Below, piece after piece: positions 1 through 38,240 of a stretch of 38,240 nucleotides of DNA. The stretch's first letter is position 1; each line of letters starts with the position of its first letter. The DNA comes from Hyphomicrobiaceae bacterium (GTDB lineage Bacteria > Pseudomonadota > Alphaproteobacteria > Rhizobiales > HXMU1428-3): positions 1 to 38,240 of the forward strand of contig JAJFHF010000054.1 of assembly GCA_021775775.1 (NCBI GenBank). Reading direction: 5' to 3'. The notes below the pieces were generated by a model. The model saw only the letters and a list, made by a program, of their open reading frames with translations, was not told where the DNA came from and did no database searches. The position numbers and the translations under genes were made by a program.

Positions 1-503
1 ATACGGCCGGGACAAGCGCTCAAACAAAAGACTTAGTAACCCCAGATCGATTTCCTGTCTTTAAAACCGGCAGGGGCGGAGAATATACCTATCATGGCCC
101 TGGCCAACGGGTGGTCTATCTCATGCTAGATCTCAATCAAAAGCGCAAAGATGTCCGTTGGCTCGTACATGAAATGGAAAGTTGGATCATTGATGTCTGC
201 GCCGCATTTGAAATTAGGGCAGAAAGGCGCGAAGGCCGTGTTGGTTTATGGGTGCAACACCCCTCACAAGATCCACAAAGAGAAGACAAGATTGCTGCCA
301 TTGGCATTCGATTGCGCCGTTGGGTGAGTTTTCACGGGCTGAGTATAAATCTAAACCCTGATCTTGAACATTTCTCAGGCATCGTGCCGTGCGGCATATC
401 TGGCCATGGCATAACAAGTTTTCATGAGCTTGGGGTTAATGTCTCTATGCAAGAGCTTGATGAAGTTTTGCAAAACCAATTTACACACCGCTTTCTCCCT
501 TAA
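1..503 (+). CDS. lipB: Octanoyl-[acyl carrier protein]:protein octanoyltransferase LipB, 5'-truncated
   Basis: LipB moves octanoyl groups from acyl carrier protein to lipoyl domains, the first step of lipoate-cofactor synthesis in the cytoplasm. The ORF track starts at an internal GTG (111), but the frame is open to the window edge (codons begin at base 3). The upstream translation carries the family signature [12 protein letters not shown] followed by VVYLMLDL. Further on are a lysine in [13 protein letters not shown], a position expected for the catalytic Lys, and the catalytic cysteine motif [11 protein letters not shown]. About 167 residues are visible, so roughly a fifth to a quarter of the protein lies outside the window. 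It converges on the minus-strand metalloprotease gene across a repeat-bearing spacer. The family call is very secure. Confidence 0.96.
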
Positions 504-516
504 GCATCGTCCCATC

Positions 517-628
517 ACGAAAAAGGAAGCGAGCTTAGCGAGTGAACATGACGCCATAAGCGTCCGGCGCTTAGCACCCCGCCCTCGCAGGCTCCTGCCC
601 ATTTCGGGCAAAAAATAGCCGTGAGAGA
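517..628. repeat. Intergenic palindromic repeat, copy 1
   Basis: This is the first of two diverged, same-orientation copies in the lipB-metalloprotease spacer. It shares with copy 2 the left edge ACGAA-AAGG, the core GGCGCTTAGC, a CCTCG block and the right edge GCCGTGAGAGA. Inside it are its own short hairpins: GACGC-cataa-GCGTC and TGCCC-atttc-GGGCA. No ORF is credible here. It resembles a REP-like or structured intergenic element; I do not recognise a named family. Confidence 0.6.
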
Positions 629-646
629 TATACAAAATCGCTCTAA

Positions 647-752
647 ACGAAGAAGGGAGTGCTCTTTTTCAGAGCACGCACATGGCGTAGCCCGGCGCTT
701 AGCGCCGCCCCTCGGAGGCATTTGCGCTCGCGCGCAAATTTGCCGTGAGAGA
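647..752. repeat. Intergenic palindromic repeat, copy 2
   Basis: This second copy shares edges and core with copy 1, but its hairpin arms differ in sequence and are again self-complementary: GTGCTCT-ttttc-AGAGCAC (about 659-677), GGCGC-tta-GCGCC (about 693-705) and ATTTGCGC-tcgc-GCGCAAAT (about 720-739). Keeping stems while the stem sequence changes suggests the fold matters, in DNA or RNA. No T-run follows on either strand, so it is not a simple Rho-independent terminator. Confidence 0.6.
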
Positions 753-762
753 AAACAGAGTA

Positions 763-1278
763 TTACGGCACCAAACAGTTGGTAAGATTCTTTGCCCGCG
801 TTTCCCCATCTTTATGATGAGCAGAAGCACGCCCAAATTTACGCATATCACTTTGAACATCGACAATATCTTGAAGCGTAAAGTCACCGCGATGGATCAA
901 GGTTCGAAGGGCATAACAATCAGCTTCTTGTTCTACCTCAACCCCTGACACACGCGCATAAAGATGGCCCAATACATGATGCCCACATTCATGCACCACA
1001 AAAAATTTCTGAGACGCTTTACTCAGTTCTTTAAGCCGCTTTATATTAAGAATAATCATTGGCCCCTGCACCATACCATGCATACGCATAAAGTCAGAAA
1101 AACCCACATCATTTAAACTATCATTGCGAACATTTAAAACAGGACGTCGACGAGCATCAATACAATCAGATTTGAACATCTCAATTTCATCTTGCTCACC
1201 CGTTACATTGGCAAGCCCATGGACAGGTCTCAACAACAAGACCACCAGAACCTGTGAAAGTATAATATACCATCGCAT
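763..1278 (-). CDS. Secreted HExxH zinc metalloprotease-like protein
   Basis: The 171-residue product starts with a probable signal peptide (about residues 1-23, hydrophobic VLVVLLL core). It carries a zinc-metallopeptidase signature: HECGH at residues 96-100 gives two His ligands and the catalytic Glu. EQEADCYA near residue 118 offers a third, Glu ligand in the ExxxD style of gluzincins. The late HKDGETRAK segment resembles the region after the third ligand in M48-like peptidases. The start is the ATG at 1278, with GGAG about 8 nt upstream. It would act in the periplasm or at the envelope. The protein is short, and its four cysteines could form disulfides. It follows pccA on the same strand after 125 nt, where I see no clear terminator. 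The substrate and exact family are unknown. Confidence 0.75.
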   Translation of the reverse strand: MRWYIILSQVLVVLLLRPVHGLANVTGEQDEIEMFKSDCIDARRRPVLNVRNDSLNDVGFSDFMRMHGMVQGPMIILNIKRLKELSKASQKFFVVHECGHHVLGHLYARVSGVEVEQEADCYALRTLIHRGDFTLQDIVDVQSDMRKFGRASAHHKDGETRAKNLTNCLVP

Positions 1279-1403
1279 AAACTAGTATCTCCGTTGCCCG
1301 AAAACCAATCAATCAAATGAAAATGTTTATCTCATCAGAATAATAGTAACATTATCCCCAAAACAGAAATTAAAGAAAGATGTAAAAACCCCCCATCAAG
1401 GCT

Positions 1404-3428
1404 CTATTCAAATTCCATAATCACGGCGTCAACAGCCAGACTATCACCAGCTTCTGCTTGAATAGAACTGACGGTACAATCTCGCTCAGCCTTCAAGATA
1501 TTTTCCATCTTCATAGCTTCAACCACGCACAAAGATTGACCAGCTTTCACCTCCTGGCCCTCTTGCACCATAACGTCCACCACAAGCCCAGGCATCGGAC
1601 AAAGCAGATATTTAGAAGTGTCGGGTGGTTCTTTATATGGCATCAAAGCCACAAGCTCAGCCTCACGCTGTGTGTACACATAACTCTCAACACTTAAACC
1701 GGCATAAGAAAGTTCATATCCATTCAAAATCGGGCGCACTTGTACGGCCATTTCTTGATCACCAACACACCCTTTCCAAATAGACTCTCCAAACCACCAA
1801 TCAAACTCAACTGCAGTTGGCTTTTGATCCACACCCTCATCATCCAAAAACACGATGCTTAAATCATTGCTCTCAAAAGAGGAAGTCTCCACCCTTAAAT
1901 GTTGCAAATGGTCATCAATTTTCACAATCCGCTTTTCAGCAAAACTCACTCTTTGCCCATGCATTTGGTCAGAAATCCCACGTCGCCGGGCATTCCCCAA
2001 AAAGTCAATCGTTGCGGCCACACTCGATAATAGTTTTAACTCATCGGGTAAGGGCGCGCGCGGAGAAAATCCATCGGGATACTCCTCGGCAATAAAATTG
2101 GTCGTAATATCCCCTTTTATCCAGCGGTCATGGCACATGATGGCACTAAGAAAAGGAATGTTATGTGCAATCCCATCGATATAAAATTCGTCAAGCGCGC
2201 GCGACATATGAGCAATCGCTTCAGTTCGCGTCGGCGCGTGGGTCACCAATTTAGCAATCATCGGATCATAATAGATAGAAATTTCACCGCCCTCAAACAC
2301 CCCCGTGTCATTGCGCACACTCACTCCATCTTTGCTTGTCTCGATGGGTGGTTGATAGCTGGACAAACGCCCCGTGGAGGGAAGAAAACTACGAAAAGGA
2401 TCTTCGGCATAAATACGGCTCTCAATCGACCAACCATTTAGCTTGATATTTTTTTGAGCAAATTTTAGTTTTTTGTTCGCCGCTACATTGATCATTTGTT
2501 CAACCAAATCAACACCTGTAATCATCTCTGTTACAGGATGCTCAACCTGCAAACGCGTGTTCATTTCAAGAAAATAAAAATTACGGTCCTTATCTACAAT
2601 AAACTCAACCGTCCCAGCGCTTTCATAATTAACAGCTTTAGCAAGGGCAACAGATTGTTCCCCCATAGCCACCCGCGTGGTCTCATCTAAAAATGAACTG
2701 GGCGCTTCTTCCAAAACTTTTTGATTGCGTCGTTGAATAGAACATTCACGCTCGCCCAGATAAATCACATTACCATGCTTATCAGCCAGCACCTGAATTT
2801 CAATATGGCGCGGATCAACAATGAATTTTTCAATAAAAATTCGGTCATCACCAAAACTAGATTTGGCTTCAGATTTAGAGGCATTAAACCCCTCTTCCAC
2901 TTCTCCTTCGCTGTGAGCGATGCGCATCCCCTTGCCGCCGCCGCCCGCAGACGCCTTAATCATCACAGGGTAACCAATCTCATTAGCAATCTTCTTTGCC
3001 TGATCGGTACTTTCAATCAGTCCCATATACCCAGGTACAATATTAACCTTTGCAGCGCTTGCAAATTTCTTTGAAGCAATTTTATCCCCCATCACTTCAA
3101 TGGCTTTAACATTAGGGCCAATAAACGCAATGCCAGCTTTTTCTAAAGCTTTCGCAAACTCTGCATTTTCTGAAAGAAACCCATACCCCGGATGAATCGC
3201 CTGCGCCCCGGTCTGGGTGGCAGCATCAATAATTTTATCAGCAATCAGATAAGAGCTAGCTGCAGGTGCGGGCCCAATATAAACAGCTTCATCAGCCATT
3301 TTCACATGCAAAGCGCGTTTATCAGCATCTGAATAGACGGCAACAGTAGCGATGCCCATTTTTTGAGCTGTTTTAATAACCCGGCAAGCAATTTCGCCGC
3401 GATTCGCAATCAGAATTTTTTTAAACAT
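1404..3428 (-). CDS. pccA: Propionyl-CoA carboxylase alpha subunit (biotin carboxylase plus biotin carrier)
   Basis: This subunit carboxylates biotin with ATP and bicarbonate and delivers it to PccB, turning propionyl-CoA into methylmalonyl-CoA. The 674 residues show the biotin carboxylase domain (N-terminal KILIANRGEIA, glycine loop GGGGKGMR at 162-169, EMNTRLQVEHPVTE near 290), a middle region matching the PCC biotin-transfer domain, and a C-terminal biotinyl domain with EAMKMEN. The biotinylated Lys is residue 640. This layout and length fit PCC or MCC alpha subunits rather than the short AccC, and pccB nearby favours PCC. The ATG start lacks a clear Shine-Dalgarno. A copy of the start region lies 46 nt upstream and encodes a five-codon ORF. 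Chaperone genes separate it from pccB. Confidence 0.95.
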   Translation of the reverse strand: MFKKILIANRGEIACRVIKTAQKMGIATVAVYSDADKRALHVKMADEAVYIGPAPAASSYLIADKIIDAATQTGAQAIHPGYGFLSENAEFAKALEKAGIAFIGPNVKAIEVMGDKIASKKFASAAKVNIVPGYMGLIESTDQAKKIANEIGYPVMIKASAGGGGKGMRIAHSEGEVEEGFNASKSEAKSSFGDDRIFIEKFIVDPRHIEIQVLADKHGNVIYLGERECSIQRRNQKVLEEAPSSFLDETTRVAMGEQSVALAKAVNYESAGTVEFIVDKDRNFYFLEMNTRLQVEHPVTEMITGVDLVEQMINVAANKKLKFAQKNIKLNGWSIESRIYAEDPFRSFLPSTGRLSSYQPPIETSKDGVSVRNDTGVFEGGEISIYYDPMIAKLVTHAPTRTEAIAHMSRALDEFYIDGIAHNIPFLSAIMCHDRWIKGDITTNFIAEEYPDGFSPRAPLPDELKLLSSVAATIDFLGNARRRGISDQMHGQRVSFAEKRIVKIDDHLQHLRVETSSFESNDLSIVFLDDEGVDQKPTAVEFDWWFGESIWKGCVGDQEMAVQVRPILNGYELSYAGLSVESYVYTQREAELVALMPYKEPPDTSKYLLCPMPGLVVDVMVQEGQEVKAGQSLCVVEAMKMENILKAERDCTVSSIQAEAGDSLAVDAVIMEFE

Positions 3429-3492
3429 AGTTTTTTACAGCTTTATCAATTTACAGTTATTTTCTTTTAAACATAGTTGTGAGACCTCACAA
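3419..3492 (-). promoter_or_regulatory. pccA leader with duplicated start segment, five-codon ORF and inverted repeat
   Basis: The 14-mer AACTATGTTTAAAA (minus strand) occurs at the pccA start (3419-3432) and again at 3465-3478. The upstream copy opens ATG TTT AAA AGA AAA TAA (MFKRK, then stop) and has GAGG about 10 nt before it, a better ribosome site than that of pccA itself. Directly upstream is TTGTGAG-AC-CTCACAA (3477-3492), a 7-bp inverted repeat. The structures are seen directly; a role in translational or transcriptional control is inference. Confidence 0.45.
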
Positions 3493-3575
3493 GAGATCGT
3501 AGGACGTTTTTGTGAAAAGGGAAGATATTTAGAACGAAAAGCTAATTTTTCTGAGGTGAGCAAGACCTATACGGT

Positions 3576-4910
3576 TCATTTTGAGGTGAAATACGTAAAA
3601 ACAACCCCGACAATAAGAGCAATCCCTAACATTCCAAATAGGAAATCAAAAATCGACTTAACACCACCCTGCCCAACAGAAGCAATTTTCTTTTGTCTAT
3701 CCGGCTCCGTTAATGTCTCATCTTCTTCAACCTCAGTAAAAATAGACGCCATCGTATTAATAAGCATACGTTTACCCCATAGGCCTGAAATAATATGCAG
3801 GCCAATGATCATACAAAGCCCAATATAAAAAGTTATATCATTTGAAAAAGAACCATCACCAAGATGCTTGAAGCCAAAACCGGCAAAAAACAGGGCAATA
3901 ACATATATGATCCCAAATAATGCCTCCATCCCATCATTACAGCGCCATGCCAACCAAAGCGGTGCCCCTAAAAATGCAGCCCAGCTCCATGAAATTTGAA
4001 ATGATCGATCCGCGTTTTTGCTATCATTGTAATAGCGCTCATAAACAGTGTCATTTTTTCCAATATAACTAAGGAAATCATCTTCAACCAATAAGGGAAA
4101 CCCTCTTGCATCATAATAGGGTCTCTTCCCACCAAATGTCGGGTCTCTCCAAGACCCTCTTATAATCTCAAGCAAGGCGTCAGCTTCCTCATCTGACAAT
4201 TGATCGTAGACACGCCGGTCTGCCTGCGTCCAGCCAAATTCTTGATTAAGATAGCTAAGCACATTTAATTTATCAGACTGTTTGTCTCTCGTTGTTGATG
4301 GACCATGCAAAACCGCGCTTGCTATGGCTTGCAAAATTTCATATTCCGCATATTTACTGGTCTCAAAGGGGCTTTCTCGTAATTCATTGATAAAACTTTG
4401 CCATTTTCCAAGGTCCCATCCCCCCCAAGGCCCAATAAGCGTCTCTATTTTTTCACGGATGTGCTCATCTGAAAAATCACGATCATCTACAGATTGATTA
4501 TGATCATCTTCTTTTTGATCAAAAAGTATATCCTCATCAATAGTAATCTGATCAACTGTCTCTCGTTCAATACCATCAATATTTTCACGAATAGTTTCTG
4601 GAGGAAGGGATAACTCTACAGGCTCTACAAGCTCTTCCACCACGGCTGATGTTTGCTCAGTCACACTATGATTGATAGATGGCTCTAAGGTCTCACCCTC
4701 ATCAAAATCATCACTTTCATCATCAAGCTCACTATCATCATAAACATCATAAGCCCCCAACCAAATGGCCTGATCTCTCGCTTCACGTAATTTTTGAAAC
4801 CCAAGAGGGTCCTCGCCAGGCCTGATAAGCTTTAATTCTTTGGCATAAGCACGCTTAATCTCCCGCTCATCATCAGTTGGTTCGATTTTTAAAATCTCCC
4901 AGACTGTCAC
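3576..4910 (-). CDS. Membrane-anchored J-domain-like co-chaperone, probable partner of HscC
   Basis: The 444-residue protein opens with a short J-like domain (residues 1-46: VWEILKIEPTDDEREIKRAYA, then KLREARD), as in the DjlB/DjlC proteins that work with HscC in E. coli. The HPD tripeptide is replaced by RPGED. A long acidic, low-complexity linker (about 55-150) and a soluble central region follow. The C-terminal part holds about four hydrophobic segments (about 307-323, 328-346, 360-378, 418-440), beginning with ISWSWAAFLGAPLWLAW, which resembles DUF2628-type membrane domains. The start is GTG, supported by AAAGGAA seven nt upstream. It lies 37 nt after hscC on the same strand, so co-expression is likely. 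The J assignment rests on the N-terminus and on gene context. Confidence 0.8.
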   Translation of the reverse strand: MTVWEILKIEPTDDEREIKRAYAKELKLIRPGEDPLGFQKLREARDQAIWLGAYDVYDDSELDDESDDFDEGETLEPSINHSVTEQTSAVVEELVEPVELSLPPETIRENIDGIERETVDQITIDEDILFDQKEDDHNQSVDDRDFSDEHIREKIETLIGPWGGWDLGKWQSFINELRESPFETSKYAEYEILQAIASAVLHGPSTTRDKQSDKLNVLSYLNQEFGWTQADRRVYDQLSDEEADALLEIIRGSWRDPTFGGKRPYYDARGFPLLVEDDFLSYIGKNDTVYERYYNDSKNADRSFQISWSWAAFLGAPLWLAWRCNDGMEALFGIIYVIALFFAGFGFKHLGDGSFSNDITFYIGLCMIIGLHIISGLWGKRMLINTMASIFTEVEEDETLTEPDRQKKIASVGQGGVKSIFDFLFGMLGIALIVGVVFTYFTSK

Positions 4911-4947
4911 AAGCTTATTCCTTTATCTCTACATGCCAATTTGGCGC

Positions 4948-6651
4948 TCAATCCATATCAAATATATTATTCTCGAGAGCATCCAGCTCTTTAGAAAAAG
5001 CCGTTCTGATCTTTTCAATATCCCGGTTAGCCTGGTCATTTATTGCGTCTTCAAACTCTAAAATAAGCGTCCGTACATACTCACGCCCACCGCGCAAACT
5101 CTCCGCATAAATCCGCTCCCCGCGCGCAAGCAAAGTCGCATTCTCCGTTTGCTCTCGAGGGTGCAATTTAATGCCACTAAGCGCTTGAAAACGAGCCTCT
5201 AATTCGTCATCAGATAAATTCGCTTCATTTCTAAATATTTTCCGGGTGGTTTTTTTGGTGGTCAACGACGTAACTTCAACTTCCAAAGCCCCGTTTATAT
5301 CATAGGTAAAACGAACATCGACACCTTCCACCCCAGCGCGCGAAGCTGGCACTTTAACTTTTAGATCGCCGAGCAAAATATTATCCTCAGGGCGCATATT
5401 TTCCCCCTGATAAACATCAAGATTAATCTCTGTTTGCTTGTTACGAACTGTAAAAAATTGATGACTTTGGCTAATCGGCACCACAGCATTGCGCTCAATA
5501 ATCGGAACAATAACAAGGTTGTCATAATTATCGCCCACAATGGCAGACGTCCCAAGGGTGTAGGGACAAACATCTGTCATCACCACATCTTCTAGCGCTT
5601 CATTGCGCAGCTTTAGCCCCGCCTGTACCCCTGCACCCAAAGCAATCAATTCATCTGGATTTAAATGAGACAGCGGCAGCTTTTGAAACAAACGACCAAC
5701 CATGCGTCTCACGCGCGGCATACGAGACGCACCGCCAACCAAAACCACATTCTCAATATTATCAGGACGCAACGTAGCATCATTAATCGCCCGCTCCATC
5801 GGCACCCGCAAGCGGCGGCGCAATGGGCTCGTAAGCTCTTCAAATGCATCTCGTGTAAGTGAACCTTCTAGCGTTCTCTCTCCAATCACTATCGTATAGT
5901 GAGCCACATCTTTTCTTGATAACTCATGCATGATTTTTTCTGACAAGCGAAACAAACGATTTAAATCCCGGCCATCAAGGCTTGAAAGCTCTAGCTCATT
6001 CCCGGTCAAAATATGGGTCTGTATTTCTTGTCGAAAATCATTGCCGCCCAAAAAATTATCACCAGCGGTCGCGCGCACTTCCATCACATTGTCATATTTA
6101 TCAAGGATCGAGACATCAAACGTCCCACCCCCCAAATCAAATATCAAAAATTGCTGCTCTTCAACTTCATCCAAGCCATACGCAAGGGCGGCAGCCGTTG
6201 GTTCATTTATCAGGCTATCAACTTTCAAACCTGCCAATTTGCCCGCATCAATCGTAGCTTTTCGTTGAATGTCATTGAAATAAGCCGGCACTGAAATGAT
6301 CGCTTCGCTAACCTCTTGCCCCAAATGATTGATCGCGTCTTCGCGCAAGCTGCGCAAAATAAAGGCTGAAAGCTCTTCGGGTCGAAACTCAAAATTAGGA
6401 CCAAGTTTGGTAATTTTTTTGCTACCCATGGTGCGCTTAAAATCACCAACGGTAAGTTCTGGATGTGTAATTAACCGCTCACGAGCCGCCTTACCAACCA
6501 AGATATCACTTGTGCCATTGCTTTCAATCACCCCAACAACAGACGGAGTTAAAAACTCACCCAGTGCATTTGGAATAAGCTTTGGGCCATCCTCACTCCA
6601 ATAAGAAACAAGAGAATTGGTTGTGCCTAAATCAATCCCAACAAGTGTCAT
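4948..6651 (-). CDS. hscC: Hsp70-family chaperone HscC
   Basis: This is a specialised Hsp70 of the HscC (Hsc62) subfamily, which in E. coli is paired with the J proteins DjlB and DjlC. The ATPase domain shows GIDLGTTNS at residues 5-13, a conserved SVPAYFNDIQR segment, INEPTAAALAYGL, DLGGGTFDVS and VLVGGASRMPRVRR. The substrate-binding part contains VYQGEN and FTYDINGALEV. At 567 residues it is shorter than DnaK and lacks the long helical lid tail, as expected for HscC. I chose the ATG at 6651 because the ORF's farther start is a TTG 18 nt upstream and the ATG places GIDLGTT where the family has it. pccB ends 56 nt upstream. An hscC-J pair inside a pcc locus is unusual. Confidence 0.93.
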   Translation of the reverse strand: MTLVGIDLGTTNSLVSYWSEDGPKLIPNALGEFLTPSVVGVIESNGTSDILVGKAARERLITHPELTVGDFKRTMGSKKITKLGPNFEFRPEELSAFILRSLREDAINHLGQEVSEAIISVPAYFNDIQRKATIDAGKLAGLKVDSLINEPTAAALAYGLDEVEEQQFLIFDLGGGTFDVSILDKYDNVMEVRATAGDNFLGGNDFRQEIQTHILTGNELELSSLDGRDLNRLFRLSEKIMHELSRKDVAHYTIVIGERTLEGSLTRDAFEELTSPLRRRLRVPMERAINDATLRPDNIENVVLVGGASRMPRVRRMVGRLFQKLPLSHLNPDELIALGAGVQAGLKLRNEALEDVVMTDVCPYTLGTSAIVGDNYDNLVIVPIIERNAVVPISQSHQFFTVRNKQTEINLDVYQGENMRPEDNILLGDLKVKVPASRAGVEGVDVRFTYDINGALEVEVTSLTTKKTTRKIFRNEANLSDDELEARFQALSGIKLHPREQTENATLLARGERIYAESLRGGREYVRTLILEFEDAINDQANRDIEKIRTAFSKELDALENNIFDMD

Positions 6652-6707
6652 ACGCTCCGCTTCCCTCAATCAAAAACCAACAAAAGAGCCTCTTATTATC
6701 ATCCACA

Positions 6708-8240
6708 TTAAAGCGGAATATTGTCATGCTTTTTCCAAGGATTTTCAATTTTTTTGTTTTTAAGCATATTCAATGCGCGGCTAATGCGCTTACGAGTATT
6801 GCGCGGTAAAATCACCTCATCAATATAGCCACGCTCAGCAGCCACAAAGGGCGAGCAAAAACGATCTTCATAAGATTTTGTCAGCTCAGCAATTTTACAC
6901 GGGTCACCGGCATCTTTGCGATGAATAATTTCAACCGCGCCTTTGGCCCCCATCACAGCAATTTCCGCTGTCGGCCAGGCATAGTTCACATCACCGCGAA
7001 TATGTTTTGAGCTCATCACATCATAAGCCCCGCCATAAGCTTTGCGAGTAATCACAGTCACTTTGGGCACAGTGGCTTCCGCAAAAGCAAACAAAAGTTT
7101 GGCCCCATGTTTAATCAGCCCACCATATTCCTGGTCAGTACCTGGTAAAAACCCTGGTACATCCACAAAGGTAACCAGAGGAATGTTGAAACAATCACAA
7201 AACCGCACAAAACGCGCCGCTTTGCGAGAGGCATCGCTATCCAAAACCCCAGCCAATACCATTGGTTGGTTGGCCACAACGCCCACAGTTTGCCCTTCAA
7301 TACGAGCAAAGCCGACAACTATGTTGGCAGCAAACTTTTCTTGTATTTCAAAAAAATCACGTTCATCAACCACTTTTGTGATCAACTCGCGAATGTCATA
7401 AGGTTGATTGGGATTCTCAGGTATCAAACTATCAAGGCTCGCCTCTAATCTCTCAGCACCATCACTGGTCGGTAAAACAGGCACATCAGATTGATTGTTT
7501 GAGGGCAAAAAATCCATCAAGCGACGCATTTGCAGCATCGCCTCAACATCGTTTTTATAGCCCTTATCAGCAATCGAAGATTTAGTGGTATGAATGCTCG
7601 CCCCGCCAAGCTCTTCAGAGGTCACTTCTTCATTGGTTACGGTCTTCACCACTTCAGGGCCCGTCACAAACATATAAGACGTATCTTCAACCATAAAAAT
7701 AAAATCGGTCATAGCAGGAGAATATACATCACCGCCGGCACATGGCCCCATAATAACAGATATCTGCGGGATCACACCAGACGAGAGCACATTGCGCTGA
7801 AACACTTCACCATAACCACCAAGCGCATCAACCCCTTCTTGAATACGCGCCCCGCCAGCATCAAACAACCCAATGATCGGCGCGCGATTGCGCAATGCCA
7901 TATCTTGAATTTTCATGATCTTTTCAGCATGGGTCTTAGAAAGTGAGCCACCAAAAACAGTAAAGTCTTTGGCAAAGACATAGACAACACGTCCATTGAT
8001 GGTCCCCCACCCTGTGACCACGCCATCGCCGGGAATTTTCTTATCTTCCATCCCAAAGTCAGTACAACGATGCTCCACATACATATCAAACTCTTCAAAT
8101 GAATTTTCATCTAACAAAAGATCAATACGTTCACGCGCCGTAAGTTTACCGCGTTCATGTTGGGCATCTATGCGCTTTTGTCCCCCACCCAAACGGGCAG
8201 TATCACGGCGTTTTTCAAGCTCAGTAAGTATATCGTTCAT
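6708..8240 (-). CDS. pccB: Propionyl-CoA carboxylase beta subunit (carboxyltransferase)
   Basis: PccB transfers the carboxyl group from carboxybiotin on PccA to propionyl-CoA. The 510-residue product, the usual length, carries the N-terminal [22 protein letters not shown] block. It also has [13 protein letters not shown], the acyl-CoA-pocket glycines in [13 protein letters not shown], the [13 protein letters not shown] motif, and [13 protein letters not shown] with [10 protein letters not shown] in the C-terminal crotonase-like domain. The ORF track begins at a TTG (8252), but the ATG at 8240 is preferred: GGGGG lies five nt before it and the protein then begins [12 protein letters not shown]. 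It is downstream of the ATP12 gene by 96 nt. The beta and alpha genes are split by hscC and its J partner. Confidence 0.96.
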
Positions 8241-8336
8241 GGGATCCCCCAATTATTTAAAACCTTGGCGTTTGTTTTACCATAAGCCAACAGAGCGTCA
8301 ACGTACCATTAAGATGAAGGAAGCACTGTTATCCTC

Positions 8337-9071
8337 TTAAGTCTCCACTTGTGACAACTTATAAAACTCATAGGTTTTATCAAACTCCCCCCGGCGCATT
8401 TCGCGCCGACGAATAACCTCATCATCACCGCCCCAGCGCTCCATTTGATAATCTTCATCAATGAAAGCGGCAGCCCAAACCTCACCCGATGTCCAATCAC
8501 CTAAAATAAGGCTCAAAGCCAACAAAGCTGACCCCGTAAGCGAGGTGATATTGTGCACCGCAGTTAATGAAAAATCATCCAAACCACCTAAAAGATCGGC
8601 AATTTTGCGCAAATCTTGAGGGTTTTGTTCCTCGTGCACAATACCAGAAACTGTCTTCATTTGAATATTATAGCTGGTCTCAAACCACAACAGAAAAGGG
8701 TCCCAACGCTCTTGCTCCCTCATTACCAGTGATTGTGGTTCAGCGGCGCGGTAGCACAACAAATCAGATCCTGCAAAAGAAAGAATTTCATCAATAATGT
8801 CTTGGCTCAGCGCCCTCACCCGATCAAGAGTTGTATGAGATAGTTTGGTAAACAACATTCCCTCAAGGTCAATCTCATCTTTTTGGTCATCCCATTCTTT
8901 TGCAATCGCTTTTGCTAAAGAAAAAGATTTAACACCAAGGGTCTGCTTCATAGGCGTTTTAATCGGACGACCATCTAATTGAATCATATAGCCCCCCTCC
9001 TCAAGCAGCTCAACACTAACCGTCTTATAAAAGCGCTTCATTTGGGGGCGCTTATCATCTTTTTTTGACAT
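8337..9071 (-). CDS. ATP12-family F1-ATPase assembly chaperone
   Basis: ATP12 proteins shield the F1 alpha subunit of ATP synthase until it assembles; they occur in mitochondria and alphaproteobacteria, which helps place this window. The 244-residue product shows the N-terminal RFYKTVSVE strand, YMIQLDGRPIKTPMKQTL, AIAKEWDDQ, the conserved SDLLCYRA segment, and RWDPFLLWFE in the helical C-terminal domain. The start ATG lies four nt after the HAD gene's stop codon, with no strong ribosome site of its own, so translational coupling to the upstream gene is likely. The pairing with HAD, rluC and pccB is a common alphaproteobacterial neighbourhood and need not imply shared function. Confidence 0.92.
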   Translation of the reverse strand: MSKKDDKRPQMKRFYKTVSVELLEEGGYMIQLDGRPIKTPMKQTLGVKSFSLAKAIAKEWDDQKDEIDLEGMLFTKLSHTTLDRVRALSQDIIDEILSFAGSDLLCYRAAEPQSLVMREQERWDPFLLWFETSYNIQMKTVSGIVHEEQNPQDLRKIADLLGGLDDFSLTAVHNITSLTGSALLALSLILGDWTSGEVWAAAFIDEDYQMERWGGDDEVIRRREMRRGEFDKTYEFYKLSQVET

Positions 9072-9075
9072 AACT

Positions 9076-9834
9076 TTAATCTTTAATAAATCCTGATAAC
9101 ATCAAACTATATATAGAGTTTTTAAGTTGCTCAATATCATCAACAATATCGTGAGGACGATAAGATCTCAACTCTTTTACACAATGATGTCCCCAACTAA
9201 CACCAATCGCCTTAACGCATGCAGCTTGTGCCATTTCCAAATCAAAACTCGTGTCACCGATCATAATACAGTTCTCAAGCGCCACTCCTGTTTCCCTGAT
9301 CGCTTGATCAATCATGGCTGGATGCGGCTTTGAAGGCGCATTATCAGCCGTTTGAATGGTCATAAAATAGGGCCCTAACTCAAACCTCTTAAGAAGGTTT
9401 TGAACACCGATCATCGATTTCCCCGTGGCGATCCCCAAAACACAATGCTCTTGAGCAGCCAAATCCACGATCAAGTCTCTGACACCCTCAAACAACGGTT
9501 CAGGACATCCCTTTTCGTCGCGTAGATAGCCATAAGAAACTTTATAGTTTTCGCTTATAGTCTTGATTAAATGAGGGTCCCTGCCACGATGGTTTCCTTT
9601 ATCAAAAAGCGCCTCAATAGCAAAAGGCAATGAAAGGCCAACAATTGAACGAATATCACCAGGCGGCGGCGGCTCTATACCGCCATTTTCAAAGGCAATT
9701 TGCATAGCCTTGACAATCAAAGCCTCACTATCAACAAGTGTACCATCGCAATCAAAAAGAATAAGCCATGTGCTTAATGAGTTCACAGATTCTAATGGGT
9801 TTAAAGGGTCGCCGGGACCGAATGCGTCTGACAC
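9076..9834 (-). CDS. HAD-superfamily phosphatase, phosphoglycolate phosphatase-like
   Basis: This is a haloacid dehalogenase-type hydrolase of the Gph/PGMB-like group. Motif I is LILFDCDGTLVDSE (Asp28 nucleophile, Asp30 acid-base). Motif II Ser/Thr is probably in GIATGKS, a Lys lies in NAPSKPHPAM, and motif IV is MIGDTSFDLEMAQAA. The cap is inserted between motifs I and II, as in subclass I. The ORF start is GTG at 9834 with AAGG about nine nt upstream, giving a 27-residue pre-motif stretch that is longer than usual. A GTG at 9786 is the alternative start but has no ribosome site. The substrate cannot be set from sequence. It sits between rluC and the ATP12 chaperone gene. Confidence 0.88.
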   Translation of the reverse strand: MSDAFGPGDPLNPLESVNSLSTWLILFDCDGTLVDSEALIVKAMQIAFENGGIEPPPPGDIRSIVGLSLPFAIEALFDKGNHRGRDPHLIKTISENYKVSYGYLRDEKGCPEPLFEGVRDLIVDLAAQEHCVLGIATGKSMIGVQNLLKRFELGPYFMTIQTADNAPSKPHPAMIDQAIRETGVALENCIMIGDTSFDLEMAQAACVKAIGVSWGHHCVKELRSYRPHDIVDDIEQLKNSIYSLMLSGFIKD

Positions 9835-9893
9835 GAAAAAAAGCCTTTGTGCGAAAAAAATTGATCAACAACATAACAAGTGAATTTAAATGA

Positions 9894-10910
9894 CTAATCC
9901 AGCATTTCTGCTTCACTATCATAGCGAAAAGGATCAAACCCTAACGCCTCCCAGCTCTCTTGCATATGATCAGGCAACGGGGCGGTGAGGTCTAAAGTCC
10001 CTCCCCTGGGATGAGGGATGACCAGCCGGCGCGCATGCAGATGCAACTTATCGGCAAACCCCTCAATGCGTTGCTCCTCTTCAATCTCCATATATTTAGG
10101 ATCACCCATGATAGGCGTGCCCAGCTGCGCCATATGCACGCGCAATTGATGGGTGCGCCCTGTCACAGGCTTAAGCGAGACCCAGGCCAAGCGCTGGCCT
10201 GCCTGCTCAACCACACTATAATAAGAGTGTGAATGTTGAGCGCCGGGCGTCCCTTGCCCCACAACCTGAACAATCTCACCAATCGGGCTGGGCTGTTTCA
10301 TTAAAAAGGCAGATATCTCCCCTTGCAACGGCCGCGGCACCCCATGTGTTAACGCCCAATATATTTTGCGTGCGGATCGTGTACGAAAGACAGCGCCCAT
10401 TTTAGAGGCCGCTTTACGAGACTTAGCAATTAACAAAAGGCCAGAGGTATCGCGGTCCAATCGATGCACCAAACGTGGGCGCTCACCATTAAATTCAAAA
10501 GCACCCAGCATTCCATCAATATGGCGGTTGGTTTTAGAACCACCTTGCACGGCCAAACCAGAAGGCTTGTTCAACACCATCAAATCATCATCTTCATGCA
10601 AGATAAGATCTGTGATCTCTTTAATGTGGGCCTCTTTGGCCAAGCTAGGCCGGCGCTCTTTCGCCCCTGTTGTTTTACGCCCAACATTATCTGTCTGCGC
10701 ATTTTGTACAAATGGGGGGATCCGCAACATTTGGCCAGCCTCTAAACGCGTGCTGGTTTTCGCCCGTTTACCATCAACCCGGATTTGCCCTGTTCGCAAA
10801 AGTTTCTGCAATTTCCCAAATTGAAGCTCAGGGTGATGGTCTTTAAACCACCGATCAAGCCGAAGGTCATCATCCTTGTCTTCAACTTTAATAGTCTCAA
10901 CTTTGCTCAC
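9894..10910 (-). CDS. rluC: RluC/RluD-family 23S rRNA pseudouridine synthase
   Basis: The enzyme isomerises uridines in 23S rRNA. It has an N-terminal S4 RNA-binding domain (LRLDRWFKDHHP, then GQIRVDGKRAK) and a PseudoU_synth_2 catalytic domain with RLVHRLDRDTSG, whose Asp (second D of HRLDRD or its neighbour in the motif) is the family nucleophile. GRTHQLRVHMAQLG and GDPKY follow. The ORF track extends to 10970, but the true start is most likely the GTG at 10910: GGAGG lies six nt upstream and the GTG overlaps the crcB stop as GTGA. This gives 338 residues. Context and sequence favour RluC over RluD, but the target uridines are not provable here. Confidence 0.92.
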   Translation of the reverse strand: MSKVETIKVEDKDDDLRLDRWFKDHHPELQFGKLQKLLRTGQIRVDGKRAKTSTRLEAGQMLRIPPFVQNAQTDNVGRKTTGAKERRPSLAKEAHIKEITDLILHEDDDLMVLNKPSGLAVQGGSKTNRHIDGMLGAFEFNGERPRLVHRLDRDTSGLLLIAKSRKAASKMGAVFRTRSARKIYWALTHGVPRPLQGEISAFLMKQPSPIGEIVQVVGQGTPGAQHSHSYYSVVEQAGQRLAWVSLKPVTGRTHQLRVHMAQLGTPIMGDPKYMEIEEEQRIEGFADKLHLHARRLVIPHPRGGTLDLTAPLPDHMQESWEALGFDPFRYDSEAEMLD

Positions 10911-11296
10911 AAAACGCCTCCAGTTAAAAGGCGTCCAAACCACAGCCCTATAAAAATACCAACCACACAAATTATAACACTAGCCAAAGAATAGCCAAAC
11001 GCGACAGACCATTGCCCACGCTCAATCATATTTGCCACTTCGAGAGAAAAAGCAGAGAATGTCGTAAACCCACCTAACACGCCAGTGGCAAAAAAAGTAC
11101 GCATCTCCAAAGACCCATTCAGCTTCGTTGCCAACATATGAATGAAAAGCCCCATAAGAAAGGCCCCCACCACATTGACAACAAATGTTCCATAAGGAAA
11201 GCCCAAACCAAAAACACGAAGCGCAATACCGCCAACAAGGTAGCGCCCACTCGCACCAAAAGCCCCGCCTAGCGCCGCCAACACCAAAAGTTTCAT
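10907..11296 (-). CDS. crcB: Fluoride exporter CrcB (Fluc)
   Basis: CrcB forms a dual-topology dimeric fluoride channel in the inner membrane. The 129-residue protein has four hydrophobic helices and the family motifs GAFGASGRYLVG near the N-terminus, YGTFVVNVVGAF (conserved Asn), and GVLGGFTTFSAFSLE with the pore-lining Phe and Thr residues. One copy is present, as expected for a homodimeric type. Its stop overlaps the start of rluC as GTGA, so the two are translationally coupled. No fluoride riboswitch is apparent in the 34-nt gap upstream, so expression probably depends on genes further upstream. Confidence 0.94.
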   Translation of the reverse strand: MKLLVLAALGGAFGASGRYLVGGIALRVFGLGFPYGTFVVNVVGAFLMGLFIHMLATKLNGSLEMRTFFATGVLGGFTTFSAFSLEVANMIERGQWSVAFGYSLASVIICVVGIFIGLWFGRLLTGGVL

Positions 11297-11330
11297 TTAT
11301 TGAACCCCGCCCATTTTATTGACCCCGGCC

Positions 11331-11555
11331 TTAAGAGCGACAAAACAACCAGCCCAAAATAGCGCCAACAAACCATCCAACGATTATACAAACAACAATA
11401 GTCGCAAGATAAACCAAACCGTGCTGCATCATAACATCTTGTGAGCTATCAAAACTGCGCGTAGCAATAAAGCCATTACTAACATAGGATCCAAAATAAA
11501 AAATCCCGATCAAAGCTCCGATTAAGGCACCTATAAATTTCAATGTCTGTTTCAT
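11331..11555 (-). CDS. Small two-TM membrane protein overlapping the Tae4-like gene
   Basis: The 74-residue protein is almost entirely two hydrophobic helices: about residues 5-26 (TLKFIGALIGALIGIFYFG) and 45-70 (LVYLATIVVCIIVGWFVGA). A polar loop of about 20 residues (RSFDSSQDVMMQ) lies between them. Lysines before helix 1 suggest both ends in the cytoplasm and the loop in the periplasm. The ORF track starts at 11573, but the ATG at 11555 has GGGAGG upstream and overlaps the stop of the amidase gene as ATGA. I do not recognise the family. Its linkage to a peptidoglycan amidase makes immunity, release or anchoring possible roles, all inference; it is unlike the soluble periplasmic Tai4 immunity proteins. 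Confidence 0.75.
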   Translation of the reverse strand: MKQTLKFIGALIGALIGIFYFGSYVSNGFIATRSFDSSQDVMMQHGLVYLATIVVCIIVGWFVGAILGWLFCRS

Positions 11556-12055
11556 TTTACCTCCCAAAACCATATCTCTGTGGCTTTGTCATAGCCGCCA
11601 TAATAGCCAGCCCAAAAGAACCAGTTGATTAACCAAGCAGACGCTGTACGCGACCCATTCCACACATCAATATGATCGCCCGATGGGTGTTTTTTTTCAC
11701 CACTACGAAACCAATAATTACGAATAAGCACAATTCCAGTTCGTCCAAAAAGATCACGGTAATAAGTTTTTGGATTTTTAAAAATTTCCACTTTTCCTAT
11801 ACCAGGAATGCCAGCTCTATTAATGCCCCTAGCTAACTCTTCAGCCCGAATATAGTGCATAGCTTCTTTAGGATGGGCCCGGCAAGTCACAAGCCCTTTG
11901 GGCATTTGATTATAAGTAACACCAGCCCCACTTAAAGCAACGCTCATACGAATAGCACATTGATTTCGATAAGTCGGATATCCCTTCAAACGACATGGAT
12001 AACGCTCACTTCTATTGAGGGGATGGCTTGCCCACAAATCTTTAAACTTAATCAT
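11552..12055 (-). CDS. tae4: Tae4-like peptidoglycan amidase (type VI effector family)
   Basis: Tae4 effectors are NlpC/P60-like cysteine amidases that cut the D-Glu-mDAP bond of peptidoglycan stems. The 167-residue protein begins IKFKDLWASHP and has the catalytic cysteine motif NQCAIRMSVAL (Cys33), a middle YIRAEELA helix, TGIVLIRNYW, and the catalytic histidine motif GDHIDVWNGSR (His128). It ends in the aromatic EIWFWEV. This order matches Tae4 closely. It has no signal peptide, consistent with secretion-system delivery rather than Sec export. No type VI genes are in this window. The gene overlaps a two-TM membrane protein gene by ATGA and sits between rarA and crcB, a housekeeping position. 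The family call is strong; use as an antibacterial effector is inferred. Confidence 0.88.
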   Translation of the reverse strand: MIKFKDLWASHPLNRSERYPCRLKGYPTYRNQCAIRMSVALSGAGVTYNQMPKGLVTCRAHPKEAMHYIRAEELARGINRAGIPGIGKVEIFKNPKTYYRDLFGRTGIVLIRNYWFRSGEKKHPSGDHIDVWNGSRTASAWLINWFFWAGYYGGYDKATEIWFWEVK

Positions 12056-12137
12056 ACGCTTATACCCTATACAACCGATACTCTAATCACTGTAACATCA
12101 AGATTTACCACATAACAAATGGTTGAAACACTTAAAT

Positions 12138-13454
12138 TCACTCCAAATCAGGGCGTCCCGCTCGTAAACTGGCCCAATAGTTAAGACGTTTTTTAATATC
12201 ACGCTCAAATCCGCGCTCTACAGGCTGATAATAGCTAGGGCGCTCACCAAATTCCTCAGGAAAATAACTCTGACCAGAAAACGCCTCAGGCGTATCATGA
12301 TCATAAATATATCCCTCACCATATCCTTGATCTGCCATCAAATTAGTGGGGGCATTTAGAATATGCTTTGGCGGCCAATAGCTCCCCTGATCTTTAGCTG
12401 CGGCCCGCACCGCATTATACGCCGTATAAGCAGCATTAGATTTAGGCGCACAAGCAATATAAATCAGCGCTTGCGCCAACGCCAACTCACCCTCAGGTGT
12501 GCCAAGCAATTGATAAGCGTCTTTAGCCGCATTGGCTTGTACCAAGGCTTGCGGGTCAGCCATACCCACCTCTTCAACCGCCATTCGAACCAACCGCCGT
12601 GCTATATAGATCGGATCTTCGCCCCCTTCCAACATCCGCGCAAACCAATAAAGGGCAGCGTCAGGATCCGACCCCCGCACTGATTTATGCAACGCAGAGA
12701 TCAAACTATAATGCCCGTCCCCCGCCTTATCATAGCTAGGCCGGCGCCTGTGCAAAATGGAAGTTAAATCGTCAGCCTCAAGCATCTGCCCAAATTCAAC
12801 ACTAGAGAAAATTTCCTCAGCCATATTCAAAATCATCCGCCCATCACCATCGGCTAGGGCAATCATATCCGCGCGCGCATCAGCTGTAAGCGGCAAAGGG
12901 CGGTTCATTTCAGTTTCCGCCCGCAACAAAAGTTGCTCTAAATCATAATTTTTCAGTCTCTCAAATGTCAGCACTTGCGCGCGTGACAACAAAGCATTAT
13001 TCAACTCAAAAGAAGGGTTCTCAGTAGTGGCCCCAATTAAAACAATCGTGCCATCTTCCATCACGGGCAAAAAACTATCTTGTTGCGCTTTGTTAAACCG
13101 ATGGATCTCATCAATAAACAACAACGTACCGCGCCCTTCTCTACGCCGCGCGCGCGCCATATCAAAAGCTTGTTTTAAATCTTTAACCCCGGAAAAAACC
13201 GCAGATAATTGCTCAAAATACAAATCGGTTTCAGATGCCAAAGCCTGGGCCAAAGTGGTCTTGCCAGTCCCAGGAGGCCCCCACAAAATAAGGTTGGATA
13301 AACGCCCACTTTTCACCATCCGCAATAAGATGCTATCAGAGCCTAGGATATGAGATTGCCCAGCGATCTCGCTCAATGATTTCGGCCGCAAACGATCCGC
13401 TAACGGGCGGTGGACATTTTCAGCCAAACCTGATTTATCAAATAAGTCAGCCAT
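12138..13454 (-). CDS. rarA: Replication-associated recombination protein RarA (MgsA), AAA+ ATPase
   Basis: RarA is a clamp-loader-like ATPase acting at stalled replication forks. The 438-residue protein begins with the RarA hallmark RPLADRLRPKSLSEIAGQ. It has Walker A GPPGTGKT at residues 59-66, Walker B LLFIDEIHRF at 111-120, and sensor 1 in LIGATTENPSFELN. The C-terminal tetramerisation domain includes ISALHKSVRGSDPDAALYW and the RLVRMAVEEVG segment. The length is typical. The start ATG lies 55 nt downstream of the protease gene's stop, and only a weak GAG precedes it. The degP-rarA order is common in Rhizobiales-like genomes. Confidence 0.96.
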   Translation of the reverse strand: MADLFDKSGLAENVHRPLADRLRPKSLSEIAGQSHILGSDSILLRMVKSGRLSNLILWGPPGTGKTTLAQALASETDLYFEQLSAVFSGVKDLKQAFDMARARRREGRGTLLFIDEIHRFNKAQQDSFLPVMEDGTIVLIGATTENPSFELNNALLSRAQVLTFERLKNYDLEQLLLRAETEMNRPLPLTADARADMIALADGDGRMILNMAEEIFSSVEFGQMLEADDLTSILHRRRPSYDKAGDGHYSLISALHKSVRGSDPDAALYWFARMLEGGEDPIYIARRLVRMAVEEVGMADPQALVQANAAKDAYQLLGTPEGELALAQALIYIACAPKSNAAYTAYNAVRAAAKDQGSYWPPKHILNAPTNLMADQGYGEGYIYDHDTPEAFSGQSYFPEEFGERPSYYQPVERGFERDIKKRLNYWASLRAGRPDLE

Positions 13455-13509
13455 ATCTCAACTTTTGCTCATAGCACCAACATGCTGATCCCAGCACGTT
13501 ACCTATAGT

Positions 13510-14940
13510 CTAATAGTCACCAGGTAAAACAAGACGCAATATACGCTTGCCCCGTTTTAGCTCAATTCGCCAAACCCGGCGGTTCACTCTGGCATGCCCC
13601 AAAGCTTCTTTTACAGACAAAACCGGGGTATTATTAAGACTAACAAGAATATCATTGGCACGAAAGCCCAGGTTCGCAGCAAGGCTTCCAGGCGCCACAT
13701 CAATAATGATAACCCCTTCAACATCATCACTGTCCAACTGCTCAGCAAGACCAGGCGAAAGATTAGCAATACGAGCCCCACTAAGCGGTGCCCGCCCTTC
13801 AATCGTTTTTTCATTTGGTAAAGGGATCAAAGGAGCAGCCATAAGCTGGACATCTTTTTTAAGCTGTTTCCCACCTCGAAATAGGGTAACAGGGGTGCTA
13901 CCAACAAGCCCCTTCGTTGCAAAACGATAATGAAAGCTCCTGGGATCATCCACACGGTGCTCGCCCACACCAACAATCACATCACCACTCCTCAAACCAG
14001 AAATTTGCGCCGGACTAGCATCATGAATCGTCGTGATCAAAGCCCCCGCTGGTCGGTCAAGACCAAGAGAATTCGCCAAATCCGATGTCACAGTCTGCAA
14101 TTTTGCGCCAAACCACGGGCGGGTCACTTTGCTACCTTGTAAAGCTGATTGAACGACCAGACGAACCATATTCGATGGAATGGCAAAACCAATGCCATTA
14201 GACCCGCCAGAGCGTGAATAAATCGCAGTGTTAATCCCCACAAGCTTACCACGCAGATCAACCAAAGCGCCGCCCGAATTCCCCGGATTAATGGCCGCAT
14301 CCGTTTGAATAAAAGATTGGTAATCGGCAGCGCCAACCCTGGTTCGCGCAAGGGCAGAGACAATACCACTTGTCACAGTTTGCCCAACACCAAATGGATT
14401 GCCAATCGCCAAAACAAGATCACCAACATCAAGCGCATCAGAATCTTCAAAAGTTAAAAAGGGAAATTTCTCACCATTCGGAGCACTAATCTTAAGAACA
14501 GCCAAATCAGTATCTTGATCAGTAAGAATAATCTTGGCTGCAAACTCACGTTTATCTTGCAAAGCAACTTTAATTTCGCCCTGTTCCCCGCCCTTAATAA
14601 CATGATAGTTCGTTACCACAATGCCGTTAGCCCGCAAAATAACCCCAGAACCCAAAGAGTTCTGCATGCGGCTACGACTGCGCCCTCGTCTCTGGTTTCC
14701 AAAAAACCGCCTAAAAAAGGGATCATTCAACAAAGGGGAACGAAATTGTTTCACCCTATGGCGCACATACACATTCACAACAGCTGGCGCCGCAGAACGC
14801 ACCACGGGAGCAAACGACAATTTTACTTCGCTTTGGGTCTCAGGAACTTTAGCTTGAAGGGGCAAATCGGCAAAAGCTGCAAACGCCATGGCGAATAGTA
14901 TCAAAGACTTAAATTTAAATTTTAACAAGCGCGCTCGCAT
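13510..14940 (-). CDS. degP: Do-family periplasmic serine protease (DegP/DegQ-like)
   Basis: This is an envelope quality-control protease of the HtrA family. The 476-residue protein has an N-terminal signal sequence (hydrophobic LILFAMAFAAFA, about residues 12-23). The trypsin-like domain carries His113 (TNYHVI), Asp145 (DTDLAVLK) and Ser222 (GNSGGALV), so the triad is complete. Two PDZ domains follow: one around 275-370 (GLRSGDVIVGVGEH) and one around 385-470 (ANLGFRANDILVSLNN). A basic RRGRSRSR patch lies in the LA-loop region. The ATG start has GGAG eight nt upstream. It heads the minus-strand block after the 345-nt spacer shared with the divergent SRPBCC gene. DegP and DegQ cannot be separated by eye. 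Confidence 0.93.
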   Translation of the reverse strand: MRARLLKFKFKSLILFAMAFAAFADLPLQAKVPETQSEVKLSFAPVVRSAAPAVVNVYVRHRVKQFRSPLLNDPFFRRFFGNQRRGRSRSRMQNSLGSGVILRANGIVVTNYHVIKGGEQGEIKVALQDKREFAAKIILTDQDTDLAVLKISAPNGEKFPFLTFEDSDALDVGDLVLAIGNPFGVGQTVTSGIVSALARTRVGAADYQSFIQTDAAINPGNSGGALVDLRGKLVGINTAIYSRSGGSNGIGFAIPSNMVRLVVQSALQGSKVTRPWFGAKLQTVTSDLANSLGLDRPAGALITTIHDASPAQISGLRSGDVIVGVGEHRVDDPRSFHYRFATKGLVGSTPVTLFRGGKQLKKDVQLMAAPLIPLPNEKTIEGRAPLSGARIANLSPGLAEQLDSDDVEGVIIIDVAPGSLAANLGFRANDILVSLNNTPVLSVKEALGHARVNRRVWRIELKRGKRILRLVLPGDY

Positions 14941-15285
14941 ACCATATCTCCGCTATTCAGACAAAAAGGTGCATTCCATAATTGGTACATCACTGTTCTA
15001 TCCCGGCTGATGTTTTATTTCTATATTTCTTTTGCAATCTTGTCTTAATCCTAAATATCAAGCAAAAAACAAAAACTGATCGCTAAGATTAATATTTAAA
15101 ATCAAACAATTGAGGTAAGAATCTCTATTACAAAGAATGACAATTTTCTGACTACCTTAACAACAAGATTTATTGTTATGTTATCTATACAAATGCTTAT
15201 CATGAGGCTTTATTTTTAACACACTTCTATAGTTAATAATAAAACAATTAGAGCATATTTATAGTTTCCAGGGAGAATTCTTAGT
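14941..15285. other. Divergent intergenic region, AT-rich
   Basis: This 345-nt spacer separates the start of the Do protease gene (minus) from the start of the SRPBCC gene (plus), so both promoters should lie here, though I could not assign convincing -35/-10 pairs. It is strongly AT-rich. A small bulged hairpin is present at about 15158-15183 (TAAC-AACAA-gattta-TTGTT-at-GTTA). A plus-strand GGGAG about ten nt before 15286 is the likely ribosome site. No ORF in it is credible. Confidence 0.5.
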
Positions 15286-15765
15286 ATGAAAAATTTGAAA
15301 GTACTAACTCTAGCCGTTGCAATGGTTGGCACCATGACCACCTCTGCACTTGCTATTGAAGCAACAAAAAGCACAACCATTAACGCACCAGTGGCGCAAG
15401 TATGGGCTAAAATTGGCGGTTGGTGTGCCATTAAAGATTGGCACCCTGCAGTGGCTAAATGTGATGAAATGCGCGAAGGTGATGAGCTTCGCCGCGTGTT
15501 AACGCTTGGCGATGGTGGACAAATTAAAGAATTGCTCACAGGCGAGAATGAAACCAGCTACAGCTACATTATTGAATCAGGTGTCCTCCCTGTACAAAAT
15601 TACAAATCAACCATCTCTGTAGCAAAAGCAGGCGAAGGCAAAACCAAAGTCACATGGACCGGGTCATTTAATGGCAAAGGTAAAACTGATAAAGAAGCAG
15701 CTGAGATCATGTCAGGCGTTTATGCCGGTGGCCTAGAGGCTCTTGCCAAAGATATGAACAAGTAA
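15286..15765 (+). CDS. Secreted SRPBCC (polyketide cyclase / MxaD-like) protein
   Basis: The 159-residue product has a clean signal peptide (MKNLKVLTLAVAMVG to SALA, cleavage near residue 23). The rest is one SRPBCC or Bet v 1-like domain: KSTTINAPVAQVWAKIGGW, the WHPAV turn, LLTGENETSYSYIIESG, and a C-terminal helix ending GGLEALAKDM. The fold binds hydrophobic ligands in a central cavity; exported members include MxaD-like proteins of alphaproteobacteria. The ligand and role here are unknown. It is the only plus-strand gene between lipB and the glycosyltransferase, standing between rplQ and the Do protease with its own spacer and terminator. That suggests a self-contained transcription unit, perhaps gained by insertion. 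The two cysteines in the mature part could form a disulfide. Confidence 0.85.
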   Translation: MKNLKVLTLAVAMVGTMTTSALAIEATKSTTINAPVAQVWAKIGGWCAIKDWHPAVAKCDEMREGDELRRVLTLGDGGQIKELLTGENETSYSYIIESGVLPVQNYKSTISVAKAGEGKTKVTWTGSFNGKGKTDKEAAEIMSGVYAGGLEALAKDMNK

Positions 15766-15809
15766 TTTCATAACTTTTAAAAAATAAGATCAAACAAACA
15801 TGATCAAAA

Positions 15810-15847
15810 AATAAAGGCTGCCCTTCATATCAAGGGCAGCCTTTATT
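15810..15847. terminator. Strong bidirectional Rho-independent terminator
   Basis: A perfect 16-bp stem, AATAAAGGCTGCCCTT / AAGGGCAGCCTTTATT, encloses a 6-nt loop (catatc). T-rich tracts flank it on both strands: TTTATTATATT on plus and TTTATTTTTTGATC on minus. It ends the SRPBCC gene on plus and the alpha operon (after rplQ, whose stop is at 15900) on minus. Confidence 0.93.
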
Positions 15848-15899
15848 ATATTAAAATCAACAAACTTTAAAAAGCGCTTCCACACCCAAACAGATGGAT

Positions 15900-16334
15900 C
15901 TATGCAGCAGCTTCTTCAAGCTCTGATGCATCAACTTTCTCAGCAACAGGCCCTGAATCTTGACCACGCGCATTTACATCACGATCAACAAGTTCTATCA
16001 CAGCTACAGGCGCTGAATCACCATAACGAAAACCAGCTTTCAAAACCCGTGTATAACCACCTTCGCGTGTCTTATAGCGCTCAGCCAACACATCAAACAA
16101 CTTCTTAGTCATCGCTTCATCACGAATGCGAGCTTGTGCCAACCGGCGAGAATGCAGGTTGCCGCGCTTACCCAAAGTAATAAGGCGATCCATAACACGC
16201 TTCATCTCTTTGGCTTTTGGCAAAGTAGTAACAATTTGCTCATGTTTAATTAGCGCTGCTGCCATATTAGCAAACATAGCTGTGCGGTGACTAGACGTTC
16301 GATTTAGTTTCCGCCCTTTTCTACCATGACGCAT
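15900..16334 (-). CDS. rplQ: Ribosomal protein bL17
   Basis: L17 is a 50S protein near the exit tunnel. The 144-residue product starts [17 protein letters not shown], the conserved L17 N-terminus, and includes [21 protein letters not shown]. The ORF track begins 12 codons earlier; the ATG at 16334 is chosen because GGAG lies seven nt upstream and it matches the family start. An acidic C-terminal tail (ASELEEAAA) extends beyond the E. coli length, as in many alphaproteobacteria. It is the last gene of the alpha operon, followed by the strong bidirectional terminator. Confidence 0.97.
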
Positions 16335-16396
16335 GAAATTTCTCCTCAATACCGCGCATCTCTTCATCAAAGCGAAGCGCGTTTATACTTTAAATT

Positions 16397-17413
16397 TTAA
16401 TAATGATCTTCAAACCGTTTGGCCAGCTCTTCAATATTCTCTGGTGGCCAATTTGGTACTTCCATACCCAAATGCAGCCCCATGCCTGCCAAGACTTCTT
16501 TAATTTCATTCAAAGATTTACGTCCAAAGTTTGGAGTACGTAACATCTCTGCTTCAGTTTTCTGAATAAGATCACCGATATAAACAATGTTATCATTCTT
16601 AAGGCAGTTAGCTGAGCGAACAGAAAGCTCCAACTCATCAACCTTCTTCAAGAGCGCAGCATTAAACTCAAGTTCAGGCTGCTTTTCTTCAACCACTTCT
16701 TTTTGTGGCTCTTCAAAGTTCACAAAAATACTAAGTTGATCTTGCAAAATCCGCGCCGCCAAGGCAATCGCATCTTCAGGGATCACAGAGCCATCCGTAT
16801 GGATATCCATAATCAATTTATCATAATCAAGAATTTGTCCCTCGCGTGTATTCTCAACACGGTAAGAAACTTTACGCACGGGGCTATAAAGCGCATCAAC
16901 AGGGATCAAACCAATCGGCGCATCATCAGGCCGATTGCGATCAGCAGGCACATAACCTTTACCCGTCTTCGCTGTAAATTCCATATGAATACTAGCACCA
17001 TCATCAAGTGTACAAATCACATGCTCAGGATTAAGCACTTCAATTTCAGAAGAAACTTCAATATCACCGGCACGAACAACACCAGGACCGGTCTTTTGCA
17101 AAACCATCCGTTTAGTGCCTTCAGAATGAGCTTTAAGCGCGATCTCTTTAATATTCAAAACAATGTTGGTTACATCTTCTCTAACACCAGCGATGGAAGA
17201 AAACTCATGCAACACCCCATCAATATGCACAGATGTAATGGCGGCACCGCGCAAAGATGAAAGCAACACACGCCGCAGCGCATTGCCCAATGTCATACCA
17301 AATCCACGCTCTAACGGCTCAGCTGTTGCTGTTGCATGGCGCTTAGGATCGCGCCCGCCATGAATTTCCAATTTGCCTGGTTTAATAAGCTCTTGCCAAT
17401 TTTTCTGAATCAC
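16397..17413 (-). CDS. rpoA: RNA polymerase alpha subunit
   Basis: RpoA nucleates assembly of RNA polymerase and contacts UP elements and activators. The 338 residues include the N-terminal dimerisation domain ([17 protein letters not shown]) and, after an acidic linker (about 230-250, [14 protein letters not shown]), the C-terminal domain with [26 protein letters not shown] and [11 protein letters not shown]. The N-terminus [15 protein letters not shown] is typical of alphaproteobacteria. The start is GTG, with GAAGGG about ten nt upstream. It lies between rpsK and rplQ, as in the standard alpha operon. No rpsD is present between rpsK and rpoA, which is usual for this class. Confidence 0.98.
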
Positions 17414-17512
17414 GTCTTGTTACCCTTCATTCTCAAAATAGTCCGCGCTCTATATCAAAGCTCTAAAGCGGCCTTTGGAGTAGGATTTCTCTTTATTTAC
17501 TCACCAACTCAA

Positions 17513-17902
17513 TTACACACGACGCCGTTTTCTAGGCCGGCAACCATTGTGAGGAATAGGTGTTACATCACGAATTGCAGTGATTTGGAAACCGATAGAT
17601 TGCAAAGCACGTAGCGCTGATTCGCGCCCAGAGCCAGGACCGGTTACTTCAACTTCCAAAGTTTTCATACCGTGATCTTGCGCTTTTTTACCCGCATCTT
17701 CTGCAGCCATTTGCGCTGCATAAGGTGTCGATTTGCGCGACCCCTTAAAGCCCATCGTTCCAGCTGAACTCCAGGAAATCGCATTTCCTTGCGCATCTGT
17801 AATGGTAATTTTTGTATTATTAAAGCTTGCGCTCACATGGGCAACACCTGATGAGATGTTCTTTTTTTCGCGTTTGCGAACCCGTGCTCTTTCCTGTGCC
17901 AT
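17513..17902 (-). CDS. rpsK: Ribosomal protein uS11
   Basis: S11 is a 30S platform protein contacting the mRNA exit region. The 129-residue product has the core [54 protein letters not shown] and the terminal [15 protein letters not shown], including the conserved NG pair that can be modified to isoaspartate in other bacteria. Length and ends match the family. It follows rpsM by about 90 nt and precedes rpoA by about 99 nt, wider spacing than in the S10 block. Confidence 0.98.
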
Positions 17903-17992
17903 TAACTCTCTTCGCTCTCTTCAGTATGGAGCCATTCTTTAAGTCTCTTCAGCTAAGAACTAAAAATCTAAAGAACGGTGCCTATCTATAGT

Positions 17993-18361
17993 TTATTTCT
18001 TTTTGCCTGCAATGGCCTTAGATGGGCCTTTTCTTGTGCGTGCATTTGTATGTGTGCGTTGACCGCGCACTGGCAACCCCCGGCGATGACGAAGCCCACG
18101 ATAGCTACCAAGGTCCATCAAACGTTTGATGTTCATAGACACCTCACGTCGAAGATCACCTTCAACCAAATAATCCCGATCAATCGCTTCACGAATTTGA
18201 ATAACTTCAGCGTCAGACAATTCACTAACCCGGCGTTCACGCGGAATTTTAATTTCGTCACAGATTTGCGTCGCAAATTTACGGCCAATGCCATGAATAT
18301 AAGTGAGCGCAATTTCAACACGCTTATTAGTTGGTATATTAACACCTGCGATACGAGCCAC
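17993..18361 (-). CDS. rpsM: Ribosomal protein uS13
   Basis: S13 sits in the 30S head and bridges to the 50S subunit and P-site tRNA. The 122-residue protein starts [15 protein letters not shown] and contains the helix-two-turn-helix [11 protein letters not shown] and the tRNA-contacting tail [18 protein letters not shown]. The ORF track starts 16 codons upstream; the GTG at 18361 has GGAG six nt before it and gives the family-standard N-terminus. It opens the alpha operon behind a long leader with its own promoter-like sequence. Confidence 0.97.
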
Positions 18362-18693
18362 AGTTCTCTCCTTGACTAAAAAGTCTTTTTCTTGAATTAG
18401 AGCCCTCATTTTAATGAGTGTGGCACATCGGCCTTGCTCTTTCTTTCAAATCGTCCAAATTCCATACACGCCTCATAAGAGGCAAATATCTACGCATAAA
18501 TTGCTGTTTTAGGAGCACTAACGCCAAAAACAGAGATATTGAAGACAAACACTCAAAGAACACCAAATGTGCACTTTGCAGCCATTTATCAACAATACGT
18601 CTCCGTGAAAAAGGATTTTGTAGGGCTTTACTAAGTTTTAGTCAAGCCTTTACCCCACTTCACAGTCATTAAAAACAAAGCTAATGATCAAAA
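18362..18693 (-). other. Alpha-operon leader between adk and rpsM
   Basis: The 332-nt spacer holds no credible gene. It contains a sigma70-like promoter near the adk end, giving an untranslated leader of about 250 nt before rpsM. Two short hairpins are visible in it: GCCTC-ataa-GAGGC at 18470-18483, and CTGTTTT paired with AAAACAG around 18502-18533. The leader could carry ribosomal-protein feedback control; I see no match to a leader I know. Confidence 0.5.
18617..18645 (-). promoter_or_regulatory. Sigma70-like promoter of the rpsM-rpsK-rpoA-rplQ operon
   Basis: On the minus strand TTGACT (18645-18640) and TACAAA (18622-18617) are separated by exactly 17 nt. It lies directly after adk and points toward rpsM. 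Spacing and -35 are near consensus and the -10 is fair. It would let the alpha operon be expressed apart from spc. Confidence 0.6.
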
Positions 18694-19347
18694 TTACGCT
18701 TTGTCGTTTAAAATCGCCTCAATTGAGCCCGTCACACCAGACATGTCTGCCATTCCATCAATTGAAACCAAATTATCTTTAGCAAAATAATAGCCAATCA
18801 AAGGAGAGGTCTCCTTGTAATAAGCTAGTAATCTTGAGCGTAATGTTTCTTCATTGTCATCTGCGCGCCGTTTAAAGTCATTTGCGCCGCAATTATCACA
18901 AACGCCCTCAACCTTAGGGACGCGAAATTTATCATGATACCCTTCACCGCACGCACCGCAGGTATAACGCCCTGTAATGCGCTCAACAAGTTTGTCATCA
19001 TCAACACGCATTTCAATAACGCAATTAAGAGACTTTCCCTTGCTGGCCAACAAATCTTCTAACGCTGCAGCTTGCGGCAAAGTGCGCGGAAAGCCATCCA
19101 GTATAAATCCGCTAGCACAATCAGGCTCATCAATCCGGTCAGATATAATGCCAATAACAATCTCATCAGAAACAAGCCCGCCAGATTCCATCACAGCCTT
19201 GGCTTTCAACCCAACTTCAGAACCAGCAGCCACTGCGGCGCGCAACATATCACCAGTTGAGAGTTGCACAAGGCCACGTCCCTTTTCAATGATACGAGCC
19301 TGGGTCCCTTTACCAGCCCCTGGTGGGCCTAATAAGATTATATTCAT
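18694..19347 (-). CDS. adk: Adenylate kinase, zinc-binding LID type
   Basis: Adk converts AMP and ATP into two ADP. The 217-residue long-form enzyme has P-loop GPPGAGKGTQ at residues 7-16, the AMP-binding LSTGDMLRAA and GFPRTLPQAAAL segments, and an extended LID. Four LID cysteines (CGAC and CDNC within TCGACGEGYHDKF...VCDNCG) should bind zinc, a feature of many bacterial Adk proteins but not of E. coli Adk. Its ATG overlaps the secY stop as ATGA. The order secY-adk-rpsM is common in alphaproteobacteria. Confidence 0.97.
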   Translation of the reverse strand: MNIILLGPPGAGKGTQARIIEKGRGLVQLSTGDMLRAAVAAGSEVGLKAKAVMESGGLVSDEIVIGIISDRIDEPDCASGFILDGFPRTLPQAAALEDLLASKGKSLNCVIEMRVDDDKLVERITGRYTCGACGEGYHDKFRVPKVEGVCDNCGANDFKRRADDNEETLRSRLLAYYKETSPLIGYYFAKDNLVSIDGMADMSGVTGSIEAILNDKA

Positions 19348-20690
19348 CTGCGCCGCGCTCCGCGTAATTTGGATTTCTTGATCAACCCTTCATACTGATG
19401 CGCAAGCAAATGACTTTGCACTTGTGCAACTGTATCCATTGTAACACTCACAACAATAAGCAATGAGGTTCCCCCAAGGGCAAAAGACACAGCTGTATAG
19501 GATTGTAAATACTCAGGTAGCACACAAACCAACGCCAAGTAAATGGCACCTACGACGGTAATACGCGTCAAAACATAATCAATATATTCAGCCGTTTTAC
19601 TACCCGGGCGGATACCAGGAATAAAGCCACCATATTTTTTCAAATTGTCGGCTGTATCATCAGGGTTAAACACAATGGCTGTATAGAAAAAGGCAAAGAA
19701 AATAATCAGCGCGACATAAATCGCCAAATATAAGGGCTGTCCGCGCCCAAGCATGGCCGTTATGGTCGCCATCCATTCAGAGCCAGATGAGGTCCCAAAA
19801 GCTGAAAACGTAGCAGGGAGCAACAACAAACTAGAGGCAAAGATCGGCGGGATAACACCAGCAGTGTTTAATTTCAACGGCAAGTGAGAACTGTCACCTT
19901 GCGCCATACGGTTACCCATTTGTCGTTTTGGGTATTGCACCAGTAAGCGGCGTTGAGCGCGTTCCATGAACACGATAATCGCAATAATCGCAATCACACC
20001 AACAAGCAACGCAACCAGAACAGGTGCTGGCAATGTCCCTTTACGTGACAATTCAAACGCACTGGCAAAAGCGCCCGGTAACTCAGCCACAATACCGGCA
20101 AAGATGATCAAAGAAATACCATTCCCAATCCCGCGCGCCGTAATTTGTTCACCAAGCCACATTAAGAACACTGTGCCGCCAACAAGGGTGACCACTGTGG
20201 TCGCTCTAAAGAAGATACCAGGCTCCAACACAACACCATTGGTTGTGCCCTCTAAGCCAACAGCAATGCCATACGCTTGCAAGGTTGCCAAAATCACCGT
20301 GCCATAACGTGTATATTGATTGATTTGTTTGCGGCCCTGTTCACCCTCTTTTTTCAATTGCTCAAGATGAGGGGATACAGTCGTCAACAACTGAATAATA
20401 ATCGAAGCCGAGATATACGGCATGATATTAAGCGCAAAAATCGCCATACGAGAAATAGCGCCGCCAGCAAACAAATTAAGCTGATCAAGTATGGTGCCAC
20501 CACCGGTGCCATTCCCTTGAAAAACAGAACGCAAAGCTTCTAAGTCAACACCAGGGATAGGAATATATGTTCCAAGGCGATAAACCAACAAAGCTGCAAG
20601 TGTAAACCAAATGCGCTTCTTAAGCTCTTCTGCTTTACCAATAGCAGAGAAGTTTAAATTAGCGGCTAATTGTTCTGCAGCTGAAACCAT
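19344..20690 (-). CDS. secY: Preprotein translocase subunit SecY
   Basis: SecY is the protein-conducting channel of the inner membrane. The 448-residue protein begins with the amphipathic KAEELKKRIWFTLAALLVYRLGTYIPIPG and has ten hydrophobic segments. It carries the plug/TM2 region (GGAISRMAIFALNIMPYISASII), PKRQMGNRMAQG in a cytoplasmic loop, and the conserved IPGIRPG before TM9. The C-terminus ends HQYEGLIKKSKLRGARRR, basic as usual. It follows rplO by 98 nt, typical of the spc operon, and is coupled to adk. Confidence 0.98.
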   Translation of the reverse strand: MVSAAEQLAANLNFSAIGKAEELKKRIWFTLAALLVYRLGTYIPIPGVDLEALRSVFQGNGTGGGTILDQLNLFAGGAISRMAIFALNIMPYISASIIIQLLTTVSPHLEQLKKEGEQGRKQINQYTRYGTVILATLQAYGIAVGLEGTTNGVVLEPGIFFRATTVVTLVGGTVFLMWLGEQITARGIGNGISLIIFAGIVAELPGAFASAFELSRKGTLPAPVLVALLVGVIAIIAIIVFMERAQRRLLVQYPKRQMGNRMAQGDSSHLPLKLNTAGVIPPIFASSLLLLPATFSAFGTSSGSEWMATITAMLGRGQPLYLAIYVALIIFFAFFYTAIVFNPDDTADNLKKYGGFIPGIRPGSKTAEYIDYVLTRITVVGAIYLALVCVLPEYLQSYTAVSFALGGTSLLIVVSVTMDTVAQVQSHLLAHQYEGLIKKSKLRGARRR

Positions 20691-20788
20691 GTTTTTCTAT
20701 ATCCCTAATACCAGGCCTAATGACTAAACTTTACATGTTTAATATGGGCAAGGTCCTGACTTTTACAATCAAGACCCGCCTTTAAATA

Positions 20789-21277
20789 TTATTTCTCGTC
20801 CGCTTCTTTTTCGCCCTTAGGAGCTAAGATCGTAATTTTGCCACCAGCTTTTTCAATCGCTTCAATGGCCCCTTTAGAGGCGCCAGCGGCTTCAATTGTT
20901 AATTTAGCTTTCAACTCGCCATTCCCAAGAATGCGAACCCCATCTTTAACACGGCGCAAAATACCCACTTCAACCAAAGAAGCGACAGTGATGGTATCAC
21001 CTGTTTTTAGCTTTTTATCATCAATAGCTTTTTGCAAACGGTCCAAATTCACTTCATTGAAGTCTTTGGCAAAGATGTTCGTAAACCCGCGTTTTGGCAA
21101 CCGGCGGTGAATAGGCATTTGCCCACCTTCAAAGCCTTTGATCGCCACACCTGAGCGAGATTTCTGCCCCTTAACACCGCGTCCGCCAGTTTTACCTTTG
21201 CCAGACCCAATACCGCGCCCTACACGCTTCTTCTCGCGTGTAGCACCAGGATTATCTCTTAATTCATTCAATCGCAT
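20789..21277 (-). CDS. rplO: Ribosomal protein uL15
   Basis: L15 is a late-assembling 50S protein. The 162-residue product has [38 protein letters not shown], the glycine- and lysine-rich family N-terminus, then [18 protein letters not shown]. The C-terminus carries [12 protein letters not shown] followed by an acidic-lysine tail (GEKEADEK), longer than E. coli L15 but usual in alphaproteobacteria. It is 30 nt downstream of rpmD. Confidence 0.98.
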
Positions 21278-21307
21278 AATCGCGTTTCCTTATTTAGGCA
21301 ATAAGCT

Positions 21308-21490
21308 CTAATCAACAATCCGCACCAAATGCGGAATAGAATTGACCATACCGCGCACAGACGGTGTATCTTCTAATGTACGTTGCTCACGAGCTTTTCT
21401 AAGGCCAAGACCTGTCAGTGTCGCACGTTGTTTCTCAGTTTGGCGAATGGGGCTACCAGTCCGCTCAACAGTGATTGTCTTTTTAGCCAT
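21308..21490 (-). CDS. rpmD: Ribosomal protein uL30
   Basis: L30 is a small 50S protein. The 60-residue product ([19 protein letters not shown], then [25 protein letters not shown]) is full length for the bacterial family. It precedes rplO by 30 nt. Unlike the tight junctions elsewhere in spc, a 136-nt spacer with a strong hairpin separates it from rpsE upstream. Confidence 0.97.
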
Positions 21491-21543
21491 ATTTACAGTT
21501 CCTATTTGACACTTCTTTGAGGCCTAACAATTCTTAAACTCTA

Positions 21544-21582
21544 ATGAGATCATTTACGATTATTAAATCACAATGATCTCAT
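21544..21582 (-). other. Stable hairpin in the rpsE-rpmD spacer
   Basis: A perfect 11-bp inverted repeat, ATGAGATCATT / AATGATCTCAT, encloses a 17-nt loop that can itself pair (GATT-atta-AATC). No T-run follows on the minus strand, so it is not a standard terminator. It lies inside the spc operon. A role as an RNA-processing site, attenuator or 3'-end stabiliser is inference. Confidence 0.6.
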
Positions 21583-21626
21583 CACTAATATCTACAATTA
21601 CAAGCCAACTATTATACGTCAGCTAC

Positions 21627-22187
21627 TTACACATCAGCCTGTAGTTGATTATCACCAGCACCATCACGGCGGCGAGCAACAATTTCGCTCACCTTTTTAC
21701 CGCGCCGTGCAGCCACACCACGTGGGCTGTCTTCTGCTTTTAGGGCATCAAACGTCGCTCGTACCATATTGTAAGGGTTCGAGCTGCCTTGTGATTTAGC
21801 AACAACATCTTGCACACCAAGCATTTCAAATACAGCACGCATCGGACCACCAGCAATAATACCAGTACCAGGAGGCGCTGCACGTAGCAAAACCCGTCCC
21901 GCGCCATGGCGCCCTAATACATCATGATGCAAAGTACGTCCTTCGCGAAGCGGCACTTTAATCAAGTTACGTTTGGCAGCCTCTGTCGCTTTACGGATCG
22001 CTTCAGGCACTTCACGCGCTTTACCATGACCAAAGCCAACCCGGCCCTTTTGATCCCCAACAACCACAAGGGCTGCAAAACCAAAACGCCGGCCGCCTTT
22101 AACCACTTTAGCAACGCGATTAATGTGAACAAGCTTGTCTACAAACTCGCTGTCTTTTTCTTCCCGATCTTTAGGGTTCCGTGCCAC
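21627..22187 (-). CDS. rpsE: Ribosomal protein uS5
   Basis: S5 takes part in decoding fidelity and mRNA unwinding. The 186-residue product has the N-terminal dsRNA-binding-like domain with [37 protein letters not shown]. The C-terminal domain has [23 protein letters not shown] and [22 protein letters not shown]- and C-terminal extensions make it longer than E. coli S5 (167), common in this class. It follows rplR by 22 nt. Confidence 0.98.
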
Positions 22188-22209
22188 GTGTGTCGTCCTT
22201 TTCTAAAAT

Positions 22210-22572
22210 TTAAAACTTCAAGCCGTTTTCGCGCGCTGCATCTGCAAGGGCTTTGACCCGGCCATGATAAATATAGCCCCCACGGTCAAAAATAACCTCT
22301 TCAACACCAGCTTTCTTGCCGCGTTCGGCAATGAGGCTTCCGATTTCTTCAGCAGCAGCAACAGTGCTACCATTTTTAAGCTTCCCGCGCAGATCCTTAT
22401 CCATGCTAGAAGCAGAGGCTAAAGTTTTGCCGGTTTTATCGCAAATAATCTGCGCATAAATATGTTGTGAAGAGCGATTGACTGAAAGTCTCGCCCGTCC
22501 GTTTGCAACGCGGCGCAATGACCGGCGGACCCGGGCTTTACGGCGTTCAAATGTCGATTTTCGTGCGCTCAT
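22210..22572 (-). CDS. rplR: Ribosomal protein uL18
   Basis: L18 binds 5S rRNA together with L5 and helps dock it onto the 50S subunit. The 120-residue protein has the basic [22 protein letters not shown], then [22 protein letters not shown], and ends [26 protein letters not shown], all hallmark L18 segments. Length is standard. It lies between rplF and rpsE in normal spc order. Confidence 0.98.
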
Positions 22573-22627
22573 GTCTTTCTATTCCTTTGCTCAAACAAAT
22601 GGCTAATGAAAAGCCCGCTTGAGTTTT

Positions 22628-23161
22628 CTATTTCTTCTTACCTTCTTTACGGAAGATATATTCATCTTTATATTTAATACCCTTACCCTTGTAAGGCTCA
22701 GGTGGACGATAGCGGCGAATTTCAGCAGCCACTTGCCCTACAACCTGTTTTTCCATACCAGAGACAACAATCTCAGTTTGGCTAGGACACTCAATCTTAA
22801 TTCCATCAGGCGCGCTATACAAAACATCATGGCTAAGCCCCAGTGCCAAAGAAAGATCTTTACCCTTCATTTGCGCACGATAACCAACACCATTGATCTC
22901 TAACTGCTTCGTAAATCCATTAGAGACACCATCCAAAATATTTTGCAACAAAGAACGCGACAAGCCCCAAACAGAGCGCGCACGCTTAGATTGGTTAATT
23001 GGATTTAATTGCACGCCATCTTCGGTTTGCTCAACAGTAACTTCATCAAGCAATGTCAGTGATAATTCACCCTTAGAGCCCTTTGCACGAACTGTCTGAC
23101 CGTCGATTTTAACGTCCACACCAGACGGGATGGCAATAGGCTTTTTCCCGATTCTTGACAT
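22628..23161 (-). CDS. rplF: Ribosomal protein uL6
   Basis: L6 sits near the sarcin-ricin loop where GTPase factors bind. The 177-residue product has [15 protein letters not shown] at its N-terminus, two tandem homologous folds, and the C-terminal [16 protein letters not shown] motif. The ORF track begins at a GTG three codons upstream; the ATG at 23161 gives the family-standard start, with AAGGAAGGG ahead of it. It is in normal spc order between rpsH and rplR. Confidence 0.98.
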
Positions 23162-23213
23162 GGTTTTCACCCTTCCTTGTTTTGCAAACTGTAAATCAAA
23201 TTATCTCTATAAT

Positions 23214-23612
23214 TTAAAATACGTTGCATAAAATTTCGCCGCCAACATTGGCTTCTCGTGCATCACTATCAGACATCACACCCTTAGGTGTCGATAAAAT
23301 AGCAACGCCAAGACCATTAGCAACCATTGGCACATTTTTAACCGCTGAATAAACCCGGCGACCCGGTGTAGATACACGGCTGATTTCACGGATAACAGGA
23401 TCACCATTGTGATACTTTAATTCGATCTCAATTTCAGAACGACCATTATCATAATCTACAGTTGCGTACCCTCTGATGAAACCTTCTTTTTGAAGAACAT
23501 CAAGCACACGTACACGCAATTTTGAGGCTGGTGTAACAACTTTATTTTTTTGGCGCATTTGCGCATTTCTAATTCGGGTTAACATATCCCCGAGTGGATC
23601 TGTCATTGTCAT
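23214..23612 (-). CDS. rpsH: Ribosomal protein uS8
   Basis: S8 is a primary 16S rRNA binder and in E. coli represses the spc operon. The 132-residue product has [40 protein letters not shown] and the C-terminal [31 protein letters not shown]. The ATG at 23612 has GGAG about ten nt upstream; an in-frame ATG two codons later is the alternative. It lies 14 nt after rpsN. Confidence 0.98.
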
Positions 23613-23626
23613 GAACAGGTCTCTCC

Positions 23627-23932
23627 TTACCAGCTAGACTTTACCATTCCAGGAATTAGACCTTGATTGGTCAACTCCCGTAGCGCGACGCGCGATAGTT
23701 TCAGCTTTCTATAAAAACCGCGTGGGCGGCCTGTGAGTTGACACCGATTACGCATCCGATTTGGACTTGAATTGCGTGGCAATTCAGCCAATTGCAATTG
23801 CGCTTTAAATCGATCTTCAGCAGCAATACTCTTGTCTCTAGCAATTGCTTTAAGACGAGCACGCCTTGATGAATTTTGTTTGACCAGCCTTTTGCGTTTA
23901 ACATCACGCTCGATCATTGACTTTTTTGCCAT
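23627..23932 (-). CDS. rpsN: Ribosomal protein uS14, zinc-free long form
   Basis: S14 lies in the 30S head. The 101-residue protein is the long C-minus type: it has a single cysteine ([16 protein letters not shown]) rather than the CxxC pairs of zinc-binding S14, so it should not need zinc. The conserved [18 protein letters not shown] region and the [11 protein letters not shown] terminus are intact. It follows rplE by 30 nt. Confidence 0.98.
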
Positions 23933-23962
23933 TCTTATCCTCCGGTCCGTTTCCCGATAAAA

Positions 23963-24532
23963 CTATTTGTCGTCATCTTCAGGGAAAGGGAAGTTAAATC
24001 CTTTTAACAAGGCCCGTGCTTCATCATCGTTTGGTGCAGTGGTACATACAATCACATCCATGCCCCAAATTTGATCAACCTTATCATAGTCAATCTCAGG
24101 AAATACGATGTGCTCTTTAATGCCCATTGCATAATTGCCTCGTCCATCAAAACTCTTTGGGTTCAACCCACGAAAGTCTTTCACACGTGGCAAGGCGATG
24201 GTGACCAAACGGTCCAAAAACTCAAACATACGCGCTTTGCGCAATGTAACTTTTGCACCCAAAGCCATTTCTTCACGCACTTTAAAACCAGCAATGGATT
24301 TACGCGCTTTTGTAAAGACGGGCTTTTGACCTGCAATCAAAGTCAAATCCTCATAAGCTGATTGAACTTTCTTGCGATCATTCACAGCTTCACCAATCCC
24401 CATATTGATAACAACCTTATCAATCTTTGGGATCTGCATAACATTTTCGTATTTAAACTCTTTCATCAACGCGTCACGAATAACGTCGTTATATTGAGTT
24501 TTTAAACGTGGAATATAGCTTGCCTCAGCCAT
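23963..24532 (-). CDS. rplE: Ribosomal protein uL5
   Basis: L5 binds 5S rRNA and contacts P-site tRNA. The 189-residue product shows [65 protein letters not shown] and [10 protein letters not shown]. It carries the longer N-terminus usual for alphaproteobacteria. The ORF track's first codon is TTG; the ATG one codon later (24532) is preferred and overlaps the end of rplX by 8 nt, with GGAG about nine nt upstream inside rplX. Translational coupling to rplX is expected. Confidence 0.98.
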
Positions 24533-24845
24533 CAATCACTTCTCCTGAACGCTTAGCAAAGCGCACTTTGCGGCCATCATCTAAGGTCTTCATACCAACA
24601 CGAGTTGGCTTACCATCTTTTGGATCTTCAACCCCAAGGTTAGAAATATGAATGGCTGCTTCTTTTGAAATAATGCCGCCCTCTTGAGCTTGTGATTGGC
24701 GCTGATGACGTTTAATCATATTCACACCAGTAACAATCGCCCGTCCTTCTTTAGGAAGCATTTTGACAATTTCGCCACTCTTGCCTTTATCTTTGCCTGA
24801 GAGCACAACAACCTTGTCACCTTTTTTAATTTTCAACTTAGTCAT
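24525..24845 (-). CDS. rplX: Ribosomal protein uL24
   Basis: L24 starts 50S assembly and lies at the tunnel exit. The 106-residue protein opens with a KOW motif ([27 protein letters not shown]), followed by [18 protein letters not shown] and the [21 protein letters not shown]-terminus. Its last codons overlap the rplE start. It starts two nt after the rplN stop, so rplN, rplX and rplE form a tightly coupled set. Confidence 0.98.
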
Positions 24846-24847
24846 GA

Positions 24848-25216
24848 TTAAAGAACCTCCGGCGCTAGAGACACGATCTTCATTTGATTTTTAGCGCGCA
24901 ACTCACGCGTAACAGGGCCAAAAATACGAGTGCCAATTGGCTCCCCGCCCTGGTTGATCAAAACAGCTGCATTGCGATCAAAACGAATAAGGCTACCATC
25001 TTGGCGGCGCACACCTTTAGCTGTGCGCACAACAACCGCTTTCATAACCTGACCTTTTTTCACACGTCCGCGCGGTATAGCTTCTTTCACACTCACCACA
25101 ATGGTATCACCAATTGAAGCATATTTGCGTTTAGAGCCACCAAGCACTTTGATGCACTGTACACGGCGGGCGCCAGAATTGTCCGCCACATCCAGGTTTG
25201 TTTGCATCTGTATCAT
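24848..25216 (-). CDS. rplN: Ribosomal protein uL14
   Basis: L14 forms intersubunit bridges and is the target of the silencing factor RsfS. The 122-residue product starts [27 protein letters not shown] and ends [14 protein letters not shown], exactly the family length, with the [23 protein letters not shown] core. It is conventionally the first gene of the spc operon. Here only 42 nt separate it from rpsQ and I see no clear promoter in that gap, so S10 and spc are probably co-transcribed. Confidence 0.98.
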
Positions 25217-25258
25217 TATAACAATCCTTTATTACAAGCTAAGCTTGACGAAATAGTA

Positions 25259-25492
25259 TTAATTAGAACCTTGAACAATCCAGCGTTTTTGCTTTGAAAT
25301 TGGCGGACATTCTTCGATTTTCACCAAATCACCCGTTTTGAATTTATTGTCTTCATCATGAGCGTGGTACTTCTTAGAGCGGCGCACAACCTTCTTATAT
25401 AAAGGATGTGTAAAACGGCGCTCAACTTTAACAACAACGGTTTTATCCGTTTTGTCGCTAACCACTTCACCTTGCAAAATTCGTTTCGGCAT
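25259..25492 (-). CDS. rpsQ: Ribosomal protein uS17
   Basis: S17 is an early-binding 30S protein with an OB fold. The 77-residue protein begins [21 protein letters not shown] and contains [22 protein letters not shown] and [18 protein letters not shown], all typical. It follows rpmC by 33 nt and closes the S10 gene set. Confidence 0.98.
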
Positions 25493-25525
25493 ATTCTTAG
25501 TTCCTCAACACGAAAGCTAAAAAGC

Positions 25526-25723
25526 TTATGCGCTTGCTGTTTTCTTTTCCCGAAGGACAGTTTTTACTTTAGCAATCTCACGTCGCACGATGCGCACTCG
25601 TGATGTGTTTTCCATTTGGCCAGTGGCCGCTTGAAAACGTAAGTTAAATTGCTCTTTTTTTAGCTTAACCAACTCATCATCAAGTTGGTCAGGCGTCTTA
25701 TCTCTTAAATCACTTGCCTTCAT
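25526..25723 (-). CDS. rpmC: Ribosomal protein uL29
   Basis: L29 is a small helical protein at the tunnel exit, near the docking site for trigger factor and SRP. The 65-residue product starts [18 protein letters not shown] and has the conserved [24 protein letters not shown]. The ORF track extends nine codons upstream; the ATG at 25723 is preferred for family length and an upstream AGGA. It is 58 nt after rplP. Confidence 0.97.
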
Positions 25724-25781
25724 TCGGCTTAGTCCTTCAAATCCAAACATTTATCGCTATCTACTCTTAAGACACAAAAGC

Positions 25782-26195
25782 CTAATGGCCCAAGCGCTTA
25801 ACGATCCGGGTTTTAATCGGTAACTTTGCGGATGCTAGTTCTAAAGCAACACGCGCTGTTTCATCATCAACACCATCTATCTCAAACATAATCCGTCCAG
25901 GCTTAACTCGGGCGGCCCAAAATTCAGGGGTACCCTTACCTTTACCCATGCGCACTTCAGTCGGCTTTTTCGATACCGGCACATCAGGAAAAATCCGGAT
26001 CCAAACACGGCCTGCACGCTTCATTTGGCGCGTCATCGCCCGGCGAGCCGCTTCAATTTGGCGCGCTGTCACACGTTCAGGCTCAAGCGCCTTCAAACCA
26101 TAAGAACCAAAGTTCAAAGTACTACCACCTTTAGCAGCCCCTTTGATCCGTCCTTTATGCGCCTTGCGGAATTTTGTCCGTTTCGGTTGCAACAT
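25782..26195 (-). CDS. rplP: Ribosomal protein uL16
   Basis: L16 helps position A-site tRNA near the peptidyl transferase centre. The 137-residue product shows [16 protein letters not shown], the basic [48 protein letters not shown] region (including the arginine that is hydroxylated in some bacteria) and [19 protein letters not shown]. It is full length. A gap of 129 nt with a small hairpin separates it from rpsC upstream. Confidence 0.98.
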
Positions 26196-26289
26196 GTTCT
26201 TGTTCCTTTACTGAAAGACCAATTTGTTTGAAACAAAATAAAGCCTTAAAATTTGCAAACACTTTAATCTATACAAAAGCGTTTTATCT

Positions 26290-26319
26290 CAAATGCGCCT
26301 TATCCAAAAAGCACATTTG
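26290..26319 (-). other. Hairpin in the rpsC-rplP spacer
   Basis: CAAATGCGC and GCACATTTG (plus strand) can pair over nine positions, including one mismatch or GU wobble depending on strand, around a 12-nt loop. It lies just after the rpsC stop codon on the minus strand. No T-run follows directly. It may be incidental or a processing site; confidence is low. Confidence 0.35.
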
Positions 26320-26324
26320 CAAAA

Positions 26325-27056
26325 TTACTTACCTTTACCGTCTTGCCGTCTTGGCCGACCACCTTCGGGTCTTGGACGACTACCTTCTTGTGCATTAATC
26401 GACAAGCGCTCTTGTGCCATTGGGTCATGTTCCATGATCTCACCTTTGAAGATCCAAACTTTAATCCCGATAATGCCATAAGCTGTCACACCTTTGGCCG
26501 TGCCATAATCAATATTGGCGCGCAAAGTATGCAGCGGCACCCGGCCTTCGCGGTACCATTCCATGCGAGCAATTTCAGCCCCGCCAAGCCGGCCCGCGCA
26601 ATTAATACGAATGCCTTCAGCGCCAAGACGAAGAGCAGATTGAACAGACCGTTTCATCGCCCGTCTAAAAGCAACACGGCGTTCTAATTGTTGTGCAATC
26701 GCTTCTGCCACTAAATTGGCATCAATCTCAGGCTTTCTAACTTCAACAATATTCAAGTGAACTTCACTATCCGTATATTTGGTCAACTGTTTTTTCAGCT
26801 TTTCAATATCAGAGCCTTTTTTACCAATCAAAATACCAGGACGCGCACTATGTACTGTCACACGACACTTTTTATGCGGGCGCTCAATGACCACTTTCGA
26901 AATACCAGCCTGGCGGCGGTGCTTCATAATGTGTTCACGGATTTTAAAATCTTCAAGTAGTAAATCGCCATACTCTGCCTTGGTGGCATACCAACGAGAA
27001 TCCCATGTGCGATTAATACCTAGGCGCAAACCTACTGGATTTACTTTTTGACCCAT
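26325..27056 (-). CDS. rpsC: Ribosomal protein uS3
   Basis: S3 forms part of the mRNA entry tunnel and helicase. The 243-residue protein has the N-terminal [13 protein letters not shown], a KH domain with [16 protein letters not shown], and the C-terminal [19 protein letters not shown] basic, proline- and glycine-rich tail ([11 protein letters not shown]) ends the protein, as in other alphaproteobacteria. Its ATG overlaps the rplV stop by one base (TAATG), so the two are coupled. Confidence 0.98.
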
Positions 27057-27436
27057 TATGCCGTCTCCTCAGCTTCGCGGACCACAACGGTCAAACGTGA
27101 AAAAGGTTTTAATATCTTACCAACCCGGCCGCGTGCACGTGGTTTCCAACGTTTCATAACCAGTCCCTTGCCAACATAGGCCTCGGAAACAAACAAGCTA
27201 TCCACATCAAGACCGTGATTGTTTTCCGCGTTAGCAATCGCAGACTCAAGCGTCTTTTTTACATCTTTGGCAATCCGCTTTCTTGAAAAGGTCAAATCAG
27301 CCAAAGCTTTTTCAACTTTTTTTCCGCGAATTGAAGTTGCCAACAAATTTAATTTTTGCGGGCTAATACGTATATTGCGAGTGATAGCTTGAGCCTCATT
27401 TTCGGCTAGCCGGCGTGCTGTTTTTGCCTTACCCAT
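27056..27436 (-). CDS. rplV: Ribosomal protein uL22
   Basis: L22 lines the exit tunnel and its long beta hairpin bears macrolide-sensitivity residues. The 126-residue product has [40 protein letters not shown] and the hairpin region [17 protein letters not shown]; nothing there looks altered. The gene is five nt after rpsS and one base overlapping with rpsC. Confidence 0.98.
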
Positions 27437-27441
27437 TTGCC

Positions 27442-27720
27442 TTAAGTCCTCTTTGCTTTCTTATCCGCTGTATGCCCGAAATATGTACGGGTCGGCGAAA
27501 ACTCTCCAAATTTATGGCCAACCATATCTTCAGATATCAACACAGGGATGTGTTTTCTCCCGTTATAGACACCAAAAGTAAGCCCAACAAACTGAGGCAA
27601 AATCGTTGAACGTCGCGACCAAATCTTAATCACATCTTTGCGGCCACTCTCGCGTGCCACTTCCGCCTTCTTCAGGAGGTAACGATCAACAAATGGGCCT
27701 TTCCAAGATGAACGTGCCAT
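27442..27720 (-). CDS. rpsS: Ribosomal protein uS19
   Basis: S19 pairs with S13 in the 30S head. The 92-residue protein starts [19 protein letters not shown] and includes [39 protein letters not shown] and PTRTYFGH. The ORF track begins at a TTG one codon earlier; the ATG at 27720 is chosen, giving the family length. It follows rplB by nine nt. Confidence 0.98.
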
Positions 27721-27729
27721 CAAGCTCTC

Positions 27730-28566
27730 CTATCTTTTCTTCTTCAAGTGCCGGCTGCGAACAATAAATTTGTCGCTAGAGCTGTTAGAACGTGTCCGCT
27801 TACCCTTGGTAGGTTTACCCCATGGCGTCACAGGATGACGACCACCAGAGGTCCGACCTTCACCACCACCATGTGGGTGATCAATTGGGTTCATAGCAAC
27901 ACCGCGAACTTGCGGGCGTTTGCCAAGCCAACGTTTACGTCCAGCTTTACCAAGCTTCGTATTAGAATTATCTGAATTAGAAACAGCACCAACTGTTGCC
28001 ATGCAATCAGCATGGATCATGCGTGTTTCACCAGATGATAACTTCATAATGGCATAACCACTGTCACGGCCCGCCAATTGAGCATACGTTCCAGCTGAGC
28101 GAGCAATTTGCCCACCTTTGCCAATTTTCATTTCTACATTGTGAACAATGGTCCCAATCGGCATATTGCGCAAAGGCATTGCATTCCCAGGCTTCACATC
28201 AACCTTGTCACCAGAGACAACACTATCACCAACACTCAAACGTTGAGGCGCAATGATATAAGCTTGCTCACCATCTTCATATTTGATCAGCGCGATAAAA
28301 GCTGTCCGATTTGGATCATATTCAATCCGCTCAACAACAGCTGATACATCATGTCTCAACCGTTTGAAATCAATAACGCGATAAGCCCGTTTGTGCCCAC
28401 CACCGCGGCGCCGTGCAGTCACACGCCCTTTATTGTTGCGTCCACCGTTCTTGGTCAAACCCTCTGTTAAAGATTTAACAGGCTTGCCCTTCCACAGGTC
28501 AGACTTATCAACAAGAACGAGGCTCCGTTGGCCTGGTGTAATCGGCTTAAACTTTTTAAGTGCCAT
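27730..28566 (-). CDS. rplB: Ribosomal protein uL2
   Basis: L2 is needed for subunit association and peptidyl transfer. The 278-residue product contains the OB and SH3-like domains ([42 protein letters not shown]). The C-terminal [23 protein letters not shown] holds the conserved histidine of the peptidyl-transferase-associated loop. Length is standard. It starts 12 nt after rplW. Confidence 0.98.
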
Positions 28567-28578
28567 TACCTTAACCCC

Positions 28579-28872
28579 TTACAACCCTGTGGCCACATCA
28601 ATGGTGTGACCTTCTTCTAAAGTAACGATTGCTCGTTTTGTATCGTTTTGCTTACCCTTAATACCTTTAAACCGCTTGACTTTGCCTTTACGGTTAAGCG
28701 TATTAACAGCCTTAACTTTCACATTAAACAAACCTTCAACAGCTTGCTTGATATCTGGCTTTGACGCTGTGCCAGCAACTTTAAACATCACCTGATTGTG
28801 CTCAGAGGCACCAGTTGATTTCTCTGTAATAACAGGCGCGACAATCACGTCGTAAAGTTCTGCTTGTTTCAT
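28579..28872 (-). CDS. rplW: Ribosomal protein uL23
   Basis: L23 is the main docking site for trigger factor and SRP at the tunnel exit. The 97-residue product shows [26 protein letters not shown], the conserved [20 protein letters not shown] and the [25 protein letters not shown] loop. Its ATG overlaps the rplD stop as ATGA, so translation is likely coupled to rplD. Confidence 0.98.
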
Positions 28873-29489
28873 TTAAACCGCGCCTCCAGCGCTTCAACGG
28901 CAGCTTTGGTCAAAACCAATTGTTCACGGCGCAAAATGTCATAAACATTAATACCCTGAATAGGGAGCACATCAACGTTAGGTAAGTTACGTGCGGCACG
29001 TCCAAATTGTTCGTTCACTTCAGCGCCATCAATAATCAGAACTTTGCTAAGGCCCAGTTTTTCAAACTGCGCTTTAAGTCCTTTGGTCTTGGCATCATCA
29101 GCGTTTACATCTTCCAAAATCACAAGCTCATTCGCTTTCGCTTTGGCAGATAGTGCATGACGCAATCCCAAGGCACGAAATTTCTTTGTTAGGTCATGTG
29201 CATGGCTACGAGGTGTTGGACCAAATGATTTGGCACCGCCTCTGAAAATATTAACTTTCTTATTACCATGACGCGCCCCGCCAGAACCTTTTTGCTTGAT
29301 CATCTTTTTGGTTGTGCCACGCACATCCGAACGACCAAGTATAGAATGCGTACCAGCTTGGCGTTTTGCCAATTGATACCGCACACAACGGTGCAAAATA
29401 TCGGCCCGTGGCTCTAAACCAAAAATCTTGTCATCAAGATCAACAGAGCCTGCTTTTTTATCATCAAGAGTTTTCACATCAAGCTTCAT
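28869..29489 (-). CDS. rplD: Ribosomal protein uL4
   Basis: L4 lines the exit tunnel; in E. coli it also represses the S10 operon, which is not known to be general. The 206-residue protein carries the tunnel loop [46 protein letters not shown] and an intact C-terminal domain. The loop residues tied to macrolide sensitivity look ordinary. It starts three nt after rplC. Confidence 0.98.
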
Positions 29490-29492
29490 TGA

Positions 29493-30230
29493 TTAACCCT
29501 CCTTCGCTTCTGCAGGTTCAGCTGCAGGCGCCTTATCGGCAACAGCGCCGCCCTCAGGAGCTTTAAACTTACCAGGTAGCGGAACATCTTGAGGCAGTGC
29601 CTTCTTAACGGCATCATTAACCAAGACCCAACCACCTTTTGATCCAGGCACAGCACCCTTCACCATCAAAAGGCCGCGTTCAGCATCTGTTTTTACAATT
29701 TTCAAGTTCTGCGTTGTCACTTGGGTTGCGCCCATATGACCAGCCATTTTCTTACCCTTGAAAACTTTACCCGGGTCCTGACATTGACCGGTTGAACCAT
29801 GCGAGCGGTGAGAAATCGATACACCGTGAGAGGCGCGCAAACCGCCAAACCCGTGCCGTTTCATGGCGCCAGCAAAACCCTTACCAATCGAGGTTCCTGT
29901 AATATCTACAAATTGTCCATCTAGATAATGGTCCGCTGTAATCTCAGAACCCACATCAATCATGTTTTCAGGACTAACCCGAAATTCAACAACACGATGC
30001 TTTGGCTCAACTTTCGCAACAGCAAAATGACCCCGTTGTGCTTTGGTGGTGTTTTTCACCTTGGCACGGCCACTTCCCAATTGCAGAGCGCAATATCCAT
30101 TTTTATCTTCAGTTCGCTGAGCGATAACCTGACACTGCTCGAGCTTTAAAACAGTAACGGGGATATGATCTCCGCTTTCTGTAAACACTCTCGTCATGCC
30201 AACTTTTTGTGCTATGACACCTGACCGCAT
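29493..30230 (-). CDS. rplC: Ribosomal protein uL3
   Basis: L3 is an early 50S assembly protein reaching toward the peptidyl transferase centre. The 245-residue product has [15 protein letters not shown] and the loop [24 protein letters not shown], with the glutamine methylated by PrmB in other bacteria. A C-terminal Ala/Glu/Pro-rich extension (about residues 222-245) exceeds the E. coli length and is common in alphaproteobacteria. It is 87 nt after rpsJ. Confidence 0.98.
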
Positions 30231-30317
30231 TGGTCCCGTCCTTCACGTTTAATTCGTTAAATCTATCTATTTAAATGCAATCACTAAAAATCGTTTTCAC
30301 GATCAAATGACACATCT

Positions 30318-30626
30318 TTAAAGTTTAATCTCAACATCCACACCGGCTGCCAAATCAAGCTTCATGAGCGCATCCACTGTTTGCGGTGTCGGATCGACAA
30401 TATCGATTAACCGCTTATGAGTGCGCATTTCAAATTGCTCACGTGATTTCTTATTCACGTGTGGCGAGCGATTGACCGTATATTTCTCAATCCGTGTTGG
30501 CAAAGGAATAGGTCCGCGAACATCAGCGCCAGTACGTTTGGCCGTGTTAACGATCTCCTTTGTCGACACATCGAGGATACGATGATCGAAAGCCTTGAGC
30601 CGTATTCTAATATTTTGGCTTTGCAT
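30318..30626 (-). CDS. rpsJ: Ribosomal protein uS10 (NusE)
   Basis: S10 works in the 30S head and, as NusE, in antitermination with NusB. The 102-residue product starts [19 protein letters not shown] and has [38 protein letters not shown]. The ORF track reaches 14 codons further; the ATG at 30626 has AAGGTGAG about eight nt upstream and gives the family length. It lies 78 nt after tuf, where a weak imperfect stem occurs but no convincing terminator, so str probably reads into S10. Confidence 0.97.
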
Positions 30627-30703
30627 CGAAAGCTCACCTTGTTTTGAATGAAGGCGGCGCCCCCTCAACCTATGTGAGAGAACGCCGTTTCATTAGTTAA
30701 TCG

Positions 30704-31894
30704 TTATTCAATGATATTAGCAACAACACCTGAACCAACTGTGCGTCCACCTTCACGGATAGCAAAGCGCAGCTTTTCTTCCATCGCGATCGGCACAATC
30801 AATTCAACATTGATTTCAACATTATCACCTGGCATCACCATTTCAGTGCCCTCAGGCAAAGTCACAACACCGGTCACATCAGTTGTACGGAAATAGAACT
30901 GAGGACGATAATTAGTGAAAAATGGTGTATGACGTCCGCCTTCATCTTTCGTCAAGATATAAGCTTCAGCTTTAAATTTCGTGTGAGGCTTAATTGAACC
31001 AGGAGCACAAAGAACTTGGCCACGTTCAACTTCTTCACGTTTCGTACCACGAAGTAGCACACCAACATTATCGCCAGCTTCACCTTGATCAAGCAATTTG
31101 CGGAACATTTCAACACCAGTACAAGTGGTTGTTTGCGTATCTTTAATGCCCATGATTTCAATTTCATCACCAACATGAACGATACCGCGTTCAACCCGGC
31201 CTGTCACAACAGTACCGCGACCAGAAATTGAGAACACATCCTCAATTGGCATTAGGAAAGGCTGATCTTTAGGACGATCTGGTGTTGGGATATGATCATC
31301 AACAGCAGCCATCAATTCAAGAATAGCATCTTTACCAGTTTTTTCGTCTGTTTTTTCAATCGCTGCAAGGGCAGAACCCTTAACGATTGGAATCGCATCA
31401 CCATCAAAACCATATTCAGTTAGAAGCTCTCGAATTTCCATTTCAACAAGTTCAAGCAACTCTTCGTCGTCCACTTGATCAACTTTGTTCATGAAAACAA
31501 CAAGCGCTGGCACACCAACCTGGCGAGCAAGTAGAATATGTTCACGTGTTTGAGGCATAGGGCCATCAGCTGCAGACACAACCAAAATACCACCATCCAT
31601 TTGCGCGGCACCAGTGATCATGTTTTTAACATAGTCAGCGTGACCAGGACAATCAACGTGAGCATAGTGACGGTTCTCAGTTTCATATTCAACGTGCGCT
31701 GTTGAAATAGTGATACCACGTTCACGCTCTTCAGGAGCGTTATCGATATCAGCATAACTCTTAGCTTCGCCACCCATAGCTTCAGCAAGAACCATAGTAA
31801 TTGCGGCTGTAAGTGTTGTTTTACCATGGTCAACGTGACCGATGGTACCGATATTCACGTGAGGTTTATTACGCTCAAATTTTTCCTTGGCCAT
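30704..31894 (-). CDS. tuf: Elongation factor Tu
   Basis: EF-Tu carries aminoacyl-tRNA to the ribosome. The 396-residue protein has G1 GHVDHGKT at residues 19-26, switch [10 protein letters not shown]3 DCPGH, G4 NKVD and G5 GSAL, then beta-barrel domains 2 ([13 protein letters not shown]) and 3 ([24 protein letters not shown]). It is full length with a GGAG ribosome site seven nt upstream. It sits 90 nt after fusA. A second tuf copy elsewhere cannot be judged from this window. Confidence 0.99.
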
Positions 31895-31984
31895 CTTGGC
31901 TCTCCATCTATCAGTCTTTTGTGCTCTTTCAAAAACACGTTCTAATAAAAACTAAACTTAAAACTATTCGTTACACCCAAAGCT

Positions 31985-34060
31985 TTAAGCAAACTTAGCC
32001 TGAACTTCTTCAGCCACCGCTTGCGGCACTTGGGAGTAATGATCAAATTGCATCGTGAACTGAGCACGACCCTGGCTTTGCGAACGAAGTGTGTTCACAT
32101 AACCAAACATGTTAGCCAAAGGCACCATGGCATTCACAACAAGGGCATTACCTCGTTGCTCCTGGCCCTGAACCTGACCGCGGCGACTATTTAAGTCACC
32201 CATAATGCCGCCCACATATTCCTCAGGAGACACAACTTCAACCTTCATCATAGGCTCAAGCAATTTAGGACCAGCCTGACGAGCACCTTCACGGAAACCC
32301 GCACGGCCAGCAATCTCAAAAGCCATCACAGAACTATCCACATCATGGTAAGCACCATCATTCAGTGTCACTTTAACATCAAGCAGTGGGAAACCAGCAA
32401 GAATGCCAGTATCGATCACAGATTGAATGCCCTTTTGAACACCCGGGATATATTCTTTTGGCACGTTACCACCAACAACCTTGCTCACAAATTCAAAACC
32501 TGAATTTGGCTCACCAGGCTCAATGGTCATTTTGATCCGAGCAAACTGCCCAGAACCACCAGATTGTTTCTTATGCGTATAATCAACATCAGCTTCTTGT
32601 GTTAATGTCTCACGATAAGCCACTTGTGGTTGACCAATATTCGCCTCAACACCAAATTCACGCTTCATGCGATCAACAAGAATATCAAGGTGAAGCTCAC
32701 CCATACCCTTCAAAATGGTCTGACCAGATTCTTCATCACTAGAGACACGGAACGAAGGATCTTCTTGAGCCAAACGGTTCAACGCAACTCCTAGTTTTTC
32801 CTGGTCACCCTTAGATTTAGGCTCAATAGCAATCTCAATCACCGGATCAGGAAACTCCATCCGCTCCAAAATAACAGGAGAGGTAGGGATACAAAGCGTA
32901 TCACCAGTGGTCGTATCCTTTAGACCAGCGATCGCAACAATATCACCAGCATAGGCTTCTTTTATATCTTCGCGATCATTTGAGTGCATCAACAACATAC
33001 GGCCAATGCGCTCTTTTTTCTCTTTAACTGAATTCATCAACGTCATGCCAGATTCAACCTTGCCAGAATAAATACGGCAGAAAGTTAAAGACCCAACAAA
33101 CGGATCATTCATAATCTTAAAGGCAAGCATCGAAAGCGGCTCATCATCAGAAGCCACACGAACTGTGTCTTCTTCTGTTTTCACGTCAATACCCTTAATC
33201 GAAGGAATATCAATCGGTGACGGCAGATAATCAACAACCGCATCAAGCAAAGGCTGAACACCTTTATTCTTAAAAGCTGTGCCACAAAGAATTGGGTGAA
33301 AATCAATGTTAATTGTACCCTTACGGATCAATTCCATCATTTTCTCAACACTAGGCTCATTACCTTCAAGATAAGCTTCCATAGCCTCTTCATCAAGCTC
33401 AACAAGCGTCTCAATCATTTGCTCACGAAATTCAGCAGCCTTGTCAGCCAAGTCAGCAGGGATCTCTTCTTCATGGAAGCTAGCCCCTAGAGACTCTTCT
33501 TCCCAAACAATCGCCTTCATCTTAACCAGATCAATAACACCCAAGAAATCATTCTCTGCGCCAATTGGCAACTGGATCGGCAAAGTCTTCGCACCAAGGC
33601 GTGTCTTCACCATATCAACCGAATTGTAAAAATCCGCGCCGATCTTATCCATCTTATTCACAAAGATCATACGAGGCACATTATAACGCTCAGCCTGGCG
33701 CCATACAGTCTCGGTTTGAGGCTCAACGCCAGCGTTTGCATCAAGCAAAGCCACCGCGCCATCAAGTACCCGCAAAGACCGCTCAACCTCAATCGTGAAA
33801 TCCACGTGGCCAGGTGTATCAATAATGTTCAACCGCTTACCATTCCAAAAGCAAGTGGTCGCAGCAGACGTAATCGTAATTCCGCGCTCCTGTTCTTGCT
33901 CCATCCAATCCATGGTAGCAGCGCCATCATGCACTTCACCAATTTTATGGCTCTTACCAGTGTAATAAAGAACGCGCTCAGTTGTCGTCGTCTTACCCGC
34001 ATCAATATGCGCCATAATGCCGAAATTGCGATAGTCTTTAATGTCGTATTCGCGGGCCAT
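31985..34060 (-). CDS. fusA: Elongation factor G
   Basis: EF-G catalyses translocation. The 691-residue protein has G1 [12 protein letters not shown] near residues 17-28, switch [13 protein letters not shown]3 DTPGHVDFT, and G4 [10 protein letters not shown]. Domain III-V signatures include [19 protein letters not shown] and [28 protein letters not shown]. Domain IV is intact, so this is a canonical elongation factor rather than a ribosome-recycling or resistance paralogue. It follows rpsG by 33 nt. Confidence 0.99.
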
Positions 34061-34093
34061 AGGACCGATCCTTCAAATAATAAAATTCGTTTT

Positions 34094-34564
34094 CTACCAA
34101 CGATAGTGAGAGAAGGCACGGTTGGCTTCAGCCATCCGGTGCGTATCTTCACGCTTCTTAACGGCGCCGCCGCGATTGTTAGCCGCATCCATCAGCTCAC
34201 CAGACAAACGCTCAACCATCGTATTCTCATTGCGCCCACGAGCAGCAATGATCAACCAACGAATGGCCAATGCCTTCTTGCGTTCTGTGCGAACTTCAAC
34301 AGGCACCTGATAAGTTGCACCGCCAACACGGCGCGAGCGAACTTCAATCGCTGGACTAACATTCTCAAGCGCTTGATGAAAAAGTTCAACTGGATCAGTT
34401 TTCGCTTTATCTTCAATACGATCAAGGGCCCCATAGACAATACGCTCAGCAGCTGACTTTTTGCCGTCGCGCATAATGGAGTTCATAAATTTTGTCAAAA
34501 CAACATCCCCAAACTTTGGATCAGGAATGATATCTCGTTTTTCTGCTCTGTGGCGGCGTGACAT
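34094..34564 (-). CDS. rpsG: Ribosomal protein uS7
   Basis: S7 is a primary binder that starts 30S head assembly and in E. coli represses the str operon. The 156-residue product shows [46 protein letters not shown], the conserved [15 protein letters not shown] and [21 protein letters not shown]. Length is standard. It lies 43 nt after rpsL. Confidence 0.98.
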
Positions 34565-34607
34565 TCAAGCTCTCCCAGCCATTAATTCTACCAAAACCAA
34601 ACAAGCC

Positions 34608-34979
34608 CTACTTAGGACGCTTAGCACCATATTTCGAACGACGTTGTTTTCTATCCGCAACGCCCTGCGTATCAAGCACACCCCGAAGGATGTGATAACG
34701 AACACCTGGTAAATCTTTTACCCGGCCACCACGAATAAGAACAACAGAGTGCTCTTGAAGGTTGTGACCAACACCAGGAATGTAGCTCGTCACTTCAAAT
34801 CCGTTTGACAACCGCACCCGCGCCACTTTCCGCATCGCGGAGTTAGGCTTCTTAGGGGTTGTCGTATAAACCCGTGTACATACACCGCGCTTTTGAGGGC
34901 AAGCCTCCATCGCAGGCACTTTATTTCGTTTCACCTGCGGCTTGCGCGGCTTTCTAACTAACTGTTGTATTGTAGGCAT
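34608..34979 (-). CDS. rpsL: Ribosomal protein uS12
   Basis: S12 monitors codon-anticodon pairing in the decoding centre. The 123-residue protein starts [13 protein letters not shown] and carries Lys43 in [12 protein letters not shown] and Lys88 in [12 protein letters not shown]; both are the wild-type, streptomycin-sensitive residues. Asp89, the RimO methylthiolation site in other bacteria, is present. The ORF track starts three codons upstream at another ATG; family length supports 34979. It heads the str operon after a long leader, with no rpoC upstream. Confidence 0.98.
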
Positions 34980-35332
34980 TTGCCACATCCAATTCTATCA
35001 AAACCGCCTCCCGTTTGGGCCAACGACCTTCGTTTAAACTCAACCCTACCCCCAAATCCAAGAGAACAGAATCCAAGCCAATACCAAAAGAAAGCCGGAC
35101 CTCATTGGACAAACCCTATCAAATGCAGGAATGCCAAAGGCCCAACAATGAACATCAGAGGATCAACAAAAGGCATTAAGGCTAAAAGCTACCTGCCTGA
35201 GGGGATCATGGTCTCTCATGTAGTTTTTGGTTTCTAACAACAGTGTTTAAGCGTTTAATTACCACTCCATCTAAATAAAAATCATTTAAATGGGCAACGA
35301 GATTGTCCCGTTTGATAATATAAAATCACATA

Positions 35333-35383
35333 CGACCTGTTGTGAGTTGGTCGGAACATATATAGGGTTTGCCTCTTCGTCAA
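35333..35383 (-). promoter_or_regulatory. Sigma70-like str-operon promoter with an inverted repeat at the start site
   Basis: On the minus strand TTGACG (35383-35378) and TATGTT (35360-35355) are 17 nt apart, a near-consensus arrangement. Just downstream CGACC-N11-GGTCG (35353-35333) spans the predicted transcription start, a position where a repressor could act or where the first RNA hairpin would form. The promoter reading is sound; operator function is inference. Confidence 0.6.
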
Positions 35384-35416
35384 TAGCTAACGACATGTAA
35401 ATGTCATTTTTTTTAG

Positions 35417-35434
35417 TGTAATTTATTAATTACA
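35417..35434. promoter_or_regulatory. 18-bp palindrome upstream of the glycosyltransferase gene
   Basis: TGTAATT-tatt-AATTACA is a perfect 7-bp inverted repeat with a 4-nt centre, about 45 nt before the start codon at 35479. Size and position suit an operator for a dimeric regulator overlapping the promoter. In such AT-rich sequence, chance cannot be excluded. Confidence 0.35.
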
Positions 35435-35478
35435 GGTCAATCTCAAGCAAGCAAACCTTACACGGAACAATCAAAAAG

Positions 35479-36753
35479 ATGCCTCACATTAGTTTTTTAA
35501 CCTTTGGCACCCGCGGAGATGTCGAACCTTTCATGGCATTAGCGCATTATTTTCATGATTTAGGCTATCATATACGCTTTGCAGCCCCTATTGATTTTCA
35601 AAGCTGGGTCGAACAACAAGGCTTTGACTTTGCCCCAACGACCCTCACACCAATTCGAGAGATCGTTGAAAACCCCATCTTACAAGACTTAATGCATTTC
35701 AACGTTTTTAAAATAAGAAAAGCGATGGCCAGCTTACAAAACTTCACCCGCCAAACCATTGTCGAATCGATTCCCCATATTATTGACAAAACAGATTTAA
35801 TCATCGCCCATTGCGGATTGCCCATAGCCTGTGATGTAGCAGAACATACCAAAGCCCCCCTTATTTATATCAGCCCCATACCAGCGGTCGCGACCAAAAC
35901 AATCCCAACAGTCCCGCTCACCAAATCACTAGGCTTTTTAAACAAAGCAACCTATTTACCCATGAAATATGGACGATGTTTTACACCAGCTCTATACCGC
36001 GAAGCCCGAGAAATCATGGGCTTGCCTCCCGTTAGCCGGTTTCAAAAGTCTTTTTACTTAAATGGAGATCACGTCCCAATCCTCCACTGTTTTAGCCAGC
36101 ACATCTTACCAAGACCATATGACTGGCCCGATCACGCCTATATCACAGGCCCTCTCTTCCTAGACAAAGAGGCCGTAAATTGGAAACCAGAGCCTGATTT
36201 GGCCCGCTTTTTAGCAGCCGGCCCCCCCCCTGTTTATATAGGCTTCGGGAGCATGATAACCGGGCAAGCTGAAAATTTACTAGAAAGCATGCTGGCCACA
36301 GCCAAACAGACTGGGCAACGGATTTTACTGTCAAAAGGATGGGCAGAACTTAACCTGTCAGATCACCCTGACGATGAATTTTTATCAAACAATGTATTTA
36401 TGCTAGGAAATGTGCCTCATCATGCCCTCTTCCCGCTCGTCAAAGCGGTTGTTCATCATGGCGGGGCAGGCACTCTGGCTGCCGGCCTTCGTGCAGGCCG
36501 GCCCACACTTATTTGCCCCTTTGGCTTCGATCAACCCTGGTGGGGCGCACAAGTGGCACGCCAAAAACTTGGGCCCGCGCCGTTGCCCCAAAAGAAACTA
36601 ACCCAACAAACATTCACAACGGCCTTTAAAGATCTGATCAACAATCCCATTTATGCTCAAAATGCAAACCAACTGGCCAATGCAATGGCGCAAGAAGACG
36701 GTGTGAAAAATGCAGCCCAAACAATATTCAAACTATTTGGGCTGCAATCATAA
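35479..36753 (+). CDS. GT1-family (UGT / sterol glucosyltransferase-like) glycosyltransferase
   Basis: The 424-residue enzyme has the two-domain GT-B layout of family 1 glycosyltransferases acting on lipids, sterols or small molecules. The N-terminal acceptor domain opens ISFLTFGTRGDVEPFMALA, a hallmark of sterol 3-beta-glucosyltransferase-like and rhamnosyltransferase-like members. The C-terminal donor domain has PPPVYIGFGSM, VFMLGNVPHHALFPLVKAVVHHGGAGT, and RPTLICPFGFDQPWWG, where the terminal residues normally contact the nucleotide sugar. There is no signal peptide or membrane helix, so it probably works at the inner membrane face. The ribosome site is weak. It stands alone on plus, diverging from the str operon. 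A run of nine C residues encodes the PPP. The substrate is unknown. Confidence 0.88.
   Translation: MPHISFLTFGTRGDVEPFMALAHYFHDLGYHIRFAAPIDFQSWVEQQGFDFAPTTLTPIREIVENPILQDLMHFNVFKIRKAMASLQNFTRQTIVESIPHIIDKTDLIIAHCGLPIACDVAEHTKAPLIYISPIPAVATKTIPTVPLTKSLGFLNKATYLPMKYGRCFTPALYREAREIMGLPPVSRFQKSFYLNGDHVPILHCFSQHILPRPYDWPDHAYITGPLFLDKEAVNWKPEPDLARFLAAGPPPVYIGFGSMITGQAENLLESMLATAKQTGQRILLSKGWAELNLSDHPDDEFLSNNVFMLGNVPHHALFPLVKAVVHHGGAGTLAAGLRAGRPTLICPFGFDQPWWGAQVARQKLGPAPLPQKKLTQQTFTTAFKDLINNPIYAQNANQLANAMAQEDGVKNAAQTIFKLFGLQS
36706..36746 (-). terminator. Rho-independent terminator of the YceI genes, inside the glycosyltransferase gene
   Basis: On the minus strand TGCAGCCCAAA and TTTGGGCTGCA form a perfect 11-bp stem with a 14-nt loop, followed at once by TTTTTCACAC. 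It begins about 31 nt after the stop of the standalone yceI gene. On plus these bases encode the last residues of the glycosyltransferase, so one stretch is both coding and terminator. Confidence 0.75.
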
Positions 36754-36777
36754 ACACAAGAACGCTATGAGCGTGAA

Positions 36778-37374
36778 CTATTGGCGAAACATTTCTGTTT
36801 CAATAATGATATCAACCTTATCACTCACAGCGGGTGCAAATTTACCCAATCCAAAATCTGACCGCTTTACACTTGCTTTGGCTGAAAAGGCCGCGACATA
36901 GACATTCTTCATTTTGGGATTAAAAGCACCCATTGGATGCGGCTGGTCAATAATATAGGTTACATCTAAAGTGACCGGTTTGGTCTTCCCTTTGATGGTT
37001 AAATCACCAAGCACTTTAAATTTTTTATCCGTAATTTTTTTAACATTCGTGCTTTTAAACTTTAGCGTTGGATATTTGGAAACATCAAAAAAGTCTTTTC
37101 CCTGCAAATGAGAATCAAAAGTCTTGATACCTGAATCAATACTTTTAGCGACAATATTGACATCAATCAAACTCTTCTCAGGAGCCGCTTTATTCATTTT
37201 CACTATACCATTTAGCTTGTTAAATTGCCCATAAGCACGAGACATCCCCAAATGCTGATAAGAAAACAAAACCTCTGTATGGTTAGGGTCAAACTTATAA
37301 GTCTCAGCATCAGCCAAAACCACTTGCGTAGAAAACCCAAAAATAAGCGTGGCGATAGCAAATATTTTTTTCAT
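36778..37374 (-). CDS. Secreted YceI-family protein
   Basis: YceI proteins are periplasmic lipocalin-like barrels that bind long isoprenoids such as polyprenyl chains. The 198-residue product has a signal peptide (MKKIFAIATLIFGF to VVLADA) and one YceI domain: YKFDPNHTEVLFSYQHLGMSRAYGQFN, SHLQGKDFFDVSKYPTLKFKS, GDLTIKGKTKPVTLDVTY and FSAKASVKRSDFGLGKFAP. The ORF track begins 19 codons upstream; the ATG at 37374 has GGAG seven nt before it and starts the signal peptide. It follows the b561-YceI fusion gene by 78 nt, echoing the yceJ-yceI pair of E. coli. It converges with the glycosyltransferase gene with 24 nt between the stops. Confidence 0.93.
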   Translation of the reverse strand: MKKIFAIATLIFGFSTQVVLADAETYKFDPNHTEVLFSYQHLGMSRAYGQFNKLNGIVKMNKAAPEKSLIDVNIVAKSIDSGIKTFDSHLQGKDFFDVSKYPTLKFKSTNVKKITDKKFKVLGDLTIKGKTKPVTLDVTYIIDQPHPMGAFNPKMKNVYVAAFSAKASVKRSDFGLGKFAPAVSDKVDIIIETEMFRQ

Positions 37375-37452
37375 AAAAAAACTCCAATTCGATATGTTAC
37401 AGGTAAAGAAAAGAAAACCATTCAGCTTCACTATTGATCAAGTTCGTTATAA

Positions 37453-38240
37453 TTATTGCTCTTTTATGGCGGTCACATCAATTGTTAGTGATACCTCATC
37501 TAAAAGCGTATCAGTACTAGCCCATTCACCCTGGCCAATCCCATAAGCAGTTCGGCTAATTACGCCCTGCCCCTTGGCTGTTATGCGCCCAGTTGATGTT
37601 TTAATAATGGTGAGATCAACCGTTAAAGGCTTCGCGATATCTTTAATCACCAGCTGTCCTTTTAAGCGATAAAGATCTCCGCCAAGCTTTTCAAAGCCTT
37701 TCGCCCAAAAAACAGCCCTAGGGTGAGCGCTGGCATCAAACCAATCAGACGCCAGCAACGTTTGATCGATAAGTTGAGTGCCAAACGATAGTGATGCAAT
37801 ATCAATGATAACCTCAATGTTTGCTAACTCTGGCGCAAGAGGGTCAAACGTCAAAGCCTTCAATTGAAAGCTTTTAAAAACCCCGGTGGTCCCGGCCTCT
37901 TTTTGTGTCGCTGTAAATTCAAGTTTGCTGCTATCACGAACAATCTGCCATCCATCTTCAGACACACCGGCCCTATCAATAGCTTGCCCTTCATCACCAT
38001 CAGCCCTTTTAGGCACTGTCTGCTCACCATTTTGTATAAGAACTGGCGCGCCGTTAAACCACAGCGAATTCAGCGCAAACCCAACAGCCCCTAACAAGCT
38101 ACAAACAATTAAAACGATGTGGAATTTAGTTGGCTTCATGCGCTCTAACACATTGTCACGCCACAAAACACGATGCACAACAACCGCGCCGACATGCCCC
38201 AAAAGCAAAACAAACAACAAAATAGCGCCAATCTCATGCA
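37453..38240 (-). CDS. Cytochrome b561-YceI fusion protein, 5'-truncated by the window
   Basis: The ORF track starts at a TTG (38220), but the frame is open to the window edge, so the gene begins outside. The visible N-terminal part (HEIGAI then LLFVLLLGHVGAVVVHRVLWRDNVLERM) is the last helix of a cytochrome b561 domain, whose His residues would bind heme. A further membrane helix follows (HIVLIVCSLLGAVGFAL). After a linker comes a C-terminal periplasmic YceI-like domain (WQIVRDSSKLEFTATQKEAGTTGVF, LASDWFDASAHPRAVFWAKGF, GQLVIKDIAKPLTVDLTI, SRTAYGIGQGEW). The b561 half usually moves electrons from quinol; the partner substrate is unknown. Fusions of this kind are known in proteobacteria. Confidence 0.87.
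   Translation of the reverse strand, partial: HEIGAILLFVLLLGHVGAVVVHRVLWRDNVLERMKPTKFHIVLIVCSLLGAVGFALNSLWFNGAPVLIQNGEQTVPKRADGDEGQAIDRAGVSEDGWQIVRDSSKLEFTATQKEAGTTGVFKSFQLKALTFDPLAPELANIEVIIDIASLSFGTQLIDQTLLASDWFDASAHPRAVFWAKGFEKLGGDLYRLKGQLVIKDIAKPLTVDLTIIKTSTGRITAKGQGVISRTAYGIGQGEWASTDTLLDEVSLTIDVTAIKEQ

Follow-up and report, generated by a model that had tools for sequence, protein, structure and literature searches.

Why should two neighbouring intergenic sequences share their edges and a core and yet differ in their hairpin arms, each copy keeping a perfect pairing of its own? The question arises between two convergent genes near the start of the window, by which we mean the whole stretch of 38,240 nt that was analysed, where a first-pass annotation had described two diverged copies of a structured repeat and had argued for selection on a fold. 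Both copies were found where that annotation had placed them, at 518-630 (+) and 648-754 (+), and they are members of an apparently uncatalogued repeat family of roughly 115 letters with five small hairpins. The common edges are present (ACGAAAAAGG at 517 and ACGAAGAAGG at 647; GCCGTGAGAGA at 619-629 and 742-752), as is the common GGCGCTTAGC core (at 566 and 694), and the arms were located at 596-600 (TGCCC) and 606-610 (GGGCA) in copy 1 and at 720-727 (ATTTGCGC) and 732-739 (GCGCAAAT) in copy 2. Arms that differ but stay paired had been noted for one hairpin; all five hairpins vary with compensation, and the third hairpin of copy 1 is slightly decayed (GGCGC/GCACC). The two copies fill the 259-nt gap between lipB, which ends at 503, and g763, which ends at 763, with a spacing of 15 nt from the end of lipB to copy 1. 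The features of the locus are as follows:

3..503, + strand: flanking lipoyl ligase/transferase gene, LplA-B_cat, here lipB (PF21948, E 1.5e-22)
518..630, + strand: copy 1, whole element, five hairpins (covariance model R1, 101.1 bits, E 1.9e-23 in the genome)
518..526, + strand: copy 1, unpaired 5' edge CGAAAAAGG (conserved columns 1-9 of alignment A1)
529..544, + strand: copy 1, hairpin 1, GCGAGC-TTA-GCGAGTG type, tandem G.A
550..564, + strand: copy 1, hairpin 2, GACGCC/GGCGTC type
565..581, + strand: copy 1, hairpin 3, contains the GGCGCTTAGC core, partly decayed
580..588, + strand: copy 1, hairpin 4, short, G-C version of the flipping pair (A1 pair 81-93, CG 39 : GC 34)
590..620, + strand: copy 1, hairpin 5, TGCCC/GGGCA version
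621..628, + strand: copy 1, 3' edge GTGAGAGA (nearly invariant in alignments A1 and A4)
648..754, + strand: copy 2, whole element, five hairpins (covariance model R1, 98.5 bits, E 9.2e-23 in the genome)
648..656, + strand: copy 2, unpaired 5' edge CGAAGAAGG
659..677, + strand: copy 2, hairpin 1, fully paired GTGCTCT/AGAGCAC version
684..692, + strand: copy 2, hairpin 2, short GGC/GCC version
693..707, + strand: copy 2, hairpin 3, CGGCGC-TTA-GCGCCG
708..715, + strand: copy 2, hairpin 4, short, C-G version
717..744, + strand: copy 2, hairpin 5, ATTTGCGC/GCGCAAAT version
745..752, + strand: copy 2, 3' edge GTGAGAGA
763..1278, - strand: convergent flanking gene g763, without a Pfam family, conserved in congeners

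Copy number and arrays

About 142-147 copies of the element are present in this draft genome of 2.7 Mb (Hyphomicrobiales). BLAST with copy 1 as query gave 72 genome-wide matches, and iterated nhmmer on the loci around matches raised the number to about 93 copies; the covariance model R1, built from 75 full copies with the five-hairpin structure set by hand, found 142 copies in the genome at E<=0.001 and 147 on the loci taken around genome matches, while the core pattern matched 28 times against zero for a reversed control. The genome-wide search that the annotation had proposed as its own check thus returned about 145 copies, which were studied in the sequence stretches around matches rather than across the whole genome. 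The element measures 107-120 nt, or about 170 nt (range to 175) in a long form, and its copies fall into 90 arrays, of which 50 hold one copy and the others are tandem runs of two (25), three (14) or five (1). Three contigs of this assembly begin within copies (C112:1-85, C122:2-77 and C151:1-26), so that the assembly is interrupted by the repeat, and more copies probably exist than were counted.

Two further sequences accompany the element. Another palindromic repeat, about 40 nt long (AGAGC..TGAATTCA..GCTCT) adjoins many copies and forms composite mosaics with them (examples in flanks: L073:2125-2163, L150:136-180 and L082:2287-2326); most of its own copies are too diverged to match the strict pattern used for it. 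A weak conserved extension, AAGCTMNCNATA, precedes the CGAAG edge in most copies at about -12 to -1, and its occurrence both in tandem spacers and before single copies suggests that the true 5' end lies about 12 nt further out.

Fold and covariation

Each copy is a row of five hairpins, in the order CGAAGAAGG edge, hairpin 1, NACAT linker, hairpins 2 and 3, a short hairpin 4, hairpin 5 with a 4-nt bulge, and GTGAGAGAAA edge, with GTGAGMGAAA as the terminus. Alignment A1 was made by MAFFT blind to structure and the fold was then set by hand, from an RNAalifold prediction onward; alignments A2 and A4 were fitted to the model and therefore lean towards pairing. Among 75 distinct copies, pairing held in 94.9% of cells and double changes occurred in 19 of 29 pairs, double-change cells numbering 250 against 74 in shuffles (none of 500 shuffles as high), and pairing fell to 26-48% when partners were slid. 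Distant copies, described below, had double changes in 25 of 29 pairs, again with 0/500 shuffles as high. The element keeps its folded shape despite the letter changes. A lack of further copies and of covariation had been named as what would speak against the earlier proposal; covariation is strong both among copies and among relatives and, with the copy number, supports selection on the fold.

The hairpins differ in their evidence and in their variation. Support for hairpin 4 consists of one strongly covarying pair (C-G in 39 copies, G-C in 34). Hairpin 1 carries a tandem G.A/A.G flanked by covarying pairs in 48 of the 75 copies and G-C/C-G in its place in about 19; 5'-CGAG-3' against itself is a context that forms sheared pairs in both RNA and DNA. 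The tandem G.A form is dominant only in this genome, and in those congener copies that were read the first hairpin is paired throughout. Hairpin versions combine almost freely (Cramer's V 0.03 to 0.32; H1 vs H4, 0.03), which makes the copies mosaics. The long form, seen only in this genome among the loci examined, comprises about 18 copies (L146:2421-2593, L068:2139-2312, L167:1356-1518 and about 15 more) with a 58-nt insert in the loop of hairpin 3; this insert can form GATCAGC/GCTGATC, has 87-100% identity among most copies and varies far less than do the surrounding hairpins. For an outer stem that would enclose the element from end to end, the mean best helix between the ends was 3.24 against 3.13 with ends swapped between copies (9 of 200 swaps as high), an end pairing that is at most marginal and copy-specific. 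A short peptide read from AAGG...ATG was rejected: although AGG and CATG never vary, hairpins of different length put the sequence after ATG into different frames.

We infer that the + strand, single-stranded, is the form that matters, because of the tandem G.A in hairpin 1 and the excess of G-T/U over A-C wobbles. Wobbles are few overall (1.8% of cells in this genome), with G-T 71 against A-C 50 in this genome (p=0.07) and 45 against 19 in the distant copies (p=0.0016); these results are weak and their p-values optimistic, the rows being related and not independent.

Position relative to genes and turnover

With genes called by a simple codon score rather than a full gene finder, 68 arrays had both neighbours classified: 39 are flanked by convergent genes, 28 by co-directional genes and 1 by a divergent pair, whereas the other neighbouring gene pairs at the same loci comprise 15 convergent, 142 co-directional and 37 divergent (Fisher test, p=3e-16 for the convergent excess and 9e-5 for divergent pairs). 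All but one of the classified arrays (67 of 68) face at least one gene 3' end, the facing stop codon lying at a median of 17 nt from the element 3' end (n=67) and 55 nt from the 5' end (n=51). Beside co-directional genes 23 copies run with the gene and 20 against it. No recurrent gene family was found among the neighbours that adjoin copies, and a partner gene beside the element was rejected for that reason. Intrinsic terminators were likewise rejected, a stem followed by a T run occurring in 1 of 147 copies on the + strand and in 0 on the - strand. One distant copy (L137:1501-1617, -, in genome G133) has the 23S rRNA gene on one side and the 5S rRNA gene on the other and shares their strand, and should therefore be transcribed with the rRNA operon.

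Comparison with congeners shows gain or loss of copies at gene 3' ends from one species of the genus to another. The order lipB, g763, pccA is kept in four congeners, in which no element was found near lipB and the gap between lipB and g763 is roughly 15-65 nt (estimated from alignment ends) against 259 nt here. Because the gaps are short in all four, the window site is by parsimony an insertion rather than a loss; the relatives are too diverged at the gaps for a target duplication to be defined. Further junctions that are filled here are empty in another species, or the converse (L063 vs L183, L082 vs L184, L075 vs L179), and among those filled in two species one holds the element in opposite orientation (L144, L128) and one in identical orientation (L066, L130).

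Distribution

The element extends beyond the genus in a patchy manner, over many families. Five genus members gave 24-25 matches each among 25 candidates scored. R1 detected it in 30 genomes out of 150, representing 20 of 89 genera, when the order was sampled evenly, and in 7 of 385 genomes in a sample of the class, where R2, a cross-family model built from 39 distant copies, detected it in 29 of 385 genomes (20 of 277 genera). In a phylum sample of 399, of which the share of other classes was not given, all 13 positives were alphaproteobacteria. Exact patterns matched in metagenome-assembled genomes (MAGs) named Hyphomicrobiales, Rhodomicrobium sp. DHS20C08, Methyloligella sp. DHS20C07, Anderseniella, Devosia and others. 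In the distant copies, hairpin 2 is still followed by CGGCGC-TTAT-GCGCCG, hairpin 4, hairpin 5 and GYGTGAGMGAAA, in that order. Carriage by phages or plasmids was considered and rejected for want of convincing BLAST matches, and an exact-pattern search of viral contigs, of a kind that misses many copies, found none.

Origin and maintenance of the element

A RAYT-type transposase, which the annotation had suggested looking for, was found neither in this genome nor in three of four congeners: the Y1 transposase PF01797 is absent here (95.5% complete) and in G033, G110 and G141, and is present in G075, one of five genus members searched. A RAYT-driven REP was rejected on its absence here. Retro-mobilisation was rejected as well, there being no reverse transcriptase (PF00078) in this genome; it was also absent in six of the seven other element-bearing genomes searched and thus occurred in one of eight. 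We consider it somewhat better than an even chance (a probability of roughly 0.55) that these are non-autonomous, structured intergenic repeats dispersed through the genome, REP/CIR-like in kind but forming a family of their own, with a fold under selection, probably for mobilisation. The folded + strand might be recognised by a trans-acting enzyme, as RAYTs recognise REPs, although this is a guess, the cognate enzyme not having been found. The fold would more likely serve the element's own spread than a neighbouring mRNA, because copies sit either way round relative to the neighbouring genes, and an effect on host transcripts is hard to credit for a strand-specific fold without a preferred orientation. 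Insertions may survive only where no gene or promoter is broken, which would produce the excess between convergent genes; a useful function at these junctions would produce the same excess.

Such a function could be that of a cis-acting RNA element of 3' UTRs which blocks exonucleases or aids the end of transcription for both convergent genes, its copies being kept for their use. That all but one of the 68 classified arrays have a gene 3' end on one side or both, that the fold is strong with a modest excess of G-U over A-C, and that a row of hairpins would act from both sides are all consistent with it, but the 23:20 orientation beside co-directional genes sits poorly with a fold that looks strand-specific, the copies are not intrinsic terminators (1/147 on +, 0 on -), and four congeners do without a copy at the window site; we regard this function as doubtful. 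The marked excess of arrays between convergent genes, a setting in which positive supercoils accumulate, could also point to an element acting on supercoiling or the nucleoid at the level of DNA, as a cruciform or a protein-binding site of the kind proposed for gyrase-binding BIMEs, and both its neutral orientation and the few wobbles (1.8% of cells in this genome) would fit. However, the tandem G.A in most first hairpins is expected to stabilise one strand only, and stems that change sequence freely leave no fixed protein-binding sequence besides the edges and linkers, which makes a DNA-level role quite improbable.

Mutation rather than selection might also maintain the pairing, if template switching between arms perfects palindromes and recombination shuffles arms among copies. 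The near-independence of hairpin versions (H1 vs H4, Cramer's V 0.03) agrees with this, and the nearly 50:50 flip of C-G to G-C fits arm copying, but the G.A tandem is kept and not corrected in 48 of 75 copies, and the same edges and succession of hairpins recur in different families and throughout the class; we hold a purely mutational origin to be very unlikely. A more unusual proposal, speculative and rather unlikely, is that the five-hairpin + strand is the substrate of a novel non-Y1, non-retro mobilisation system guided by fold more than by sequence, its copies swapping entire hairpins, or else that a widespread alphaproteobacterial structured RNA is produced from many copies.

Comparison with known repeat families

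From the searches made, the family appears to be new to the sources consulted, whereas its kind (REP/CIR-like) is already known. Rfam 15 gave no match in the window at the gathering score (only RF00114, 11.7 bits vs 39.5), which rules out a known RNA family, and three core strings found nothing in the texts of papers, a search of open literature that leaves room for an earlier description. Elsewhere in the loci, L167:3850-4013 (-) matches the rpsB sRNA family RF01815 with 39.8 bits against a gathering score of 40. The family is abundant and occurs across the class, covariation proves its fold, and Rfam has no entry for it; as a repeat in which contigs end it confounds both sRNA prediction and the assembly of MAGs.

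R2 gave no significant match in pSymA and pSymB of S. meliloti (best E 0.003 and 0.2), in which we presume RIME/ABC repeats to occur, and the comparison with these is thus indirect. RIME, ABC mosaic elements and Sm-repeats are palindromic intergenic repeats of rhizobia, the same order as the host (PMC2573895). The CIR elements of alphaproteobacteria (Caulobacter CcrM-associated intergenic repeats, CIR1-4) are about 110 bp long and exclusively intergenic and, like the element, are structured, occur in many copies and have no terminal inverted repeats (PMC2229807). Their descriptions set the element apart, since CIRs have GANTC and two long arms with a linker, whereas the element has five short hairpins, with GANTC in 6 of 147 copies and 2 of 39 distant copies. 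ERIC/IRU, RUP, NEMIS and other MITE-like repeats are non-autonomous and structured, with 100-200 bp (PMC2229807), but in these repeats a stem joins both ends, whereas the ends of the element pair at most marginally and copy-specifically.

REPs share with the element a high copy number, a position at gene 3' ends, convergent and co-directional sites, and clustering. Many copies, lying mostly at gene 3' ends and avoiding divergent promoters, make the element REP-like in the broad sense, and in copy number, intergenic 3'-end position and fold the earlier label of REP-like holds; it fails on the definition of a REP, since the element lacks a GTAG/CGTC tag and has five hairpins where a REP has one, and a RAYT is absent from this genome and from three of four congeners. 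REPs are single hairpins of 20-40 bp with an unpaired GTAG or CGTC tag (PMC3733652), whereas the element spans 107-175 nt with five hairpins, and within 24 nt of an end GTAG/CTAC occurs in 6 and CGTC/GACG in 14 of 147 copies, none conserved in the alignment. The CGTC super-family of REPs, found mainly in alphaproteobacteria, is also without a known transposase (PMC3733652), and the element poses the same question of how fold-dependent repeats without one spread, a question that filled and empty sites in relatives, together with a usable model, make testable.

Follow-up and report, generated by a model that had tools for sequence, protein, structure and literature searches.

The known role of Tae4 enzymes is that of injected weapons, matched by soluble antidotes. 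Salmonella Tae4 halts growth when present in the periplasm, and Salmonella Tai4, its antidote, is a soluble, exported, all-helical dimer that inserts a loop into the Tae4 active site (PMC3695027). Two triad geometries are known among Tae4 enzymes, one of which, the H-x-D form, occurs in Serratia and Agrobacterium (PMC6277958). At the locus described here, by contrast, a Tae4-type amidase with a conserved active site is found in genomes that lack the injection machine (as judged by TssC and TssF), accompanied by an obligate membrane partner of an apparently new type, and the pair seems to have been fixed in place over deep time.

The stretch of DNA that we analyzed (the window; 38,240 nucleotides) carries, on its reverse strand, a gene for a 167-aa Tae4-family peptidoglycan amidase (11552..12055), so assigned by Pfam PF14113, by its PDB relatives, and by its triad type, and a gene for a predicted small two-helix inner-membrane protein of 74 aa (11331..11555), recognized by its adjacency to the amidase and its AlphaFold hairpin. 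The stop of the former and the start of the latter overlap on that strand as ATGA (11552..11555), an arrangement that points to translational coupling, and a GGGAGG Shine-Dalgarno-like site for the small gene lies inside the 3' end of the amidase gene (11560..11565, same strand), 4 nt upstream of the small-gene ATG. The conserved flanks of the insertion site, also on the reverse strand, are rarA (mgsA; 12138..13454; Pfam MgsA_C, E 9.2e-66, and synteny) and crcB (10907..11296; Pfam CRCB, E 8.8e-26). An earlier note on this DNA had described the two open reading frames, the motifs NQCAIRMS and GDHIDVWNG, the ATGA overlap, and the GGGAGG site, all of which are present in the sequence as stated, and its placement of the pair between rarA and crcB is borne out by the Pfam matches of the flanking genes. 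The GGGAGG site also precedes the small gene in genus mates, and the 4-nt overlap recurs in family codes f3, f19, f26, f31, f33, and f46 as well as in the prophage, plasmid, and Pseudocolwellia pairs discussed below. A chance open reading frame was excluded by the genus-mate orthologues, by dN/dS, and by the conserved pairing. Elsewhere in the window, open reading frames of 171 and 444 aa (763-1278 and 3576-4910), with no Pfam match at 1e-6, adjoin carboxylase and HSP70-like genes, and two YceI-family genes stand side by side at 36778-38220.

The amidase matched PF14113 (Tae4) with an E value of 2.5e-22 and 79.7 bits, against a curated cutoff of 27. Its triad, composed of Cys33 (within NQCAIRMS), His128 (within GDHIDVWNG), and Asp130, is of the H-x-D Serratia/Agrobacterium type, and Serratia Ssp1 and Agrobacterium Tae4 were the closest solved structures by both profile search and fold. 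The structural model (pLDDT 87.6) adopts a papain-like fold, with a Foldseek E value of 9e-7 to Ssp1. Judged by profile, triad, and fold, the protein is a member of the Tae4 family, as the earlier note had proposed, and it is predicted to be a gamma-D-Glu-mDAP DL-endopeptidase, with its cleavage specificity taken from that of the family.

In the AlphaFold model (pLDDT 91.6), the small protein folds into two long helices, spanning residues 2-31 and 38-71, that are packed as a tight hairpin around a turn of about 6 residues, a topology in which the N and C termini would both lie inside. The two-helix membrane protein that had been proposed is upheld by this model, but the periplasmic loop proposed along with it is not; the turn leaves no sizeable loop. 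Searches of Pfam and NCBIfam gave no match near a cutoff and no curated family, in line with the view that the protein was unrecognized and lay outside the known immunity families. It had no match to the Tai4 immunity family PF16695, being instead a predicted membrane hairpin; a genome-wide Tai4 search was blank everywhere, in the controls as well, and so says nothing either way. No match was found to holin families in Pfam, PHROG, or BFVD, and nothing in the viral fold library fell under an E value of 1. Assignment to a known family was rejected after matches, such as that to Colicin_V/CvpA, proved subthreshold and inconsistent. The weak Colicin_V/CvpA match was seen for 11 of 30 small proteins (alignment A2; best E 8e-5), a resemblance that may reflect helix composition only. 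As far as sequence can tell, the small protein is a dedicated amidase partner of a new type.

The amidase is present in 7 of the 8 genomes that share the genus code of the window, and in 6 of 7 genus mates the orthologue is 76 to 83% identical. Scanning GTDB contigs returned 56 amidase loci, some 50 of which come from Hyphomicrobiales relatives at roughly 43 to 83% identity; the usual gene order in relatives is rarA, amidase, small gene, crcB, and rluC, with degP upstream of rarA wherever the contigs extend that far. Among 298 genomes of the order, 25 encode a window-type amidase and 7 encode other Tae4 proteins. A profile of the small protein found it in 24 of the 25, the last being cut by a contig end, and all 24 genuine matches directly follow the amidase. 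That search detected no small protein without an amidase in the remaining 273 genomes, all other matches being marginal (E 6e-4 to 7e-3) and inside longer unrelated frames; the widespread occurrence of the small protein on its own, which the earlier note had named as the outcome to look for, was thus not seen in the 298 genomes. When 94 amidase loci were inspected, every untruncated one (93/93) had a same-strand small protein immediately downstream, which supports the co-inheritance that the note had envisaged. Three loci (L017, L044, and L057) have flanks without rarA and crcB, yet the amidase and the small gene are together there as well.

Carriers span 11 family codes (f1, f2, f3, f10, f17, f19, f26, f31, f33, f39, and f46), whereas in most of the noncarrier families in which crcB was found it lies 6 to 440 bp after rarA, with the amidase absent between them. 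The Hyphomicrobiales amidases form one clade (support 100/99), and on a tree of RarA and RluC some 6 changes are required to explain where the pair occurs, of which at least 4 are forced. This pattern is most simply read as a single early gain at one site, followed by repeated loss; transfer of the pair by flanking recombination is a possible alternative. The amidase is dispensable, since about half of the Hyphomicrobiaceae genomes are without it (it is kept in 52 of 103). The pair is not the orphan that it had been called, being anciently fixed at rarA-crcB across the 11 family codes, and because the same site is used in all of them a mobile insertion in the window genome was rejected. The notion of a mobile two-gene module accordingly fails at this fixed site but holds in the wider family, in which prophage and plasmid pairs occur.

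The nearest relatives outside the order that have a similar partner are those of Pseudocolwellia, where the pair adjoins transposase-like genes, of Pantoea agglomerans plasmids, and of three viral contigs. In these relatives the partner gene overlaps the amidase and encodes a short protein that is predicted to have two helices (by a crude count, three hydrophobic stretches in L221), and the small proteins of the fixed and mobile pairs are homologous (hhalign, 72 columns, E 1.2e-6, probability 91). A related amidase and two-helix pair was also located in P2-like prophages. In L224 it lies between the genes for the phage portal gpQ (PF04860) and the replication protein gpA (PF05840), a cos-proximal region reported to be an anti-phage hotspot of P2-like phages (PMC9122126), and this is the one clear case of defense-hotspot placement among the relatives. 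In L226 the pair is followed closely by the genes for the FI sheath and FII tube. In L225 the gene beside the pair, which had no Pfam match, is one that we take, by its sequence, to be a D-like late tail gene. Searches of annotated phages with the window amidase or a prophage amidase gave no match, nor did a DNA-level search of E. coli genomes. One may imagine that the hairpin is a direct inhibitor or gate of a T6SS-independent Tae4, the two having formed an anti-phage self-lysis cassette that P2-like prophages spread and that was later fixed in the chromosomes of Hyphomicrobiales, becoming part of their cell physiology, a scenario that we hold to be doubtful though not implausible.

In a first amidase tree the mobile two-helix clade was sister to the fixed clade; that support was gone after the prophage rows were added, and an AU test with the two clades held together gave a p value of 0.27. 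Because the support was lost in this way, a sister relation is not claimed. The other Tae4 branches have partners that are larger membrane proteins or, in Pseudomonas and Roseibium, secreted or lipoprotein-like proteins, and from these differing partner types it appears that Tae4 partners have been replaced repeatedly. Going by the sequences collected here, membrane-type Tae4 partners are not rare, and a literature search found no paper describing them. Triads of PAAR, Tae4, and membrane-protein genes were observed on putative prophage or island ends (L230:7390-8839, L231:1389-3026, and L232-L234), with integrase-like genes nearby in several; of these, only L230 and L231 have a PAAR gene that Pfam confirmed.

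Such triads, together with membership in the Tae4 family and the presence in Pseudocolwellia of both an amidase and two-helix pair and TssC, might suggest that the window, too, encodes a genuine pair of T6SS effector and immunity protein, the latter being an integral membrane hairpin. The genomes themselves argue otherwise. TssC was found in 0 of 24 carriers, the window genome (an assembly 95.5% complete) included, compared with 5 of 6 other Tae4 carriers of the order, and TssF in 0 of 24 compared with 5 of 5, counts that are not independent trials since the genomes are related to each other. A second set of genomes gave TssC in 0 of 7 carriers and in 4 of 4 others with Tae4 relatives (Pseudocolwellia, a planctomycete, Roseibium, and Pseudomonas). 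The earlier remark that no type VI genes were in view is therefore true of the whole assembly as regards TssC and TssF, and the independence from the T6SS that it implied is supported by the absence of both from carriers and their presence in most other Tae4 genomes. No PAAR or VgrG genes were seen at the locus, and over deep time the catalytic residues have been preserved with no machine to deliver the enzyme. For the lineage of the window the T6SS explanation is disfavored, and we rate it very unlikely.

The dN/dS values among near relatives, mostly 0.02 to 0.1 for the amidase and mostly 0.01 to 0.23 for the small protein, are well below 1, with most in either gene also well under 0.2, and indicate that both genes are under purifying selection, and the evolutionary rates of the two proteins covary beyond those of RluC (residual Mantel r 0.17, p 0.002). 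Of 93 loci, 92 keep intact equivalents of Cys33 and His128. In the remaining one, L126 (G289, Hyphomicrobiaceae; L126:6881-7462), DQSAIC and GDLIDLW stand in place of the two motifs (C to S and H to L), and the amidase frame is open and the small gene intact despite the replacement of both catalytic residues; this copy is probably catalytically dead. A genome of the same genus code, G059, has lost the locus and retains 150 bp between rarA and crcB. A dead amidase beside a kept small gene, with a relative that has neither, is as expected if a toxin is disarmed before its antidote is lost. At L129 (G128 C7:636610-637098), in a genome rated 100% complete, the C terminus of the amidase is apparently frameshifted and the small gene is intact.

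These patterns also bear on the idea that the amidase is a fully domesticated enzyme of peptidoglycan remodeling or turnover, the small protein being its membrane anchor or regulator and toxin-antidote logic playing no part. The operon-like housekeeping context, the purifying selection at a fixed site, and the signal peptides found on the amidases of some lineages would suit such an enzyme. It is harder to reconcile with the fact that about half of one family does without the amidase, with a small protein that is never found without the amidase, and with the L126 lineage, in which the small gene outlasted the catalytic residues and a relative lost the locus. We consider this idea quite improbable.

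The window amidase has only 9 codons in frame between its start and the previous stop, which confirms that it has no signal peptide, as had been stated. Most amidases in our collection likewise have none; those of families f3 and f33, which are sisters in the amidase tree, have one, which would place these enzymes in the periplasm. In sequence, the f3 signal peptide is like helix 1 of the small proteins: six of them score 57 to 63, against a maximum of 43 among some 1,100 other hydrophobic windows, and 0 of 2000 shuffles scored as well; at the DNA level, where 10 of 500 shuffles did as well, the likeness is weak. These scores suggest that the f3 amidase acquired the first helix of its partner as a signal peptide. 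In L115 and L026, at 1435-1521 in each, the likeness of the f3 signal peptide is to helix 1 of the small protein next door, and TGGGAGGTC lies upstream of both start codons. The signal peptide indicates that the f3 amidase works outside the cytoplasm with the small protein still kept; the retained small protein is thus better read as an inhibitor or anchor than as a gate for export.

Lineages of this kind speak against a small protein that serves purely for export or as a holin. They bear on the proposal of a holin/endolysin-like suicide or anti-phage cassette, in which a cytoplasmic amidase would be freed by a triggered, class II holin-like gate to cause early lysis on infection. Class II holins have two helices with short ends. 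The small protein, too, is predicted to have two helices with short ends, most of the amidases are without a signal peptide, and retention is patchy (52/103 genomes in one family); the prophage relatives, moreover, occupy accessory sites, in one case exactly the gpQ-gpA hotspot (PMC9122126). On the other side, the small protein persists in lineages whose amidase, having a signal peptide of its own, needs no gate, no holin-family or viral-structure match was found, a PADLOC search for known defense systems at the pair returned no match, and defense genes are not usually fixed at one chromosomal site and held there by purifying selection. The proposal seems to us unlikely.

We lean, at slightly better than an even chance, toward a toxin-antidote-like pair that came from mobile DNA and was domesticated, the hairpin restraining or anchoring a DL-endopeptidase at the inner membrane. 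The Tae4-type papain-like amidase would cut the gamma-D-Glu-mDAP bond of peptidoglycan stems, and the small gene, translationally coupled to it, would make an inner-membrane helical hairpin as its obligate partner. The hairpin, presumably in direct contact with the amidase, most probably keeps it inactive, tethered at the membrane, or both, and so would be an antidote-like inhibitor or an anchor. An ancestor of the Hyphomicrobiales may have gained the module at rarA-crcB from mobile cassettes of Tae4 and a membrane partner in prophages and plasmids, a direction of transfer that we infer, and selection on catalysis would since have retained it in T6SS-free lineages. An enzyme with an antidote or anchor is favored by the obligate pairing, the translational coupling, and the homology to mobile cassettes, by one lineage in which catalysis was lost before the partner, and by the retention of the partner despite autonomous export. 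The domesticated cell-wall enzyme that the earlier note had offered is supported as one good reading. Counting against the domesticated pair are the want of an export signal in most lineages, that of the window included, the unsupported sisterhood of the fixed and mobile clades (AU p 0.27), the several losses or transfers needed on the RarA+RluC tree, and the absence of the amidase from about half of the Hyphomicrobiaceae genomes. As to what the cell gains, we can only guess: controlled self-lysis in response to attack by phage or on the envelope is our first, tentative choice, with peptidoglycan remodeling a somewhat shakier one; a selfish or relic toxin-antidote pair is an unlikely answer, and some other payoff less likely still.

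Compared with the described Tae4 effectors (Ssp1, 4bi3; Agrobacterium Tae4, 6ijf; Salmonella and Enterobacter Tae4), the window amidase is of the same Pfam family and papain-like fold, and it has the Cys-His-Asp triad type of the Serratia and Agrobacterium enzymes. It differs in that its genome has no T6SS (TssC/TssF) and no Tai4-like neighbor and that it sits at a fixed chromosomal site beside a membrane-hairpin partner. That partner and the Tai4 immunity proteins are both encoded beside Tae4 and are both presumed to act on it; in contrast to Salmonella Tai4, the small protein, of 74 aa, is a predicted integral membrane hairpin, and no relation between the two could be detected. Pairs of Tae4 and a larger membrane protein on Burkholderia-like elements (L138, L139, L148, and L230-L234) also have a Tae4 gene followed by a membrane-protein gene, overlapping in most, but their partner is larger, with 2 to 3 or more predicted helices, their amidase belongs to a separate branch, and in L230 and L231 a PAAR gene lies upstream. 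The prophage and plasmid pairs (L220, L221, L222, Pantoea L137, and Pseudocolwellia L058) share the gene order, the overlap, and homologous small proteins, and they differ in their mobile setting, at phage accessory sites or near transposase or integrase genes, and in an amidase about 35 to 38% identical to that of the window. In pairs of class II holin and endolysin, too, a wall hydrolase is accompanied by a membrane protein of two helices, although no holin similarity was found here.

What is known in this locus is thus the amidase family; what is new is the type of partner, the fixed setting free of a T6SS, and the relatives at a prophage hotspot. The locus makes it testable how a membrane hairpin could restrain a wall-cutting enzyme, and whether pairs built on wall-cutting amidases are an overlooked prophage cargo or type of defense. 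The dae (domesticated amidase effector) genes of ticks are eukaryotic relatives of Tae2, and, as is probable for the amidase described here, they represent domesticated Tae enzymes outside the T6SS, so that how an effector becomes a resident gene can now be asked of a bacterium as it has been of the Tae2-type genes in ticks.
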